The position numbers and the translations under genes were made by a program. The notes beneath the pieces are model-generated. The model was given only the letters and a program-made list of their open reading frames with translations, was not told the origin of the DNA and did no database searches. Positions 1 to 64,000 of a stretch of 64,000 bases of DNA are shown piece after piece; positions within the stretch are counted from its first letter, which is position 1; the number at the start of each line of letters is the position of its first letter. Origin of the DNA: Alcaligenaceae bacterium (GTDB lineage: Bacteria; Pseudomonadota; Gammaproteobacteria; Burkholderiales; Burkholderiaceae_B); the NCBI GenBank assembly GCA_013416435.1, contig JACCEN010000005.1, forward strand, positions 124,001-188,000, read 5' to 3'.

Positions 1-1
1 G

Positions 2-232
2 GCGATTGCACGCATATCGGGCGAAACCGCGCCTTTGCTGTTCACAGCGCTGAACAATCAGTTCATGTCCATGAACATGAATGCGCCCATCGCCAACCTT
101 CCTGTGGTCATCTTCCAGTACGCCGCCAGCCCATACGAGGACTGGAACCGCCTCGCGTGGGCGGGCGCCGTCATGATCACTCTGCTCGTGCTTGGCATCA
201 ATATCGCCGCACGCGCTTTATTCCGCAAATAA
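2..232 (+). CDS. pstA: phosphate ABC transporter permease PstA (C-terminal end only)
   Basis: This is the last ~76 codons of a gene that begins left of the window. PstA is one of the two inner-membrane permeases of the high-affinity phosphate importer PstSCAB. The reading frame is open from base 2 and contains the [10 protein letters not shown] block typical of PstA C-termini, then a final hydrophobic segment (about residues [20 protein letters not shown]) and a short basic tail. It ends 34 bases before pstB on the same strand, the usual order in the pst operon. Only the C-terminus is visible, so subunit assignment rests on this tail plus the downstream pstB. Confidence 0.88.
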
Positions 233-266
233 CATAGCGCGGGGGCCGCCCCGCGAGGAACGGATT

Positions 267-1043
267 ATGCAATCTACTACGACAGCCGAACGTACGAAAC
301 TGGAAGTCAAGAATCTCAATTTCTACTACGGCAAGTTCCACGCCATCAAGGACGTGAACCTTTCCATCAAAGAGAACAAGGTCACCGCCTTCATCGGCCC
401 ATCGGGCTGTGGAAAATCCACCTTGCTGCGCACGTTCAACCGCATGTACGAGCTCTACCCCGGCCAGCGCGCCGAGGGCGAGATCAACCTGGACGGCAAC
501 AACCTGCTGACGTCCAAGATGGACATATCGCTCATACGCGCCAAGGTCGGCATGGTGTTCCAGAAGCCTACGCCGTTTCCCATGAGCATCTACGACAACA
601 TCGCCTTCGGCGTGCGTCTGTTCGAGCGCCTGAGCAAAGGCGAAATGGATGAGCGCGTGGAATGGGCACTGACCAAGGCGGCGCTGTGGAACGAAGTCAA
701 GGACAAGCTCAACCAAAGCGGCTATGGCCTTTCCGGCGGACAGCAGCAGCGCCTGTGCATCGCGCGCGGCGTGGCGATCAAGCCCGAGGTTCTGTTGCTG
801 GATGAGCCCTGCTCGGCGCTGGACCCGATTTCCACGGCCAAGATCGAAGAATTGATCGCCGAGCTGAAGTCCGACTACACGGTGGTGATCGTGACGCACA
901 ACATGCAGCAGGCGGCTCGCTGTTCGGACTACACCGCCTACATGTACTTGGGCGAGCTCATGGAGTTCGGCGAGACCGACCAGATCTTCGTGAAGCCCGC
1001 ACGTAAAGAGACCGAAGACTACATCACGGGCCGTTTCGGTTGA
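267..1043 (+). CDS. pstB: phosphate ABC transporter ATP-binding protein PstB
   Basis: PstB is the cytoplasmic ATPase that powers phosphate import through PstC/PstA. The 258-aa product has the full ABC ATPase set: Walker [10 protein letters not shown] at about residues 44-52, signature LSGGQQQR at about 155, Walker B LLLDEP at 176-181 and the switch histidine in THNMQ near 211. The length matches the family. An upstream in-frame ATG at 192 would run into pstA, so the ATG at 267 behind a GAGGAA ribosome site is chosen. The usual next gene, phoU, is absent here. The following gene is an unrelated lipase on the other strand. Confidence 0.96.
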
Positions 1044-1062
1044 AGCCCGGCAGGGCCTGGCG

Positions 1063-1992
1063 CTAGCTTCGCGCCAAGCCCAGTTCCATCAGGGCGGGGA
1101 TCGCGGATTTCGCGGCCCTCGCGCCTTCTTCTATTGCGACCTTGCCCCGATGGAAGTCCAGCAGGCCCAATTGCGCCAGCCTGGGAGTGATCACCACGTC
1201 GGGCGGTTCTCCGACCATGCGGCTGCGAGTTATCCTGACCTGCATGATATTGATGCTCGATGCCATGACGTCCAGCATGGACGGCAAGCGGCGCGTCTCC
1301 TCTTCCGGTTCCGGCAGCCATGCGCTGAGGTTGCGCTGCAGCTTTTGCATCCATTCATGGCCTACGAGCGTCTGGGGCTGGGCCGGCGCCGGCTTGTTGA
1401 AATGACGGCCGAAAAGATCCGCGTTCAGGTCGACGGCAATCAGGATCTCGGCGCCCATGGCCCGGGCCAGTGAAACCGGAACCGGATTCACCAATCCACC
1501 ATCTGCAAGCAGGTGATCTTCGTGCCAGACCGGCGAGAAGAGCCCGGGCAAGGCGATGGAAGCGCGCACGGCATCCACGGTGGAACCGGTGCGCAGCCAG
1601 ATCTCCGCACCGGTGTGCAGCGAAGTGGCGACGGCGCCGAAGGGCAGCTTGAGCTCTTCGATCGGCCGGTCCAGAAATGTGCGCTTGAAAAAATCCATCA
1701 GGCGTTCGCCCTTCAGCATGCCGCCGTCCAGGCGCAAGTCCATGAAGGACACCACATCCTTGATGTGCAGTTCGCGCACCCAGCCCTCGAATTCATCAAG
1801 CACGCCCAGGCCGTAGGTGGCGCCCACCAACGCGCCGATCGACGTGCCGCAGATGATGTCCGGGACAATGCCGTGTTCTTCCAGCGCCCTGATGACGCCG
1901 ATATGCGCCCAGCCGCGCGCGGATCCGCTGCCTAGAACCAGACCGATGCGGGGCTTGCGCGAAGTAGGGTGCTGCATGGGCTTACCCGACAA
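1063..1992 (-). CDS. patatin-like phospholipase (RssA type)
   Basis: A 309-aa serine hydrolase of the patatin family, expected to cleave acyl esters of phospholipids. The oxyanion glycine block is GSGSARGW (about residues 21-28), the nucleophile elbow GTSIG places the serine near residue 51, and the DGG box with the catalytic aspartate lies near residue 163, giving the Ser-Asp dyad of the family. No signal peptide is visible; RssA-like members are cytoplasmic or membrane-associated. The gene starts 3 bases after doxX ends, so it is the last gene of a minus-strand unit, convergent with pstB. A second Met five codons in is an alternative start. True substrate unknown. Confidence 0.85.
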   Translation of the reverse strand: MSGKPMQHPTSRKPRIGLVLGSGSARGWAHIGVIRALEEHGIVPDIICGTSIGALVGATYGLGVLDEFEGWVRELHIKDVVSFMDLRLDGGMLKGERLMDFFKRTFLDRPIEELKLPFGAVATSLHTGAEIWLRTGSTVDAVRASIALPGLFSPVWHEDHLLADGGLVNPVPVSLARAMGAEILIAVDLNADLFGRHFNKPAPAQPQTLVGHEWMQKLQRNLSAWLPEPEEETRRLPSMLDVMASSINIMQVRITRSRMVGEPPDVVITPRLAQLGLLDFHRGKVAIEEGARAAKSAIPALMELGLARS

Positions 1993-1995
1993 AGG

Positions 1996-2403
1996 TCAAT
2001 TCCATTGGCCGCCTCTGCCACCCAGGCTGAAGCGGCCGGCGCCGAACAGCGCGACGGCGAGCGCGGCGCTCAGGTACATGCCCTGCAGTTCAAGCCGCCA
2101 GCCGCCGTTGGCCATCTGCAGCAACTGGCCTGAATGCACCAGCACGATGGCAACCACCATATTGACGGCGATCAGCAGCCCGCCGAGACGGGCATACAAG
2201 CCCAGGATCACGAGGGCCGGCGCCAGGACTTCTCCCAGGTAGACGGCCCAGGCCAGGAACGCCGGCAGGCCCCGCGCGGCCATCATGCTTTCGATTGGGC
2301 CGACGCCGTGCTGGAGCTTGGCAATGCCGTGGAGAAGAATCAATACACCGAGCGTGACGCGCAGGATCAGTTTGCCGAGATCATCCAGGGTAGAGGGGGA
2401 CAT
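1996..2403 (-). CDS. DoxX family membrane protein
   Basis: 135-aa integral membrane protein of the DoxX family. The start MSPSTLDDLG at 2403 is followed by the family features: LILRVTLGVLILLHGIAKL (first membrane helix with the conserved HG), a central helix around LAWAVYLGEVLAPALVILGL, and two further helices towards the C-terminus, four in all. DoxX proteins are small four-helix proteins linked to redox or sulfur metabolism, but the biochemical role of most bacterial members is unsettled. A longer in-frame extension upstream to 2772 lies over the neighbouring gene and is not used. Sits between the AMP-binding fragment and the patatin gene on one strand. Confidence 0.82.
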   Translation of the reverse strand: MSPSTLDDLGKLILRVTLGVLILLHGIAKLQHGVGPIESMMAARGLPAFLAWAVYLGEVLAPALVILGLYARLGGLLIAVNMVVAIVLVHSGQLLQMANGGWRLELQGMYLSAALAVALFGAGRFSLGGRGGQWN

Positions 2404-2471
2404 GGTTCCGTTTTCTGTGTTCGATGGCGTTTGCCGGCCGGCCGTTGCGGCTTGGCCGGTGCTGCTGCATT

Positions 2472-2939
2472 TTAACCGGCGGCTTGTTCCGCCTGGATGA
2501 CAGGGGCGGGATAGCTGCCATTGGAATCCGGCGTGTGGTCGCGATAAGTATGCACGAGCCCCGCGAACTGCGACACATGGATCTTGAGGTCGTCGTCGCA
2601 CTGGATGAGCGCCGCGCCTTCGTCGTCGACGATGAGGGCGGTGGGCAGGGCTTCGTTCAGCAAGGCGTGCAGCGCCTCGGTATCGCCGTGGCGGTTCAAG
2701 GGCAGCAGCACTTTGCCGGCAGCCTGGATGGCCAATACGCTGACCAGGTATTCCATTGAATTGGCCGCGCACAGCGCCACCCGCGAACCTGACGCGGGAT
2801 CCTTCATTTGCAGCGCGACGGCCAAGGCGTTGACCGCGGTGGAGAGTTCGGCATAGCTTACCTGCACTTCATCGTCTTCTAAGGCGATTTCGTTTCCGTG
2901 CCGTTCCGCCAGGTCCTTCAGAAAATCTAGAGTCAGCAT
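2472..2939 (-). CDS. stand-alone N-terminal AMP-binding (ANL) domain protein
   Basis: The 155-aa product resembles only the first quarter of adenylate-forming acyl-CoA ligases: a YAELSTAVNALAVAL helix, a RVALCAANSMEYLVSVLAIQAAGKVLLPLN segment (split here: RVALCAANS, EYLVSVLAIQ, AAGKVLLPLN) and a short tail. The STGTTG-type phosphate loop, the adenylate-binding core and the hinge/C-terminal lid are all absent, so it cannot be a complete ligase. The frame is intact from ATG to stop and codon use looks normal, so it may be a retained one-domain protein rather than a fresh truncation. First gene of the unit with doxX and the patatin gene. Function unknown. Confidence 0.6.
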   Translation of the reverse strand: MLTLDFLKDLAERHGNEIALEDDEVQVSYAELSTAVNALAVALQMKDPASGSRVALCAANSMEYLVSVLAIQAAGKVLLPLNRHGDTEALHALLNEALPTALIVDDEGAALIQCDDDLKIHVSQFAGLVHTYRDHTPDSNGSYPAPVIQAEQAAG

Positions 2940-3038
2940 GCTTAAGACTGCCTTGAAATGAGATGGGAATGGGCCGAGTATAGAGACCTCGGGCGGTTTT
3001 TTTTCAAGAAAATTCTAAGGGTTTGCCCGGAAGGGGGA

Positions 3039-3212
3039 GGGGTCAGACCCCGTACTGGGTCTGACCCCATGCAATTCGCCGGAGCCGGGGTTGGACCCCG
3101 AATGGGGTCCGACCCCATGTCATTCATCGAAGCGGGGGTCAGACCCCGCATGGGGTCTGACCCCATACCATTCAACGGATCAGGGGTCAGACCCCGTACG
3201 GGGTCTGACCCC
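3039..3212. repeat. four 30-bp palindromic units in a regular 48-bp tandem array
   Basis: Units lie at 3039-3068, 3087-3116, 3135-3164 and 3183-3212. Each has a left arm GGGGTCAGACCCC, four central bases and a right arm GGGGTCTGACCCC that is the reverse complement of the left. Each arm is itself a near-palindrome around one base. The three spacers are all exactly 18 bp and are related to each other (shared AT at the start, ATTC at positions 6-9, CG at 12-13), so this is a diverged tandem repeat. The array sits between two divergent genes. Unit 2 carries the arm variant GGGGTTGGACCCC opposite GGGGTCCGACCCC. Confidence 0.95.
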
Positions 3213-3266
3213 ATGTCGGGATATGGTTAAATCGGCCATCTTGCCGTAATACAACAGGAGGACGGA

Positions 3267-4028
3267 ATGGGCCGCATCGGCATAATGGCTGCCTTGCATG
3301 ATGAGATCTCCAGCCTGCTGGAGGCGATGGGGCCGGATGCGTCGCGCACGCGCATCGGCCGGCGCGACTACTACACTGGTGCGATACACGGCCGGGAGGT
3401 GGTGGTGGTACTGGCCCGGGTCGGTAAGGTTGCTGCGGCGGCCACGGCGGTGACGCTTATCCGCGAATTCGATGTACGCACCGTGGTGTTCGCCGGCCTG
3501 GCCGGAGCGGTATCGGATCAGGTCGCGGTGGGCGATGTGGTGGTTGCGACATCCTTGCTGCAGCACGATCTGGATGCCAGCCCGCTGTTTCCCTGCTACG
3601 AGGTTCCGCTGCTGGATCGCAGCCGGTTCGATACCGACCCGTCGACTTCCCAGGCCTTGAGCCGCTGCGCGCAGGAATACCTGACCGGCATACTGCCGCG
3701 TCATGTGCCGGCCGGAACGCTGGCCGCTTTTGGCGTGGCCCTTCCGCGCGTACATCGAGGCGTCATCATCAGCGGAGACCGCTTCGTCGGCTGCGGGTTG
3801 GCGGTGCGCAAGCTGCGGGACGAGTTGCCGGACGCATTGTGCGTCGAGATGGAAGGCGCGGCCGTCGCGCAGGTTTGCTACGAATATGACGTCCCCTGCG
3901 CGGTATTCCGCACCATATCCGACCGTGCCGACGATGGTGCGAGCATCAGCTTCAGCGACTTCCTTTCACGCGTCGCCCGATACTATTCCGCGGGAATTCT
4001 GGAACGTTTCCTGACCGCGCAAGCATAG
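3267..4028 (+). CDS. mtnN: 5'-methylthioadenosine/S-adenosylhomocysteine nucleosidase
   Basis: Hydrolyses the N-glycosidic bond of MTA and SAH, releasing adenine, in methionine salvage and the activated methyl cycle; cytoplasmic. The 253-aa protein begins IGIMAALHDEIS, with the N-terminal acidic residue expected of the family, has FAGLAGAVS for the ribose region, and ends with the MEGAAVAQVCYEYDVP and RTISDRAD blocks containing the purine-binding aspartate. It is about 20 residues longer than the E. coli enzyme because of an insertion around residues 110-150. The ATG at 3267 follows a strong AGGAGG. It is flanked on both sides by palindromic repeat clusters and appears monocistronic. Confidence 0.88.
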   Translation: MGRIGIMAALHDEISSLLEAMGPDASRTRIGRRDYYTGAIHGREVVVVLARVGKVAAAATAVTLIREFDVRTVVFAGLAGAVSDQVAVGDVVVATSLLQHDLDASPLFPCYEVPLLDRSRFDTDPSTSQALSRCAQEYLTGILPRHVPAGTLAAFGVALPRVHRGVIISGDRFVGCGLAVRKLRDELPDALCVEMEGAAVAQVCYEYDVPCAVFRTISDRADDGASISFSDFLSRVARYYSAGILERFLTAQA

Positions 4029-4061
4029 AATCATCGCAAACAGAGGGCCGTCGCCTAATTC

Positions 4062-4203
4062 CGGATTTCTGGCGATAATGGCTGTGAGGGGTCAGACCCC
4101 ATTCGGATTTCTGGCGATAGTGGCTGAGAGGGGTCAGACCCCATTCGGGGTCTGACCCCAGGTAGAAAAGAAAGGGGTCGGACCCCGCATGGGGTCCGAC
4201 CCC
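4062..4203. repeat. palindromic repeat cluster with a 42-bp tandem duplication
   Basis: A 42-bp segment starting CGGATTTCTGGCGAT at 4062 is repeated at 4104 with two or three changes; each copy carries the left arm of the palindromic repeat (4088-4105 truncated; 4130-4159 complete). A further full unit is at 4174-4203 with the compensated arms GGGGTCGGACCCC and GGGGTCCGACCCC. The truncated unit shows where the duplication joined. The cluster lies between mtnN and the thiolase operon, ending 7 bases before that operon's ribosome site. Confidence 0.9.
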
Positions 4204-4223
4204 ATAATCCAAAAGGAGCAAAT

Positions 4224-5393
4224 ATGTCGAAGCGCGCCGTAATCGTTGGCTGGGCGCATACCCGGTTCGGAAAGCTGGATGACCCCGATGTCGAGACGCT
4301 GATCGCGCAAGTCTCGCGCAGCGCGCTCGACCATGCGCAAGTGGATCCGGCGGATGTCGACGCCATCACGGTCGGGGTATACAACAATGGTTTGACTCCG
4401 CAGGGCTTTGAAGGTGCTTTGGTCTCGCTGGGCGAACCCGCGCTGCGATTCACACCCGCCGTGCATGTCGAGAACGCCTGCGCCACGGGCACCGCCGCCT
4501 TGTATCGCGCCATGGATTTCATCGAGTGTGGTCGGGGGCGCATCGCACTGGCCATCGGCGCCGAAAAGATGACGGCCGTGCCGCCGCGCGAGGTCGCCGA
4601 TGCTTTGCTAAGCGGCAGCTATCGCAAGGAAGAGGAAAATCCTTCCGGCTTCGCGGGTATTTTCGGCAATATTGCGCAAACGTATTTCGATCGCTACGGC
4701 GACAAGCGCGAAGAGCTCGCCATGATCGCGTCCAAGAATCACGGCAATGGCGTTCACAATCCGTATGCCCATGTGCAAAAAGCCTTCGACGTCGCGTTCT
4801 GCAACACTGAGTCGGACAAGAACCCGCTCGTGGCGGGGCCCTTGCGGCGCACCGATTGCTCGATGGTATCGGATGGCGCCGCCGCGCTGGTGGTGGCCGA
4901 CGAGGAAACAGCGCGCGGCCTGGCGCGGGCCATACGCTTTCGCGCACGCGCGCACGTCAATGATTTCCTTCCGCTGTCCCGCCGGGACCCCATTGCCTTT
5001 GAAGGGCCGCGGCGGGCATGGGCCCGGGCGCTGGACGACGCCGGCATTACGCTTGACGACCTCAGCCTGGTGGAAACGCATGACTGCTTCACGATTGCGG
5101 AAATGCTCGAGTACGAGGCCATGGGGCTGGCCAAGCCGGGCGAGGGCTGGAAGGTGATCCGGGACGGCATCACCCGCAAGGACGGCCGCCTGCCGGTCAA
5201 TGTTTCGGGCGGCTTGAAGGCGAAAGGCCATCCGCTGGGCGCTACGGGCATTTCCATGCACGTGATGGCGGCCATGCAACTGATGGGCGAAGCGGGAGCC
5301 ATGCAGGTGCCGGATGCCTCGCTGGCTGGTGTTTTCAACATGGGCGGTGCCGCTGTAGCCAACTATGTCTCGATCCTGGAGCGTGCAAAATGA
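4224..5393 (+). CDS. SCP2-type thiolase (acetyl-CoA acetyltransferase-like)
   Basis: 389-aa thiolase-fold protein expected to act on acyl-CoA thioesters in fatty-acid or aromatic-acid breakdown. The nucleophile Cys is in ENACATG (about residue 88), the catalytic His in GHPLGATG near residue 335. The C-terminal block reads FNMGG where classical degradative thiolases have a second catalytic Cys (CxG); this Cys-less form is typical of the SCP-x/archaeal-like thiolase branch. Starts after AAGGAG at 4214 and overlaps the next gene by the ATGA junction at 5390, so the two are translationally coupled. Partner genes (acyl-CoA ligase, DUF296 protein) suggest one catabolic operon of unknown substrate. 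Confidence 0.85.
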   Translation: MSKRAVIVGWAHTRFGKLDDPDVETLIAQVSRSALDHAQVDPADVDAITVGVYNNGLTPQGFEGALVSLGEPALRFTPAVHVENACATGTAALYRAMDFIECGRGRIALAIGAEKMTAVPPREVADALLSGSYRKEEENPSGFAGIFGNIAQTYFDRYGDKREELAMIASKNHGNGVHNPYAHVQKAFDVAFCNTESDKNPLVAGPLRRTDCSMVSDGAAALVVADEETARGLARAIRFRARAHVNDFLPLSRRDPIAFEGPRRAWARALDDAGITLDDLSLVETHDCFTIAEMLEYEAMGLAKPGEGWKVIRDGITRKDGRLPVNVSGGLKAKGHPLGATGISMHVMAAMQLMGEAGAMQVPDASLAGVFNMGGAAVANYVSILERAK

Positions 5394-7009
5394 ATGTCAT
5401 TCACCAGGCGCCGGTATCTCGCAGGGTGATGAATCTGGCCTACTGGGCCACGCAGAACGCGCGCCGCCTGCCGCAGCGCCCGGCGCTGGCATGGCGCGAC
5501 CAGACCTGGACCTGGAGGCAGCTCAATGAGCGGGTCTCGGCATTCGCCGCCGCATTGGCCAAGCGCGTGAGTCCGGGCACTGCCGTGCTGGTCCACAGCA
5601 AGAACAGCAACGAGATGCTGGAATCCATGCTGGCTACTTTTCGCCTGGGCGCGGTCTGGGTGCCGACCAATTTCCGCATGATGCCGGACGAATTGGTATA
5701 CATGGCCGGTGTGGCGCAGCCGCGCGTGTTCTTGTGCCAGACGGATTTTCCCGAACACGCGCAGGCGGTACGCGCCGCGTACCCGGACATCGAAGTCATC
5801 TGGCTCACGGGCGATGCGCCCGGCGTCCGCGACGGCACACATGCCGTAACGCTGATCGCCGAGCATCAGGGCCAGCATTTTCCGGATGCCGACGTCGAGG
5901 ATGACACCGCCTGCTGGCTGTTCTTCACGTCGGGTACCACGGGCCGTCCCAAGGCGGCCGTCCTGACCCATGGGCAGATGGCATTCGTGATCAACAATCA
6001 TCTTTGCGACCTCATGCCCGGCGCCACCGAGCACGACGGCTCGCTGGTGGTGGCGCCGCTGTCCCATGGCGCCGGCGTGCACCAGCTGAACATGATCGCG
6101 CGCGGCGGCCAGACTGTATTGCTGCCCAATGACAAATTCGACATCGACCTGGCATTCTCCTTGATCCAGAAGCACCGGCTCACCAACCTCTTCACGGTTC
6201 CGACCATACTCAAGCTCATGGTCGAACATCCCGCGGCCGATCTTTACGACCACTCCAGCCTGCGGCATGTGATCTACGCCGGCGCACCCATGTATGCCGA
6301 AGACCAGAAACGCGCGTTGGCGAAGCTGGGCAAGGTGCTGGTGCAGTACTACGGCCTGGGCGAGGTCACCGGCAACATCACCGTGCTGCCTCCGTCCTGG
6401 CATGGCGACGATACGCGTGCAGGTACCTGCGGCTACGAACGCACGGGAATGCAGGTGTCGGTGCAGGACGATCAAGGCAAGGAAGTGCCGGACGGCCAGA
6501 CCGGCGAGATCTGTGTCATCGGGCCTGCCGTGTTCGCGGGCTACTACAACAATCCGGAGGCCAACGCCAAGGCGTTTCGCAATGGCTGGTTCCGGACGGG
6601 CGACCTGGGGTGCCGCGATGCGCAGGGCTTCCTGTATATCACCGGCCGCGCCTCCGACATGTATATCTCCGGTGGTTCCAATATCTATCCCAGGGAGATC
6701 GAAGAGAAGATCCTGACGCACGGCGCCATCACGGAAGTGGCGGTGGTCGGGGTGCCCGACCCCAAGTGGGGCGAGGTGGGCATCGCGGTTTGCGTGTCCT
6801 ACGACGGCGCCGACATCGGCGAAGCCGAGCTGTTGGCCTGGATGAGCGAGCGGATTGCGCGCTACAAGCTGCCCAAGCGAGTGTTTTTCTGGGATGCCCT
6901 GCCGAAGTCTGCCTACGGCAAGGTTCCGAAGATGCTGGTCAGGAAAGAACTGGAGCGTCGTGGCCTGCTGGAGGGAATGGAGCAAAAAAATGAATCTGCG
7001 CTTCGTTGA
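5390..7009 (+). CDS. AMP-dependent acyl-CoA synthetase (class I adenylate-forming)
   Basis: 539-aa acyl-CoA ligase: activates a carboxylic acid with ATP and transfers it to CoA. Motifs in order: phosphate loop FFTSGTTGRPKAA (about residues 178-190), YGLGEVTG for the adenine site, GWFRTGDLG with the ribose aspartate, the GRASDMYISGG hinge, and the lid lysine in PKSAYGKVPK near the C-terminus. All key residues are present. It overlaps the thiolase stop by ATGA and the next gene by 20 bases. The gene set suggests activation followed by thiolytic chain shortening; the acid cannot be named from sequence alone. Confidence 0.9.
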   Translation: MNVIHQAPVSRRVMNLAYWATQNARRLPQRPALAWRDQTWTWRQLNERVSAFAAALAKRVSPGTAVLVHSKNSNEMLESMLATFRLGAVWVPTNFRMMPDELVYMAGVAQPRVFLCQTDFPEHAQAVRAAYPDIEVIWLTGDAPGVRDGTHAVTLIAEHQGQHFPDADVEDDTACWLFFTSGTTGRPKAAVLTHGQMAFVINNHLCDLMPGATEHDGSLVVAPLSHGAGVHQLNMIARGGQTVLLPNDKFDIDLAFSLIQKHRLTNLFTVPTILKLMVEHPAADLYDHSSLRHVIYAGAPMYAEDQKRALAKLGKVLVQYYGLGEVTGNITVLPPSWHGDDTRAGTCGYERTGMQVSVQDDQGKEVPDGQTGEICVIGPAVFAGYYNNPEANAKAFRNGWFRTGDLGCRDAQGFLYITGRASDMYISGGSNIYPREIEEKILTHGAITEVAVVGVPDPKWGEVGIAVCVSYDGADIGEAELLAWMSERIARYKLPKRVFFWDALPKSAYGKVPKMLVRKELERRGLLEGMEQKNESALR

Positions 7010-7856
7010 ACACCCAGGCGCCGTGCCGGAAGCGCGCGCCACGCGTGCCGATGGCTGGCTGGAGACGGCACGGCTCGAACTGGAGCCCGGGCTGACCCTG
7101 CTCGATGCGCTTGCCCTGGGTCTGGAAAAGCATAACGCTCGCAGCGCTACCTTGTCCTTGCAGGGTGGCGCGTTCGGCAAGCTCGCGTATGTCATGCCTG
7201 CAACTTCGTCCTCGCCCGATCATGCGGTGTATTTCAGTGGTCGCTACGACCCGCCGGGCACCGTAAGGCTGCACGAAGGCTGTGTCACCTATGGAATTCG
7301 CGACGATGGGCCATGGCTGCACTGCCACGCCAGCTGGACGACGGCCGACGGCAAACCGGGCTGCGGCCATATTCTGCCCAACGAGAGCCTGATCGCGGAA
7401 GCCATCCAGGCGGACGCCTGGCTGATGCGTGGCGTGGAATTCAAGGTGACGCCAGACACCGAGACCAACTTCTCCCTATTCCAGCCGTTTTCCCGCCCTG
7501 TCGTCCGTCCGCCCGATGCCAGGCCGGCCTTTGCGCTGCGGCTGGCGCCAAACCAGGATCTCTGCGCGGCGCTAGAAGCCGAATGCGAATCGCGAGGCAT
7601 ACGCGAGGCTGTGCTGTGCGCCGGTGTCGGAAGCCTGGTGGGAGCGGTGTTCGATGACGGCCGGGTGGTCGAACCGCACATCACGGAAGTCTATATCCGG
7701 CATGGCCGGATTGCCGAAGACGAAGACGGGCGGTTGAAGGCGGAAATTGACATCCGCATGGTTGATCATACGGGCCAGATATCCGAAGGACGGCTGCGCC
7801 GCGGCAGCAACGCCGTGCTGGTGACCTTTGAGCTGTTGATCGAGCCCGTTGCCTAG
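6990..7856 (+). CDS. protein with two tandem DUF296/PCC domains
   Basis: 288-aa protein starting at the ATG at 6990 inside the end of the ligase gene (MNLRFVEHPG). Two DUF296-like (PCC) units can be seen: one at about residues 20-165 (LTLLDALALGLEKHN, TLSLQGGAFG, LHEGCVTYG, LHCHASW, GGHILP-like CGHILPNE) and one at about 175-285 (LAPNQDLCAALEAECESRG, VLCAGVGSLVGAVF). The His-x-His pattern in the first half fits the metal-site seen in this fold. In plants the domain is joined to AT-hooks; bacterial versions are of unknown biochemical function. Coupled to the thiolase/ligase operon. The stop codon TAG shares two bases with the palindromic repeat that follows. Confidence 0.72.
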   Translation: MNLRFVEHPGAVPEARATRADGWLETARLELEPGLTLLDALALGLEKHNARSATLSLQGGAFGKLAYVMPATSSSPDHAVYFSGRYDPPGTVRLHEGCVTYGIRDDGPWLHCHASWTTADGKPGCGHILPNESLIAEAIQADAWLMRGVEFKVTPDTETNFSLFQPFSRPVVRPPDARPAFALRLAPNQDLCAALEAECESRGIREAVLCAGVGSLVGAVFDDGRVVEPHITEVYIRHGRIAEDEDGRLKAEIDIRMVDHTGQISEGRLRRGSNAVLVTFELLIEPVA

Positions 7857-7981
7857 GGTCAGACCCCATGCGGGGTCTGACCCTGGTGGCCCTCTTTGCT
7901 ACAAAGGGTCGGACCCCGCATGGGGTCCGACCCTGTCCCTCTTATGCTCGAAGGGTCAGACCCCGTATGGGGTCTGACCCT
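7855..7981. repeat. three palindromic repeat units between convergent genes
   Basis: Units at 7855-7884, 7905-7934 and 7952-7981. In all three the outermost pair is A...T instead of G...C (AGGGTC at the left end, GACCCT at the right end), a compensatory change in the stem. The middle unit also has the inner pair exchanged (AGGGTCGGACCCC opposite GGGGTCCGACCCT). The first A of the cluster is in the TAG stop of the upstream gene and the last T is in the TAG stop of the convergent gene, so both stop codons are partly made by repeat ends. Confidence 0.93.
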
Positions 7982-8705
7982 AATCTCCTTGCATCCAGCT
8001 TTGCAGTCCTGACACCCAGCTTGCGGCGGGTAGCCCCAGCGTCTGGCCGATGCTGTGCGCGCGTACGAAAAGCTCGCTGAAATCTACCGAAGGCGCGCGC
8101 TTGAAAGCGATTGCCACAACGTTGCCGTCATGAACTTCCGGCAGCCATGCAACGGCTTCGAACGCTTCTTCCATGGCTTGCAGATTCTTTAAGCGATCAG
8201 GAAGTGCGCAATACAGGTTGACCGTCATGATTCCGTTCGAGTCCAGGCTGTTGGCGCATGATCTGTAGAAGGCTGCGGAATCCAGGACCGGGCCCCGCGC
8301 CTGTGCATCGTATAAGTCCACCTGCAGAATGCCGGCAGAGCGCCGATTGCAAAGGGCGATTACGTAGTCCATCGCGTCCATCTCGAGAACGTCCAGACGG
8401 TCATCGTTCGGAGGCAGCGCAAAATGCTCACGGCATGCCTGGATGACCGCCGAGGAAAGCTCGACAGCCGTGATGCGGCTGGACGGAAACCGCCGGTAAC
8501 AGAACTTGGTCAAGGCGCCGGCCCCCAGTCCAAGCTGCACAATATGCGCCGGCGCGTCGCGAAAGAGCGTCCATATCATCATTTGTTGAACGTATTCCAA
8601 TTCGATGGCGTCGGGTTTGGCCAAGCGCATCGAGCCTTGTATCCAAGGAGTGCCGAAATGGAGGTCGCGCACGCCGTCCTGTTCAGAAATGGTAATGATG
8701 GTCAT
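7980..8705 (-). CDS. spermidine synthase-like SAM-fold protein
   Basis: 241-aa protein with the Rossmann-type fold of polyamine synthases/methyltransferases. Visible blocks: YVQQMMIWTLF, the nucleotide-binding loop HIVQLGLGAGALTKFCYRRFP (glycine-rich LGLGAG near residue 62), ITAVELSSAVIQACREHF (acidic residue for the nucleoside ribose), and VLEMDAMDYV. The active-site DxxQ...DLYD region is present as QVDLYDAQARG. Spermidine synthases have DAYD; here it is DLYD, and the N-terminal beta-sandwich domain is shortened, so aminopropyl transfer is uncertain. Divergent from yjdM across 44 bp. Convergent with the DUF296 operon. Confidence 0.7.
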   Translation of the reverse strand: MTIITISEQDGVRDLHFGTPWIQGSMRLAKPDAIELEYVQQMMIWTLFRDAPAHIVQLGLGAGALTKFCYRRFPSSRITAVELSSAVIQACREHFALPPNDDRLDVLEMDAMDYVIALCNRRSAGILQVDLYDAQARGPVLDSAAFYRSCANSLDSNGIMTVNLYCALPDRLKNLQAMEEAFEAVAWLPEVHDGNVVAIAFKRAPSVDFSELFVRAHSIGQTLGLPAASWVSGLQSWMQGD

Positions 8706-8749
8706 GTTACGATCTGTCGTGATTCAACCGATATTTTCGCTCAAAATTT

Positions 8750-9094
8750 ATGCAAAATCTTTCTTCCTGCCCGAAGTGCTCCATGGAGAACACCTATCCC
8801 GACGGCGAATTTTATATTTGTCCGGACTGTGCGCACGAGTGGCCAATCGTGGCGGCCGATAACGGCGAAGCCGAAGACGAAGCCGCCGTGGTTCGAGACA
8901 GCAATAACAATCCATTGGGGGATGGCGATGCCGTTGTTCTTATCAAGGATCTCAAGGTGAAGGGTTCGTCGATCACGCTCAAGAAAGGCACCAAGGTGAA
9001 GAGCATACGGCTGGTGTCCGGAGATCACGAAGTCGACTGCAAAATCGACGGCGCAAGCTATATGCTGAAAGCGCAGTTTCTGAAGAAAGCCTAG
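8750..9094 (+). CDS. yjdM: zinc-ribbon protein YjdM (PhnA family)
   Basis: 114-aa protein of the YjdM/PhnA family. The N-terminus holds a zinc ribbon with CPKC (residues 7-10) and CPDC (residues 24-27); the C-terminal domain has [28 protein letters not shown] (conserved DxNGNxLxDGD-type block, read here in pieces) and [12 protein letters not shown]. The name PhnA came from its place near phn genes in E. coli, but it is not phosphonoacetate hydrolase and its role is not settled. No phosphonate genes are near. Followed by two candidate hairpins. Confidence 0.9.
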
Positions 9095-9102
9095 GGCTGG
9101 GT

Positions 9103-9125
9103 AAAACGCTTTTTAAAAACGTTTT
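9103..9125 (+). terminator. A/T-rich near-palindrome after yjdM
   Basis: AAAACG at 9103-9108 and CGTTTT at 9120-9125 flank TTTTTAAAAA; removing the single C at 9109 makes the whole segment a perfect palindrome, and it runs into extra T residues. It may act as a weak terminator for yjdM ahead of the stronger hairpin just downstream. Confidence 0.4.
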
Positions 9126-9136
9126 TTAAAACAAAC

Positions 9137-9175
9137 CAAGGGCTTGCGCAACCTGTGCGTAAGCCCTTGTCTTTT
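9137..9175. terminator. strong hairpin terminator between yjdM and tRNA-Pro
   Basis: A 14-bp stem with one G-T pair (left 9137-9150, CAAGGGCTTGCGCA; right 9156-9169) and a 5-base loop, followed by TCTTTT on the plus strand. It is placed to stop transcription from yjdM; on the minus strand it lies just past the tRNA-Pro 3' end and may also serve that gene. Confidence 0.75.
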
Positions 9176-9188
9176 ACCTTGTTGTTTG

Positions 9189-9265
<77 letters not shown>

Positions 9266-9300
9266 AACGAACAACAGCCAGGCAGTATAGCATGAAAATA

Positions 9301-10881
9301 CTAGGCCGCATCGGCGGGCATGGCGTCCAGAGTCTCATCGCGATGCCGTTCGACCAGTACCTTGGCAATGCGGCGTCCCTCCAGCTGCAAGACCTCGAAG
9401 CGGAAATGGCCGTGCGTCTGCTGAAGGCTCAGGTGGTCTCCCACGTCGGGCAAGCGCCCGAATTGCCTGAGCAGATATCCGGCAACGGTGCTGTAGTCGT
9501 CCGATTCGTCCATGAGGCCTTCGATTTCGAGGGATTGCTCGAAGTGGTGCAGGTCCGTGGCGCCGTCGACGACCCAGCGATTTTCACCGCTATGGATGAT
9601 GTCGGGCGTCTCGTCCTCGTCGGGGAAGTCTCCCGCGATGGCTTCGAAGACATCGATGGGCGTGACCAGGCCCTCGACCGCGCCGAACTCATTGATCACC
9701 ATGACCAGTTGCCCGCGAGCGGACTTGAGCGTGTCGATGAGGTCGAGAATCCGGACGGTTTCGTGAACAATGATAGGAGGGCGCAGCGCCCGCTGGTTCA
9801 GCGTCTTGCTTTGAAGGAGATCGGCGATGATGTCTTTGGCGCGGCCTATGCCGACGATGTCGTCCAGAGATCCCCGGCAGACGGGAAAGAATCCATGCGG
9901 AGTGCGCGTGACTTCTTCGCGTATGGTTTCAGGATCGTCCTCAATATTGATCCACGTGATGTCGGTGCGCGGCGTCATGATCGAATGCACCGTGCGGTCG
10001 GCCAGGCGCAGTACGCCGCTTACCATGTTGCGCTCTTCGACGCCGAAGGGAAGTTCGTCGGGAGGCTGCGCGGCTCCTTCGGTCGGAGCCTGTTCCGATA
10101 ACGGCCGCTTGCCCAGCATGCGCAATATGCCCTCGGCGGTGCGCTCGCGCATGGGGCGATGGTCGTCGGCACTGAGCAGGTTGCGGCGGGCAACCTGGTT
10201 GAGCGCTTCGATGATGACGGAGAATCCGATCGCCGCGTACAGATACCCTTTGGGAACCTTGAAGCCGAAGCCTTCCGCCACGAGCGCGAAGCCGATCATC
10301 AGCAGGAATCCCAGGCACAGGATCACGACGGTCGGGTGGGCGTTCACGAATCGGGTCAGGGGCTTGGAGGCGACCAGCATGATGCCGATGGCAATGATGA
10401 CGGCGGCCATCATGACTTCCAGGTCATCCACCATGCCCACGGCCGTGATCACGGCGTCCAGGGAAAAGACCGCGTCGAGCACGACGATCTGGGTGACGAT
10501 GACCCAAAAGCCGGCGTACATTCTCGATCCCGAAACGGCATGGCTCTTGCCTTCCACGCGCTCGTGCATTTCCATGGTCGCCTTGAATACCAGGAAGAAG
10601 CCGCCCATGATGAGGATGAGGTCGCGGCCCGAGAAGGTGAGGGGGCCCAGGGAAAACAGCGGCGCCGTGAGCTTGAAAAGCCATGAGATGACCGACAGCA
10701 GGGCCAGGCGCATGATGAGCGCCAGGGACAGCCCGATGACGCGGGCGCGGTCGCGCTGTTGGGGCGGCAGCTTGTCCGCCAGGATGGCGATGAAGATCAG
10801 ATTGTCGATGCCCAGAACGATTTCCAGGACCACCAAAGTTAATAAGCCGACCCATACGGACGGGTCAAGCAGCAACTCCAT
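9301..10881 (-). CDS. TerC family membrane protein with CBS and CorC/HlyC domains
   Basis: 526-aa inner-membrane protein of the YoaE/YegH type. Residues 1-240 form a TerC-like domain with about seven helices and the acidic signature [17 protein letters not shown] near residue 24 and [15 protein letters not shown] near 134. Residues about 300-425 are two CBS domains ([55 protein letters not shown]), and the last ~90 residues are the transporter-associated CorC_HlyC domain ([22 protein letters not shown]). TerC proteins are linked to metal-ion efflux (often manganese) and to metal loading of exported enzymes; the exact ion is not readable here. Single-gene unit. Confidence 0.9.
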
Positions 10882-10933
10882 CAGAGTTTCCTTTTCAGTT
10901 AGATGTCAGCATTGTATCGCGTCTGTATCCGGT

Positions 10934-12823
10934 TCAAGGGCGGACCTGTAACTGCGGCAGGGTATAGGCTCGATCCTGATAGACCTGGCTCGGCCAGAGC
11001 ACATGCGCCAATGCCTCTCGGGCGAGCGCTTCATCCAGCGAAACCGGAGTGTAGCGTTCGGGCGCCTCGTAGCGGTATTGGGTAGGTGGCCTATGGGGTT
11101 CGAGCACCACCAGCATATCGTCTTTCAGATAGCCGTAGTTTTCCCCGTACTGCATCATGGCGCGGCCCGGCGACGCCTGTGTCAGGTCGCGGCCTATCAT
11201 GGGATGCTGCGTCGTCAGGCCGATCAGCGACAGCAAGGTGGTGGGCAGGTCGATCTGGCTGATCAGGCGGTCGTCTTGCCTGGCCGGCACGTCGGCGCCC
11301 AGTATCAGCGCTGGAATGTGGAAATGCCTGAGAGGCACCAGGTTCGCGCCAAAGACTCGGGAATCATGATCGGCCACGATCAGGAATACCGTGTTGTCCC
11401 AGTATGCGGACTGGCGAGCGCGGTCGAAGAACTGGCCGATGGACCAGTCGGCGTAGCGCACGGTATTTTCGACCGTGGCGGGATTGCCGTCGGTCGCGAT
11501 GCGTCCGGCGGGGTATTCCCAGGGGGAATGGTTGCTGACCGAAAAAGCCAAGGCGAAAGTGGGTTGGTCGCCTTCGGTTTCAAGCAGGCGGTGCAGGCAG
11601 TTGAACATGTCTTCGTCGCTTGCGCCCCAGGTGCCCACGAAGGCGGGGTCCTTGAATGTGGGCAGGTCGTGCAGCTCGTCGAAGCCATTGCCCAGGAAGA
11701 AGCTCTTCATGTTGTCGAAGTGCGCTTCTCCCCCGTAGATGAAATGCGAACGGTATCCGTGCTGGCGCAGCGCTTGCGCCATGGTGAAGAAATTGCTCTG
11801 CGCGCCCGAAAGCCGCAGCGCGGCATCGGAGATGGTCGGGGGAAACCCCGCCACCACCGCCTCCAGCCCGCGGACTGAACGGGTGCCCGTCGCATAGGCG
11901 CGGGTGAAGTTCCAGGCGGACTTGGCCAATTCATCCAGGCAGGGCGTGAGCCCGGCACCGCCCAGGTTGCCGACGTATTGCGCTCCCAGGCTTTCCTCCA
12001 CGATCATGACGAGGTTGAGCGGCCGTTCGCGCGGTGTGCGAGGCTGATGGCTGTGCAGCGTAGGTATGCCGGGAGGGCCTTCGGGCAGGCCGGCGCAGCG
12101 GCGCACGATCTCGTGGATCTCCGGCTCGGGCAAGCCGCCATACACGTCAGAGGCCGAACGCTCGTTCTTCATGCTGTAGATGGCATAGGCCACGCTGTAC
12201 AGCGAATTGAGCGGAAGGGTGTTGAGCATGCTGTCGCCGCAATAGGCAACGGTCGAGGGGTTGATGGGGCGATGCCCCAATGTGCCGCGTATGGCCAGGA
12301 AGACGACCGCGGCCACGCCGAGCGAGAACAGTGGGCGCTGCCACCAGGCCATGACCGGATCGGGCCCGCCCTCTAAGAAAAACGCGTGACCCATCCAGGC
12401 AAAAAGGCCCAAGGCCACGACCGCGCCTAATATGACGCCCTTGTAGCCTTTCCAGAGCATGCCGAACACTTCCTGCGGATGCTTCAGGTATTCCACATAA
12501 AGCCGATTGGGGCGGGTGTCGTACTCGTATATGAACTGAGGCGTCGATACTTCCAGCAGCACCAGCAGCATCCAGGCAAACAGGAACCAGTAGCCGCACA
12601 GCTGGACCGCCAGAGGGTGATGACCCAGCCACGGCGCGAGCAATAACGGAATGCCGCTGATCACGGCGATCTGATTGGCATCGATGCGCAAGCCGCCTTT
12701 CAGTATGGGAAGCAGTCCGCCGGCTTGCCGGACTCGCTTCCATTGCCACACGGCCAGCAGTACGCGGCTTATGGTCAGCAAGCACAGGCTCGCCACAATG
12801 AAGTTCAGGGAAAGGGCGCGCAT
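10934..12823 (-). CDS. LTA synthase-like sulfatase-fold membrane phosphotransferase
   Basis: 629-aa protein with about five N-terminal membrane helices (residues 1-190) and a periplasmic alkaline-phosphatase-fold domain. Visible metal/catalytic blocks: MIVEESLGAQYV (first metal-binding Glu), YATGTRSVRGLEAV (the Thr of TGTRS sits where the family has its nucleophile), VSNHSPWEYP, and FLIVADHDSR (metal-binding Asp-His). Related proteins transfer phosphoglycerol to teichoic acid or to periplasmic glucans (OpgB). In a Gram-negative a role in modifying osmoregulated glucans or LPS is the likelier reading. Divergently transcribed from the ABC transporter operon. Confidence 0.82.
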   Translation of the reverse strand: MRALSLNFIVASLCLLTISRVLLAVWQWKRVRQAGGLLPILKGGLRIDANQIAVISGIPLLLAPWLGHHPLAVQLCGYWFLFAWMLLVLLEVSTPQFIYEYDTRPNRLYVEYLKHPQEVFGMLWKGYKGVILGAVVALGLFAWMGHAFFLEGGPDPVMAWWQRPLFSLGVAAVVFLAIRGTLGHRPINPSTVAYCGDSMLNTLPLNSLYSVAYAIYSMKNERSASDVYGGLPEPEIHEIVRRCAGLPEGPPGIPTLHSHQPRTPRERPLNLVMIVEESLGAQYVGNLGGAGLTPCLDELAKSAWNFTRAYATGTRSVRGLEAVVAGFPPTISDAALRLSGAQSNFFTMAQALRQHGYRSHFIYGGEAHFDNMKSFFLGNGFDELHDLPTFKDPAFVGTWGASDEDMFNCLHRLLETEGDQPTFALAFSVSNHSPWEYPAGRIATDGNPATVENTVRYADWSIGQFFDRARQSAYWDNTVFLIVADHDSRVFGANLVPLRHFHIPALILGADVPARQDDRLISQIDLPTTLLSLIGLTTQHPMIGRDLTQASPGRAMMQYGENYGYLKDDMLVVLEPHRPPTQYRYEAPERYTPVSLDEALAREALAHVLWPSQVYQDRAYTLPQLQVRP

Positions 12824-12871
12824 TCCGGGTGATTTTGTCGTATGAAAGGGATGTAGTGTAATGGCATATGG

Positions 12872-12900
12872 CTTTCGCCTGCCCGGTTATTGCGTACAAT
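12872..12900 (+). promoter_or_regulatory. candidate sigma70 promoter for the ABC transporter operon
   Basis: CTTTCG at 12872-12877 and TACAAT at 12895-12900 are separated by 17 bp, about 46 bp ahead of the binding-protein start codon. The -10 is close to consensus, the -35 is weak. Confidence 0.35.
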
Positions 12901-12945
12901 TTGTTCCCTTACATCCGCTCATTTCGCCTTGCACAGGAAACGCCC

Positions 12946-14157
12946 ATGTTCTCGGTCCGGCTTTACACAGGTTTGTTCGCCACTTTCGCTTTCAGCGCCG
13001 CGAGCGCGCCGGTGCATGCCGCCGACGTCATCAAGATCGGCGAACTCAATAGCTATAAATCGCAGCCCGCTTTCCTTGGTCCCTACAAAATGGGCATGGA
13101 ACTCGCAGTCGAGCAAATCAACGCGGCAGGCGGCGTCAACGGCAAGAAACTCGAGCTGATCGTGCGCGACGACAATTCCAATCCCGGCGATGCGGTACGC
13201 ACGGCTGAAGAACTGCTCTCCCGTGACAAGGTCGATGTGCTGACCGGCACCTTCTTGTCGCATATCGGGCTGGCGGTGACCGACTACGCCAAGCACAAGA
13301 AGCGCTTCTTCCTGGCAAGCGAACCTTTGACCGACAAGATCGTCTGGGCGGATGGCAACGACTATACCTACCGCCTGCGCAACTCCACCTACATGCAGGT
13401 GGCGATGCTGATCCCGGCCGCCGTCAAAATGAACAAGAAGCGCTGGGCCATTGTCTATCCCAATTACGAATACGGCCAATCGGCGACGGCTACGTTCAAG
13501 ACGCTGCTCAAGCAGGCACAGCCCGACGTGGAGTTCGTGGCCGAACAGGCCGCGCCGCTGGGCAAGATCGATGCCGGAAACGTGGTGCAAGCGCTTGCCG
13601 ATGCCAAGCCCGAGGCCATGTTCAATGTGCTGTTCGCGACCGACCTGGCGAAGTTCGTGCGCGCCGGTTCGCAGCGCAATTTCTTCAAGGGCCTGCCTGT
13701 GGTCAGCATGCTGACGGGCGAGCCGGAGTATCTGGATCCCCTCGGCCGCGAGACGCCGGAAGGCTGGGTGGTGACCGGCTATCCCTGGTATGCCATCGAC
13801 ACGCCCGAGCATAATCGATTTCTGAAGGCCTACCAGGCACGCTATAACGATTATCCGCGCCTGGGCACTGTCGTGGGCTACAACACGATTCTTTCCCTGG
13901 CGGCAGGAATCTCGAAAGCGGGCTCGACCGATACCGATGCACTGATCAAGGCGTTCAAGGAGCTCGAAGTCGACACGCCTTTCGGCCGCATCAAGTACCG
14001 TGGACTGGACCACCAGTCCACCATGGGCGCCTATGTGGGCAAGCTGGCGATCAAGGACGGCAAGGGTGTGATGGTCGACTTCAAGTATGTGGACGGCGCG
14101 TCGGTCCAGCCGCCCGACGAGCTCGTCCGCCAATGGCGGCCCGGCGCGGGCGATTGA
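12946..14157 (+). CDS. branched-chain amino acid-type ABC transporter substrate-binding protein
   Basis: 403-aa periplasmic binding protein (type I fold, LivK/Peripla_BP_6). The ATG at 12946 after AGGAAA gives MFSVRLYTGLFATFAFSAAS, a normal signal peptide ending at about residue 26 (VHA-ADVIKIG). The mature protein shows family blocks: KIGELNSY, GMELAVEQINAAGGVNGKKLELIVRDD, DVLTGTFLSHIGLAV and the late GTVVGYNTILSLAAG. An upstream ATG would add a poor leader and is not used. Starts an operon with fused permease and two ATPases. The ligand could be an amino acid or, as often in Burkholderiales, an aromatic or short organic acid; it cannot be told from sequence. Confidence 0.9.
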   Translation: MFSVRLYTGLFATFAFSAASAPVHAADVIKIGELNSYKSQPAFLGPYKMGMELAVEQINAAGGVNGKKLELIVRDDNSNPGDAVRTAEELLSRDKVDVLTGTFLSHIGLAVTDYAKHKKRFFLASEPLTDKIVWADGNDYTYRLRNSTYMQVAMLIPAAVKMNKKRWAIVYPNYEYGQSATATFKTLLKQAQPDVEFVAEQAAPLGKIDAGNVVQALADAKPEAMFNVLFATDLAKFVRAGSQRNFFKGLPVVSMLTGEPEYLDPLGRETPEGWVVTGYPWYAIDTPEHNRFLKAYQARYNDYPRLGTVVGYNTILSLAAGISKAGSTDTDALIKAFKELEVDTPFGRIKYRGLDHQSTMGAYVGKLAIKDGKGVMVDFKYVDGASVQPPDELVRQWRPGAGD

Positions 14158-14160
14158 TGC

Positions 14161-16044
14161 ATGCAGCTGACAGGGTTCGTTGTCCAGTTTTTGAACGGAC
14201 TGGCTGAGGCTTCTTCCCTGTTCCTGGTCGCGGCGGGGCTGTCGCTGATTTTCGGCGTCAGCCGCATTGTGAATTTTGCCCACGGCTCCCTGTACATGCT
14301 GGGCATCTATGTCGCCTATACGCTCGTCCAGGCGTGGGGCCACGGGCCGGCGGGCTATTGGCTGGCCATTCTATGCGCCGCGCTGGCGATCGGCTTGCTC
14401 GGTGCTCTCACCGAACTGCTTTTGCTCAGGCGCATCTACAGGGCGCCGGAGATGTTCCAGCTTCTGGCTACCTTCGCCCTGGTCCTGGTCTTCAACGACA
14501 TGGCCTTGTGGATCTGGGGGCCGGACGATTTGCTGGGGCCCTTGGCGCCGGGGCTGGAAGGTTCCGTCCAGATTTTCGATCGCTATCTTCCGGTCTACGA
14601 TCTGGCCATGATCGTTGCGGGCCCGCTGGTCCTGCTGCTGGTGTGGCTGCTGTTGACGCGCACCCGCTGGGGCACACTGATACGTGCGGCCACACAAGAC
14701 AGGGAAATACTCGGCGCGCTGGGTGTCAACCAGGCCTGGCTGTTCACAGGAGTGTTCGCCCTGGGGGCGTTCCTGGCCGGCCTGGGCGGTGCGCTGCAGA
14801 TCCCTCGGCAGCCCGCCAGCCTGACCCTGGACCTGGGCATCATCGGCGACGTCTTCGTGGTGGTCGTAGTGGGCGGCATGGGCTCGCTTCCGGGCGCCTA
14901 CCTGGCGGCGTTGATCATCGCACAGCTGAAGGCGCTTTGCATCGCGCTCGGGGTGATGGAGCTGTTCGGCGTCAGTATCGCCTTTCCGAAGCTCACTCTC
15001 GTCGTCGAGTTCATCTTCATGGCGTTCGTCCTGGTCTTCAAGCCCTGGGGCCTCATGGGCAAGCCGCTGTCCATCATGCGGCATGCGGCCTCGGTCGAGC
15101 CGCCGCTCAGGCCCGGGGGCACGGCATTCCGGCTGGGCGTAACGGCGCTCCTTGCCGTCGCTGCCGCGCTGCCGCTGTTTTCGGCCGGGCTGCCTTACGC
15201 GACGGTCATTGCGCAAGACATACTCGTCGCTGTCCTGTTCGCCGTCAGCCTGCATTTCATGATGGGTCTGGGGGGCATGCCGACTTTCGGGCATGCCGCC
15301 TATTTCGGCATAGGCGCCTACAGCACTGCGCTGCTTTTCAAGGCGGCCGGGCTCGGCATGCTGGCGTCCATCGTTGCGGCGCCCGTGGTGGCCGCGCTGG
15401 CAGCGGTGGTGTTCGGATGGTTCTGCATACGCCTGACCGGCGTCTATCTTGCAATGCTGACGCTTGCCTTTGCACAAATCATCTGGTCCATTGTCTATCA
15501 GTGGGACGACGTAACAGGAGGCTCCAACGGCATCGTCGGCATCTGGCCGGACGAGATCCTTGCCGGTGACGGTTATTACTATTTCAGCCTGGCCGTGGTT
15601 GCAATCCTGGTCCTTCTGGTAAGACGCATGGCATTTTCGCCATTTGGACAAGCCCTGCGGGCCGCCAGGGACTCATCATTGCGCGCCGATGCGCTGGGCA
15701 TGGACGTCAAGCGCATCCAGTGGACCGCGTTTGCGATCGCGGGCTTGTTCGCCGGCGTCGCGGGCGCGCTGTACGTATTTTCAAAAGGGGGAACCTCGCC
15801 GGAGGTGATCACCGTCGGCAAGTCGGTAGACGGCCTCGTCATGGTGCTGCTAGGCGGCATCCAGAGCCTGTCCGGGCCTATCGTCGGAGCCGCCGGCTTT
15901 ACCTTGCTTCAGGACTATTTCGTCGGCATCACCGAATACTGGCGCGCGCTCTTCGGTGCCGTGATCCTGCTCATCGTATTGGTCTTTCCGCAAGGCATCG
16001 CTGGTGCTTTCGAAGGTCGGCGTGCATGGAGGGCGGACGCATGA
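14161..16044 (+). CDS. fused LivH-LivM ABC transporter permease
   Basis: A 627-aa protein combining both membrane subunits of a branched-chain-type importer. Residues ~1-295 are LivH-like (AAGLSLIFGVSRIVNFAHGSLYMLG, GVVVVGGMGSLPGAYLAAL region) and residues ~315-625 are LivM-like (LHFMMGLGGMPTFGHAAYFGIGAYS, GGSNGIVGIWP, RAARDSSLRADALGMDV). Each half carries its own EAA-type loop. LivH and LivM are more often separate proteins of about 300 residues. Starts 3 bases after the binding-protein gene and overlaps livG by ATGA at 16041. Confidence 0.9.
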   Translation: MQLTGFVVQFLNGLAEASSLFLVAAGLSLIFGVSRIVNFAHGSLYMLGIYVAYTLVQAWGHGPAGYWLAILCAALAIGLLGALTELLLLRRIYRAPEMFQLLATFALVLVFNDMALWIWGPDDLLGPLAPGLEGSVQIFDRYLPVYDLAMIVAGPLVLLLVWLLLTRTRWGTLIRAATQDREILGALGVNQAWLFTGVFALGAFLAGLGGALQIPRQPASLTLDLGIIGDVFVVVVVGGMGSLPGAYLAALIIAQLKALCIALGVMELFGVSIAFPKLTLVVEFIFMAFVLVFKPWGLMGKPLSIMRHAASVEPPLRPGGTAFRLGVTALLAVAAALPLFSAGLPYATVIAQDILVAVLFAVSLHFMMGLGGMPTFGHAAYFGIGAYSTALLFKAAGLGMLASIVAAPVVAALAAVVFGWFCIRLTGVYLAMLTLAFAQIIWSIVYQWDDVTGGSNGIVGIWPDEILAGDGYYYFSLAVVAILVLLVRRMAFSPFGQALRAARDSSLRADALGMDVKRIQWTAFAIAGLFAGVAGALYVFSKGGTSPEVITVGKSVDGLVMVLLGGIQSLSGPIVGAAGFTLLQDYFVGITEYWRALFGAVILLIVLVFPQGIAGAFEGRRAWRADA

Positions 16045-16820
16045 GCCTGCTTTCCGTCAGAGGGCTGACCAAGGACTTCGGCGGCAACCGGGCGGTCGAT
16101 GGGGTGAGCTTCGATCTCGAACCAGGCGAGTTGCTCGCGCTGATCGGTCCCAACGGCGCCGGCAAGTCGACCACCTTCAATATGGTGGGCGGGCAGTTGC
16201 CCGCGTCGGCCGGCTCAGTGAAGCTGAACGGCATCGAGTTGCTGGGCCAGCCATCGCGCCGGATCGCGCAATTGGGCGTTGGACGCACATTTCAGATTGC
16301 CGCGACCTTCTCTTCGCTGACCGTCCGCGAGAATGTGCAGACGGCGCTTCTGGCCCACCACCGCAAGGTCTTCTCTTTCTGGCGAGGGGCGGCCCGGCAA
16401 TATGCGGCGGAGGCCGACGCGCTGCTTGAACAGGTGGGCATGCAGGAGCAGGCGGCCCGTCCTTGCAGCGAACTGGCCTACGGCGACGTCAAGCGGGTGG
16501 AGCTGGCCATGAGCCTGGCCGCATCGCCCACCCTTTTGCTGATGGACGAGCCGACGGCCGGCATGGCGCCCGCCGAGCGCAACGCCCTGGTCGGCCTGGT
16601 GAAGCGCCTGGTTACGCAGCGCAAGCTTGCCGTACTGTTTACGGAGCATAGTATGGACGTGGTGTTTGCCTATGCGGACCGGGTCATCGTGCTGGCGCGC
16701 GGCAGCCTGATCGCGCATGGAAGCGTGGGCGATGTGCGGCGCGACGCAAGAGTCCAGGAGGTGTATTTCGGTACGGGCAGAACCTTCGATTCGCATCCAC
16801 ACGAGGTGGAACGGACATGA
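16041..16820 (+). CDS. livG: ABC transporter ATP-binding protein, LivG type
   Basis: 259-aa ATPase. Walker A GPNGAGKST at about residues 36-44, signature-like ELAYGDVKRVELAMSLA (divergent LSYGxxR form typical of LivG), Walker B LLLMDEPTAGMAP, and the TEHSMDVVF switch histidine. LivG proteins have this degenerate signature and the TAGM D-loop, unlike LivF. ATGA overlaps link it to the permease and to livF. The ATG at 16041 is chosen because it makes the stop/start overlap and the standard length. Confidence 0.93.
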   Translation: MSLLSVRGLTKDFGGNRAVDGVSFDLEPGELLALIGPNGAGKSTTFNMVGGQLPASAGSVKLNGIELLGQPSRRIAQLGVGRTFQIAATFSSLTVRENVQTALLAHHRKVFSFWRGAARQYAAEADALLEQVGMQEQAARPCSELAYGDVKRVELAMSLAASPTLLLMDEPTAGMAPAERNALVGLVKRLVTQRKLAVLFTEHSMDVVFAYADRVIVLARGSLIAHGSVGDVRRDARVQEVYFGTGRTFDSHPHEVERT

Positions 16821-17554
16821 CGGAAACCCGGGACACTTTGCTGTCGGTATCGGGCCTGAACGCCTGGTATGGCGCGGCCCATATCCTGCACGATATTGCC
16901 CTGACCGTGGAAAGAGGGGAGGTCGTGGCCTTGATGGGCCGCAACGGCGCGGGCAAGTCCACCACGCTCAAGGCCATCATGGGCCTGATGGCCCGGACTC
17001 GTGGCGACCTGCGGTTCATGAATCAATCTTTGCATGGCCTGCAGCCGTACCAGATCGCGAGATTGGGGCTGGGCTATGTGCCCGAAGACCGTCGGGTGTT
17101 CACAGACCTGACCGTGTCGGAAAACCTGGCGACCGGCCGGCAGGCGGCCAGAAGCTGGCCCGACGGTTCGCCCGGCCTGAACTGGAGCCTTGACGACGTG
17201 CTGGCCTTGTTCCCCGCCCTTGGAGGCATGCTGGACCGGCCCGCCGGCGCGATGAGCGGCGGCGAACAGCAGATGCTGACCGTCGCCAGGACATTGATGG
17301 GCAACCCTTTCCTGCTTCTGCTCGATGAACCCTCCGAGGGAGTCGCACCGCTCATCGTCGAACAAATGGCGGACATGATCCTGGCGCTCAAGGCCCGGGG
17401 GGCCAGCATCCTGCTGTCCGAACAGAACATACACTTTGGGCGCCTGGTCTCGGATCGCGCCTATGTCCTGGAGAAAGGGGAAATCCGGTACAGCGGAAGC
17501 ATGTCCGATCTGGTCGAAAACGAGCACGTCCGCCGCAGTTACCTGGCAGTTTAG
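16817..17554 (+). CDS. livF: ABC transporter ATP-binding protein, LivF type
   Basis: 245-aa ATPase, second of the pair. Walker A GRNGAGKST near residue 41, GLGYVPEDRRVF typical of LivF, signature MSGGEQQML near 150, Walker B LLLLDEPSEGVAP, and switch region LSEQNIHFG in which the usual switch His follows the Gln/Asn pair. Last gene of the transporter operon; its stop is followed at once by a run of 11 G and two palindromic repeats. Confidence 0.93.
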   Translation: MTETRDTLLSVSGLNAWYGAAHILHDIALTVERGEVVALMGRNGAGKSTTLKAIMGLMARTRGDLRFMNQSLHGLQPYQIARLGLGYVPEDRRVFTDLTVSENLATGRQAARSWPDGSPGLNWSLDDVLALFPALGGMLDRPAGAMSGGEQQMLTVARTLMGNPFLLLLDEPSEGVAPLIVEQMADMILALKARGASILLSEQNIHFGRLVSDRAYVLEKGEIRYSGSMSDLVENEHVRRSYLAV

Positions 17555-17556
17555 TC

Positions 17557-17650
17557 GGGGGGGGGGGCAGACCCCATACGGGGTCTGACCCCGAAAAGCC
17601 CCCATCACGCACCGGAAGAAGGGGTCAGACCCCGTACGGGGTCTGACCCC
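17557..17650. repeat. G11 tract and two palindromic repeat units between convergent genes
   Basis: An 11-base G run (17557-17567) merges with the first unit (17563-17592), whose left arm is GGGGGCAGACCCC, with T changed to G at position 5. A standard unit follows at 17621-17650. The cluster lies between the convergent livF and phospholipase genes and could serve as a two-way hairpin. Confidence 0.9.
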
Positions 17651-17659
17651 GCCCCGCTG

Positions 17660-18961
17660 TCACGGAACGAGAGCGATGCCGATCCGCACCTGCGAATCGC
17701 TGCGGCGGTCGTAGCCCAGCAGCGTTTCTCCATACCCCTTGAAGTACTGCACATGGAGGTAACCGTTCATGTTCAGGAAAGTGCGCCGCAACGGCCACGC
17801 CGCTTCGATTTGCGTGGTGTTGTGATTGTTGTGGCCATGGCGGTACAGGCCCGTGAGCACCAGGCCGTTGTCCTGCGCCCAACGCAATTTCCAGTCAACA
17901 TGGCCGGCGTAGTCGGCATAGTCGGGATTGTTGCGAGTGGCGAAGTAGCCTTTCAGCCTGGGGGCGAATGTCAGGGTGCTGCCGCCGCTGAAGCGGTAGT
18001 TGAACTCGGGCTGTATGTAGGCGAAGTTGAGCGAACGGGAATCGTCGCCACTTTTGCCGTTCGATTCATGTTCTATGCCGCTTGCCAGGCCGACGAACCA
18101 ATCGTTCTGGCGTGACTGCCAGATCGCGTCCTTGCGCCAGAACAGGCTGGGCTTGAACGACGTATCCACGAAAGGATGGGAGTCGGAGTGCAGGTCCCAC
18201 AGCGCGGTTTGCGTATAGCCCAGGTAAAGATGGTCGATGAACTGGGGATTATTCGGATCGTTAGGCGTGAAAATTCGGTATTTGAAGCTGACCTGGTAGC
18301 GCGCATTGCGGCCGCCTTCGTTGCCCACATCGAAATAAATGGGCTCGTAGGCGGACAGCGAGCTTCTGAATACGTCGAAGCCGGTCGCCTGGGCCGCGGT
18401 GGCCGTGCTGCCGCCCACAGGCGGGCCCTGTGTTGCCGAAGCGCCCACCGCCGAAACGACTTTCGCAGGCAGGGGAGGGTCCTGGTCGTGCAGCGCACCT
18501 GCGCCGGCGTCTACTATGGGCACATCGGCCGTCGTGCCGGCGATCAGGCTTTGGTCGAGCGGGGTGGCGTCCAGCGCCAAAAGCGTGGATTCCCCTTCCA
18601 CATTCACCGCCTGCAGCCCCTTGACGCCGCTGGGCACGATGGCGCGCCACGAAAGCTTCACGAAGTTGTTCACCGGTACATTCACCGGATCGCCGTCGCC
18701 TTCAATATAGGCCAGGCTGCGCACGGTATGTCCGTTCTGATCGCGCCATTGCAGCACCAGGTTCTTTGGCGTCCGCCACGTCATGGCGCTATCGGTGTCG
18801 TTGAACAGCACAGCCCTGACCGTAACGGCGTCGCCGGCGACCGCGTGGGTCTGGTCAAGATGGTAGGTGATGCCGGCCGACGCTGTTGCGGCGGCGCACA
18901 GCATGGCAAATGCGGCAATGGCGTGAAATGCGTGATTTTTTTGTTTTGGCAGTGGGCTCAT
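17660..18961 (-). CDS. pldA: outer membrane phospholipase A (OMPLA)
   Basis: 433-aa outer-membrane phospholipase A1. From the Met at 18961 there is a signal peptide (MSPLPKQKNHAFHAIAAFAM... ending ASA near residue 29). A ~150-residue N-terminal extension precedes the beta-barrel, which is usual in Betaproteobacteria but absent in E. coli. The barrel holds the active site: IEHESNGKSG gives the His-x-Ser pair and DDSRSLN the Asn of the Ser-His-Asn triad; YIQPEFNYRF, YFATRNNPDYADY and YLHVQYFKGYGE are strands. The frame extends 13 codons further to 19000, but neither start has a clear ribosome site; 18961 gives the cleaner leader. Role: hydrolyses misplaced phospholipids in the outer leaflet. 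Confidence 0.9.
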   Translation of the reverse strand: MSPLPKQKNHAFHAIAAFAMLCAAATASAGITYHLDQTHAVAGDAVTVRAVLFNDTDSAMTWRTPKNLVLQWRDQNGHTVRSLAYIEGDGDPVNVPVNNFVKLSWRAIVPSGVKGLQAVNVEGESTLLALDATPLDQSLIAGTTADVPIVDAGAGALHDQDPPLPAKVVSAVGASATQGPPVGGSTATAAQATGFDVFRSSLSAYEPIYFDVGNEGGRNARYQVSFKYRIFTPNDPNNPQFIDHLYLGYTQTALWDLHSDSHPFVDTSFKPSLFWRKDAIWQSRQNDWFVGLASGIEHESNGKSGDDSRSLNFAYIQPEFNYRFSGGSTLTFAPRLKGYFATRNNPDYADYAGHVDWKLRWAQDNGLVLTGLYRHGHNNHNTTQIEAAWPLRRTFLNMNGYLHVQYFKGYGETLLGYDRRSDSQVRIGIALVP

Positions 18962-19078
18962 GAGCGTGATGGTGTGATCGGACGGGGGAAACTGTAGCAT
19001 TCATCGCTGAACCGGGCGCTACGTATTGTAAGCGCCGAAGAAGCCGGGCCGATAGGGTAAAATGCGCGCATTCCATAA

Positions 19079-19155
19079 GCGGCAGTAGCTCAGTTGGATA
19101 GAGCACGGGCCTTCTAAGCCCGGGGTCGGGGGTTCGAGCCCCTCCTGCCGCGCCA
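19079..19155 (+). tRNA. tRNA-Arg (anticodon UCU)
   Basis: 77-nt cloverleaf: acceptor GCGGCAG/CTGCCGC, D-arm GCTCAGTTGGATAGAGC, anticodon stem CGGGC/GCCCG with loop CTTCTAA (anticodon TCT), T-arm GGGGTTCGAGCCCC, discriminator G and encoded CCA. A TAAAAT at 19058-19063 fits a -10 box. Confidence 0.97.
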
Positions 19156-19172
19156 GTAGCTTCGGCACGCGG

Positions 19173-19392
19173 TCAAACCGTCTGGATCGCCAGGTAGAGC
19201 TTGTAGCCGTTGTTCCTGATGGCCTTGATAATTTCGCCATCACAGCCGCAAGCCTGGACTTTTTTCGAAGCTGGCTCCGCCGGGCCTGCATGCTTTCCTG
19301 GCTGAGGCCTTCGTTGCCTGGGCTCAGTCATACCCTTTCAGGCGATCGTCCAGCAAGATACGGGCGGTGGTGATGACGATGCCTACTTTCGG
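19173..19392 (-). pseudogene. decayed OmpR-family response regulator
   Basis: Reading the minus strand from 19392, one frame gives PKVGIVITTARILLDDRLKGYD then a stop (split: PKVGIVITTAR, LLDDRLKGYD), which matches the beta4-alpha4 part of a receiver domain just before the usual LGADDYLxKPF. Further on, two other frames give RRSQLRKK and then KKVQACGCDGEIIKAIRNNGY followed by a stop at 19175-19173, which looks like the recognition helix end and wing of an OmpR-type DNA-binding domain. The middle is missing and at least one frameshift lies in an A6 run (19260-19265). The rest of 19156-19586 shows no gene I can support. Confidence 0.5.
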
Positions 19393-19586
19393 TTGGGCTG
19401 GCGGCGATGTCATTGCCTATGTACTGCCTTCAAATTTGCGGCTGGTTGATACGAGTCCTGGCGCGCTTCCGCTTCCCGCCGTAACGCCTGTGAAACAATC
19501 GACCCATTCCATTTCAGCTGGTTTCGATTCTGTTTTGTGGGCACGGGAATCGCTGTATCTTTCAAAAAATTCTTGAGAGAACAGTC

Positions 19587-19847
19587 ATGAGTTACGGAAT
19601 GTTCATAGACGACATCGCTCACAGGTTGGAGGAGCAGGTGCTGGCTTACGACAGCCTGCCCGATTGCCAGGGGTTCATCTTGTACCTTAGAGGCCGTTTG
19701 AAGCAGGTGGAAATCGAGGCGGCCGCGATCTACGAGCACAAAGAGCGCTTGGTGTCGGTCTTGCGCGACTTGATCCTGGAGCACACATCGGATTCGGGTC
19801 GTGCGCGCATCTTTTTGCGCGATGGGCGGCTGACCGTTGAACACTGA
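19587..19847 (+). CDS. small hypothetical protein, related to the next small gene
   Basis: 86-aa protein with no family I recognise. Starts at ATG 19587 after GAGAGA. Composition is ordinary for a soluble protein, acidic-to-neutral, with an amphipathic stretch LRDLILEH. The block GFILYLRGRLKQVEIEAAAI aligns by eye with CVFYLRNRRRVSVDLKDLA of the next small gene at 19957, followed in both by a helix ending in LRxLI/IRRIM. Both genes stand alone between tRNA-Arg and a terminator. The two may be ancient duplicates. Real gene likely from frame, ribosome site and the paralogue. Confidence 0.5.
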   Translation: MSYGMFIDDIAHRLEEQVLAYDSLPDCQGFILYLRGRLKQVEIEAAAIYEHKERLVSVLRDLILEHTSDSGRARIFLRDGRLTVEH

Positions 19848-19956
19848 CGCTCGGCCAAGAAGCCGGTCGCCGGAAGGTCCGGATATACAGTGTTACTGTA
19901 TGAAATCCGCCGGTTTGGTAAGGTGAAGGTCCGTACCGAGCTGAGGAGACACTCCG

Positions 19957-20172
19957 ATGGATACCGAAAAGCTTGCAGTTACGTTGAATCGGCGTTTGGA
20001 TGGCCAGATCCTGGCAATAGACGAAGGGCGCGATGCTTGCGTGTTCTATTTGAGAAACCGGCGCCGAGTCTCCGTCGACCTGAAAGATCTCGCCCATAGT
20101 CCCGAGTCGGCGATCGATGAAATCAGGCGCATTATGTCGATGAAGCGGGCAATTTCGCTGGCCACTTCATAA
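19957..20172 (+). CDS. small hypothetical protein, related to the previous small gene
   Basis: 71-aa protein beginning MDTEKLAVTLNRRLDGQILA, start behind GAGGAG at 19942. Shares with the 86-aa neighbour an F-x-L/Y-R-x-R core followed by a short helix (SAIDEIRRIM). No signal peptide or membrane segment. Followed by an intrinsic terminator at 20255, which supports this being a transcribed gene. Function unknown. Confidence 0.5.
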   Translation: MDTEKLAVTLNRRLDGQILAIDEGRDACVFYLRNRRRVSVDLKDLAHSPESAIDEIRRIMSMKRAISLATS

Positions 20173-20254
20173 ATACCATGTTGGAAATGATAGCTATTCT
20201 CAATAAAAGCGACTATACTGTCTTTGCGATTTAGTAGATTTGAGCTAATGCTTT

Positions 20255-20288
20255 GCCCCACGGAGACCCCCTTCGTGGGGCTTTTTTC
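20255..20288 (+). terminator. intrinsic terminator after the small-gene pair
   Basis: Stem GCCCCACG (20255-20262) pairs with CGTGGGGC (20274-20281), with an 11-base loop, followed by TTTTTTCTTT. Classic Rho-independent form on the plus strand. Confidence 0.85.
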
Positions 20289-20296
20289 TTTGGGAA

Positions 20297-20324
20297 GGGG
20301 TCAGACCCCGTACGGGGTCTGACC
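20297..20324. repeat. palindromic repeat unit, right end truncated
   Basis: Left arm GGGGTCAGACCCC, centre GTAC, right arm ending GACCA instead of GACCCC. It lies between the terminator and the dinB-like stop codon. Confidence 0.85.
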
Positions 20325-20325
20325 A

Positions 20326-20862
20326 CTAAGCCTGCAAATCCGGAATGCGCAACAGCAGGTCGGTCGGGCCGGTATCGATGCCGGCCTGGTTGAGTAGCGT
20401 AGTGGCCTGGCCGCGATGGTGTGTCTGATGATTGAAAAAGTGCAGTACCAGGCTGCCGAAATTACGCCGCGCCGCGATGCCGCGCGAATTGGTGTAGGAC
20501 AAGGAAAAAGCCAGATCCGGCTCGGTGATCTGGGCCGTCCAAAGCATGATCGCCTGGTCGAGCTCCTTACGCAATGCGGCAAGGCTCGCCAGGTCGGGGA
20601 ACAGCGAATGATTCAGCGCGGGCGGTGTCGGCAGCATTCGAACTGGGTCGAGAGCCCGGTAGCCGGCGGGATGGACCGCAAAACGCTTGAGCCAGATGAT
20701 ATCGCCGACGGCGATATGATTGAGCGTACCCAACAAGGATCCGAAGAATGCGCCGCGCGGCGCATCGGCATCGGCTGAGGGCAGGTTTGCTGCCTCGTAC
20801 AGGCGCTGGTTCATCCAGGCGTTGTAATCGGCGAGCAATTGGAGATCGGCGACGGTGGGCAT
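20326..20862 (-). CDS. DinB family protein (YfiT/DinB metal-binding fold)
   Basis: 178-aa four-helix-bundle protein of the DinB superfamily. The three metal-ligand histidines are visible: one in GTLNHIAVGDIIWLKRF (about residue 48) and two in HFFNHQTHHRGQ (about residues 143-148). The N-terminal block LADYNAWMNQRLYEAA is also characteristic. Some members are thiol-dependent transferases using bacillithiol or similar; the role in Betaproteobacteria is not known. Palindromic repeats stand at both ends of the gene. Confidence 0.87.
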   Translation of the reverse strand: MPTVADLQLLADYNAWMNQRLYEAANLPSADADAPRGAFFGSLLGTLNHIAVGDIIWLKRFAVHPAGYRALDPVRMLPTPPALNHSLFPDLASLAALRKELDQAIMLWTAQITEPDLAFSLSYTNSRGIAARRNFGSLVLHFFNHQTHHRGQATTLLNQAGIDTGPTDLLLRIPDLQA

Positions 20863-20891
20863 GGGATTGGCGGTTGAAGGATCATGGTTAA

Positions 20892-20940
20892 GGGGTCAGA
20901 CCCCGTACGGGGTCTGACCCCAGCGGTCGGGTCTGACACC
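20892..20940. repeat. palindromic repeat unit plus a degenerate half unit
   Basis: A complete unit at 20892-20921 (arms GGGGTCAGACCCC and GGGGTCTGACCCC, centre GTAC) is followed by a degraded right half at 20925-20940 (GGTCGGGTCTGACACC). It lies just past the 3' end of the PLP enzyme gene and upstream of the dinB-like gene. Confidence 0.88.
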
Positions 20941-20943
20941 AGC

Positions 20944-22161
20944 TCAGGCGACGGGGTCGGGCTCCAGGGCCTGAGCCAGGTCGGCCTTCAGGTCGTCGAT
21001 ATGTTCCACGCCCACCGACATGCGGATGAAATTCGGTTCTATGCCGGCGGAAATCATTTGCGCCTCGGTCATGGTGCCCGCCCACATGGCGGCGGTATGG
21101 ACTGCCAGCGTTTCCACCCCGCCCAGGCTGACGGCGTGGGTGGCCAGTTGCAGAGCAGAGACGAAGCGGCTGCCGGCCTGAAAGCCGCCTTTCAAGCTGA
21201 AGGCGATGACCGCGCCGAAGCCGGTCATCTGGCGCCGTGCGAGCTCGTGCTGTGGATGGCTGGCGAGGCCCGGGTAATAGACCCGTTCTACGAGCGGATG
21301 CGTTTCCAGCCATTGGGCGAGCGCGAGCGCATTGGCATTGATGCGCTCCATGCGCAGGGACAGGGTGCGCAGCCCGCGCAGGAGCAACCAGGCGTCCATC
21401 GGGGAAAGCACCGAGCCCAGCGTGACGTGCATATTCCAAATTCTTTCCGCCAGTGCTTCGCTGCAGCAGACGGCGCCCGCGGTGATGTCATGGTGGCCCC
21501 CGAAATACTTGGTCGCGCTATGCACGACGATGTCTATGCCGAGGTCGTGCGGTTTCTGGTTCAGCGGAGAGGCGAAGGTATTGTCCGCGATGGTCAGGAT
21601 GCCGCGGGCCCGCGCCAGCGTGGCGACGGCTTCGAGATCGGTCAGCGTCAGCGTGGGATTGACGGGGGTTTCCACCATGATCAGCCGAGTCTCGGGCAGG
21701 ATGGCTGTCGAGAGTGCGTCCAGATCCGTCTGGTCGACGATGGTCGATGCGACGCCAAAGCGCGGAAGCACTTCTTCGAACAGTTTCGATGTGCTCATGT
21801 AGTGCCGCCGTTGCGCGATGACGTGATCTCCCTGCTTGACCAGTCCCAGCACCGTCGTGCTGATGGCGCCCATGCCCGAGGCCATGAGCAGGGCGGTTTC
21901 CGTCCCTTCCAATGCCGCGATCACGGCTTCGACCCGCTTGTGGACCGGATTGCCGTAGCGGCTGTAGAAACCGGGATGCCGGGGAGTATTCGCCATTTCG
22001 GCGAATCCTTCGGGCGTATCGGCCCGGAAAGTCGCACTGTAGTGAATGGGAGCGACGACGGATGAGTCGGTCGCCAAGTGGGCATCCTGGTGCAGGACGA
22101 TGGTTTCCTGATGCAATTGTTTGCTGGGATCTATGCCTGATTGGACGTTCTTGCGGCTCAT
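20944..22161 (-). CDS. Cys/Met metabolism PLP-dependent enzyme (cystathionine gamma-synthase/methionine gamma-lyase family)
   Basis: 405-aa fold-type I PLP enzyme. YSRYGNPVHKRVEAVIAALEG is the phosphate-binding N-terminal signature; SGMGAISTTVLGLVKQGDHVI carries the cofactor phosphate loop; TIADNTFASPLNQKPHDLGIDIVVHSATKYFGGHHD holds the PLP aspartate (ADN) and the Schiff-base lysine in SATKY (blocks quoted in parts: ADNTFASP, HSATKYFGGHHD). Members split, build or replace sulfur side chains of homocysteine/cystathionine precursors; the exact reaction is not decided by these motifs. Monocistronic, divergent from the malonate operon, with palindromic repeats at both ends. Confidence 0.88.
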   Translation of the reverse strand: MSRKNVQSGIDPSKQLHQETIVLHQDAHLATDSSVVAPIHYSATFRADTPEGFAEMANTPRHPGFYSRYGNPVHKRVEAVIAALEGTETALLMASGMGAISTTVLGLVKQGDHVIAQRRHYMSTSKLFEEVLPRFGVASTIVDQTDLDALSTAILPETRLIMVETPVNPTLTLTDLEAVATLARARGILTIADNTFASPLNQKPHDLGIDIVVHSATKYFGGHHDITAGAVCCSEALAERIWNMHVTLGSVLSPMDAWLLLRGLRTLSLRMERINANALALAQWLETHPLVERVYYPGLASHPQHELARRQMTGFGAVIAFSLKGGFQAGSRFVSALQLATHAVSLGGVETLAVHTAAMWAGTMTEAQMISAGIEPNFIRMSVGVEHIDDLKADLAQALEPDPVA

Positions 22162-22227
22162 TGCCGGTTGCTCCGTGGGGTGGTTGGTGAGACGGGATGA
22201 GGTATGGATCCATGATACGCCTGCTTT

Positions 22228-22349
22228 AGGGTCGGACCCGTATGGGGTCTGACCCTAAAGATACTTGGGGTCAGACCCCATACGGGGTCCGACCCCTCGA
22301 CCTCCACCAAAATGATCCCCGGGGTCAGACCCCATTCGGGTCTGACCCC
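22228..22349. repeat. three palindromic repeat units between divergent genes
   Basis: Units at 22228-22256, 22267-22296 and 22321-22349. The first has AGGGTC/GACCCT ends and is extended by flanking TT/AA pairs; its arms differ (GGACCC left, CTGACC right) and it is one base short. The second pairs GGGGTCAGACCCC with GGGGTCCGACCCC, a mismatch at the arm centre. The third lacks one G in the right arm. They lie in the promoter-side gap of the PLP enzyme and the malonate operon, ending 45 bp before the regulator's palindrome. Confidence 0.88.
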
Positions 22350-22393
22350 TCGATCCCGCCAAAAAGAGGCTTGTTTTCAAAGTAAAAGCTGCC

Positions 22394-22408
22394 ATAATTA
22401 TGAATTAT
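22394..22408. promoter_or_regulatory. candidate operator of the malonate operon regulator
   Basis: ATAATT at 22394-22399 and AATTAT at 22403-22408 form a perfect inverted repeat around ATG. It is 24 bp upstream of the gntR-type start codon and includes -10-like TATAAT-related sequence. FCD-type GntR regulators usually bind short symmetric sites near their own promoter, so autoregulation is a reasonable inference. Confidence 0.5.
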
Positions 22409-22431
22409 GAGGATCCTTCATCGGAGCAGAC

Positions 22432-23151
22432 ATGGCGACCCGCATTGTTCAGCAGGTGCTTTATCAGGAAGTGGCCGACCGTCTCCGGGCCATGATCCAG
22501 ACGCATGAGCTCGAATCCGGCGAATGGATAGACGAGGTCCGCCTTACGCGCGAACTCGGCATTTCACGCACGCCGCTGCGCGAGGCGCTCAAGGTGCTGG
22601 TGGCGGAAGGCTTGCTGCGCCTCGAACCCCGGCGCGGATGCTTCGTCAATGAGTTGTCGGCCCGCGACATGGACGACATCTTCCCTCTGATGGCCATGCT
22701 GGAAGGGCGCTGCGCCTACGAGGCGGCCCGAAAAGCCACCGATGCCGACCTGCTGCGCCTCGAGCCGCAGCATGCCATGCTGCAGGAACACGCGGCCGCG
22801 GGCGACATCGACGCCTACTACGCCTGCAACGCCATCATCCACGAAGAGGTCCAGGCGCTGGCAGACAATCGCTGGCTGTCGGACCTCGTGGATCACCTGC
22901 GCAAGGTGCTCAGCCTGTCTCGCCACAAAAGCCTGGCATTGCCTGGGCGGATCAAGGAATCCTGCGCCGAGCACATGGCGATCTTCGCCGCCCTGAAGGC
23001 TCGCGATCCCGACGGCGCGGAAGCGCTGACGCGCAAGCACCTGATGCGGCAGCTGGATGCCCTACACATCCTGGACGAGCGCGCGGCATCGTCCAGGCAG
23101 GAACATGTCGCGCAACTGTTGCCGCGCGAACCAGGAGTCAAGACATCATGA
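22432..23151 (+). CDS. matR: GntR family (FCD) transcriptional regulator of malonate genes
   Basis: 239-aa regulator. Residues about 10-75 form a winged helix: YQEVADRLRAMIQTHELESGEWI, then LTRELGISRTPLREALKVLVAEGL (split LTRELGISRTPLREAL, the recognition helix) and RRGCFVNEL as wing. The C-terminal FCD domain has the expected ligand/metal histidines in HEEV (about residue 142), CAEHMAIFAALKARD and ALTRKHL. It overlaps malonyl-CoA decarboxylase by ATGA at 23148, so it is cotranscribed with the enzymes it probably controls; MatR of Rhizobium is the named precedent. Likely a repressor relieved by malonate or malonyl-CoA. Confidence 0.85.
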   Translation: MATRIVQQVLYQEVADRLRAMIQTHELESGEWIDEVRLTRELGISRTPLREALKVLVAEGLLRLEPRRGCFVNELSARDMDDIFPLMAMLEGRCAYEAARKATDADLLRLEPQHAMLQEHAAAGDIDAYYACNAIIHEEVQALADNRWLSDLVDHLRKVLSLSRHKSLALPGRIKESCAEHMAIFAALKARDPDGAEALTRKHLMRQLDALHILDERAASSRQEHVAQLLPREPGVKTS

Positions 23152-24440
23152 CGGTTACCGACGTGAAAAAGCTACCCGCCCCAAAGCCTGAAACCGAGAT
23201 CGAAAAAGCCTCTGAAAAGGAAACCCAAGGCCTCATCGCCCGCCTGGGGCGCTGGCTCGAGCGCGATCATCTGCCTTTGCAAACAGACGTCCTTGCGCTG
23301 TTCACGGCGCGCATGACCGACGTCGCCGCCAACCGGAAGGCCAAGCAATGGAGTCAACGCTATCTTGCCGCCGATGCCAATGAAAGGCGCGCCTTGCTGG
23401 CGGGGCTGGTGCAGGCCAGTGCCGGCCTGGAGCCCCGGGACGACAAGGGCTTGCGTCTGTTCCGCCGCTTGTATGCGCAGGCCGACAGCTTGCATTTGCT
23501 GGTAGAGCTTCGCGCCGACATGCTGCGCTGGCGCAATCAGGTGGCGGGGCTGACCGTGCTCGAACGCGAACTGGAAGGCCTGCTGTCCAGCTGGTTCGAT
23601 GTCGGCATGCTGGAACTGCGGCCGATCACATGGGACTCGCCGGCGTCCCTGCTCGAGAAACTCATTCAGTACGAGGCCGTCCACGAAATCCGCTCCTGGG
23701 ATGAGCTCAAGCACCGCGTCGCCAGCCAGCGCCGCTGCTACGCTTTTTTCCATCCACGCATGAGCGACGTGCCGCTGATTTTCGTCGAGATCGCGTTTGC
23801 GCCCGAGATGGCGGGCGACGTCCAGATGCTGCTGGATCCCGCTGTGCCGGCGGGCGATCCCTCCAAGGCGCGCTGGGCCATCTTCTATTCGATTTCCAAT
23901 ACTCAGCCAGGCCTGCGCGGCATCAGCTTCGGCAATTTCCTGCTCAAGCGAGTGATCGATCAGTTGCTCATCGAACTGCCGAAGCTCAAGTCGTTCGCGA
24001 CGCTGTCGCCCATTCCGGGGTTTGCCGACTGGCTGGGCAAGCAGGACGGCAAAGCCATACATGAACTGTTGCACGATAAGGCCGATCGGCAAAAAGCGCT
24101 GGACGATGCCACGGCCGGGCAAACATGGGTCGAGCGCTTGCGGACGGCTGCGGCTGGAACCGCCAGCGATGCCGTCCGGCGATCCGGACTCCGGCTGGTG
24201 TCGCATTACCTCAAGTCCATGAGGAACGGGCAGCCCCTGGACGCGGTGGCCCGCTTCCATCTGGGCAACGGCGCGCGTATCGAGCGCATCAACTGGGCGG
24301 CCGACACGTCGTCCAAAGGCATCGCGCAGTCCTGCGGCATCATGGTCAACTATCTGTACGAGCTCGACCAGCTCGACGACAATCTTGCGCTGCTGGCCGC
24401 AGGCAAGCCCAAGACCGGAATGAACCTGAGATGGCTATGA
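23148..24440 (+). CDS. matA: malonyl-CoA decarboxylase
   Basis: 430-aa enzyme that decarboxylates malonyl-CoA to acetyl-CoA in the cytoplasm. Family blocks in order: an N-terminal helical domain (about residues 20-160), then HPRMSDVPLIFVEIAFAPEM, FYSISNTQPGLRGISFGNFLLKRV (quoted in parts: SISNTQPGLRGISFGN), FATLSPIPGF with the catalytic serine, and near the C-terminus HLGNGARIERINWAAD with the catalytic histidine, then SKGIAQSCGIMVNYLY. The first ~25 residues are charged and variable. Located between matR and an enoyl-CoA hydratase with ATGA overlaps on both sides. Confidence 0.93.
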   Translation: MTVTDVKKLPAPKPETEIEKASEKETQGLIARLGRWLERDHLPLQTDVLALFTARMTDVAANRKAKQWSQRYLAADANERRALLAGLVQASAGLEPRDDKGLRLFRRLYAQADSLHLLVELRADMLRWRNQVAGLTVLERELEGLLSSWFDVGMLELRPITWDSPASLLEKLIQYEAVHEIRSWDELKHRVASQRRCYAFFHPRMSDVPLIFVEIAFAPEMAGDVQMLLDPAVPAGDPSKARWAIFYSISNTQPGLRGISFGNFLLKRVIDQLLIELPKLKSFATLSPIPGFADWLGKQDGKAIHELLHDKADRQKALDDATAGQTWVERLRTAAAGTASDAVRRSGLRLVSHYLKSMRNGQPLDAVARFHLGNGARIERINWAADTSSKGIAQSCGIMVNYLYELDQLDDNLALLAAGKPKTGMNLRWL

Positions 24441-25237
24441 GTCGGCAAGGCCGGGACGGCGGTCGCATCCTGACCGAGCGGCGAGGGCGGGCCGCCTACG
24501 TCACGCTCAGTCATCCGGGGCGGCTCAATGCCTTGTCCATCTCGATGTGGCAGCAGCTTGAACGCATTTTCGGCGAGTTGTCTTCCGACACCGAGCTGCG
24601 CTGTGTCGTCTTGTCCGGCGAGGGCGGGAATTTTGCGGCGGGCGCCGACATCGGCGAGTTTCCCCAGGCGCGTGCCGATATAGACGGCGTCATGCACTAC
24701 CATCTTCAGGTGATCGCCCCGGCGCTCAAAGCGATCGCCGCGTGCCGGCATCCCGTCGTGGCCCGCATCGAAGGGGTGTGCGTCGGCGGCGGGCTCGAGA
24801 TCGCCAGCCAGTGCGACCTGCGCATCGCTGCCAGATCCTCGCGTTTCGGCGTGCCGATCAACAAGCTTGGTTTTCCCATGGCGCCCGATGAAATGCAGGG
24901 CCTCTTGGCGCTGGCCGGGCGGGCGGCGACACTCGAGATCCTTCTGGAAGGCAGGGTGTTTGACGCCGACGAAGCCATGTCCAAGGGTCTGCTGACCCGT
25001 GTGGTGCCCGATGCCGATCTGGGCGCAGACATGGATCGGCTGGTTGGCCGGCTCGAAAAAGGGGCTGCCATGGCGGCGCGCTTGAACAAGCAAATGGTGG
25101 CTCGTCTCAGTTCCAGCACCGAATCCCTGTCCGAGGCGGAGCTTCGGTCTTTTTTCAGTTATGCCCCCAGCCGTGATCATCGCGAGGGCGTCGACGCATT
25201 TTTGGCTGGCCGTGAGCCAGTGTTTTCAGGAGATTGA
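24437..25237 (+). CDS. enoyl-CoA hydratase/isomerase family protein
   Basis: 266-aa crotonase-fold protein. VVLSGEGGNFAAGADIGEF holds the first oxyanion-hole NH (AGADI), and GVCVGGGLEIASQCDLRIAA holds the second (GGGLE). The first catalytic Glu position of true hydratases falls in FGVPINKLG/MAPDEMQG, where the usual pair is not clearly conserved, so hydration is uncertain and a decarboxylase- or isomerase-like role is possible. The ATG at 24437 gives an ATGA overlap with the decarboxylase stop; an ATG two codons upstream (24431) is the alternative. It is an unusual extra member in a mat operon. Confidence 0.8.
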   Translation: MSRQGRDGGRILTERRGRAAYVTLSHPGRLNALSISMWQQLERIFGELSSDTELRCVVLSGEGGNFAAGADIGEFPQARADIDGVMHYHLQVIAPALKAIAACRHPVVARIEGVCVGGGLEIASQCDLRIAARSSRFGVPINKLGFPMAPDEMQGLLALAGRAATLEILLEGRVFDADEAMSKGLLTRVVPDADLGADMDRLVGRLEKGAAMAARLNKQMVARLSSSTESLSEAELRSFFSYAPSRDHREGVDAFLAGREPVFSGD

Positions 25238-25238
25238 A

Positions 25239-26765
25239 TTGGAAGGCAATGCAAATTTGTACGCTTTGCTGGCATCGGGGTTTCCGGCCGACCGCTCCGC
25301 GGTCGCCATCGAGACACCGGACCGCAACTACAGCTGGAACGACATCAATGAAATGAGCGCGCGGTTCGCCTCCTTGCTGCAGGCGCTTTGCCTGCCTGCT
25401 GGTGCGCGCGTTGCGGTCCAGGTCGAAAAATCGCCTGAAGCGCTGATGCTGTACCTGGCCACGCTGCGTGCCGGCTTGGTGTATTTGCCTTTGAACACTG
25501 CTTACCGCTCTGCGGAAATCGAGTATTTCCTGACCGATGCGGAGCCTTCCGTCGTAGTGTGCGACAGCAAGAACCATGAATGGATTTCGGCGCTGGCTGA
25601 AAAGGCGGGCACCCAGTACGTATATACGCTCGACGAAGACGGCACGGGCAGCTTGCCGCTGGCCGCCGCCAGCCAGCCGGACAGCTTCGAAACGGTCGGC
25701 AGCGCGCCGGACGACCTGGCCGCCATCCTGTATACCTCGGGCACCACCGGGCGCAGCAAGGGTGCTATGCTTACGCACCGCAATCTATCGTCCAACGCAC
25801 AGGTGCTGAAGGAATACTGGGGCTGGCGTTCCGACGATGTTCTGCTTCACATGTTGCCCATCTTCCATGTGCACGGCCTGTTCGTCGCTTCGCATGGCGC
25901 CTTGCTCGCGGGCGCGCGCATGATCTGGCTGCCCAAGCTAAATATAGACCAGGCTCTGCATTACCTGCCGCGCAGCACGGTCATGATGGGCGTACCTACT
26001 TATTACGTCCGCTTGCTGGCGGACCCTCGCTTCACGCGCGATGCCTGCGCCAACATGCGCCTGTTCATTTCCGGTTCCGCGCCCTTGCTCATGGAAACCT
26101 TCACGGAGTTCCAGGAACGCACCGGCATGACCATACTGGAGCGCTACGGCATGAGCGAAACCATCATGCTGACGTCCAATCCCTATGATGAGGCTTGCGG
26201 CAAACGGCTGGGCGGCACCGTCGGAGAGCCTTTGCCCGGCGTGTCCGTGCGCGTCGTCGACGATCAGGGCAAAGAGCTGCCACCGGGTGAAATCGGCAAC
26301 GTGCAGGTCAAGGGGCCCAATGTGTTTTCCGGTTACTGGCGCATGCCCGAGAAAACCCGCGAGGAATTCACCAGCGACGGCTGGTTCCGCACCGGCGACG
26401 TGGGGCAATGGGGCGGCAATGACGTTCCGGATCGATACCTCACCATCGTGGGCCGCAGCAAGGACCTGATCATTTCCGGCGGATTCAACGTCTATCCCAA
26501 GGAAATCGAACTCTTCATCGACACCATGCCCGGCGTGGACGAGTCCGCCGTCATCGGCGTGCCGCATCCCGACTTTGGCGAGGCGGTGGTGGCGGTGGTG
26601 GTTCCCAAGAAGGGTCAGAGCCTGGATGCGGCAGGCATGCTTGCCCAGCTCAAGGCGGGACTTGCGAACTTCAAAGTGCCCAAGCAATTGCACGTGGTCG
26701 CGGAGCTTCCCAGGAACACCATGGGTAAAGTACAAAAGAATGTGCTGCGAGAGCAGTTCAAGTAG
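25239..26765 (+). CDS. matB: malonyl-CoA synthetase (MatB-like)
   Basis: 508-aa acyl-CoA ligase that makes malonyl-CoA from malonate, ATP and CoA. ARVAVQVEKSPEALMLYLA followed by YLPLNTAY is nearly the sequence seen in rhizobial MatB. Phosphate loop LYTSGTTGRSKGAMLTH near residue 162, YGMSETIM for adenine, DGWFRTGDVG, hinge GRSKDLIISGGFNVYPKEIE and lid lysine in PRNTMGKVQK are all present. The start is TTG at 25239: it lies five bases after AGGAGA, just past the hydratase stop, and gives the MatB length; no ATG fits. Reaction feeds matA for acetyl-CoA. Confidence 0.9.
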   Translation: MEGNANLYALLASGFPADRSAVAIETPDRNYSWNDINEMSARFASLLQALCLPAGARVAVQVEKSPEALMLYLATLRAGLVYLPLNTAYRSAEIEYFLTDAEPSVVVCDSKNHEWISALAEKAGTQYVYTLDEDGTGSLPLAAASQPDSFETVGSAPDDLAAILYTSGTTGRSKGAMLTHRNLSSNAQVLKEYWGWRSDDVLLHMLPIFHVHGLFVASHGALLAGARMIWLPKLNIDQALHYLPRSTVMMGVPTYYVRLLADPRFTRDACANMRLFISGSAPLLMETFTEFQERTGMTILERYGMSETIMLTSNPYDEACGKRLGGTVGEPLPGVSVRVVDDQGKELPPGEIGNVQVKGPNVFSGYWRMPEKTREEFTSDGWFRTGDVGQWGGNDVPDRYLTIVGRSKDLIISGGFNVYPKEIELFIDTMPGVDESAVIGVPHPDFGEAVVAVVVPKKGQSLDAAGMLAQLKAGLANFKVPKQLHVVAELPRNTMGKVQKNVLREQFK

Positions 26766-26839
26766 GTGTAGGGTTCCGGCTCTGCATCGTTGTTTGCAGT
26801 TGTTGTAAACCAGCCCTGTACGGTTCGCGCAGGGTTCCA

Positions 26840-26859
26840 GAGCGCGGATTCCCGCGCTC
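26840..26859 (+). other. GC-rich hairpin in the leader of the tctC-like gene
   Basis: GAGCGCGG (26840-26847) pairs with CCGCGCTC (26852-26859) around ATTC. No T-run follows, so it is not a classical terminator; it may stabilise or limit transcripts between matB and the binding-protein gene. Confidence 0.35.
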
Positions 26860-26889
26860 GATCAAATAGAAAAATGTTGGAGGAGATCC

Positions 26890-27861
26890 ATGAAAGTACG
26901 TCTTGCATATGCGGCGGCGCTCGCTCTGTCCGCCATGGCCGTATCCGGTAGCGCATACGCGGCCTGGCCCGAGCGTCCCATCACCATCGTCGTACCGTTT
27001 CCCGCAGGGGGGGGCACCGATACCTTTGCACGGCCGCTGGCCCATCAACTGGGCGAGCAGCTGGGCAAGAGTGTCGTTGTCGACAACAAGGGCGGGGCAG
27101 GCGGCACGCTGGGCGCTGGGATTGCCGCGCGCGCAACGCCCGACGGCTACACTTTCTTCATGGGAGGGGCACACCACGTCGTGGCGCCTTCCACCTACAA
27201 GAAATTGAACTACGATATCCAGAAGGACTTCGTTCCAGTGGCGCTGCTGGCGCAGCCGCCACAAGTCATCGTGGTCAATCCCAGCAAGCTGCCAGTCACG
27301 AGCGTCAAGGAATTGATCGAGAAGGCAAAGGCCAGTCCCGGCCAGATCAACTTCGGATCCGCCGGCGTGGGCAGCACCCACCACCTGGCGGGCGAACTCT
27401 TCAAGATCAAGAACGATGCCGACCTGACGCACGTGCCTTATCAGGGCGCCGGTCCTATGCTCACTGGTCTCATCACCGGCCAGGTCGATATGGCGTTCGA
27501 TGGCCTGGGCTCTTCGGCGTCGCACATTCGGGCTGGAACGATCCGTCCATTGGCGGTTGCGTCCGCACAGCGTTCCCCGACTTTCCCCGATGTGCCGACA
27601 GCGGCGGAAGCGGGGGTGCCCGAATACGAGGTCTCGACCTGGTATGCCATGTGGGCGCCTGCCGGCACGCCGCCTGACATCGTCAAGAAGATGTCCGAGG
27701 AAATCACCAAGGCGCTGAACAATCCCAAGGTCAAGGAGCTGTGGGCCAGCAATGGCACGGCCGTTCCCAACATGACAGGGGACGACTTCGGCAAATTCGT
27801 CGACAGCGAGATCAAGCGCTGGGGCGGAGTGGTCAAGCAGGCCGGCGTCGAACCCCAGTAA
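26890..27861 (+). CDS. Bug/TctC family periplasmic substrate-binding protein
   Basis: 323-aa protein with a signal peptide (MKVRLAYAAALALSAMAVSG, cleavage after AYA near residue 25) and the Bug-family start WPERPITIVVPFPAGGGTD. Other family blocks: VVDNKGGAGGTLGAG, DLTHVPYQGAGPMLTGL, PEYEVSTWYAMWAPAGTP. Such proteins bind small carboxylates; many in Burkholderiales are orphans without TctA/TctB permeases, as here. Placed after matB with 124 bp between, it is a good candidate to bind malonate for uptake. A GGAGGAGATCC ribosome site precedes the ATG. Confidence 0.9.
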   Translation: MKVRLAYAAALALSAMAVSGSAYAAWPERPITIVVPFPAGGGTDTFARPLAHQLGEQLGKSVVVDNKGGAGGTLGAGIAARATPDGYTFFMGGAHHVVAPSTYKKLNYDIQKDFVPVALLAQPPQVIVVNPSKLPVTSVKELIEKAKASPGQINFGSAGVGSTHHLAGELFKIKNDADLTHVPYQGAGPMLTGLITGQVDMAFDGLGSSASHIRAGTIRPLAVASAQRSPTFPDVPTAAEAGVPEYEVSTWYAMWAPAGTPPDIVKKMSEEITKALNNPKVKELWASNGTAVPNMTGDDFGKFVDSEIKRWGGVVKQAGVEPQ

Positions 27862-27883
27862 GCGCCGCCAGCCAGGGCTATGA

Positions 27884-29338
27884 CTATAAGTAAGGGCTGG
27901 CCAGCCATATAACCCGGTTCCGCAATCGTTTGCGGAAAGGAATGGCGGCCAGTCCTTCCAGTGTCACGGCATCGGCGTCCTGGATTTCGGCGTCGATCAG
28001 GCTCTCGATTTCAGCCGCGGTGTCGCGGCTGTATATTTCCATGTCCAGCTCGAAATTCAGCCGCAGGCTGCGTGGATCCAGGTTCGACGATCCCACGTAC
28101 GACCAGGCGCCATCGATGGTAATGAGCTTGGCATGGTTGAAGTTTCCTCGCGCTCGCCATACCCGGCAGCCGCTGCGTATGACCTGGTCCAATTGTGCCG
28201 TCATGGCGTAGTTGACGAGGCGCAGGTTGTTCTGGCCCGGAATGACGATGTCCACCGTGATGCCACGCCTTGCGGCGGTATTGATGGCGCCCATGAGCAC
28301 CTGGTCCGGCAGGAAATACGGCGACTGTATGCGGATGTGCTTTTGCGCAATGGCAAATGCGCCGAGCAGCATGTTGTGGGTGCCGACCATATTGCGGTCG
28401 GGCCCCGAACGTATGCAGCGCGCGAGGGCCAGCGGCTGAGGCGGATCCCAGTGATCGCTGCACCACGCCTTGAATGCAAGGTTCTCTTTGGTGGTGAATT
28501 CCCAATCATGGGCGAACACGGACATGAGCTGTAGCACGACCGGGCCCTCGACCAGGAAATGGGTATCCATTGTGGTCTTGTCGCCCCCGATCTCCTTGGT
28601 GAAACCGGCCCGGATGTTCATGCCTCCGGTGAAGGCAATGCTGCCGTCCACCACGAGTATCTTGCGGTGGCTGCGCAGGTTGGCGTAGGGCATGCGCAGC
28701 CCCAGCGGATTGGTCATGAAAAGCGCGGACGGCACGCCTTTTTTCCGCAACAGGCGGATGATGGGAGGGCGCGAGTATTTCGAGCCCACGGCGTCGATCA
28801 GCACGCGCACATTGACGCCGCGCTGGTGGGCGCGTGCCAGCGCATCGGCGATCTTCCTGCCCACGCTGTCGTTGTCGAAGATATACGTCTGCAGGGCAAT
28901 GGACCGCTGCGCGCCATCGATTGCCTCGATCATGGCGGGATAGGTTTCATCGCCGCCGCGCAGTATCCGTATGTGGTTGCCATCGCGCAAGGGAAAGCGG
29001 CTGATCCTGTCGCCCAGCACACGCAGAGAGTCGAGCTGCGGCGCGCCCATCATGGCGATGTCGACGCGCGGGGGCGGGGGGTTGGGCGAGGATTCCTTCA
29101 GGCTCTTGTTGCGCTGTTCTGAAATATGGTCGTGACGTATGCGATTGATGCCCGCGATCAGGTAGACGAAGGGACCGAGCAGCGGCGACATGACGATGAT
29201 GCCCACCCAGCCTATGGCGGCCCGGACGTCGTTCTTGGTCATGGCGGCATGCACGGCCGCCGTGCCGCCAACGGCAATGCTCAAGAGGAAAGCAAGATGC
29301 GGCCAATATTCGGAAAACAAAGACTGCAACGAAGCCAT
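27884..29338 (-). CDS. cls: cardiolipin synthase (phospholipase D superfamily)
   Basis: 484-aa inner-membrane enzyme condensing phosphatidylglycerol into cardiolipin. Two N-terminal helices (about residues 12-28 and 38-62, the PLDc_N region), then two HKD motifs: HRKILVVDGSIAFTGGMN near residue 223 and HAKLITIDGAWSYVGSSN near residue 397. Length matches ClsA. Convergent with the tctC-like gene with only 22 bp between stops. Motifs leave little doubt about the family; which Cls paralogue it is cannot be told from one locus. Confidence 0.9.
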   Translation of the reverse strand: MASLQSLFSEYWPHLAFLLSIAVGGTAAVHAAMTKNDVRAAIGWVGIIVMSPLLGPFVYLIAGINRIRHDHISEQRNKSLKESSPNPPPPRVDIAMMGAPQLDSLRVLGDRISRFPLRDGNHIRILRGGDETYPAMIEAIDGAQRSIALQTYIFDNDSVGRKIADALARAHQRGVNVRVLIDAVGSKYSRPPIIRLLRKKGVPSALFMTNPLGLRMPYANLRSHRKILVVDGSIAFTGGMNIRAGFTKEIGGDKTTMDTHFLVEGPVVLQLMSVFAHDWEFTTKENLAFKAWCSDHWDPPQPLALARCIRSGPDRNMVGTHNMLLGAFAIAQKHIRIQSPYFLPDQVLMGAINTAARRGITVDIVIPGQNNLRLVNYAMTAQLDQVIRSGCRVWRARGNFNHAKLITIDGAWSYVGSSNLDPRSLRLNFELDMEIYSRDTAAEIESLIDAEIQDADAVTLEGLAAIPFRKRLRNRVIWLASPYL

Positions 29339-29509
29339 GTCGGAGACGCCATCAGTGATGTCCCTGCGTGCGCAACGCGGTAGAAGAGGCCTTGCATGGC
29401 CGGATGCGGGTATCGGGACAGCGCCAAGTATATCGGTTAATGTGGCTGATGTTACAGCGCCGTGACACTGCTATGCGAGGCTGGGCATCATCTCATCGGC
29501 CCTGCTTCG

Positions 29510-29824
29510 TCATGACCTTGGCTTGGTCGTATCCATTTCGAGCGGGATCGGCTGACCTTGGCCGGGGTCGTCCGGATCGATGGGCGTGGTGCCGGGCAGG
29601 TCCGGGTTTTCCGGATTCGGCAGCGGCTGCCCCGGCTTGGGTGGCACGTCGATGGGTGGCTCTCGCTGCGGATCGGGCCTGTGGGCGTTTGGCTTGCGCA
29701 TATAGTCCTGATCGGGCTTGCCCGCGGGCGTGCCGCCCTCGCCGATGTCGCTGCCGGGTAGCTTACTGGTTGCTCCGGGCGGTTCGCGCTTCAGCGGGTC
29801 GGTATCTGGCATTGGCTTGCTCAT
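29510..29824 (-). CDS. proline-rich acidic hypothetical protein
   Basis: 104-aa protein starting at 29824 behind a clear AAGGAGA. It is unusually rich in Pro, Asp and Gly (segments such as PPKPGQPLPNPENPDLPG and DPDDPGQGQPIPL) with no hydrophobic segment, so it is likely disordered. A longer frame start at 29863 lacks a ribosome site. No family recognised; similar short Pro-rich proteins are common and uncharacterised in this group. Confidence 0.55.
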   Translation of the reverse strand: MSKPMPDTDPLKREPPGATSKLPGSDIGEGGTPAGKPDQDYMRKPNAHRPDPQREPPIDVPPKPGQPLPNPENPDLPGTTPIDPDDPGQGQPIPLEMDTTKPRS

Positions 29825-30101
29825 AATCATCTCCTTGGGTTTGGCCTCAAGGAGTTGCAACAAGCGTGCCTGGGCTTTGACGCTAAGCCTCGGACACTTT
29901 TTCAGCCTCGCCGAGTTTGATTGGGTGCTTGATACCGCTTGCTGATGTGGCCAGGTGCTTAAGATCTCGTCGCGCTACCGCGAAATTCAGGGCTCTGGTT
30001 CATAAGAGTCTCTGCAAACCATCACTGAAACGTACTGAGCCACCGGCATCAGCAGCGCCTCGGGTAAACTCCCTGGAATATAGAAGAAGTGGAGTAAAGT
30101 A

Positions 30102-30575
30102 ATGCAGAGATCCTGGTTTGGCCTCAATATGGCCCCATGCTACGACGGGTTTTACGACGTCAAGTTTGCAGATGGTACAGAGCGGCGCATTGAGTTCAGA
30201 GATGGCGTATGGATTCAACTGGGTTTCACGCACTGGAGCGGTCAAATGGTGCTGCTCCCAAAGGGTGAGTTCGACGGACTGCGAAAGCTACTTAGCAGCG
30301 CCTCGATAGCTGCGCGCCACAAGGAAGTCCGGGAGGCAGCGCTTCGGCTTGCTAGACACTATGTCGTGAAGAATCGAACTATACCGGCAGTGACGTGCTA
30401 TCAAATCGCTTTTGCTCTTGGCGGTGAACTGGAGCCAGTGGACTTTGACCAACTGGCAAACAGATTCGCCAAACTTTCAGAGAAAGGGCGATCAAGAGTC
30501 GAAGAGCACTTGTCTAATCTCGCGATAGAAGGAATTGAGAGTTCTCGCAAGTGGTATCTTGGTATCGATTCCTGA
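30102..30575 (+). CDS. hypothetical protein, 157 aa
   Basis: No family recognised. The first part looks like a small beta-rich unit (MAPCYDGFYDVKFADGTERR then IEFRDGVWIQLGF and WSGQMVLLPKGEF), the second is helical (about residues 70-157, ending VEEHLSNLAIEGIESSRKWY). Its sequence is visibly more A/T-rich than its neighbours, which with its position next to the island boundary suggests recent transfer. Start at 30102 after GTGGAG. No signal or membrane segment. Confidence 0.55.
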   Translation: MQRSWFGLNMAPCYDGFYDVKFADGTERRIEFRDGVWIQLGFTHWSGQMVLLPKGEFDGLRKLLSSASIAARHKEVREAALRLARHYVVKNRTIPAVTCYQIAFALGGELEPVDFDQLANRFAKLSEKGRSRVEEHLSNLAIEGIESSRKWYLGIDS

Positions 30576-30679
30576 ATGCTTTTTTTGCTGGCCTGGGGCT
30601 TGAGATTAAAAGAACCGAGGCGATACGGTAGTCGTCCTTGTTACATGAAATCTGGTTATAAGCACAGTATTTTTAGCGC

Positions 30680-30704
30680 AAAAAAGCCCGCTTGAAAGCG
30701 GGCT
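30680..30704 (-). terminator. terminator hairpin in the left direct repeat
   Basis: AGCCCGC (30685-30691) pairs with GCGGGCT (30698-30704), with the A-run at 30680-30684 giving a T tail on the minus strand. It is the homologue of the tRNA-His terminator at 41333 and now follows only a tRNA fragment. Confidence 0.7.
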
Positions 30705-30782
30705 AGTATGGCGCATGTCACCAAGTTCGGTTTATGCCACCATTTCGTGATTTTGCGAAATCATCAAAATCTGCATAATTCT

Positions 30783-30829
30783 TGGGGTGACCGATGGGGC
30801 TCGAACCCACGACAACCGGAATCACAATC
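30783..30829 (-). pseudogene. tRNA-His 3' fragment (attachment-site remnant)
   Basis: 47 nt identical to the intact tRNA-His from the anticodon GTG to the CCA end. The 5' half (acceptor 5' strand, D-arm and 5' anticodon stem) is missing and replaced by unrelated sequence from 30830. This is the usual scar left when an element integrates in a tRNA gene. Confidence 0.9.
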
Positions 30830-30960
30830 TTGCTTCCCATAAATAGACAGAAACTGAAACGCAGCTAAATCAATGACTTGCAGCGGTAGCCACCCTTTAT
30901 ATAGCTGCGTTTTAGTGCCTATTTTGGCCTACTTCGGTCAAGATTTGGTCAATGGATTAC
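30830..30960. other. candidate recombination-site sequence at the island's inner edge
   Basis: No gene seen. AAACGCAGCTA at 30857-30867 and its exact reverse complement at 30902-30912 form an 11-bp inverted repeat. Two GGTCAA hexamers at 30936-30941 and 30947-30952 are 11 bp apart, one helical turn. Both patterns resemble binding sites for a tyrosine integrase or accessory factors at the inner side of an attachment core. Confidence 0.4.
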
Positions 30961-30965
30961 CACCC

Positions 30966-32369
30966 TTAAGCCGGTCCGTTGAGCCGGATGCACTTGGCAT
31001 AGTACTCGAGGCTGCGCTTGGGGATGCGTTTCAGTGAGGGCTGGTCGATGTGTATCAGGCCGAAGTGCTTGCGCAGGCCCAGCACCCATTCCCAATTGTC
31101 CGTCGAAGACCAATAGAACATCCCCTTCAGCTTGACGCCTTGCTGGTAGGCGTCGTGGGCGGCCCGGATATATCCTTGCATGTACTTGATGCGCAAGGGG
31201 TCGTTCACCCATCCATCCTTGGGAGCTTCTTCGGCCACGGGAAAGCCGAACTCCGTGGCGATGATGTCGGGTGCATCGTAGTCTTTGTGAGCTTTTAGCA
31301 GCACCTTGGTATACGTGTCGGGGTCATAGGGCAGTTCATCGGTTCGTTCGAGCTCGGCGGGCGGCTCAACCAGCGCGATACCCACCGGAGAATCAAGGTC
31401 GGCCTTGACGAACGACCGGGAGTAGAAGTTCAAGCCGAAGAAATCGGGCTTGACCGCAATGGCCTCCATATCGCCGTTCTGAATGTAGGGTTCCACCAGC
31501 GGCAGGACCAAAGAAGGATACCCGCGACCATAAGCCGGCGCGGGAACCGCCTCGTTCCATAGAACATCCATGAAGCGTGCGGCTGCCACGTCTTCGGCGC
31601 TGCCAGAGGGGGCTTCGAACGGCATGATGTTGAAGGCGGATGAAACCCGTGTGCCAGAGGACGTGTTTGCCCGGACGGCCGTCAGCGCCCTGCCGTGTGC
31701 AAGGTTGACATGATGGAGGGCCGCCCCCAAGTAGCGCCGGGATCGGTAGCCCGGAGCGAAAATGCCTTGACCATAGCCAAAGATGGGAATGATGCCGGGC
31801 TCGTTGAACAGCAGCCAGGTCTTGGCCCGGTCGCCCACCAGGCGCGCCATGATTTCGGCGTAGTCCCCCATTCTGCGGCTGATGTCGCGATCCAGAAAAT
31901 CGCCGGCCCATAACGGGATGTCCCAATGGAACAAGGTCGGAACAGGCTCCAGGCCATGCTCCAGCATGGCGTCGATCATGCGATCGTAGTGATCCAGGCC
32001 CCGCATATTGGGAGCGCCCGGGGATTCGGGCTGCACTCGCGACCAGGCAAAAGAAAACCGAAACGCCTTTACGCCGGAAGCCTGCAGCAGTTTGAATTCG
32101 TCCAGATAGCGGGAGTCGAATTCGGTATTGCGCACGTTGTTCGTGCCGTCCGCAGAGCCGCCGATGTTGTCGATGAAGACGTCCCAATTGCTACGTCCGC
32201 GATTGGCGCGGCTTTCCGATTCGGGCGCCGAGGTTGCCACGCCCCACAAGAAGTCTTGGCCAAAGGTCGGCTCTTTGGCCCAGGCAAAACGCGGCAGTAT
32301 CGTGGCCGCGGTCGTAGCGCCCATTCCTTTGAGGAAGGCGCGGCGGGAGATCGGAAGTACAGACATCAT
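30966..32369 (-). CDS. Tat-exported family 1 glycosidase (beta-glucosidase-like), copy 1
   Basis: 467-aa glycoside hydrolase family 1 protein with a twin-arginine signal (SRRAFLKGMGATTAA, residues 8-22; likely cleavage near residue 31), so it should fold in the cytoplasm and act in the periplasm. FLWGVATSAPESES opens the TIM barrel, the acid/base Glu190 is in LLFNEPG, the nucleophile Glu373 in IATEFGFP, and the sugar-binding loop is YWSSTDNWEWVLGL. The usual TENG nucleophile motif is changed to TEFG. Exported GH1 enzymes are unusual in Proteobacteria. About 40-45% similar by eye to the second copy at 34626. Substrate probably a plant-type aryl glucoside (inference). Confidence 0.88.
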   Translation of the reverse strand: MMSVLPISRRAFLKGMGATTAATILPRFAWAKEPTFGQDFLWGVATSAPESESRANRGRSNWDVFIDNIGGSADGTNNVRNTEFDSRYLDEFKLLQASGVKAFRFSFAWSRVQPESPGAPNMRGLDHYDRMIDAMLEHGLEPVPTLFHWDIPLWAGDFLDRDISRRMGDYAEIMARLVGDRAKTWLLFNEPGIIPIFGYGQGIFAPGYRSRRYLGAALHHVNLAHGRALTAVRANTSSGTRVSSAFNIMPFEAPSGSAEDVAAARFMDVLWNEAVPAPAYGRGYPSLVLPLVEPYIQNGDMEAIAVKPDFFGLNFYSRSFVKADLDSPVGIALVEPPAELERTDELPYDPDTYTKVLLKAHKDYDAPDIIATEFGFPVAEEAPKDGWVNDPLRIKYMQGYIRAAHDAYQQGVKLKGMFYWSSTDNWEWVLGLRKHFGLIHIDQPSLKRIPKRSLEYYAKCIRLNGPA

Positions 32370-32600
32370 TCGCTCGTCGTAGGAAGGTGAGGAAGCCGGA
32401 GCTCCATGAGATGCATACGAAATGCATTGCTGTTCTAGTTATAGCGGCTGCCAGGACCCCGTGGAGGGCGTCATGGGTCGGATTCATCTCTAATCTGGAG
32501 CGCTTTTCTCCCAAGAGCCTTTTTGACGGCAGCATCATCCGGCTTGCATCCTGTTTGGGACGTCCATACATCCGGATGCGCGAACCGGCTAAACAATGCG

Positions 32601-33617
32601 CTAGTCGTCGGCAGGCGGGATGCGCGTAGCGATGTAGCGATGAAACAGGATGGAGGAAGAGCCCGTGTCGCGCGGCATGGCCTTTTGCAGGCCGCGCAAT
32701 TCTTTTGGGGCAACGCCGAACCTATCGTGAAAGAAACGCGAAAATTGCGATCGGCTCGAGAAGCCACATTTATAGGCAAGCTCCTTCAGAGACAGCCTCT
32801 GGCCGTCCTTGTGCAGGATCATGCGATACGCCAGATCCAGACGTTTGTCCCTGATCAGCCGCGCCACGCCCTTGTCAGACTGGAACGTGCGGTATAGATG
32901 CGAGTGCGACAGCCTGAAGTGATGCATGATGGACTCGGGCCCGAGTGAGGGGTCCGAAAGATGGCGGTCGATGTATTCGAGGATGCGCTGCCGCATCGAG
33001 AGGTTGATCGCCATGCATTGCTCGTGTGTCAAGGTGGCTCCGCTAAGCGCCGCTTTTACGAGCATCATCAGCGATTCACCCACGCCCGGCATGGCGTGGG
33101 CCTCCATGTCGTCGAGCAGCCCATCGAGCGACACGATGAAATCGAACAGCAGCCGGTTGGTGGGTACATTGCCCCGCAGCACCACGCCGTGCAGGTTCCG
33201 TGTTGTCCAGTTTTGGCCGATGTCTTTGCGAGGGATGACGAGAGTAATCCTGGCGCCGGCTTCCTTCAGGCTGATCAATGGACGCGCAAGGTCCAGGATG
33301 AACATGTCGCCGGGCCGGGCGAGCAGATCTTTGCCGGCGAAATCACCCCGGTATTCTCCGGCGAGAATCAGTTGCAGCAAGTAGAAATCCAGATCCGTCT
33401 GAGTGATTAGGCTGGACGTGCGTTTGCAGTATTGTCGGTTGAACGTCGTGTTGCCCAGCACCATGTTGCCGAACAGGCGCGAGCGCACCGATCCCGATAT
33501 GCCTTCGTCGCCCGCGGGCGTGATTTCATACAGCAGGGATGACGTCTCGCGCCAGAAATCGTCACGTATCGATTCCTCGACCATGTCGGTCGAGATGTAG
33601 AAACCACCTTCCATCAT
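32601..33617 (-). CDS. AraC family transcriptional regulator
   Basis: 338-aa regulator. The N-terminal ~210 residues resemble an AraC_binding_2-type sensing domain; the C-terminal ~105 residues carry two helix-turn-helix units: ILEYIDRHLSDPSLGPESIMHHFRLSHSHLYRTF (first, quoted as DPSLGPESIMHHF and LSHSHLYRTF) and LSLKELAYKCGFSSRSQF with SRFFHDRFGVAPKELR (second). Lies between the two glycosidase genes on the same strand, so it probably controls the glucoside genes. An ATG two codons in is an equal start. The 230 bases between it and copy 1 hold no gene. Confidence 0.87.
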   Translation of the reverse strand: MMEGGFYISTDMVEESIRDDFWRETSSLLYEITPAGDEGISGSVRSRLFGNMVLGNTTFNRQYCKRTSSLITQTDLDFYLLQLILAGEYRGDFAGKDLLARPGDMFILDLARPLISLKEAGARITLVIPRKDIGQNWTTRNLHGVVLRGNVPTNRLLFDFIVSLDGLLDDMEAHAMPGVGESLMMLVKAALSGATLTHEQCMAINLSMRQRILEYIDRHLSDPSLGPESIMHHFRLSHSHLYRTFQSDKGVARLIRDKRLDLAYRMILHKDGQRLSLKELAYKCGFSSRSQFSRFFHDRFGVAPKELRGLQKAMPRDTGSSSILFHRYIATRIPPADD

Positions 33618-33669
33618 GTTTTCTCCGGCAGCGAATCAAACGGTTGAACGACGCGTTAAGCTGCATGAT

Positions 33670-34629
33670 TCAATCATGAAAGGGCAGCGATAGCGTCAGG
33701 TAGACGGCGGTGCCTTCGACACGGTTCCGGGTATTGAACTCACGCAAAACCTTCAAGCGCGCCTGGATGGGTGTGTTTTCCCACTTGAATGCATGGCTGG
33801 CCGTGAGCCCAAGGGCGGCCGTGCGTCCGCGAAATCCGCCAAGCACCGCGCCGTCTCCGCTGTCATCGCTGATCTGCTGATGATAATAGCCGATGGCGCC
33901 CAGGGTGGTGCCAGGGCCGGCGATGTCGCGGGAGACCGCGGCCTCCAGGTGCCACTCTGTGCCGGTTCGGTAATTCGTCTTCGGGTTGTTGCCGTTGAAG
34001 GTCACGCCGACCACGCCGGATATGTCCCAGCCTACGGCGGGGTCGTACCAGGTCCCGGCCATGGACACGTCGGCGCCCCAGCGATGAAAGGCGATGTTCG
34101 ACATGGAGTTCCCTCGATAATGTCCGGCGGGCACGTTGACCATGCCGACAAGGCTCCAGTGATAGGATCCGTTTTGCCACCCCAATGTGCCGGTGACGAC
34201 CGGATCGCCCAGGGTCGTCACGCGGCTGGTGGTGTCGCCGGCGTAAGGGCCGAGCACCAGATCGGCATCGATGTACTGATGGCCGTAAGGCAGGGTCAGC
34301 CCCAGTGCCAGCCGGCCGTCCAGCAACTTGTACGGTGTGGACCAGACCAGGGTCGGCAGATTGATCAGAGCCTGTACTTTGAGGCCGACGGCCACCTGGC
34401 CGCCGGTGGGCAAGGATTGCGATGCGTCCGCCCGCGCCGTGTAGTAGTAGACGTCGTTCTGCAGATACAAGCCGGGCGCGGGCACGACGCCGGCCATCGG
34501 GCCCTTGGACCCCAGCAGATAGAAGCTGCTGCCGTTTTCCGAGGCGAGGGCTTGCGTGCCCGTCAGCGACAGTGCCGCGCTGAAGGCCAGCGCGGCTAAC
34601 CACGATTTTTGCTTGACGCGCTGCTTCAT
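33670..34629 (-). CDS. MetA/SphA-type outer membrane protein (phenol MetA-pathway family)
   Basis: 319-aa protein with signal peptide MKQRVKQKSWLAALAFSAAL, cleaved near ALA-SENGS (about residue 29). The mature part is an alternating beta pattern (YLQNDVYYYTARAD, LGLTLPYGHQYIDADL, GADVSMAGTWYDPA, YLTLSLPFHD) ending in a terminal aromatic-containing strand, the shape of the Phenol_MetA_deg family of outer-membrane channels found in aromatic-degradation clusters. Start ATG at 34629 overlaps the glycosidase stop (ATGA), so uptake channel and glycosidase are made together. It likely brings a hydrophobic or aromatic substrate into the periplasm. Confidence 0.78.
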   Translation of the reverse strand: MKQRVKQKSWLAALAFSAALSLTGTQALASENGSSFYLLGSKGPMAGVVPAPGLYLQNDVYYYTARADASQSLPTGGQVAVGLKVQALINLPTLVWSTPYKLLDGRLALGLTLPYGHQYIDADLVLGPYAGDTTSRVTTLGDPVVTGTLGWQNGSYHWSLVGMVNVPAGHYRGNSMSNIAFHRWGADVSMAGTWYDPAVGWDISGVVGVTFNGNNPKTNYRTGTEWHLEAAVSRDIAGPGTTLGAIGYYHQQISDDSGDGAVLGGFRGRTAALGLTASHAFKWENTPIQARLKVLREFNTRNRVEGTAVYLTLSLPFHD

Positions 34630-36032
34630 GCCACGCCGTTCATCTTGATGCATTTCGCGTAATAGGCCAGGCTGGCCTTGGGTGTGCGCTTCTGTGTGGC
34701 GCGATCCACCTGGATCAGCCCGAAGGTTTTGGTGAAGCCCATGGCCCACTCCCAATTGTCCGTGGCGGCCCAGTAGAAAACGCCGCGCAGCTTGACGCCC
34801 TGATCGACGGCCTGATGCGCCGCCTGTAAATAAGACCGCAGATAAGTGCTGCGCTTGGGGTCCTGCACAACCCAGTCCACGGGCTGGGGATCTTCCAGTG
34901 GGAAGCCCGTCTCAGTGACGTAGATGTCGGGGGCGCCGTATTCGGTGTGAATGCGAAGCAGTATCTCTGTAAGGCCGTCGGGCTCGACCGGCAGCATCTG
35001 CGTGGGGATGAGCTTATTGGGGAAATGATCGACCAGCGGCATGAAGCCGAGGGGCGACCCGGCCGCCGCCTGAGCATAGACGCGCGCGTAGTAATTGACT
35101 CCGAGGCAGTCGGGCCGCGCCGCGATGTTCTCCATGTCGCCGGCTTTGACAAATGGTTCGACCAGCGCGCGCACTTTTTCGGGATAATCGCGGCCGAACA
35201 AGGGGTCCAGCCATGCGCCGTTCCAGAAAGCTTCGGCCATTTCGGCGGCTTGCGCGTCCTCGGGCGAGTCGGTCGCAGGACGTGCCGATTGACAGTTGAT
35301 GGTGGTGGAAACCCGAGCGTCCTTGGGCAGGTTGGCGCGGGCCGCCGCTATCATCAGGCCCTGGGCCAGATTCTGGTGATGCACCGCCGCGCCCGTTGCT
35401 TGCATCGACGCCAGGCCCGGCGCATGAATGCCCAGGGCATAGCCGGCGGCCGCCACGGTGTTCGGTTCATTCAGCGCCAGCCACAGTCCAATGCGGTCGC
35501 CGAAGCGGCGTGTCAATATGTCGGCATAGTCGGCCAGACGCTGGGTGATGTCGCGGTCGCGCAGGTCGCCCGCCCAGGTGGGCATGTCCCAATGGCACAT
35601 GGTGGCTGCCGGCTTCATGCCTCGACTCAGCATCTCGTCGATGATGCGGTCGTACAGCGCCATCCCCGCTTCGTTGGGTTTGCCGGGCCCGTCCGGCTGG
35701 ATGCGCGGCCATGCGAAGGAGAATCGGAATGCATTCACACCGGCGGCGGCCAGCATGGCGAAATCCTCGGCGGAGTGGGTTTCGAAGGCCGTATTGACGG
35801 CGTTTGTCGAGCCATCGAGAATGCGCCCTTTTTGGTCGGCGAAGTCATCCCAGTTGCTGCGGCCCCGGCCCTGGCGGCTTTCCACCTGCGAAGCCGACGA
35901 GGCCACGCCCCATAAAAAGCCGTCGGAGAAGGTTTTCTGCTCGGCGAACGCGGTGGCTGGAAGCCCGGCCAGCATGCCCGAAGCGCCGGCCAGCTTGATG
36001 AAATTCCTGCGTGAAATAGATGGAGCTTGCAT
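34626..36032 (-). CDS. Tat-exported family 1 glycosidase (beta-glucosidase-like), copy 2
   Basis: 468-aa paralogue of the copy at 30966. Start at 36032 (MQAPSISRRNFIKLAGASGM) is preferred over the Met 11 codons upstream because it puts the twin-arginine motif SRRNFIKL at residues 7-14 and follows AGGGA. Acid/base Glu189 is in LALNEP, nucleophile Glu374 in YVTETGFP (TENG changed to TETG), glucose loop YWAATDNWEWAMGF. Both copies share the DNWEW block and the altered nucleophile loop, so they form a distinct subgroup. Coupled to the outer-membrane channel gene. Confidence 0.88.
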   Translation of the reverse strand: MQAPSISRRNFIKLAGASGMLAGLPATAFAEQKTFSDGFLWGVASSASQVESRQGRGRSNWDDFADQKGRILDGSTNAVNTAFETHSAEDFAMLAAAGVNAFRFSFAWPRIQPDGPGKPNEAGMALYDRIIDEMLSRGMKPAATMCHWDMPTWAGDLRDRDITQRLADYADILTRRFGDRIGLWLALNEPNTVAAAGYALGIHAPGLASMQATGAAVHHQNLAQGLMIAAARANLPKDARVSTTINCQSARPATDSPEDAQAAEMAEAFWNGAWLDPLFGRDYPEKVRALVEPFVKAGDMENIAARPDCLGVNYYARVYAQAAAGSPLGFMPLVDHFPNKLIPTQMLPVEPDGLTEILLRIHTEYGAPDIYVTETGFPLEDPQPVDWVVQDPKRSTYLRSYLQAAHQAVDQGVKLRGVFYWAATDNWEWAMGFTKTFGLIQVDRATQKRTPKASLAYYAKCIKMNGVA

Positions 36033-36182
36033 GTCGATGTCCCTGAGGAAACTGTCGAAGGCCATGGCTCCGGCAGATTCTTATTGCTTGATTTCTCAAA
36101 AGAAGACCGATGGTTACCGATTTACCACGGCTTTCCAATAGCAATGGGACAAAAGCGTTATGGATAGGGGAGGTATCCGTTC

Positions 36183-37556
36183 TTATTTTTTCCGCAGCCT
36201 GCCTACGGCCTTGGCGGATATGTCGGCCGGCTGTCCGCCCCATTGTCCGCGAGCCCAGTTGGACAATTGGGCGATCTGCTCGTCGCTGAGCTGCTCGGCG
36301 AATCCGGGCATGGCGTACATGCGTTCATTGCCCGTAAAAGCTTGCGTGGGTATTCCTTCCAGCACGACCTTGATGAAATTGAACGCATCGCTGTTGTTCA
36401 GGGCTGCGTTGCCCTGCATGGCGGGGGCAAGGTGGGGGATGCCCTCGCCGGCCATGCCGTGGCAGCCTGCGCATGCGGATATATATTGCAGCCGGCCCGT
36501 GGCCAGGCCAGGCGTGGTTGGCGTGTCGGTATGGGCGCCGCCCTCCTTCGCGCGTGCGTGGGCGTCGACTGCGGCCGATATCGGCGCTGCGGCCGCGGTT
36601 GCCGCCCGGCCGTCGGCCCCGGTAAGCAGGTAGGTCGCCATCGCCTGCACGTCCTGCGCTTTCAGTTCGCTGGTGGAGGCATGGGTAACGGTGTACATGC
36701 CGCCAAATGAAGTACCTTGCGGCGACACGCCGGTACGCAGGAAGCGCGTGAGCGTGTCGACTGTATAGCCTTGCCGGGCCAGGGTGGCGGCGCGTATGTC
36801 CGGGGCCTGCAGGCCGTCGATGACGGCGCCCTCGAAATGGCGCGAGAAGTTCGTGCCCATCATGAAGTTCATGGGCGTATGGCAGGCCGCGCAGTGGCCC
36901 GCTCCTTCCACTAGGTAGGCGCCGCGGGTCCATAGGGCCGATTGTTCGCCGACATCATCGCCAGGGCCGCCGGCAGGCGGCGCGGCCAGGCCCTCGATGC
37001 CTTCTCGCTTGGGAAAGTTCAGGAGATTCCAGAAGTTCATGGCGCCGCGCACCGGCAGCACATAGACGCCGGTGTTGGGCTGGTTGGGCACTGCCAGGGG
37101 CGGAATGGTCTGGAGGTAGGCGTACAGCGCGTCGGCGTCCCCGGGCGTGATGCGGTGCAGGAATACATAAGGCATGGCCGGGTACAGGTTACGCCCGCCC
37201 CGCGCCACGCCGTCGCGCAGGGCGCGGTGGAAATCGGCCCGAGTGTAGCGGCCGATGCCATGCACAGGGTCCGGCGTAATGTTGGTGGAATGGAGCGTGC
37301 CGAATGGCGTCCCGATGGCGACGCCGCCGGCCGCCAGCGGCCCTTGCGGGGTGGAGTGGCAGCCGAAGCAATCGGCCGCGGCGGCCATCTCGCGCCCGCG
37401 CGGCAGCAACTGCCGCATGTCGTCGACGCTGAGCGGCTGCTCGACATCCGCGCCCACGCTGGAGCTGCGGAAGAACCCCAGGTACACAGCCAGCATCAGC
37501 AGGGCAAGCAGCAAGAGCACGGCCCAGAGCGCGCGGCGCATTCGGTGCGATGTCAT
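36183..37556 (-). CDS. membrane-anchored triheme cytochrome c (electron acceptor subunit)
   Basis: 457-aa cytochrome with an uncleaved N-terminal anchor (residues 9-29) and three CXXCH heme sites: CFGCH at 63-67, CAACH at 222-226, CAGCH at 362-366. This layout is that of the cytochrome subunit of periplasmic alcohol/aldehyde dehydrogenases and of isoquinoline-type molybdenum hydroxylases. Third gene of the operon, 14 bp after the 2Fe-2S subunit, so it should pass electrons from that enzyme to the respiratory chain. Confidence 0.9.
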   Translation of the reverse strand: MTSHRMRRALWAVLLLLALLMLAVYLGFFRSSSVGADVEQPLSVDDMRQLLPRGREMAAAADCFGCHSTPQGPLAAGGVAIGTPFGTLHSTNITPDPVHGIGRYTRADFHRALRDGVARGGRNLYPAMPYVFLHRITPGDADALYAYLQTIPPLAVPNQPNTGVYVLPVRGAMNFWNLLNFPKREGIEGLAAPPAGGPGDDVGEQSALWTRGAYLVEGAGHCAACHTPMNFMMGTNFSRHFEGAVIDGLQAPDIRAATLARQGYTVDTLTRFLRTGVSPQGTSFGGMYTVTHASTSELKAQDVQAMATYLLTGADGRAATAAAAPISAAVDAHARAKEGGAHTDTPTTPGLATGRLQYISACAGCHGMAGEGIPHLAPAMQGNAALNNSDAFNFIKVVLEGIPTQAFTGNERMYAMPGFAEQLSDEQIAQLSNWARGQWGGQPADISAKAVGRLRKK

Positions 37557-37570
37557 GGCACTCGTCCTCC

Positions 37571-38116
37571 TTAGTCGGTAACACAGCCCGGAGTGGCCAG
37601 GGCAACTTGCCGGACGGCTTCGTGGTAACGCACATAGCCCGTGCAGCGGCAGATATGCGCGTCCAGCGCCGTTTCTATGGCCGCCTCCAAGTGCTCGCGT
37701 CGAATAGGCGCGCGTTTGAGCTCATCGATGAAAACGGTGGCGCCCGCCACGAAACCGGCGGTGCAATAGCCGCACTGGAAAGCAAAGTGCTCGACGAATG
37801 CCTGCTGCACCGGTGTCAACGATTCGAGGCGACCTTGGGCATCGTGCGTGGCATGCCCCTCAATGGTGACAATGGACTTGCCGTTGAAGTAGTGCGCATC
37901 GAAGATGCAGGTGCGGGTTTCAGCCAGCGTGCCGTCCGGGCGCTTTTCCATGACGGCACAGGCATGGCATATCCCTTGCCCGCAACCGAAGTGGGTGCCC
38001 GTGAGGTTAAGGTATTCGTGCAGGAAGTGGATCATCGGCATGCCGGCGGGCACATCGATCGGACCGATGTCCTGGCCGTTGATAGTCAGGGCTAGCGGCC
38101 GCTTTTCAAGAGTCAT
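37571..38116 (-). CDS. 2Fe-2S subunit of molybdenum hydroxylase (IorA-like)
   Basis: 181-aa protein with two [2Fe-2S] clusters. The N-terminal plant-ferredoxin-like part has FGCGQGICHACAV plus a later Cys (RTCIFDAH); the C-terminal four-helix part has QCGYCTAGF and ICRCTGYVRYHEAV. No FAD domain accompanies it, matching isoquinoline 1-oxidoreductase-type enzymes that use cytochromes. The ATG at 38116 overlaps the large-subunit stop by ATGA. No signal peptide: exported with the Tat-bearing large subunit is the usual assumption. Confidence 0.92.
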   Translation of the reverse strand: MTLEKRPLALTINGQDIGPIDVPAGMPMIHFLHEYLNLTGTHFGCGQGICHACAVMEKRPDGTLAETRTCIFDAHYFNGKSIVTIEGHATHDAQGRLESLTPVQQAFVEHFAFQCGYCTAGFVAGATVFIDELKRAPIRREHLEAAIETALDAHICRCTGYVRYHEAVRQVALATPGCVTD

Positions 38117-41043
38117 GACAGCGCCTTTCTGATCTTGCCCGGTGTAATGGGAAAGTGATGAAATCGTGCGCCGATGGCGTGCGCCACGGCGTTGGAAATA
38201 GCCGGGATGACCGGGATCATCACCACTTCGGCCAGGCCCTTGGGGGGTGAAGAGTCGGACTGCGGAGGCAGATACTCGGCGGTCTGCCGCCACACTGCCA
38301 CGTCGGAGGCGCGCGGCACTGTGTAGCGGTTGAAGTTCCAGGTTCCGTTGCCAGGGCCATCGCCGTATAGCGGCAGGTCTTCCATCAGGGCATGGCCAAT
38401 GCCCATGGCCAGGCCACCTTGCTGCTGGCCCGAAACCAGTTCGGGCACGATGACCATGCCGGTATCCAGCACGCTATGGTGCTTCAATACGCGCACTTCG
38501 CCGGTGTGAGTGTTGACGTCGACCGCCACCAGGCACGCCGCCGCCGTATACTGCGTGACCCCGGCCCTGTTGCGGTCCGTGGAGGGAAACCGCACTGTGG
38601 TGCGCTTTATGAAATGGTAGCCGCCTGTGGTCATGAGACGCTTGTATTCGTCGGGCGCGCCATCGCCGTAGCGTACCGCCAACGCATCGACAGGCAGTGT
38701 CCGCAGGCCCGCGCCGGGTATGTCGAACTCTGCGCTGGCCCACTGCCATCGGCTGAAACAATGCACCGCCACGCCGGTGATCAATCCAAGTTCATGCGCC
38801 TTGCGGGCGATATCCTCAAATGGAATGGGCGACATGCCGCCGCCACCGATGCCGCCATTCACTAAGCGCAGGTCTTGCATGCGCATATCGCCGCTTGCCA
38901 ACTGGCCGCCGGCCGGGCCGCCGCCCCAGATGGCTTGGGCGGCCGGCCATATCGTGTTTTCGAGTAGAAAACGGGCCGCCTGGCGCGTGCTGAAACCAAT
39001 GAAGTACGCGCTATTGGATGCGCTCATGGGCGGTAACAGGCTGGGCACCCAATAGGGATCGCGCGCCAGTTCGTCTTGCTGCTGGTGTGTCAGGGTAAAG
39101 GGAATTTCGTTGCTTACCAAAGGAAGCTGTTCGAACGCGGTGATGCCAAAAACGGCAACGTCGGGGACCTTGCCCAGTATGCGCTGGACCATGATCTGCT
39201 GTGCCGTGGTGGCGCCGGTGCCGATTTCCTGCGTGCAATGGCGCATGGCAAGCACGCCCTGCGCGTCAAACTCAAGCACCAGCGCGCCCGTATCGGCACC
39301 CGAGCCGTAATCTTTCTGTGCTTGCGCAAACCCCAGGCCATAGCGATGCCCCGGGTGTGCGGCTTCGTAGGCGGCTTTGTCCGTTTCGCGGTTGCGCCAA
39401 AGCGGATGCGCGGCGGCCCGATCGAGCATTTCGAGGTTGCGCGGATCGCCCTCGGGCACAGCACCCTGGGTGTTGGGATAGCCGGGCCGTTGTGCATTGC
39501 GTCGGCGCAGCTCGATGGCGTCCAAACCCAGTTCGGCGGCGATTTCATCCACCATGACTTCTGTCATGGTCATTGCCTGTAAAGCACCGTAGCCGCGCAT
39601 TGAGCCCGCTTCCACGGCCGGCGAAGACAGCGCTACGCCGGCCAGGTCGGATTGCGGGAAGTAGTAAATGGACTGGGCCGCGGTGGCCGCCACCTGGGCC
39701 ACCGAAAACGAGAAGTTCGCGCGACCCCCGCCATTGCAGGTGTACTCGCCTTTCAAAACATCGAAAAGACCGCTGCTGCGGTCCACGGCGATGGTCACGT
39801 CCATGTCGATGGCGTGGCGCTTCATGCCCATCTGGAATTGATCGTAGCGTGTGTTCGCGAGGCGCACGGGCCGGCCGGCGCCATAGAAACAGGCGGCGAT
39901 GGCGTAATAAGGAAAAATGGAGTGGTCTTTCGAGCCATAGCCCACCGTCGAGCCCGTAAGCAACTCGATTTTCTCTACCGGGAAACGCGGGTTGTCCTTG
40001 ACCATCAGGGCCGCCACGCGGGCCACCTCGTAGGGCGACTGCGTGGCGGTGATCAGACAAAGCGTGCGCGTATGCGGGTCGTACCATGCGTTGCCATTGT
40101 CCGGCTCCATGGCGCAAGGGTCGATGGACTGTGAGTAGCCTTGCCGCCGCAGCACGAATTTGCGAGGGTCTGTACGAGCCTCTTCGAGGCGTTGTTCTAT
40201 GGCTTGTGCGGCATCCATCCCACGACGCATGGCATCGCCGCTCTCACGGGCCACTTGTTCGGAATCAAGTGTTACGCCACCGCCCCTGTGCTTGAGCGCC
40301 GCCACGTGAGGAATGAATGGGTTGTCGTCGTCCGGCTTGGGCCACGCAGGTTTATTGCCTTCGAAGGCCCCCCAGATGACGGCGTCTTGCATGGGCGAGT
40401 ACAGCGGCGGGTCGGTGGGCGTTGCGCCGCCGATGCGCACATAGCGCGCCGCCCCGTAAGGCGGCGGCGGCACGGGGCCGGTTTGCTCGCCGTAGAGTAC
40501 GGCTTCGGGTGCGAACTGCAATCGTCTCCGAGCGACCTGGAAACGTTCGAAATCCTCGTACACCAGCATGGCCACGGGGTGGCCATGCATGGAAGGCGTT
40601 TCTCCTTTGGGTGTAAGCAGGTGGCGACCGTAGAAGTCGCGACCCAAATCGGGTGGATTAGGCGCGTGTATGCCGTCGCGCTCCAGGTCTTCGTGCAGCA
40701 CCAAGCGATCAGGTTGCAGATGGCTTCCCAATAGAGAAAGGTCCACCCCTTCGAAACGTCGATCTGCCTGCGTGGCCTTGATGAAGAAGACGTGCGCCTG
40801 TTGTTCGGGCCAGCCCGGCAGGTCGCGGGCGCGATAGTCGTAGGCAAAGACCTTCTCGCCTGTCACCTTGCGCAGCGCATCCCATCGGTAGCGGGCCGAT
40901 CCGTCGGTGTTCAGCCAGTTTTTGGAGTGTGCCCCTGAATGCACCTGGACCGCCTGGGCGGCGGGAAGGCGGGTAAACATCAGGGTGATGCCTCCGACCG
41001 TTCCCAGCTTGATGAACTCGCGCCGCGAGAGTCCCCTACCCAT
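38113..41043 (-). CDS. molybdopterin-binding large subunit, isoquinoline 1-oxidoreductase/aldehyde oxidase type
   Basis: 976-aa catalytic subunit of the xanthine-dehydrogenase superfamily. N-terminal Tat signal SRREFIKLGTVGGITLMF (residues 5-22). The Mo-cofactor regions include GSTVGYGSKDHSIFPYYAIA, EAGSMRGYGALQAMTMTEVMVDE (quoted: GSMRGYGALQA) and, near the C-terminus, VSGQQQGGLAMGIGHALMED and KGLAEVVMIPVIPAISNAVAHAIG (quoted: GLAEVVMIPVIPAI), where the catalytic Glu is in GLAE. Such enzymes hydroxylate N-heterocycles or oxidise aldehydes. First gene of a three-gene operon. A maturation (CoxI/XdhC) gene is not seen nearby. Confidence 0.9.
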   Translation of the reverse strand: MGRGLSRREFIKLGTVGGITLMFTRLPAAQAVQVHSGAHSKNWLNTDGSARYRWDALRKVTGEKVFAYDYRARDLPGWPEQQAHVFFIKATQADRRFEGVDLSLLGSHLQPDRLVLHEDLERDGIHAPNPPDLGRDFYGRHLLTPKGETPSMHGHPVAMLVYEDFERFQVARRRLQFAPEAVLYGEQTGPVPPPPYGAARYVRIGGATPTDPPLYSPMQDAVIWGAFEGNKPAWPKPDDDNPFIPHVAALKHRGGGVTLDSEQVARESGDAMRRGMDAAQAIEQRLEEARTDPRKFVLRRQGYSQSIDPCAMEPDNGNAWYDPHTRTLCLITATQSPYEVARVAALMVKDNPRFPVEKIELLTGSTVGYGSKDHSIFPYYAIAACFYGAGRPVRLANTRYDQFQMGMKRHAIDMDVTIAVDRSSGLFDVLKGEYTCNGGGRANFSFSVAQVAATAAQSIYYFPQSDLAGVALSSPAVEAGSMRGYGALQAMTMTEVMVDEIAAELGLDAIELRRRNAQRPGYPNTQGAVPEGDPRNLEMLDRAAAHPLWRNRETDKAAYEAAHPGHRYGLGFAQAQKDYGSGADTGALVLEFDAQGVLAMRHCTQEIGTGATTAQQIMVQRILGKVPDVAVFGITAFEQLPLVSNEIPFTLTHQQQDELARDPYWVPSLLPPMSASNSAYFIGFSTRQAARFLLENTIWPAAQAIWGGGPAGGQLASGDMRMQDLRLVNGGIGGGGMSPIPFEDIARKAHELGLITGVAVHCFSRWQWASAEFDIPGAGLRTLPVDALAVRYGDGAPDEYKRLMTTGGYHFIKRTTVRFPSTDRNRAGVTQYTAAACLVAVDVNTHTGEVRVLKHHSVLDTGMVIVPELVSGQQQGGLAMGIGHALMEDLPLYGDGPGNGTWNFNRYTVPRASDVAVWRQTAEYLPPQSDSSPPKGLAEVVMIPVIPAISNAVAHAIGARFHHFPITPGKIRKALS

Positions 41044-41138
41044 TTGCGCCCCTTCTGTCTTATTTTATGAGCTACAGCGATCGAGGTACCGCACATCTGC
41101 TACGAGAGTAGCCGCGGGCCTCGAAATTGGGGGGTAGT

Positions 41139-41295
41139 TTAGCTGCGGTTAAAGAAAGTGACAATGTGCGGCAGTGAGCGGGTACCCTGTGCTGCCTGCT
41201 TAATCTCCAGAAGCAGGGTGCGCACATCCGGATTGTCTTTGTGGCGGTCCCGGATCTCAATCAACTGCTTGCGGGTGAGGGGAGGCGGGGGGCAT
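41139..41295 (-). pseudogene. small conserved-type ORF with a homopolymer frameshift
   Basis: Minus-strand sequence reads LTRKQLIEIRDRHKDNPDVR then TLLLEIK...FFNRS to a stop at 41139. The only nearby ATG (41295-41293) is out of frame by one base in a C6 run (41287-41292 region); deleting one C gives MPPPPLTRKQ... of about 52 aa. The LxRKQLIEIRDRHKDNPDV part resembles short proteins seen in many Betaproteobacteria (my recollection, not checked). It may be a pseudogene, a phase-variable gene or an assembly error. Otherwise 41044-41309 has no gene. Confidence 0.35.
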
Positions 41296-41309
41296 GCTAA
41301 TAAACTGTA

Positions 41310-41482
41310 TATAAACACAGTATTTTTGGCACAAAAAAGCCCGCGTGGTGGCGGGCTGGTGTGGTGCATGTCACCAAGTTCGGTTTATGTCACCATTTCG
41401 CGGTTTTGTGAAATCGTCAAAACCCGCATAATTCTTGGGGTGACCGATGGGGCTCGAACCCACGACAACCGGAATCACAATC
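41310..41482. repeat. right copy of the 173-bp island-flanking direct repeat
   Basis: Matches 30657-30829 over the same length. It includes the tRNA-His terminator, the tRNA 3' end and stops in the anticodon loop at 41482, beyond which the intact tRNA continues. Confidence 0.92.
41333..41357 (-). terminator. terminator of tRNA-His
   Basis: AGCCCGC (41338-41344) pairs with GCGGGCT (41351-41357) around a 6-base loop; the A-run at 41333-41337 is a T-run on the minus strand. Lies about 80 bp past the tRNA 3' end. Confidence 0.75.
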
Positions 41483-41512
41483 CGGGACTCTACCAACTGA
41501 GCTACGGTCACC
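41436..41512 (-). tRNA. tRNA-His (anticodon GUG)
   Basis: 77 nt on the minus strand: extra 5' G (G-1) pairs with C73, acceptor GTGACCG/CGGTCAC, D-arm TAGCTCAGTTGGTAGAG, anticodon loop around GTG, T-arm GGGTTCGAGCCCC-like, encoded CCA at 41438-41436. The G-1:C73 pair is diagnostic of tRNA-His. Integration target of the island. Confidence 0.97.
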
Positions 41513-41620
41513 ACTGTTTCGAAACAGCGCAAAACATCGACTAAAAATTATAGCAGCTTTCGAAGGCTGATTGATGGCGCTGATCCAAGAAACGGAATTC
41601 TACCATGGAACTGATGGGAA

Positions 41621-41694
41621 GGGGTCAGACCCCGTACGGGGTCTGACCCCAAGAATCACACAGAGGGGTCAGACCCTTTTCGGGGCTGGCCCCC
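41621..41694. repeat. two palindromic repeat units, the second degenerate
   Basis: A standard unit at 41621-41650 and a decayed unit at 41665-41694 (right arm GGGGCTGGCCCC, centre altered). They lie between tRNA-His and the 3' end of the peptidase gene, outside the island. Confidence 0.9.
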
Positions 41695-41702
41695 GGCGGC
41701 AA

Positions 41703-42560
41703 TCATAGCGTCGCGATATTGAAGGTATCGCATTGCGCCGGGTCGCCTTCCTGGAAGCCGCGCTTGAACCACCGTACCCGCTGTGCGGAGCTGCCGTGGG
41801 TGAACGAGTCGGGCACGATGTAGCCCTGGGATTGCTGCTGCAGCTTGTCGTCGCCGATGGCGCTGGCGGCATTCAGGGCTTCTTCGATATCCCCGGCTTC
41901 GAGCGTATTGCGCTGGGCATCGGAGTGATGGGCCCAGACGCCCGCCAGGCAGTCCGCCTGAAGCTCGACGCGGACCGAGATCTGGTTCGACGCTGCGGCG
42001 TCGCTGCGTCGGCGCAGTTGCTCCGCCTGGTCGGTGATGCCGCGCAGATGCTGGACGTGATGGGCTACTTCGTGGGCGATCACGTAAGCCTGCGCGAAGT
42101 CTCCGGGGGAATTCAGCTGTTGCGCCATTTGTCTGAAAAAGCTTAAATCCAGGTATACCTTGCTGTCGCCGGGGCAGTAGAAGGGACCCATGGCGGATTG
42201 CCCGGTACCGCAGGCGGTGGGGGTCGCGCCCGAAAACAGCACGAGCTTGGGCTGCTGGTAGCTTCCCCAGCCCTTTTGGGAAAAGATCGCGGTCCAGGCG
42301 TCTTCGGTGTCGGCCAGCACTTTGGATACGAAGCGTGTCTCGGGCGTGGCTTCGGGCGTGGCGCCCGTTCCGTAGCTGCTTTCCTGGCCGGGCGGCTCCA
42401 GGGCGTTTTGCAGGACGATGCTCGGATCCACCCCGAAATAGATCGCGACCAGCGCCAGCACGATGGTTCCCAAACCGATCTTGCCGCGCCCGCCTATCGG
42501 CAGCCGTGCGCCTCGGCGGTCTTCAATGTTTTTGCTTTCGCGCGAGTTGTCGAGGCGCAT
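41703..42560 (-). CDS. ypfJ: neutral zinc metallopeptidase, YpfJ family
   Basis: 285-aa membrane-anchored protein: cytoplasmic basic N-terminus, one helix at about residues 28-47, then a peptidase domain. The zinc site is HEVAHHVQHLRG (about residues 162-173) with a third ligand in ELQADCLAGVWAHH (Glu-x-x-x-Asp region). FCxPGDSKVYLDLSFF-type block appears as YCPGDSKVYLDLSFF. The family (KPN_00273/YpfJ) has no known substrate. Monocistronic; repeats flank both ends. Confidence 0.88.
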   Translation of the reverse strand: MRLDNSRESKNIEDRRGARLPIGGRGKIGLGTIVLALVAIYFGVDPSIVLQNALEPPGQESSYGTGATPEATPETRFVSKVLADTEDAWTAIFSQKGWGSYQQPKLVLFSGATPTACGTGQSAMGPFYCPGDSKVYLDLSFFRQMAQQLNSPGDFAQAYVIAHEVAHHVQHLRGITDQAEQLRRRSDAAASNQISVRVELQADCLAGVWAHHSDAQRNTLEAGDIEEALNAASAIGDDKLQQQSQGYIVPDSFTHGSSAQRVRWFKRGFQEGDPAQCDTFNIATL

Positions 42561-42606
42561 TGGGTGGTTCCTTTTTGCTGGGACGGCAGGGCCTATCTAA
42601 ACCCCA

Positions 42607-42635
42607 GGGGTCAGACCCGTACGGGGTTTGACCCC
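42607..42635. repeat. palindromic repeat unit, one base short
   Basis: GGGGTCAGACCC, short centre, then GGGGTTTGACCCC: the right arm carries TTT where others have TCT and the left arm lacks one C. Lies between the divergent peptidase and yciO-like genes. Confidence 0.85.
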
Positions 42636-42702
42636 GCAATTTTATTGCCTGCGCGGGCATTGGAACTTAAACTCACCCATCAAGAATGTTAGGATACGTT
42701 AA

Positions 42703-43329
42703 ATGGCTCAGTTCTTCGTCGTTCACCCCGAGAATCCCCAGCCCCGGCTCATGAAGCAGGCGGGGCAGTTGCTCGCCGATGGCGGGCTGGTCGCGGTTCC
42801 CACCGACTCCAGTTATGCGGTGGTGGCGCGCCTAGATGACAAACCGGCCGCCGATGCCCTGCGCAGGCTGCGCGGCCTGGACGAACGCCATCACCTTACG
42901 CTGCTATGCCGCGATCTGGGGGAAATCGGTCATTTCGCCAAGGTCGACAACCGTCAGTATCGTTTTCTGAAATTGGCGACTCCAGGCCCCTGGACCTTCA
43001 TCCTCGAAGCCACGCGCGAAGTTCCGCGCCGGGTCTCGCATCCGTCGCGCAAGACCATAGGCATACGCGTACCGGACCATCCCGTCACCAGGGCACTCAT
43101 CGAGTCCGCCGGGTCCCCGCTCATGTCCACGACGCTCATACCCGAGGGCGAAGAATATCCCCTGAACGAGGCGCAGGACATTTTCGACAGGTACGCCAAC
43201 CAGCTCGCAGCCGTGATAGACGGCGGGGCATGCCCTCTCGAACCCACCACGGTCATCGACCTCACCGGCTCGACTCCCGAGGTGATTCGCCGTGGCCAGG
43301 GCAACCTGGCCGCGCTGGGCCTGGATTGA
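42703..43329 (+). CDS. YciO/Sua5/TsaC family protein (threonylcarbamoyl-AMP synthase-like)
   Basis: 208-aa protein of the Sua5/YciO/YrdC fold. KQAGQLLADGGLVAVPTDSSYAVV is the nucleotide-binding start; KRxxxxHHLTLLCRD-type block appears as DERHHLTLLCRD; TPGPWTFILEATREVPRR and KTIGIRVPDHPVTRAL are the other family boxes. The KTIG(I/L)R and PGP(Y/W)TFIL wording is that of the YciO branch rather than TsaC, so participation in tRNA t6A synthesis is not certain. Ends 23 bases before the M50 protease gene. Confidence 0.85.
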   Translation: MAQFFVVHPENPQPRLMKQAGQLLADGGLVAVPTDSSYAVVARLDDKPAADALRRLRGLDERHHLTLLCRDLGEIGHFAKVDNRQYRFLKLATPGPWTFILEATREVPRRVSHPSRKTIGIRVPDHPVTRALIESAGSPLMSTTLIPEGEEYPLNEAQDIFDRYANQLAAVIDGGACPLEPTTVIDLTGSTPEVIRRGQGNLAALGLD

Positions 43330-43352
43330 TACCGGCGCCACTGCGGAATTTC

Positions 43353-44003
43353 ATGGAATCATTGATACAAACGATAACGGTTTATGCGCTGCCGGTGCTG
43401 TTCGGCATTACCTTGCATGAAGCCGCGCACGGCTATGTCGCGCGCATGTTCGGCGATCCCACGGCCTGGCAGGCTGGGCGCGTCAGCCTCAACCCCATAC
43501 GCCATATCGATCCGATCGGCACCATCGTCGTTCCGCTGGTGCTGTTGTTCAGCACCAAGCTGCTGGGTGGCGGCGGTTTGCTGTTCGGCTGGGCCAAGCC
43601 TGTTCCAGTCGATTGGGGCAGGCTGCGCAAGCCCAAGCGCGACATGCTCTGGGTGGCGCTGGCCGGGCCGGCGTCCAACCTGGTCATGGGCATCATTTGG
43701 GCGGTGGCCTTGCGCCTGCTGGCTGAAACAGGGGCCGGCCATGGCGACTTCTGGGTGCAGATGGCCATTGCAGGCATACAGGTCAACCTGATCCTGATGG
43801 CGTTGAACCTGGTGCCTCTGCCACCACTGGACGGGGGGCGGATCGTATTCAGCCTGCTGCCCAGCAAGCTGGCCTGGCAGTATTCCCGAATCGAGCCCTA
43901 CGGCTTGCTGATCGTGATCGTCCTGATGCTGACGGGGATCTTATGGATACTGCTGGAACCCATGTTGGCTTTCGGCCAATTGATTATCGGCTGGTTCTTA
44001 TGA
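43353..44003 (+). CDS. site-2 protease family (M50) membrane metallopeptidase
   Basis: 216-aa intramembrane protease-type protein. First helix carries [19 protein letters not shown], the HExxH zinc site at about residues 23-27; a later helix has [15 protein letters not shown], with the third zinc ligand Asp in the LDGG box. Between them are [32 protein letters not shown], typical of this minimal (no PDZ) group. Start at 43353 gives the family length; the frame upstream overlaps yciO and is ignored. Substrate unknown. Same strand as dapA. Confidence 0.87.
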
Positions 44004-44091
44004 GTTTGGACGCGAATCCGTTAAACTTCTGAGTTGGTTCCAGTTAAGGCAAGTTATTTGTTACGGCGCGTTCGAGGAGATCATTCCTATT

Positions 44092-44997
44092 ATGGCAACA
44101 AACACGGATTCTGACATTCCTGTTTTTCAGGGAAGCATGGTGGCGCTGATCACGCCGATGCATCCTGACGGCAGTCTGGATTATGACTCCTATCGAAAAC
44201 TGATTGACTGGCATGTCAGCGAAGGCACCGATGGGCTGGTGGTCGTTGGCACGTCGGGCGAATCGCCCACCGTCGACGTGGACGAGCACGCCGAGCTCAT
44301 CAAGGTGGCCGTCGAGCACGCGGCCGGTCGTATTCCCGTCATCGCAGGGGTCGGCGGCAACTCCACCAGCGAGGCCATCGATCTTTCGCGCCACGCGAAG
44401 GCGGTCGGCGCGCAAGCGGGCCTGTCGGTGGTTCCCTATTACAATAAACCCACGCAAGAAGGGCTTTACCAGCATTTCCGCACGATCGCCGAGGCGGTCG
44501 ACTTGCCTTCCATTCTGTATAACGTTCCCGGCCGCACCGTGGCGGACATGTCCAACGAAACCGTGCTGCGCCTGGCGCAGGTGCCGGGCATCATCGGCAT
44601 CAAGGACGCCACGGGCGATATCGCGCGCGGCGCCTTGCTGGTGCGCGACGCGCCCACCGGTTTCCAGATATTCAGCGGCGACGATCCAACAGCGGCTGCA
44701 CTCATGTTGCTGGGTGGCCGGGGCAATATTTCGGTCACGGCCAATGTGGCGCCAAAACTCATGCACGAGCTTTGCATGGCCGCCCTCGAAGGCAACGCAC
44801 AAGCCACGCGCCAGCTCAACGCGCGCCTGGCGACGCTGAACAAGGTGCTGTTCGTGGAAGCCAACCCGATTCCCGTCAAGTGGGCCGCCGCAGAAATGGG
44901 CCTGACCGAACTGGGTTATCGCCTACCCTTAACGCCTTTGCACGAGCAGTATCATGCATTGGTACGTAATTCGTTGAAAGACGCAGGCTTGATCTAA
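44092..44997 (+). CDS. dapA: 4-hydroxy-tetrahydrodipicolinate synthase
   Basis: First committed enzyme of lysine and meso-diaminopimelate synthesis: condenses pyruvate with aspartate semialdehyde. 301 aa. [17 protein letters not shown] carries the Thr pair of the active-site triad, [17 protein letters not shown] the catalytic Tyr region, and [11 protein letters not shown] the Schiff-base Lys. GAGTTGGxxx-type start segment is [10 protein letters not shown]. Stop is directly followed by bamC's start (dapA-bamC order as in E. coli). An ATG-first Shine-Dalgarno GGAG sits 14 bases upstream, slightly far. Confidence 0.95.
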
Positions 44998-46131
44998 ATG
45001 ATGACTACGCGTATGAACAAACGCTGTGCCGGCCTTACGGTTGGTCTCAGCATGCTTTTGCTATCTGGGTGCTCCGCCCTGAACCAGGCGCTTGGCACCG
45101 AAGAAGCGGTCAACTACAAGAGCACGGTGGCCGGCGATCCGCTCAGCATACCGCCCGATCTTACACAGGCCAATCGCGATGCGCGCTTCCGCGCACCGGA
45201 AGGCACCGCGACCTACAGCCAGTATGCGCAAAGCCAGCAGGCGCAACTGAATGCGGCCGATCGCAGCAGTGTGCTTCCTCAAACCCAGGGCATCTCGGTC
45301 ATGCGCGATGGCGATATCCGCTGGCTGGTCGTCGACAAGCCGGCCGAAGAAGTCTATCCGCGCATCGTCGATTTCTGGAACGAGCAGGGCTTTACCCTCA
45401 AGTCGCAGGATCCCCGCGCCGGACTCATGGAAACCGACTGGGCGGAGAACCGCTCCAAGATCCCGGAAGGCTGGATACGCAGCGCTCTGGGCGCCATCCT
45501 GGATACCGTGTTCGACAGCGGCGAGCGCGAACGCTTCCGCACGCGTATCGAGCGCGTGAACGGCAAGACCGAGGTCTATGTGAGCCACCAGCAAATGGTG
45601 GAAACGGCCACGGAAGACGGCGCCAATTTAAAATGGGTGTATGGCAAGGAAGATCCGGGCCTGAATGCCGCCATGCTCGCGCGCATGGTCGTGTTCCTGG
45701 GAACCGATGTCCAGCGCGCCCAGGAAATGGTCGCGCAGGCCGAGCGTTCGGCTGATCAGGTGCAGGTCTCGCAGGCCGACGACGGCCAGGCGGCGATCAC
45801 CCTGAACGAATCCTTTGACCGGGCCTGGCGCCGCGTCGGGGTGGCGATCGATTCCGCCGGCTTTGCGGTCGAAGATCGCGACCGCTCTTCGGGCGACTAC
45901 TTCATCCGTTATCTGGACAGCGACAGCGGCGAAAAAATCGAGCAGCCGAATTTCCTTAGCAGGATGTTCGGCGGCAAGAACACGGCGGCTGCGGCACCAC
46001 TGCGCATCCACGTCGCCCAGCAGGGTTCATCGTCGGTGGTCACCGTGCTCGACGAGAATGGCCAGGTGCAGAACACCGGCACCGCAAAACGCATCATCAC
46101 GGTACTGCTGACTCATATGTCGGGCAGCTAA
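44998..46131 (+). CDS. bamC: outer membrane protein assembly factor BamC (lipoprotein)
   Basis: 377-aa lipoprotein of the BAM complex, which inserts beta-barrels in the outer membrane. Signal and lipobox MLLLSGC put the lipidated Cys at about residue 25. After it comes the unstructured N-terminal region that contacts BamD (YKSTVAGDPLSIPPDLTQ), then two helix-grip domains, about residues 95-220 and 255-375, each opening with a strand such as RWLVVDKPAEEVYPRIVDFWNEQGF (quoted in part) and ITLNESFDRAWRRVGVAID. The initial MMTTRMN leaves a choice of start; the first ATG abuts the dapA stop. Confidence 0.92.
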   Translation: MMTTRMNKRCAGLTVGLSMLLLSGCSALNQALGTEEAVNYKSTVAGDPLSIPPDLTQANRDARFRAPEGTATYSQYAQSQQAQLNAADRSSVLPQTQGISVMRDGDIRWLVVDKPAEEVYPRIVDFWNEQGFTLKSQDPRAGLMETDWAENRSKIPEGWIRSALGAILDTVFDSGERERFRTRIERVNGKTEVYVSHQQMVETATEDGANLKWVYGKEDPGLNAAMLARMVVFLGTDVQRAQEMVAQAERSADQVQVSQADDGQAAITLNESFDRAWRRVGVAIDSAGFAVEDRDRSSGDYFIRYLDSDSGEKIEQPNFLSRMFGGKNTAAAAPLRIHVAQQGSSSVVTVLDENGQVQNTGTAKRIITVLLTHMSGS

Positions 46132-46145
46132 GGCCGCCGCCAGGG

Positions 46146-47558
46146 TCACGCGGCCCTGGCATCCCCGGCCGTGACGCTGGCGCCGAACCATTCCAGTTCC
46201 GGCGCCAGCGCACATACCTCTCCAATAAGCAACATGGACGGCGACTTGATGGCATGCCGGCGTGCGGCATCGGCCAGCTCGTCCAGCTTGCCGTGAAGCA
46301 CACGCTGGTTCGCACGGCTACCGTTTTCCACGATGGCAAACGGCGTGTCCTTTGAGCGCCCATGCGCGATCAGCTGCGAGCTCAGCGTTTCAAGTTGGCC
46401 GACGCCCATATAGAACGCCAGCGTCTGCTTTTCCCGGGCGAGGGCGGGCCAATCGTCCACCATGGCGTCTTCCCGGCAGTGTGCGGTAATCAGACGTACG
46501 GACTGAGCATGTTCCCGATGCGTCAGCGGTATCCCGGCATAGGCGGCACAGGCCAGCGCAGCGGTGATGCCGGGCACGACCTCGTAAGGTATGCCTTGCT
46601 TCTTCAGGAACTCCAGTTCTTCGCCCCCCCGGCCGAAAACGAACGCATCTCCCCCCTTCAACCGGACCACGCGCCGGCCCGCATTGGCATGGTGCCGCAT
46701 GAGCTCATGAATGCGGTTCTGCGTGGCGTCGTGGTTTTCGCCAGGAAGCTTTCCCACTGGAATCCGCTCTGCGTCGCGGCGCGCCAGTTCCAGCACTTCC
46801 GCGCTGACGAGCCTGTCGTGCAGGATGATGTCGGCTTCATTCAGCGCCCGCAAGGCATTCAGCGTCAGGAGCCCGGGATCTCCGGGCCCGGCGCCGACCA
46901 GCACGACACTACCCTGTGCAGGCGTTTCGGGTGTCTGTAGCGCGCTTTCCAGCAGGGCGCGCGCGGTCTCGGGCTGGCGGGCGCGCAACGCCGCAGCGAC
47001 CGGGCCGTCGAGCAACCAGTCATAGAATTCACGCCGGCGGCGCAAATCGGGCCGGGCCTGGCGTATTGCGGGCCGATAGCGCGCGGCCAGATCCGCCAGT
47101 GTTCCGAGCGTATGGTCGAACAGGCTTTCGATTCTTTCGCGCAACCGTCGCGCCAGGACAGGCGCGCTGCCCGCGGACGATATCGCGATGGTCAGCGGCG
47201 ACCGGTCGACGATGGACGGCACCTGGAAGGAAGAGAGCTCGGGATCATCGACGACATTGATCAGCAGTTTGCGCTCGTTGGCGTGGCCGGCGACAAGCCT
47301 GTTCAGGGCCCGATCGTCAGTCGCGGCAACGACGAGCCAGGCCCCCTCCAGCCACCCGGGCTCGAAGGAGTCCAGGCGCAGCGTTATCCCGCCCTCCCGG
47401 CTCAGCTGAATCAGGCCTGGAGTCGCCTCGGGGGCACCCGCCACGACCTGGGCGCCGGCGGACAACAGGCTGCGTATCTTGCGTTCCGCGACGGCGCCGG
47501 CGCCGACCACCACAACGCGCCGGCCTTGCAGGTCGGCGAAGATGGGAAATAGTTTCAT
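46146..47558 (-). CDS. cysG: siroheme synthase CysG (multifunctional)
   Basis: 470-aa fusion: N-terminal NAD-dependent dehydrogenase/ferrochelatase ([19 protein letters not shown], Rossmann loop at about residues 15-33; [18 protein letters not shown] near 130) and C-terminal uroporphyrinogen-III methyltransferase ([32 protein letters not shown] near 220; [35 protein letters not shown], quoted in parts). It makes siroheme, the cofactor needed by the sulfite reductase encoded just upstream. Third gene of a cysJ-cysI-cysG set on one strand. Confidence 0.95.
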
Positions 47559-47581
47559 TGATGACGTAGCGTTGACGGGCT

Positions 47582-49282
47582 CTAGACGACGGGATCCAGG
47601 ACGATGGGAATCAGCTTTTGCGTGGGGGCGGGAATCGCCCCGGTACGCACGAGGAAATCGCCAAACTTCTCGTCGCCATCGTGCCCTTTCGCATAGGCGG
47701 CGAAGAGTTCGTCCAGGGCGCTGAGTATCTCGGGCTCGGGAATGTTCTCGCGATAGAGGGAGTTCAGACGCTCGCCGGTGAAGTTCGCGCCCAGCCGCAG
47801 ATCATAGCGGCCCAGCGCGCGGCCCACCAACGCGATTTCGCCCAGGTAGGGCCGCGAACAGCCGTTAGGGCATCCGGAGAGCCTGAGCAGAATGGGCGCA
47901 TCCAGCAGGCCGTGCTTGTCGAGCAGGGCTTCGAGCTTGGGCAGGAGCACTGGCACATAGCGCTCGCTTTCGGCCATGGCCAGCCCGCATGTCGGAAGGG
48001 CGACGCAGGCGATGCTGTAGCGTCGGATACCGCTATACCGCTTGTAGCCGTCCAGTCCGTATTGCGCCACGAGCGCATCGATGCGCGCGCGGTCCTTCTG
48101 CTTCACATTGGAGACGACCAGGTTCTGATTGCAGGTCATGCGGAACTCGCCCGTGAGGATCTTCGCGATCTCGCGCACGCCGGTCTGCAGCTGCCCGTCA
48201 TCCGTGTCCCAAAGGCGGCCCGAATCGATATACAAGCCCAGATGCCAGAGACCATCTTCGCCTTTGTTCCAGCCATAGCGATCGCCGTTCTGATCGAAGC
48301 GGTAGGGACGCGCGGCCTGGAGCGTAATGCCGGTCCTGGCTTCCAGCTGCTGCTTGAACCATTCCAGGCCGTTGTGATCGATGGTGTACTTGAGGCGGGC
48401 ATGCTTGCGCTCGCTACGGTTGCCGTGATCCCGCTGCAGCGTCACGACGCCCTCGGCGATGGCGATCAGCTGCTCGGGCGGAACGAATCCGATGACGCTG
48501 CCCAGGCGTGGATAGGTGCTGTCGTCGCCGTGCGATGCGCCCATGCCGCCGCCTATGGCCACGTTGAAGCCCTGCAGCAAGCCGTCTTCGATGATGGCGA
48601 TGAGGCCCAGGTCCTGTGCAAAGACGTCGCTGTCGTTCCACGGCGGGATCGCGATGCCCATCTTGAACTTGCGAGGTAGATACGTATCGCCGTAGATCGG
48701 CTCCTCTTCAGGTTCGTCGGTAAGGCGCTCGCCGTCCAGCCAGATCTCATGGTAGGCCCGCGTGCGGGGAATGAAATGATCGGAAAGCTTGTTGGCCCAT
48801 TCCTGGACCAACTGATGCTGGCTCGACAAATGCGGATTGACCGAACTGACCACCTGCCGATTGACGTCTCCACAGGCGGCGATGGTGGTCGCCAGGGCTT
48901 GATGGATGGCCTGCATGGTGGGCTTGAGCTCACGTTTGATGACGCCATGCCATTGGAAGGTCTGGCGCGTGGTGATGCGCAAGCCGCGCGTGGAGTAGTT
49001 TCGGGCGATGTCGTCGAAGGCCAGCCATTGCGCGGGGGTGACCACGCCGCCTGGCAACCGGGCGCGTATCATGAAGGAGTAGGCCGGCTCCAGCTTCTGG
49101 CGACGACGCTCGTCGCGGATGTCGCGGTCGTCTTGCTGGTAGCTGCCGTGGAACTTCAGCAGTTTGTTGTCGTCGTCGCTGATGGCGCCGGTGATGGGAT
49201 CGGCAAGGCCCTCGGCGAGGGTGCCTCGCAGGTGGCGGCTGTTTGCCTTGATGACCTCGAGTTCAGAAAGTTGCGTGCTCAT
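47582..49282 (-). CDS. cysI: assimilatory sulfite reductase hemoprotein subunit CysI
   Basis: 566-aa siroheme/[4Fe-4S] subunit reducing sulfite to sulfide. Start [20 protein letters not shown] at 49282 follows AGGAA. Two ferredoxin-like repeats: [20 protein letters not shown] region and the later [30 protein letters not shown], which provide the four Cys ligands of the coupled Fe-S cluster and siroheme. Length is standard. The frame extends upstream to 49345 without a ribosome site and overlaps cysJ, so it is not used. Starts 11 bases after the cysJ stop; together they form the holoenzyme. Confidence 0.95.
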
Positions 49283-49293
49283 GGAGTTCCTGT

Positions 49294-51087
49294 TCAATAT
49301 ACGTCTCGGGCGTAGCGTCCCTGGGCGGCGAGCGCATCCAGCCATGCTTTTGCCTGTGCTGCATCCATGCCGCCCTCTTGTTGTGCAATGTCGAGCAGTG
49401 CCTGCTGAACGTCGCGAGCCATGCGGGTGGCGTCACCGCACACATACACATGGGCGCCACCTTGTATCCAGGCGAAGAGTTCGGCGGAACGCGCTTTGAG
49501 CTTGTCTTGCACATAGATCTTCTCGGACTGGTCGCGCGAAAATGCGACGTCCAGGCGGTGCAATTCGCCGTTCTTGAGGGCTTGCTGCCATTCGGTCTGG
49601 TAGAGGAAGTCCGATGCAAAATGCGGATTGCCAAAAAACAGCCAATTGCGTCCTGTTGCCCCGGCGGCGCTGCGTTCCTGCACGAAGGCGCGGAAGGGGG
49701 CGATACCGGTGCCCGGCCCGATCATGATGATGTCGCGCGCGTCGTCCGAGGGGAGCCGGAACCGCGTGTTCTCTTCGACGAAGACCTCGACGCGGTCGCC
49801 TTCCTGTAAATTGCTCAAGTAGTTTGAGGCGGCACCCCAGCGCGAGTCGCCGTCGGCCTCGTACGCGACGTTGGCGAGGGTGAGGTGAACTTCCTCGCCG
49901 ACGACCGCCTGGCTGGACGCAATCGAGTACATTCGAGGGCTGATCGGGCGCAGCGCATTGACCAGTTCGCTTGCGCTCCATGGGGCCGGGTAGCTTGCCA
50001 GGATGTCGATCAACTGACGAGTCTCGAGCAATTGCTTGAGTGCGTCCTGGGCCTCTGGCTGCAGCAGCGCCTGGAGATCCGCGCTGCCGCTGCGTTCGGC
50101 ATGGGCGCTCAGGAAGGGGCGGGTCAGCACAGTGAGTTCTCGGTGCCGCGTCAGCCATTCGCGTAGCGGCCGGGTCACTTGCTTGATCTCCACCTGCGCA
50201 TCCGCGTCCAGGCCCAGTACGGAAATGACCCGGTCAACCAGTGCCGAGGCTTGTACCGGCCATACGCCCAGCGCATCGCCGGGCTTGTAGTGCAGGTGGC
50301 TGCCTTCCAGCGACAACTCAAGATGGCGGACATCCTTGTCGCTGTCGCGGCCCGTGATGGGCTGGTTCAGAATCAGTTCCGCCGCATAGGGATGCTCACG
50401 CGTAACCTTGCCCGACTTGGGATGCAAGGGGGTGACGCTGGCTCCCCCGGCGGCAGGCTTCTTCAATGCGTCCCTGGCTTGCTGGACCGCTTGCTCCTGC
50501 CAGGGGATGGCTACCGTCTCGATATCCAGATCGGCGGTGCCGGTGTCCTGCAGGCGGCGGGCACCGAGCTCGGCCAGGCGGCCATCGATGCTTTGCGCAA
50601 TGCCGCAGAACAGCGGATAGCTTGAATCACCCAGGCCCAGGACCGCATATTGAAGCTGCGGCAACTTCGGTGCGCGGCGGCTGTTCAGGAACTCGACGAA
50701 TGAAAGCGAGTCGTCCGGCGCTTCGCCTTCTCCCTGGGTGCTGATCACGATGTACAGCAGGTGCTCGTCCTTGAGCTCGCGTGTGGAGTAGCCGTCGGCG
50801 CGGACAATGCGGTAGTCCAGCCCGGATGCCGCCACTTGCTCGGCCAGTGATTCGGCGACGCGCTTGGCATTGCCGGTCTGGCTGCCGTACAGAATGGTCA
50901 GGCGCTTTGGGGTGCCTGTTTCGACGGCGGCGGGAACGGCGACCGGTGCGCTGCGCGGCAATTGCCTGCCTTGCGCAATGCCGGCAAAGTAGCCGGAGAG
51001 CCAGGTGAGGGCGTTCGGCTCTAGGCCGTCCGCCAGCTCGGTGATGAGGTTTTGCTTGGATTCGGGCAGGTAAGTGGGGGCCAGCAT
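49294..51087 (-). CDS. cysJ: assimilatory sulfite reductase flavoprotein subunit CysJ
   Basis: 597-aa NADPH:flavin subunit passing electrons to CysI. N-terminal flavodoxin domain ([18 protein letters not shown] near residue 64; [27 protein letters not shown]) binds FMN; the C-terminal ferredoxin-NADP reductase part has RMYSIASS (FAD), [16 protein letters not shown] (NADPH) and [18 protein letters not shown]. All domains of CysJ are present and length fits. First gene of the cys set; a candidate promoter lies between it and roxA. Confidence 0.95.
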
Positions 51088-51155
51088 AGCGCGCTCACAG
51101 AATGATGTCAGCTTTTCATTCTAGGGACGCGACGGGCCTACGGGAACGATTCCTT

Positions 51156-51185
51156 GCTTATGACTATATAGCTTATTAGCTTATT
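51156..51185 (-). promoter_or_regulatory. A/T-rich repeat, candidate CysB-type control region
   Basis: On the minus strand three copies of ATAAGC occur within 30 bases, separated by CTA and a TATATAG core. It is the only A/T-rich patch in this neighbourhood and lies ~70 bp before the cysJ start. LysR-type CysB binds loose A/T-rich sites near cys promoters, so such a role is a fair guess only. Confidence 0.35.
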
Positions 51186-51202
51186 CCTTGTCGGCCAAAG
51201 GG

Positions 51203-52390
51203 TCAGGCGGAATAATGCAGCCAACCGTCTTCCAGGCCTTCCGTCATGAGGGCAAGCTCCACCTGGGTAAGCTCCGCTCCAAGGGCTGGGGAGCAGTCCA
51301 GCCTGCGCTCATCGGCAAGCCGACGCAGCAGAGGGCCGGCCGTGACCGGCGCCACCTCGCCATTGATGAACAGGCTGTCGTTCCAATACATCATTTTGGT
51401 GCAACGATCCAGCACAAGCTCGCCCGACGGCGGGAAGTCCTGCGCGAGGTCGAGATCGTCGCTGGACGGATCGAAGTCCGCGTTCTCGGGAAGGTCGGTC
51501 AGCCATTGCCCCAGAAAACGCGCGGCCAGGGCCTCGTCGAACTGCAACTTGCGAATGGCGGCCAGGGCCGCATCGACCAGGCCGCCCGGCAAGGCGGCCG
51601 GCGTTTCGGTTGCGGCGACGCCCGGGTCCTTGTAGGTGTCGGACAGGACCGGACCAGGTATGACGGGGGTCGCATAAAAGCCGCCGATGTCGCCCAAGTT
51701 GGCCATAATCTGATCGTTGGCGGCTTCCAGCATGCCGCAGGCGAGGGTGGCTTCCGTGGGTGCGCGAAAGCCGATGGAAATCGTCATGCAATCGCCTTCG
51801 GCAATGCCGTCGTGGGCCACATGCGGAGGCAGGTACAGCATGTCGCCCGGCTCCAGGACGTACTCGTCTTCGGGCTGGAAGTTCTGAAGAATCTTGAGCG
51901 GCATCCCCGGAATCAATGTCAGGTCTTTTTGCTGGCTGATGCGCCAGCGCCGCTTTCCATGCGCTTGCAGCAGGAAGACGTCGTAGCTGTCGAAGTGAGG
52001 GCCGACGCCGCCGCCATCACTTGCGATGCTGATCATGGCGTCATCCAGACGCGCGTCCGATATGAAGCGGAACTGACGCAGCAGCGCCGCCGTGGCATCA
52101 TCGTGCAAATCGACGCTCTGGGCCAGCGCCGTCCAATTGGCCTGTTTTTGAGGCGGAAGCTTCGAAAGAGGCCCTGTCTTCATGTTCCAGCCTTTTGCAT
52201 CGCGCCAGATCAGGCGCGATTCGACTTCCTCGCGCTTGACGAGCTGTCGTATGTCCGTAATGGACAGGGACGGCTTGAACCCTGGTATGGCCTGGCGTAT
52301 CAACAGAGGCTTGCGCTGCCAATGCCGGCGCATGAATTCCCTGGGACTCAAACCACCCAGCAGGGGCAGGGCTTGATCGATGTTCATCAT
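51203..52390 (-). CDS. roxA: 50S ribosomal protein L16 arginine hydroxylase-type JmjC oxygenase
   Basis: 395-aa 2-oxoglutarate/Fe(II) oxygenase of the YcfD/RoxA group (the E. coli enzyme hydroxylates an arginine of L16). The N-terminal block [20 protein letters not shown] is typical. Iron ligands: His132 and Asp134 in [20 protein letters not shown] (quoted: [10 protein letters not shown]) and His193 in PPHVAHDG. A helical C-terminal dimerisation region follows. Start overlaps the mutS stop by ATGA, so it is translated in series with mutS. Confidence 0.88.
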
Positions 52391-55023
52391 AGATATTCGT
52401 TTCGTAAGCGGTAAAGAGTGTCCAGCGCCTCACGCGGAGTGAGCTGATCGGGATCTATGGATTCCAGCGCTTCCAGAACCGCGGAGGAGGCGGACGGATT
52501 GGAAGCGGCGGGCAGCAGCGCATCGTCTGCGCCTTCGTCCGGGTCGGCGTTGGAAAAGAGATCGAGTTGCGGCGTGGGCGCGCCCTGGGCTTCAAGCCGG
52601 GCGAGTTCCCGGCTGGCATGGCGGATGACGGCCGCGGGAACCCCCGCCCGCTGTGCCACCTGGATGCCGTAGCTGCGGCTCGCCGGGCCCGGCTGGACCT
52701 GATGAAGGAAGACGATGCCGGAAGAGGATTCGGCGGCGGCCAGATGCACGTTGGCGGCGGTGGGCGCCTCTGTTGGCAGCCGCGTGATCTCGAAGTAGTG
52801 CGTGGCGAACAGCGTAAGCGCCTGATTGTGCGTAAGCAGCCGATGCGCGATCGCCCACGCCAGCGCAAGGCCGTCGTACGTAGAGGTGCCGCGTCCTATT
52901 TCGTCCATAAGCACCAGGCTTTGCGGCGTGGCAGCCGCCAGGATGGCCGAGGCCTCGGTCATCTCCATCATGAAGGTGGAGCGCCCGCCCGCCAGATCGT
53001 CAGCCGCGCCGATGCGCGTGAAGATGCGATCGATCTGGCCGATGCGCGCCGACCGGGCGGGAACGAAGCTGCCGATCCGGGCGAGCAGCGCAATCAGCGC
53101 CACCTGGCGCATGTAGGTGGACTTGCCGCCCATGTTCGGACCGGTGATGAGCAGCATCCGCCGCTGCGGGCTGAGTTCGCAGTCGTTCGGCGTGAACTGC
53201 TCGATGCTGCGCTCGACCACGGGATGCCGGCCTGCTTCGATGAACAGTTCGCTGCCTTTGACCAGCGCGGGCGCATTCCAGTCGTTGTTCCGCGCGTGAT
53301 CGGCAAGCGCGGCCAATACGTCGATTTCGGCCAATGCCCCGGCGCTGCGCGACAAGGCTTGCGCATGCGCCGACATCTCTTCCAGCAGCGCATCGAACAG
53401 CCATTTCTCGCGGCTCAGGCTGCGGTCCTTGGCCGACAGCACTTTGTCTTCCCAGGCCTTCAGCTCGGGCGTGATGTAGCGTTCCGCATTCTTCAGGGTC
53501 TGGCGGCGGCGATAGTCCGCAGGCACCTTGTCAGCCTGGCCGCGGGTGACTTCGATGAAGAAACCGTGCACGCGATTGAACTCGACGCGCAGGTTCGGAA
53601 TTCCGGTGCGCTCCCGTTCGCGCGCCTCGAGCTGGATCAGGAACTCGCCGCTGTCGCTGGCCAGTCGCCGGAGTTCGTCGAGCTCTTCGTCGTAGCCGGC
53701 GGCGATCACGCCGCCTTCGCGGACGAGTTGCGCGGGTTCGGGGTCGATGGCGCGGTGAAGCAGGGCGGTGATGTCCTGATCGATGCGGATGTCCTGTGCG
53801 AAAACGGCGAGCCGGGCTTGAGGCGCGAACGACTGCTCGATATGCCGCGCAATGTCTGGCAGCAACGCCAGCGCCTCGCGCAGGCTGGCCAGTTCCCGGG
53901 GGCGGACCGAACGCAGCGAAATGCGGGTTGCGATGCGCTCAAGGTCGGGATAGCGTTCGAGCAGCCTGCGCAGCTCGTCGAGCGGGTCGCGGGCGCTCAG
54001 GCCATGCTCGTTCGGTGGGGCCGAGAGCAGGGCGGCGATGACTTGCTGCCGCGAAAGCGCCGGCGCATCGTCGCGTAGCGGATGATGCAGCCAGCGACGC
54101 AAAAGCCGGCTGCCCATGGGGGTGGCGCAGTGATCCAGGATGGAGAACAGCGTGGGACTGTCCTCGCCGCTGATGGTTTCCGTAAGCTCGAGATTCTTGC
54201 GGGTAACCGGGTCCAGCACCAGGTACTCGCCGGATTGATCGACTTGTATGGTCTGGATGTGGGAAAGCGATTGCGTCTGCGTGCGGCTGACATAGCGCAA
54301 CAGCGCCCCCGCCGCGCATACCGCGGCCGGCAGGCCGTCCATGCCGAAGCTGGCCAGCGAATCCACCGCGAAATGCCGATGGAGGACATCGCGCGCGCCG
54401 TCGGTTTCGAAATGCCAGTCGGGCAGGGCGCTGATTGCCATGCCGGGCAAGGCGTCGAGCCGGGCGCTTTCAGCGCAGAGCAGTTCGGCCGGATTGATAC
54501 GGTGCAGTTCCGTGTGCAGCATGCCGGGCGCGCACTCGCAAACCCTGAAGTCGCCGTTGGCCAGGTTCATCCAGGCGATGGCGCTGCGTTCGCTACGCTG
54601 TATGCGCTGCGACCAGACCGCGGCAATCATGCGGTCGGCCTTGGCGGGCAGCAAGGCTTCGTCGGTAAGGGTACCCGGGGTGACGATGCGGACGATCTTG
54701 CGCTCTACCGGCCCTTTGCTCGCGGCCGGATCCCCTACTTGCTCGCAAATGGCCACGGATTCGCCCAAGGCCACCAGGCGTGCAAGATAGCCTTCCATGG
54801 CATGAAAAGGCACGCCCGCCATGGGAATCGGCGCCCCGTTCGAGGCCCCGCGTTTGGTCAAGGTGAGATTCAGCAGACGGGCTCCGCGCTCTGCGTCTTC
54901 ATAGAACATTTCATAGAAGTCGCCCATGCGATAGAACAGCAGATGCGATCCGGCCTCCGCCTTCAGGCGGAGATATTGCTGCATCATGGGAGTGTGTTTA
55001 GAATCAATAACTTGCGATGACAT
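52387..55023 (-). CDS. mutS: DNA mismatch repair protein MutS
   Basis: 878-aa mismatch-recognition ATPase. The N-terminal mismatch reader [11 protein letters not shown] holds the Phe-x-Glu (about residues 34-38), [11 protein letters not shown] follows, and the C-terminal ATPase has [13 protein letters not shown] (Walker A), [31 protein letters not shown] (quoted: [16 protein letters not shown], Walker B) and ATHYFEIT. All domains are complete. Its ATG is only 20 bases past the prophage integrase stop and no good ribosome site lies before it, so its native leader has been replaced or moved; see the finding. roxA follows with an ATGA overlap. Confidence 0.95.
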
Positions 55024-55043
55024 TATTCTAGACAGTCTAAAAC
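55024..55043. other. junction between mutS and prophage, candidate attachment core
   Basis: The 20 bases between the integrase stop and the mutS ATG hold TAGACTGTCTA, a perfect 11-bp palindrome around T. Attachment sites normally lie next to the integrase gene, so the crossover probably falls here or in the first codons of mutS. The matching site at the other prophage end is outside the window. Confidence 0.45.
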
Positions 55044-56033
55044 TCAGGCGGTTTTCTTCGGTTGCCGGGTGAACTCAGGGCCATCCACAATCGGCACCTC
55101 ACGCAGCCGAATATATCGGTCTGTCATAGCCGCCGAAACGTGCCCAGCAAGCTGTTGTGGGTCCTTTCCTTGGCGCTTGGCGTCCGTCAATGACTTGGCC
55201 CGTATGTCGTGTATGTGTGCATCCTCGACGCCAGATGCCAAACACGCCTCGTTCCACTGGTCCTTGGTCACGCCATAGGAGGGCGGTTTGCCACCCCTGG
55301 CCCGCGTCCGAAAAAGGTTCAAGCCTAACACGTTGCCACTCAAGGCATTGGCAGCAGCCACAGCTTCACGCAGCTGTGGCGTCCAGCGCACCAGCAGCTT
55401 GGCCTTGGTTTTCTGCTGCTCGAATAGAATGCCCTGGTCCGTGACGTCAGACCGCTTGATCCGCAGAACATCGACAACGCGCTGGCCCGTCAGAAACAGA
55501 AGATCCATAACAATCTGCAGGCGTGGGTGAGCGTGAGCTCGGATAGCGTCAAATTCCTTATCTGTCAGGTAACGCTTGCGCTTGGCCTCCTCGTGGCGGC
55601 GGATGCCAACGCAGGGATTGCTATCGACCAGTTGCCACTCCACAGCGTATGTAAATACAACGCGCAAGAACGACAGCACCCGGTTCGCCATGTTTGGCGT
55701 GTCGGCCATGTCCATCTTGAGCGCCGCCACATGCTTGGGCATGACCTGATGCGGGGCAAACTCAAAAAAAGTATCTTTGACGCGCCTGGCCGCGATTCGA
55801 TATTGTTCAATGGTGCTCTTAGCCAGCTTGGGCTCTATGTGCCTCAGCACCTTGTCAACCAAGGCCGACATGCCGCCTTTGGGTGCCTCAACGAGCCTTG
55901 CGTACTCGGCAAGCGCGGCGTTCAGGTCTGTGCCGATGCGCGTCCAGGTTCCGCCTTTGACGTAGTAGTAGGCGCCATGCTTGTGGTGTACGCAGCGTGG
56001 CAGGTGTTTATCGTGCTTGCGCGGACGGGCCAT
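55044..56033 (-). CDS. int: tyrosine recombinase (phage integrase)
   Basis: 329-aa site-specific recombinase. An N-terminal arm-binding part ([23 protein letters not shown]), a core-binding SAM-like part (about residues 55-145), and the catalytic domain with Arg185 (LTGQR), Lys208, His275-x-x-Arg278 (HDIRAK), His298 (LAGHVS) and nucleophile Tyr307 (TDRYIR). All six active residues are present, so it should be functional. Transcribed towards mutS on the same strand, with stop 20 bases from the mutS ATG. Start overlaps DUF4224. Confidence 0.95.
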
Positions 56034-56226
56034 TTCGTAGCCTCATTTGTGGTTCTCGGGGGATGCGTTCGGCGCCAAGCTTCTCGACTGCGGCGCGGAA
56101 CACTAATATAGATCCATCGGGCCTGATTTTATGACGGATTCCGAGCGCGGCCAGCATCCGAGCTTGTGCGCTTCGTCGCTGACGATTTGTAATCTGCTCA
56201 ATTTCCTCATTCGTCAGAGTAAGCAT
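56008..56226 (-). CDS. DUF4224 phage protein
   Basis: 72-aa protein MLTLTNEEIEQITNRQRRSA.... of the DUF4224 type, which in phages usually lies directly before the integrase. LTLTNEEIEQIT with RxSAQARMLAALGI and RPDGSILVFRAAVEKL are the family blocks. The ATG at 56226 follows GGAGG and overlaps int by 26 bases. A role in integration control (excisionase-like) is inferred from position only. Confidence 0.8.
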   Translation of the reverse strand: MLTLTNEEIEQITNRQRRSAQARMLAALGIRHKIRPDGSILVFRAAVEKLGAERIPREPQMRLRNGPSAQAR

Positions 56227-56237
56227 ATCAGCCTCCA

Positions 56238-56263
56238 ACAAAAACCCCGACTCAAGGCCGGGG
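56238..56263 (-). terminator. terminator separating the early genes from DUF4224-int
   Basis: On the minus strand CCCCG (63-59) pairs with CGGGG (49-45) followed by TTTTTGTT. It lies between the zinc-finger gene and the DUF4224 start, so early-operon readthrough into int and mutS is probably limited. Confidence 0.55.
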
Positions 56264-56313
56264 CAGACTCCAACTTCTGGCCGTCGTGGCCAGCACCTCA
56301 TCGATGCGGTCAG

Positions 56314-56529
56314 TCACCCGTGCGCACCTCTTTGGCGGTCCAACCACCTGGCCTTGCTCGCCAGGATCTTGGGATCGCTCGCACAACAAGCCTTGCACCA
56401 GGACCGCCAGCCGCCAGGCCGCGCGAAGAAAAACTCGTCGTCAGCCGGCCAGAACTCCTTGCATTTGGCGCACTGGATCTCTTCGCCAATCTCTGTCGTG
56501 CGCCGGGGGCGGGGAGGGTGGCGGCTCAT
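56314..56529 (-). CDS. small phage zinc-binding protein
   Basis: 71-aa protein starting MSRHPPRPRRTTEIGEEIQC with two Cys pairs, CAKC and CKAC, about 25 residues apart, a likely zinc ribbon; basic tail SKARWLDRQRG. The start at 56529 makes an ATGA overlap with the upstream gene stop. Unknown function, possibly nucleic-acid binding. Confidence 0.6.
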   Translation of the reverse strand: MSRHPPRPRRTTEIGEEIQCAKCKEFWPADDEFFFARPGGWRSWCKACCASDPKILASKARWLDRQRGAHG

Positions 56530-57029
56530 AGGGGTTCCTTTGCCGGCTGCCCGTCTGCTGGTGGGGTGGGCTGGCCGTAGCGGGCGAGTAGGGCGCGAAC
56601 TGCCGCACGTAACATCCATTTGTCGAACGACATGAGGCCATGCTCGCCGTTGTGGTCTGCATATTCCGAAAGCAGGTCGACAATATCGTCCTCCGCATCA
56701 CTCAGCACCTTCACCGGCTCGGCAACTGTTGGAGGATTTCGAATAGTTGGCTCGGCGGGTTGTGGGGCGGCGTATAGACAGTGCACGGGCCAACCTTTTG
56801 CCCTCCATCTATCAGCCACCACAGGATCATACGTAGTGGCTGATTTGTCGGTTAGGTGATCTTCGGTATACCACGCCACCGGCTCACCCCTGTGCTTGCG
56901 GTCGGCTTCGATGGCGCGCTTAGCAACATCCTCGCACCAATTGCATAGAGTGAGGATGTCCGCCCGCTGTGGGTTGCAGTGAAGGTATGGCACTTCAATG
57001 CGCGGCAGTTCGGTTGTTTTGTCTTTCAT
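56526..57029 (-). CDS. phage hypothetical protein (EPVAWY-type)
   Basis: 167-aa protein with a GEPVAWYTEDH block and GWPVHCLYAAPQP, phrases common in uncharacterised phage early proteins. Acidic, no membrane segment. Overlaps a tiny gene upstream (ATGA at 57026-57029) and the zinc-finger gene downstream. Function unknown. Confidence 0.65.
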   Translation of the reverse strand: MKDKTTELPRIEVPYLHCNPQRADILTLCNWCEDVAKRAIEADRKHRGEPVAWYTEDHLTDKSATTYDPVVADRWRAKGWPVHCLYAAPQPAEPTIRNPPTVAEPVKVLSDAEDDIVDLLSEYADHNGEHGLMSFDKWMLRAAVRALLARYGQPTPPADGQPAKEPL

Positions 57030-57085
57030 GTCCTTTCCTTATCTATGTCCCTGATCTGCTCGTCCGTCAGTATCGTGGTGGTCAT
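57026..57085 (-). CDS. 19-residue coupling ORF
   Basis: ATG at 57085 to TGA at 57026: MTTTILTDEQIRDIDKERT. Its start overlaps the stop of the upstream gene (ATGA) and its stop overlaps the next start (ATGA), so it closes a gap that would otherwise break the chain of coupled genes. The LTDEQI phrase recurs at the N-terminus of many phage proteins. May act mainly as a translational bridge. Confidence 0.4.
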   Translation of the reverse strand: MTTTILTDEQIRDIDKERT

Positions 57086-57408
57086 GGCATATTCCTCCCT
57101 ATCTCGGCAGCAGCTTGAACGATGGCTCGGCGGGTGGCGGGGCGTCGTTGTTCTTCTCCGTCAAACTCCACCCACGCCAAGTCTCTGTGGTTTTCATCGC
57201 TGACGAATACGCACGGGCCATCGCCTGCGTCCGGAGGCATGTGCTCGATGTTGAATCGCATCTGGACAGCCAGCCGCAACGCGTCGCCGTCGTCGTCGAG
57301 AGGATTCCAGTTGCCGGGTATTCCGCCCACGGCTATGTCGCTGATTTCTGGACGGTAATCGTATCCCGCAGCCTTCGCGGCCAGTTCCAGCAGTTCTCTG
57401 TCTGTCAC
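57082..57408 (-). CDS. phage hypothetical protein (DUF2591-like)
   Basis: 108-aa protein: MTDRELLELAAKAAGYDYRP opening, NWNPLDDDGDALRLAVQM, and RRAIVQAAAEIGRNMP end. The wording matches the DUF2591-type phage proteins. No enzymatic motif is visible. ATGA overlaps link it to both neighbours. Confidence 0.7.
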   Translation of the reverse strand: MTDRELLELAAKAAGYDYRPEISDIAVGGIPGNWNPLDDDGDALRLAVQMRFNIEHMPPDAGDGPCVFVSDENHRDLAWVEFDGEEQRRPATRRAIVQAAAEIGRNMP

Positions 57409-57587
57409 TTCACTTCCCCCTCAATGCGGCGCACTGAGCAATCAAAGTCCTTGTCGTTGACATAGAACCCTCCTTGCCTAGCGCATTCAGTAGCTACCTC
57501 TTGGTGTGCAGCCGTCCAGCCAGAGATGAACGCCACGATGAAGGCAAACAAAATCGTAAATAACCAGCCGAAAACACTGTCCGTCAT
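57405..57587 (-). CDS. small phage membrane protein
   Basis: 60-aa protein with one hydrophobic helix (LFTILFAFIVAFISGWTAA, about residues 9-27) followed by a charged soluble part. ATGA overlaps with genes on both sides. No family recognised; could be an Rz-like or superinfection-type membrane protein, not provable here. Confidence 0.6.
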   Translation of the reverse strand: MTDSVFGWLFTILFAFIVAFISGWTAAHQEVATECARQGGFYVNDKDFDCSVRRIEGEVK

Positions 57588-57949
57588 GGCTTTTCTCCCT
57601 CAACGCGGCGGGCGCGGTCGATAATCCGAGCGCACTCACTAACGAATCTTGGTAAGGAGCCTCCATCGTCAGGGTCGAATCGGTCGAAGGCCTCTTGAAA
57701 CCATGCTTGTTCAAGCAGCCAGCGATACCTTTCAGCATCCTCCCGATCCTGCGATTGCAGGGCGGCTCGGCGGTTCCACGCTTCGGCCAGCAACGGCCGG
57801 CAGTCGTCCATTGCGCTCGTGCGGTGGTTCGTCGCGACGCGGCAGCTGCCGCATTCAATCCAGTTCCATCCATCATCATCGCTATCAAAGTGCGCTTCGC
57901 CCCCGCAGAACGGGCAGTGCAGTAAGGCGCGTTTCTGTTCGGTGTTCAT
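57584..57949 (-). CDS. lar: Lar family restriction alleviation protein
   Basis: 121-aa protein with an N-terminal Lar zinc-ribbon: LLHCPFCGGEAHF, later ECGSCRVA, and the closing AWNRRAALQ. Lar proteins reduce type I restriction and raise host methylation of incoming DNA. The rest (residues 65-121) is an added helical tail (EDAERYRWLLEQAW). With an orphan methyltransferase in the same prophage it suggests a DNA-protection module. Confidence 0.75.
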   Translation of the reverse strand: MNTEQKRALLHCPFCGGEAHFDSDDDGWNWIECGSCRVATNHRTSAMDDCRPLLAEAWNRRAALQSQDREDAERYRWLLEQAWFQEAFDRFDPDDGGSLPRFVSECARIIDRARRVEGEKP

Positions 57950-58260
57950 GCAGGCTCCTTCGGGTTGCGTCCGTGATATTTGCCCTGCGCCTCATTGCAA
58001 TTGGTCGGCTTGATGCCGTGCTTGTCGGTGCAAGGAGAACAGCGAAACGTCGGGTCATGCAGGTCTGGAGTGCCGTCCATGCAATAGCCATAGGACTGCG
58101 ACCACGACACACCAGGATCGCTCTCGCGAATGAATCGACCGCATCTGTCGCAACGCGTCTGATACGCAGCGTGCCATCCTCGACCCGGCCCCCTATCGTT
58201 GGTCGCCATGTCATTCATCCACCGTTCGTATGAGAGCGCGTCAGTCTCAAGGCGCATCAT
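57946..58260 (-). CDS. phage hypothetical protein with zinc-finger cysteines
   Basis: 104-aa protein; start at the ATGATG at 58260-58255 behind GGAGG (MRLETDALSYERWMNDMATN...). RCDRCGRFI and FRCSPCTDKHG give two Cys pairs, and DPGVSWSQSYGYCMDG a middle block. Upstream in-frame codons up to 58452 lie over a gene in another frame, so are not used. Function unknown. Confidence 0.6.
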   Translation of the reverse strand: MMRLETDALSYERWMNDMATNDRGPGRGWHAAYQTRCDRCGRFIRESDPGVSWSQSYGYCMDGTPDLHDPTFRCSPCTDKHGIKPTNCNEAQGKYHGRNPKEPA

Positions 58261-58396
58261 CTCCTCCCTGTCCCTGTGCTGCATCTGCGATCTGCCGAGC
58301 CAGCGATTCGCACTCGGCAACGCAGTAGTCAACGTCACGGAATACCCCTTCCGCGCGCTCCCACATGATCGGACTGTCTGGGTATTCTTGCTGCAT
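58247..58396 (-). CDS. 49-aa phage ORF in a gap of longer frames
   Basis: A clean frame beginning MQQEYPDSPIMWERAEGVFR at 58396 and ending GDDAP before a TGA at 58247. It follows directly after the stop of the upstream gene (58427) and overlaps the start of the next by 14 bases, as others in this chain do. An upstream TTG is an alternative start. No family recognised. Confidence 0.5.
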   Translation of the reverse strand: MQQEYPDSPIMWERAEGVFRDVDYCVAECESLARQIADAAQGQGGDDAP

Positions 58397-58426
58397 CTTC
58401 TCCAAGTATTCAGGCGAGGGCGCGTC

Positions 58427-58705
58427 TCAACAGTGGCCGCAATCAAAACCAAACCACCACAGCTTGCTTTCCTCGATCATTGATCCACCACGCTCGCCAG
58501 AAAACGTAAGCCCGCCGTGAGCGTCGAATACGCTGCTCGGCGCATCGCCAAGCGCATTGCTATGCCTGTCGTAATCAGCGCCATGCAATGGATGACCCGG
58601 CGCAACGCCCACGTACCCGCAGTGAAAACCTATATCAGTCATGATGACGATGGCGCGGAACCCGGCTTCTGTCACCCAGTCGCGCCTTAGCTCAAACTGT
58701 CTCAT
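58427..58705 (-). CDS. conserved phage hypothetical protein (WWFGFDC type)
   Basis: 92-aa protein with GHCGYVGV-like FHCGYVGVAPGHPLHGADYD, VFDAHGGLTFSGE and LWWFGFDCGHC. These phrases recur in uncharacterised phage proteins. His/Cys-rich, possibly metal-binding. Overlaps the upstream gene by 14 bases. Confidence 0.7.
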   Translation of the reverse strand: MRQFELRRDWVTEAGFRAIVIMTDIGFHCGYVGVAPGHPLHGADYDRHSNALGDAPSSVFDAHGGLTFSGERGGSMIEESKLWWFGFDCGHC

Positions 58706-58940
58706 GTCGTTCCCCCTGTGCGAGTGCGGCGCGGGCTACATCCATTGCGTAAGATCTGCCAAAACCATTCATCTCGACCATTTCCACCATCGTTTCTAGG
58801 GCCTCCCGCAAAGCATCCCTCTCAGCCAGCAGGGCGCGGATAACGGTAGGCCCGCTCGCCAGCCTGTACGCAAGCATGGCGTCACCGTCGCCGGGCTTCA
58901 CGGCTTCCAGCGCCGCCCTCAGTTCTGCGTAGTCAGTCAT
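58692..58940 (-). CDS. phage hypothetical protein
   Basis: 82-aa protein MTDYAELRAALEAVKPGDGD... with an LLAERDALREALETM coiled-coil-like helix. ATG at 58940 overlaps the upstream stop by 8 bases. No family name. Confidence 0.55.
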   Translation of the reverse strand: MTDYAELRAALEAVKPGDGDAMLAYRLASGPTVIRALLAERDALREALETMVEMVEMNGFGRSYAMDVARAALAQGERHETV

Positions 58941-59151
58941 CACTATCTCCCAGTGCATCAGCCAGCCCCTTCCTGAGGGCCGGAAAATCCACGCCATCGG
59001 CCACGCGATCCACGCGGCGGCATGCGACGATTGCCGTTGCGACTGCATAGCGCAGGCCGACGATCTCATCCGCCGCCGCGCGCATAGCTTCACTTGTCGG
59101 GTTGTCCCTGAGGTAAGCAACCAGTGCGGGGCCGGTCAGTCGCTGCGTCAT
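58933..59151 (-). CDS. phage hypothetical protein
   Basis: 72-aa helical protein (MTQRLTGPALVAYLRDNPTS, ADEIVGLRYAVATAIVACRR). Overlaps both neighbours (ATGA upstream at 59148). No family recognised. Confidence 0.55.
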   Translation of the reverse strand: MTQRLTGPALVAYLRDNPTSEAMRAAADEIVGLRYAVATAIVACRRVDRVADGVDFPALRKGLADALGDSDD

Positions 59152-59495
59152 ACCGTGCCCCCGAATACGCGCCAGAACTCGACCCGCGCCTTGTCGTGCG
59201 CTTGGCCGGCTTGCGGTGTGCCATGGATCATCATTTGGTGATACGCACGCTCACAAGCTTGCAAAGCGGCAAGGGCGCCGTCGTCGGCGATGCGCTTGCC
59301 GCTGACCCCGCCTGCGCCGATGGTTTCGAGTTCTTCATCTGCTTTTTTAAGCTTGAGCACTAGCAGTTCGTTGTGGGCAATGGCAGCGGCGTAATCTTCG
59401 TGGCGCACATAAGCGCCATCGGGTTGCTCGGTAATGCTGGGTGCGCCGATGCTGGCTGCGTATTGCCGACCGAGCCCGTATCGTTTAATAGGCAT
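59148..59495 (-). CDS. phage hypothetical protein
   Basis: 115-aa protein MPIKRYGLGRQYAASIGAPS with a VRHEDYAAAIAHNELLVLKLKKADEELE helix (quoted in parts) and an AHDKARVEFWRVFGG end. Start at 59495 follows AAGGAA. First gene of the long overlapping chain; function unknown. Confidence 0.6.
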   Translation of the reverse strand: MPIKRYGLGRQYAASIGAPSITEQPDGAYVRHEDYAAAIAHNELLVLKLKKADEELETIGAGGVSGKRIADDGALAALQACERAYHQMMIHGTPQAGQAHDKARVEFWRVFGGTV

Positions 59496-59561
59496 GACAG
59501 TTCCTTGACCACGGACCCAGAGGCCCGCGGATTTATTACAGTTCGATGAAGTAACCACGGG

Positions 59562-59623
59562 TTATCCACAGGTCTTTCCCCATGGATTGTGGATATTTCA
59601 GTTGGCCAGACCGCCCATCCACA
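59562..59623. promoter_or_regulatory. DnaA-box cluster, candidate prophage origin or control site
   Basis: A perfect DnaA box TTATCCACA at 59562-59570, a second with one mismatch in reverse (TGTGGATAT, 59588-59596) and a third weaker one (CCATCCACA, 59615-59623) lie within 62 bases in the only sizeable gap between the chain and the methyltransferase unit. Confidence 0.45.
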
Positions 59624-59681
59624 GAAATAGGATGGCCACGGCGCAAAGGGTGGCGACGGCGACGCCGTAGATGTAGGTCAT
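59598..59681 (-). CDS. 27-residue membrane ORF
   Basis: ATG at 59681 to TGA at 59598: MTYIYGVAVATLCAVAILFL then WMGGLAN. Almost wholly one transmembrane helix. Its start overlaps the stop of the previous tiny ORF by ATGA. Likely a real small membrane protein because of the overlap chain; function unknown. Confidence 0.45.
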   Translation of the reverse strand: MTYIYGVAVATLCAVAILFLWMGGLAN

Positions 59682-59749
59682 GGGAGCCTCCAGGCCAGGG
59701 CGACCATTACGGAGCCGACAGCAATGGAGAGGTAGGAGAGGGTGGTCAT
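59678..59749 (-). CDS. 23-residue membrane ORF
   Basis: ATG at 59749 to TGA at 59678: MTTLSYLSIAVGSVMVALAW then RLP. One hydrophobic helix. Starts inside the methyltransferase stop (ATGA at 59746-59749) and ends in the start of the next tiny ORF. Confidence 0.45.
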   Translation of the reverse strand: MTTLSYLSIAVGSVMVALAWRLP

Positions 59750-61095
59750 GAAATCTCCAAGATGTCGCTCACTCGCTGGAGCCTTTCTCCTATCCAGCGC
59801 ACGTTGTTGACGCACCAGCTATTGCCCAGTGCCTTATAGCGGGGTCCATCCACATCCTTGACGCGCCACTTACCCGTTTTGCGGTTCTGGCGTACCTGCA
59901 TGCCTTGGGCGGCGCAGGATTCCGGCGTTTCGGTTGGATCCATGGCGCGCCATCCATTCCACGTCGGGATGCGCGTGTATCCGCGCGGAAAGGCCTGCAG
60001 GGCCTCGCATTCCTCAGGGGTGAGGCGGCGAACTTGCATGCCCAGAAGTGCGCCATTGTGGCGGCGCGGGCCGTTGTTGCTGTCGAGGGTGGCGTGGACC
60101 TCATCAAGGCGCACTCCACTCTGGCTGGATTGGAATGCCACTGCTTGATGCCCACCGCCATTCGAATGGCTGTTGCTGTGCGCCATAGCCCGCTGCGTAC
60201 CGGCGACCTCAATGCCGATCCCGAATCCGTTTTGTCCGCTGCTTTTGCAGTCGAAAGCGATGGCGGGCGCATGAGCTCCGGCAGCCAGCGGATGGCACGG
60301 GCCTCCGGGCTTCGGGTTGCTTCTGTTCTCTCTGCTGGTGATCTGAGTGGTGTCGAATGCGACTGGCACTATAGGAGTGCCGCGTCCAGTTCCATCCTCG
60401 CTGGCGTCAAATCCCTCTCCACGCAGTCCGTGGGCGACGACTGGATCTTGGCCCCGCGTTTCGCCGGTTCGCTCAACGCCGCGGCCCGAACTGACAAGGC
60501 TTGGCGCAACATCGGCGGCAAAGCCTTGCCCCGCTTCTCTGCTCGGCGCAGGATCCCCCGACAGGCTGTGGCGCTCAAAAAGAACCGCTGCGGCACGTCG
60601 CCAGTCTCCAAGATATCCGACAACGAACACACGACGGCGTCGCTGGGCCACTCCAAAGTACTGAGCGTCCAGAACTCGGTAGGCGAACCCATACCCGAGT
60701 TGGCCCAGCATCCCGAGGAAGGTTCCAAAATCCCGTCCTCCGTTACTCGACAGGACGCCGGGGACGTTCTCCCATACCAGCCAGCGGGGGCGATATCTTG
60801 CAGCAATGGCGCCAAAGGTGAGCATGAGGTTGCCACGCGGGTCATCCAGTCCTTTTCGCAGCCCTGCGACGCTGAAGGATTGGCAGGGAGTTCCACCGCA
60901 GAGAAGATCGACATTTGCATCAGGCCACTCCTTGTATTTGGTCATGTCGCCCCAATTCGGGACGCCGGGATAGTGATGCGCCAGCACAGCGCAAGGGAAT
61001 GGCTCGATTTCGCTGAATGCCACGCCAGACCATCCTAGGGGATTCCAGGCGACGCTTGCGGCCTCGATCCCAGAACACACACTGAGAAAGCGCAC
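59746..61095 (-). CDS. orphan C5-cytosine DNA methyltransferase
   Basis: 449-aa enzyme. Motif I FLSVCSGIEAAS, motif IV GGTPCQSFSVAG with catalytic Cys71, motif VI WENVPGVL (Glu109-Asn-Val), motif VIII AQRRRRVFVVG, then a long target-recognition region (about residues 190-370) and motif IX/X GMQVRRLTPEECEALQAFP and KALGNSWCVNNVRWIGERL (quoted in parts). No restriction enzyme lies beside it, so it is an orphan. The only fitting start is GTG at 61095; a hairpin overlaps its ribosome site. Target sequence not readable. Confidence 0.92.
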   Translation of the reverse strand: MRFLSVCSGIEAASVAWNPLGWSGVAFSEIEPFPCAVLAHHYPGVPNWGDMTKYKEWPDANVDLLCGGTPCQSFSVAGLRKGLDDPRGNLMLTFGAIAARYRPRWLVWENVPGVLSSNGGRDFGTFLGMLGQLGYGFAYRVLDAQYFGVAQRRRRVFVVGYLGDWRRAAAVLFERHSLSGDPAPSREAGQGFAADVAPSLVSSGRGVERTGETRGQDPVVAHGLRGEGFDASEDGTGRGTPIVPVAFDTTQITSRENRSNPKPGGPCHPLAAGAHAPAIAFDCKSSGQNGFGIGIEVAGTQRAMAHSNSHSNGGGHQAVAFQSSQSGVRLDEVHATLDSNNGPRRHNGALLGMQVRRLTPEECEALQAFPRGYTRIPTWNGWRAMDPTETPESCAAQGMQVRQNRKTGKWRVKDVDGPRYKALGNSWCVNNVRWIGERLQRVSDILEIS

Positions 61096-61103
61096 AAATT
61101 CAT

Positions 61104-61126
61104 CCCGCCGGTTATTGGCCGGCGGG
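61104..61126. promoter_or_regulatory. hairpin over the methyltransferase translation start
   Basis: CCCGCCGG (61104-61111) and CCGGCGGG (61119-61126) form a perfect 8-bp stem with a 7-base loop. On the minus strand the 3' arm contains the only G-rich ribosome-site-like sequence, 8 bases before the GTG start, so folding would hide it. Confidence 0.45.
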
Positions 61127-61221
61127 CTCCATGGTGGTGGGGAAGGGGTTTCCTCTATGGAAGAGGGGGAGGGGTGGGGCTAGAATCGGCTGGGCGCCGG
61201 GGTGGCGCGGGAGAGACGTTT

Positions 61222-61524
61222 ATGCACGATTTGGATATTAAGTACACGCACAGACTTTCAAGTGATGAAAGCTCGGGTTGCCCTTATTGCGATACCTTTA
61301 TCTCTGGCCATAAACTTGATAAGGCGATCAATCACTTGATCAGCGCCCATGAGGGTCGGTTGCTGCATATCGGTAGCGAATACAACGGGACTGATGATCG
61401 CGGCCATACCGTACACTTTACGGTTGCCATGCTGGCATTTTCGACTGTCCCGCCCGAAAAGTCTCCCTACCAAGGGCCGAGGATTCGCTTCACCGTGGCC
61501 GAAGATGGCAGAGAGATCACTTAA
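61222..61524 (+). CDS. phage zinc-finger hypothetical protein on the opposite strand
   Basis: 100-aa protein, the only plus-strand gene in this prophage part. GCPYCDTFISGH followed by NHLISAHEG makes a C2H2-type zinc finger (residues ~19-43); then a beta-rich tail (RGHTVHFTVAMLAF, IRFTVAEDGREIT). Start at 61222 after GGGAGAGA. Divergent from the methyltransferase; possible regulator. Confidence 0.6.
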   Translation: MHDLDIKYTHRLSSDESSGCPYCDTFISGHKLDKAINHLISAHEGRLLHIGSEYNGTDDRGHTVHFTVAMLAFSTVPPEKSPYQGPRIRFTVAEDGREIT

Positions 61525-61654
61525 CCGCCAACCTGAACCCCTGCGCCAGCTTCGCCCCAGGCGCAACAAACCCGTCTTGCTGTATCCCGGAGACCGAAGC
61601 CTGTAGCGCCGCCTGCAAATACGCATCGGTGTTGGATAGGCCCTTATTGAAACG
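61517..61654 (-). other. short open frame without a good start, possible gene remnant
   Basis: Directly after the exonuclease stop the minus strand reads NKGLSNTDAYLQAALQASVS then GIQQDGFVAPGAKLAQGF...AVK to a TGA at 61517. The composition is protein-like, but no ATG lies in frame; only TTG at 61618 could start it. It overlaps the end of the plus-strand zinc-finger gene. Perhaps a small gene with an unusual start or a truncated one. Confidence 0.3.
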
Positions 61655-62405
61655 TCATGCGTCGATACACATCGCGCGTTATCAGCACGTCGTGCTTGCA
61701 GTACTCAAGCAGGTCATCGATGCGGCCCTGAGCCCAGTAGTCGTAAACCATCGAGCCGTCTATACCGTCCTTGCCTTCGAGGCCAAGCGCTCGGCACAGA
61801 TCGTCCAGGCGGACGCGGTTGCCACGGCCTGCCCATTCGAGCATCGTGTCGTAGACGCGCGGGTCCCAGGCGTTCGGGTTGACAGGGAAGTCCGGATTGG
61901 GCTGCACGCCCAGAATCATGGACCGCTGCAACAAGAACCGAAGATCGAAGCCGATATGATTATGGCCGACGAACTTCGGTGGATTTTTTCCCGATGGCCG
62001 CGCGTGGCTATCGATGTACTCACTGAGCCAAGCCAATATCTGGCGCTCATCAGGCGGTCCACCAGCGGCCGCATAAAGCGCAACCGGATCGCTATCTTCA
62101 AAGGCAATTCCGACAATAAACAGCGTTCCGCGCGAAGCATCAAATGATGTTTTTCGCCACGCCTCATCGCCTTGGCTTTCTGCATTTTCAGCCCCAAAGC
62201 GCTCGCACCACAGGGAGGCGAGCTTATCCTTGGCTGTGAACTTGATTTCATTGGCGTCGGTCATGCCAAGGTCGGCCGCGAACTGGTCTTTGTTGTAGTT
62301 ACTTGGTGGCTTTACATCAGTCTTGGCTGTCTCAATAAACGATTCACGCGCGCCCGGACGAAGATCGGGCAGGGTTTCGATATCAATGAAGAATGTGTTT
62401 CTCAT
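61644..62405 (-). CDS. PolB-type 3'-5' exonuclease
   Basis: 253-aa predicted exonuclease of the DnaQ-like fold, PolB exo2 group. Exo I FFIDIETL (Asp8, Glu10), Exo II VGHNHIGFDLRFL (Asp154), Exo III YCKHDVLITRDVY (Tyr235, Asp239). No polymerase domain, so a stand-alone nuclease likely used in phage replication or recombination. The ATG at 62405 is preferred to a TTG five codons earlier. Same strand as the helicase, after a terminator. Confidence 0.85.
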   Translation of the reverse strand: MRNTFFIDIETLPDLRPGARESFIETAKTDVKPPSNYNKDQFAADLGMTDANEIKFTAKDKLASLWCERFGAENAESQGDEAWRKTSFDASRGTLFIVGIAFEDSDPVALYAAAGGPPDERQILAWLSEYIDSHARPSGKNPPKFVGHNHIGFDLRFLLQRSMILGVQPNPDFPVNPNAWDPRVYDTMLEWAGRGNRVRLDDLCRALGLEGKDGIDGSMVYDYWAQGRIDDLLEYCKHDVLITRDVYRRMTFQ

Positions 62406-62420
62406 GTTCTGTGTTTCCAA

Positions 62421-62444
62421 GAAAAACCCGCTATTGAAAGCGGG
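62421..62444 (-). terminator. terminator between the Cys-rich gene and the exonuclease
   Basis: On the minus strand CCCGCT (62444-62439) pairs with AGCGGG (62432-62427), followed by TTTTTC. It lies just 16 bases ahead of the exonuclease start, so attenuation between the two genes is possible. Confidence 0.6.
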
Positions 62445-62642
62445 CTAGAAAGGGCAGCCATCAAACTTCCAATCCGGGCATCCGGACTGAATTACCTCTG
62501 GCGGAGGTCGTTGCTGGTATTTCTGGCAGGTGTTTTCTGAGAAGTGCTCGCAAGACAAACAAGCCACTTCGATGTCAGATAAGCGCCGGAGCATGTCCTG
62601 CAACGCTTCCTTTTGTATCTGAAGATCGGTCTGATTCATCAC
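62445..62642 (-). CDS. small Cys-rich phage protein
   Basis: 65-aa protein (MMNQTDLQIQKEALQDMLRR...) with six cysteines-type pattern CLSCEHF, NTCQKY, SGCPDWKFDGCPF, likely zinc-binding. It starts 68 bases inside the end of the helicase gene, behind AGGTG; a later Met (62594) would shorten the overlap. Function unknown. Confidence 0.55.
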   Translation of the reverse strand: MMNQTDLQIQKEALQDMLRRLSDIEVACLSCEHFSENTCQKYQQRPPPEVIQSGCPDWKFDGCPF

Positions 62643-63999
62643 CTAGGTCCAGTTGCGCGGGCCACTCAAACCCCACGATTTCGGGATATTTGCCCGATTC
62701 GTTGACCGTTACCGTGGTTGGCCGACGCAAGCCATAGCCCGCCTCAATCCACTCAAGCGCCTGATCAATGGTTTCGGGCACGTACGCCATGCCTTCCTTG
62801 CTACGGTAAGCCCACCACTGCCGTGCCCGGTGCTGGGCGTAGCCGGTGTGCTGCAAAGCTATCCATTCCCTGGCAACCACGCGCAAGCCAGACCAATATT
62901 TGACGAGCAGAGAATCTGGCTTACCCTCGTTTCGGCTCACGTGCAAGTCGTACTCCACGTCGTCAATCGGGTAGGTTTTAATGACCTTTTCAACTTGCGT
63001 GGATAGGATGGCTGCATCACTGGCTGATCTGGCTTTGGGATCCTCGACCTCGCGCATGAGGTGGTCGCACTCCGGACACCTTAGCAGCGCTGCCGGCATG
63101 ACCTGGGCACCGCAGTTGTCGCAGACTGCGAATGGGGCGCTTCCTGCTTTGCGCTTGGATGCCCGCTTGCCCCTGATGGCATCGATCGGGCCCATGCGCT
63201 CGGTGGTGTCGGAGAAATCCAGCCACAGGCAATCGGTCTTGCCAGGCGCAATGCGCATTCCCCTGCCAGCGCCCTGTACGTACAGCACCGGCGATCTGGT
63301 CGGACGCAACCAGATGATGCAATCGACGTCCGGGACATCGAAGCCGGTTGTGAGCGCAAGCACGGTGACCAGACAGCGTATCTGTCCCGCCCGGTATCTG
63401 CGGATAAGCGCCTCGCGCTCGCCCTTTGGGGTGTCCCCGGTCACAACCGCAGCGGATATGCTCAGATGGCCGAGCGCAAGCGCAAATTCATCGGCGGTTG
63501 CAACCGTTGGGCAAAATGCAATCCATTTCTTACGGTTGACCGCTATTTGCACGGCTTGGCTGGCAGCCAGCGCCAGGTGCTTACTGACCTGGCTGGCAAG
63601 CTCCGACAGCTGGTAGTCACCATTGACAATGGGCACCGCCTGCACGTCGATCTGCGCCAGCTCTTCGGCAGGCCTGACCAATGGAGAGTTGTACCCATTC
63701 TCAAGCATGAACTTGACTGTGACCTCGTGACAGATGCCGGTGAATAGCGGGTCCCTGCCGTCGGTGAGCCAGACGCCATTGCCACGGAAAGGCGTAGCGG
63801 TCAGGCCCACGGCGCGAAAGCTGCAATATTTGGCCAGGTCGTTGAGCAGTGAACGATACATGCCTGCGCCGTCGGAACTGATCAAATGGCATTCGTCAAA
63901 GATCACGCACTTGATGTTGCCGAGTACATGGGCCGATTTGGCAACGCTGCCTATGGTCGCCACAATGACATCGGCGTTGGGCTGCTTTTTCCCCACTGA
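62575..63999 (-). CDS. phage SF2 DEAD/H-type helicase (N-terminus beyond window)
   Basis: Partial gene, at least 474 codons; the frame is open to the window edge, so the Walker A domain is not seen. Motif II VIFDECHLI, motif III GLTATPFR, motif V TTGFDVPDVD and motif VI QGAGRGMRIAPGK identify a superfamily 2 helicase. A zinc ribbon (CDNCGAQ and CPECDH, about residues 290-315 of the visible part) and a C-terminal domain (WIALQHTG, ARQWWAYRS) follow. Together with the exonuclease it looks like a phage replication module. Confidence 0.88.
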   Translation of the reverse strand, partial: SVGKKQPNADVIVATIGSVAKSAHVLGNIKCVIFDECHLISSDGAGMYRSLLNDLAKYCSFRAVGLTATPFRGNGVWLTDGRDPLFTGICHEVTVKFMLENGYNSPLVRPAEELAQIDVQAVPIVNGDYQLSELASQVSKHLALAASQAVQIAVNRKKWIAFCPTVATADEFALALGHLSISAAVVTGDTPKGEREALIRRYRAGQIRCLVTVLALTTGFDVPDVDCIIWLRPTRSPVLYVQGAGRGMRIAPGKTDCLWLDFSDTTERMGPIDAIRGKRASKRKAGSAPFAVCDNCGAQVMPAALLRCPECDHLMREVEDPKARSASDAAILSTQVEKVIKTYPIDDVEYDLHVSRNEGKPDSLLVKYWSGLRVVAREWIALQHTGYAQHRARQWWAYRSKEGMAYVPETIDQALEWIEAGYGLRRPTTVTVNESGKYPEIVGFEWPAQLDLGDESDRSSDTKGSVAGHAPALI

Positions 64000-64000
64000 C

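Follow-up and report, generated by a model that had tools for sequence, protein, structure and literature searches.

A headless lambda-like prophage within the mutS reading frame of an Alcaligenaceae bacterium, with mutS read from a phage-supplied start codon

The window analysed here, a stretch of 64,000 nucleotides from a draft genome, contained a tyrosine integrase gene and the mismatch repair gene mutS in close succession on the reverse strand. The integrase gene (55044-56033; PF00589; phrog_1) ended with a TGA stop codon (55046-55044), 20 bp before the ATG (55023-55021) of mutS (52387-55023), which was itself followed on the same strand by a gene for a roxA-type JmjC ribosomal oxygenase (51203-52390), overlapping mutS by ATGA. 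Pfam and PHROG scans identified an excisionase-like ORF (DUF4224; phrog_1266) directly preceding the integrase gene; its likely start was an ATG near 56226 (56008-56226, reverse strand), and the list of ORFs gives a longer version at 56008-56301. The gap between integrase and mutS (55024-55043) contained an 11-bp palindrome, TAGACTGTCTA, at 55029-55039. An earlier note, made from the letters alone, had described the 20-bp spacing on one strand, the palindrome and the ATGA coupling, and all three were borne out by the coordinates; the mutS-roxA pair was also present at most of the loci read from relatives. The product of mutS was complete, with domains I-V identified by Pfam, and was 93% identical to the copy from the same genus over residues 8-878. 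The integrase catalytic residues R185, K208, H275, R278, H298 and Y307 were invariant in 15 homologs. No further copy of the int-mutS junction was found elsewhere in the genome.

A direct repeat search of the extended contig placed both ends of a prophage. The attL core, CACACTCCCATGATGCAGCAATAT (54973-54996, reverse strand), encodes the MutS residues HTPMMQQY and includes an exact 14-bp part at 54977-54990; its partner, the attR core, was found at G000:C35:227337-227360 (L004:19337-19360), outside the window. These 24-bp cores were identical at 22 positions, 14 of them consecutive, and the next best match to the core in the 144 kb examined was 16/24. Measured from core to core, the prophage was 48,364 bp long; its left part occupied 54977-64000 (reverse strand) and continued past the window to G000:C35:227341. 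The right prophage end and the duplicated core, which the earlier note had proposed to look for, were both located. The recombination point corresponded to mutS codons 10-17 (HTPMMQQY), inside the reading frame. On the mutS strand, attR began with ATGACGCAGCCTGACCTCTCCTCCCACACCCCCATGATGCAGCAGTAT and then passed into phage sequence and a stop codon; this is the native mutS start, severed from its gene. The corresponding stretch on the window side, ATGTCATCGCAAGTTATTGATTCTAAACACACTCCCATGATGCAGCAATAT, continued into the remainder of mutS. The severed start begins MTQPDLSS, and differs from the start now in place, MSSQVIDSK, which is made up of codons 1-9 of mutS, start codon included, as supplied by the phage (54997-55023, reverse strand), all later codons being those of the host. 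When the two flanks were joined in silico, they produced an in-frame, uninterrupted native mutS without a scar; attP joined likewise produced a short mimic of the mutS start, ending at a stop codon.

The orphan start at attR matched the native starts of relatives (MTQPDLSGHTPM, MTQSDLSKHTPM), in which short and varied mutS start peptides, such as MNKDDLSS, MTQSDLSK and MTQPDLSG, stand before HTPMM. MSSQVIDSK differed from the mutS starts of all relatives, and resembled the attP or attL of related phages (MSQVIDS[KQ]). The earlier note had named an identical 20-bp leader in prophage-free relatives as a finding that would refute it; the leaders of relatives differed, and the native leader was located at attR. 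On the evidence of both junction sequences and the core match, the prophage sits within the mutS reading frame and the start now used is that of the phage; insertion point, junctions, hybrid frame and displaced start can all be read directly. Two claims of the earlier note were modified as a result. The prophage does lie at the 5' end of mutS, but inside codons 10-17 and not merely in front of the gene; and mutS has indeed been separated from its native promoter side, but the gene was re-made with a phage start codon and nine codons.

The arrangement recurred elsewhere. Two related phages that were not integrated (L087 and L090) had the integrase gene, an inverted element of the TTAGACTGTCTAA type and, in attP, a start resembling MSQVIDSQHTPMMQQ. 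This start ran straight into phage sequence, whereas in the integrated L084 and L085 it ran into full mutS. The same attL was seen in L084, L085, L093, L101 and L103, and the mutS start mimic also occurred in the attP of Pseudomonas phage phiAH14a and P. aeruginosa phage F_TK1718sp/PAK (L096, L098). The MSQVIDS start was repeated among phages of divergent integrase sequence. Since the combination of integrase, palindrome and hybrid mutS was present in other phages and genomes, the adjacency of int and mutS in this genome is not due to chance. Within the family, the integrase lineage was found beside mutS in three of 268 genomes, this one included (the others being G065 and G107), and an integrase profile search of 399 order-level and 369 class-level genomes added one further strong match, the more distant G343, which was also beside mutS. 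A search of named genomes produced a distant match in Candidatus Glomeribacter only. In G065 an ORF was situated between int and mutS (L101, ~950-1500); its N-terminus was integrase-like and, by eye, it resembled an HNH endonuclease.

Not every relative of this integrase has mutS as its target. The integrase of Bordetella phage vB_BbrS_PHB09 is related (42.5% identity), and that phage integrates in a pilin gene at a 14-bp site, TGACCGAGTACATC (PMC7010805). Pilin-type and other integrase homologs in the family were likewise located away from mutS, and the choice of target has evidently changed within this integrase family. L122 bears a non-mutS label in the integrase tree, but its actual position is beside mutS. 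A second, unrelated integrase (465 aa-type, Arm-DNA-bind_2) ended some tens of bp short of the mutS ATG in G003, G017 and G032, and a fragment of it was retained in G001, of the same genus as the present genome, making four of the 30 loci read (L068:18172-19569, L069:445-1842, L034:179-1447 and L067:19282-19515). The element carrying it in G003 also had RepA, ParA and ParB genes; a 12-mer search for its attR in 40 kb found none. Given this second lineage at the same place, the 5' end of mutS is, to judge from integrase positions, a hotspot in this family at which no fewer than two lineages of integrase have inserted.

PHROG scans showed that the prophage had the gene content of a lambda-like, long-tailed phage, with a Cas4 exonuclease, SSB, Sak4, a CI-like repressor and a CII-like activator, and it also carried primase, tape measure, neck and tail genes and an endolysin. 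No PHROG match to terminase, portal or capsid was found in the prophage, nor any ORF of suitable size, and tblastn with the terminase, portal and capsid proteins of phiAH14a against the prophage was negative. A short Dda-like helicase ORF abutted the neck genes (G000:C35 ~206600-207100; L003:18600-19050), and this, combined with the missing head genes, makes a deletion of the head module likely. A prophage lacking that module should not form virions by itself. The prophage may still be able to excise, since the integrase catalytic residues are intact and xis is present. The loss of head genes suggests that the host may by now be bound to the mutS start brought by the phage. Among other genes, the prophage included a C5-cytosine DNA methyltransferase gene (59746-61095) and a match to a Lar-like restriction alleviation protein (57584-57949). 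A transposase-like remnant, IS1380-like by eye, was present between attR and thiC (G000:C35 ~227700-228370).

The palindrome lay within an inverted pair of GTCTARAA sites (55026-55042, with no strand assigned). This octamer occurred four times in 144 kb, twice in the palindrome and twice near attR, and the same inverted pair was found next to the core in L084, L085, L087, L090, L101 and L103. It is most likely, from this distribution, that the palindrome is a pair of putative integrase arm-type sites at the phage ends. A role as terminator or operator was rejected, as the junction RNA folded more weakly than shuffled sequences (z = +1.5) and the motif occurred, within the 144 kb, only at the prophage ends. 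Similarly, a leaderless promoter in the 20-bp gap (TAGAAT just before the ATG) was considered and discarded; it was not conserved in related phages (TATAAG, TAATAA) and had no -35 element. The earlier note was correct that mutS has no good ribosome site, but this is uninformative and was dismissed as a sign of damage, because a Shine-Dalgarno match in front of mutS was found in none of 26 relatives.

No consensus sigma-70 promoter was found on the int strand between 54800 and 58000 (3.2 kb). The best weak candidate, whose score was within the range of shuffled sequences, was positioned immediately upstream of int, ~1.08 kb from the mutS ATG. A terminator-like hairpin was placed just upstream of xis-int-mutS (56244-56264, reverse strand) by a consensus scan only, in which five such hairpins were found against 2.7 expected in shuffles. 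At attR, a TATAAT box was present 117 bp before the orphan mutS start, being a -10 match only; 12 relatives in which no integrase adjoins mutS had a TAYAAT box at a distance of 58-210 bp upstream of the core. A strict scan for both hexamers found no promoter in 1.2 kb around the orphan native start. As judged from gene spacing, there is hardly any space for a dedicated mutS promoter at the co-directional join of int and mutS. The earlier note had placed mutS under integrase transcription; its position directly behind int on the same strand was borne out, and for the source of transcription itself we infer that mutS is most likely carried on a (xis-)int-mutS-roxA transcript or else served by a cryptic promoter inside int. 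The negative promoter scan and the hairpin upstream of xis count against this reading.

Taken as a whole, these observations are very probably explained by a lambda-like prophage, now headless, that integrated in the MutS HTPMMQQY, replaced the host start with its own and left mutS behind int. The tyrosine integrase would have inserted the prophage by site-specific recombination within this N-terminal stretch, and an attP equipped with a copy of the mutS 5' end and its own start codon would have replaced the host start and first codons while keeping mutS open and complete. The native start and promoter side are left at attR, 48 kb away, and excision would restore native mutS without a scar. 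While the prophage is integrated, mutS and roxA, directly behind int and on the same strand, would be the last cistrons of (xis-)int-mutS-roxA, unless a cryptic promoter in int serves them.

The effect on the level of MutS can be envisaged in different ways. It is quite plausible, without being probable, that the replacement is neutral, with a promoter evolved by the phage, within or close to the 3' end of int, driving mutS at approximately the native level and the mutation rate unaffected. Phages integrating in coding genes usually preserve the target gene; here the phage-carried start keeps the frame, and MSQVIDS recurs across divergent integrases. There is also the precedent of SpyCIM5, where a promoter inside int rescues mutL (PMC3430984). 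However, two scans identified no promoter-like sequence on the appropriate strand near the 3' end of int.

The prophage might alternatively be a conditional mutator switch, in which int is repressed in the lysogen, mutS and roxA are poorly expressed, and induction or excision restores repair, as for SpyCIM1; this was considered rather unlikely. The 20 bp between int and mutS, the removal of the native promoter side by 48 kb, and the presence of a CI-like repressor, a CII-like activator, int and xis would all suit such a switch, and the SpyCI elements offer an analogy for it. Yet the MutS frame is intact and without sign of decay, elements at HTPMMQQ in other hosts keep mutS functional while integrated (PMC5296598), and the absence of a promoter is weak evidence when the strict scan found none around the orphan native start either. 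It is similarly doubtful that mutS-roxA owes its transcription solely to its place at the tail of xis-int, such that repair and the ribosomal oxygenase follow int expression and a lysogeny-dependent mutator state results. Ordinary adjacency, or a misassembled contig end that put an integrase beside mutS by chance, is conceivable in a draft of 55 contigs, but is highly improbable and already refuted by the attR match, which puts the displaced native start on this very contig where the prophage was expected to end, and by independent phages and genomes sharing the junction.

The mismatch repair system named as a precedent by the earlier note was SpyCIM1, a prophage-derived element at mutL of S. 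pyogenes, which cuts a mismatch repair gene and its downstream gene from the native promoter (PMC3430984). The present case is alike in affecting the 5' end of a mismatch repair gene and in separating that gene and the next from the native promoter. It is unlike SpyCIM1 in that the target is mutS and not mutL, in that insertion was inside the frame and supplied codons, and in that the element is a larger, lambda-like prophage. SpyCI at mutL is best regarded as analogous in function; the closest precedent is provided by the elements that Chu et al. (2017) described in mutS. Among phages, phiAH14a (KU708004; PMC4936722) has an integrase 49.5% identical to this one, a mutS 5' mimic in attP and a similar order of regulator, neck and tail genes; unlike the present prophage, it is inducible and complete, terminase, portal and capsid included. 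The text of the phiAH14a paper makes no mention of mutS (PMC4936722). Phages, an isolated inducible one such as phiAH14a among them, thus have the 5' end of mutS available in attP as a prefabricated copy.

Chu et al. (2017, mBio; PMC5296598) described elements inside the mutS HTPMMQQ from Beta- and Gammaproteobacteria numbering in the hundreds; V. splendidus 12B01, E. coli 536, P. putida F1 and B. multivorans CF2 are among the hosts. These elements, which include prophages, supply a new start, orphan the native start and support functional mutS while integrated; scarless excision was proven by PCR in three reported hosts (PMC5296598). On its testable structure, the present prophage belongs to this class: the insertion is inside HTPMMQQ (the attL core, 54973-54996, encoding HTPMMQQY), an orphaned native mutS start lies at the far end (G000:C35 near 227337-227390), the element brings a new translation start, MSSQVIDSK, and scarless excision is predicted. 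An independent promoter for mutS also counts among the marks of the class; here the int strand showed no consensus promoter. A scar of the 12B01 type is not expected, as there is no 2-bp offset between the cores here. The prophage thereby adds to the mutS-resident elements a clear Betaproteobacterial case, with both junctions, a displaced start and excision predicted to be scarless. It differs from the element of E. coli 536, in which an Arm-DNA-bind_3 integrase fragment, without meaningful similarity to the present integrase, points away from mutS across ~220 bp; here, the two genes are co-directional and 20 bp apart. Were repair wired to int in this integrase lineage, it would differ in this respect from the E. 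coli 536 element. This co-directional int-mutS layout is the notable feature of the locus, and leads to a testable prediction as to whether the state of the prophage controls mismatch repair.
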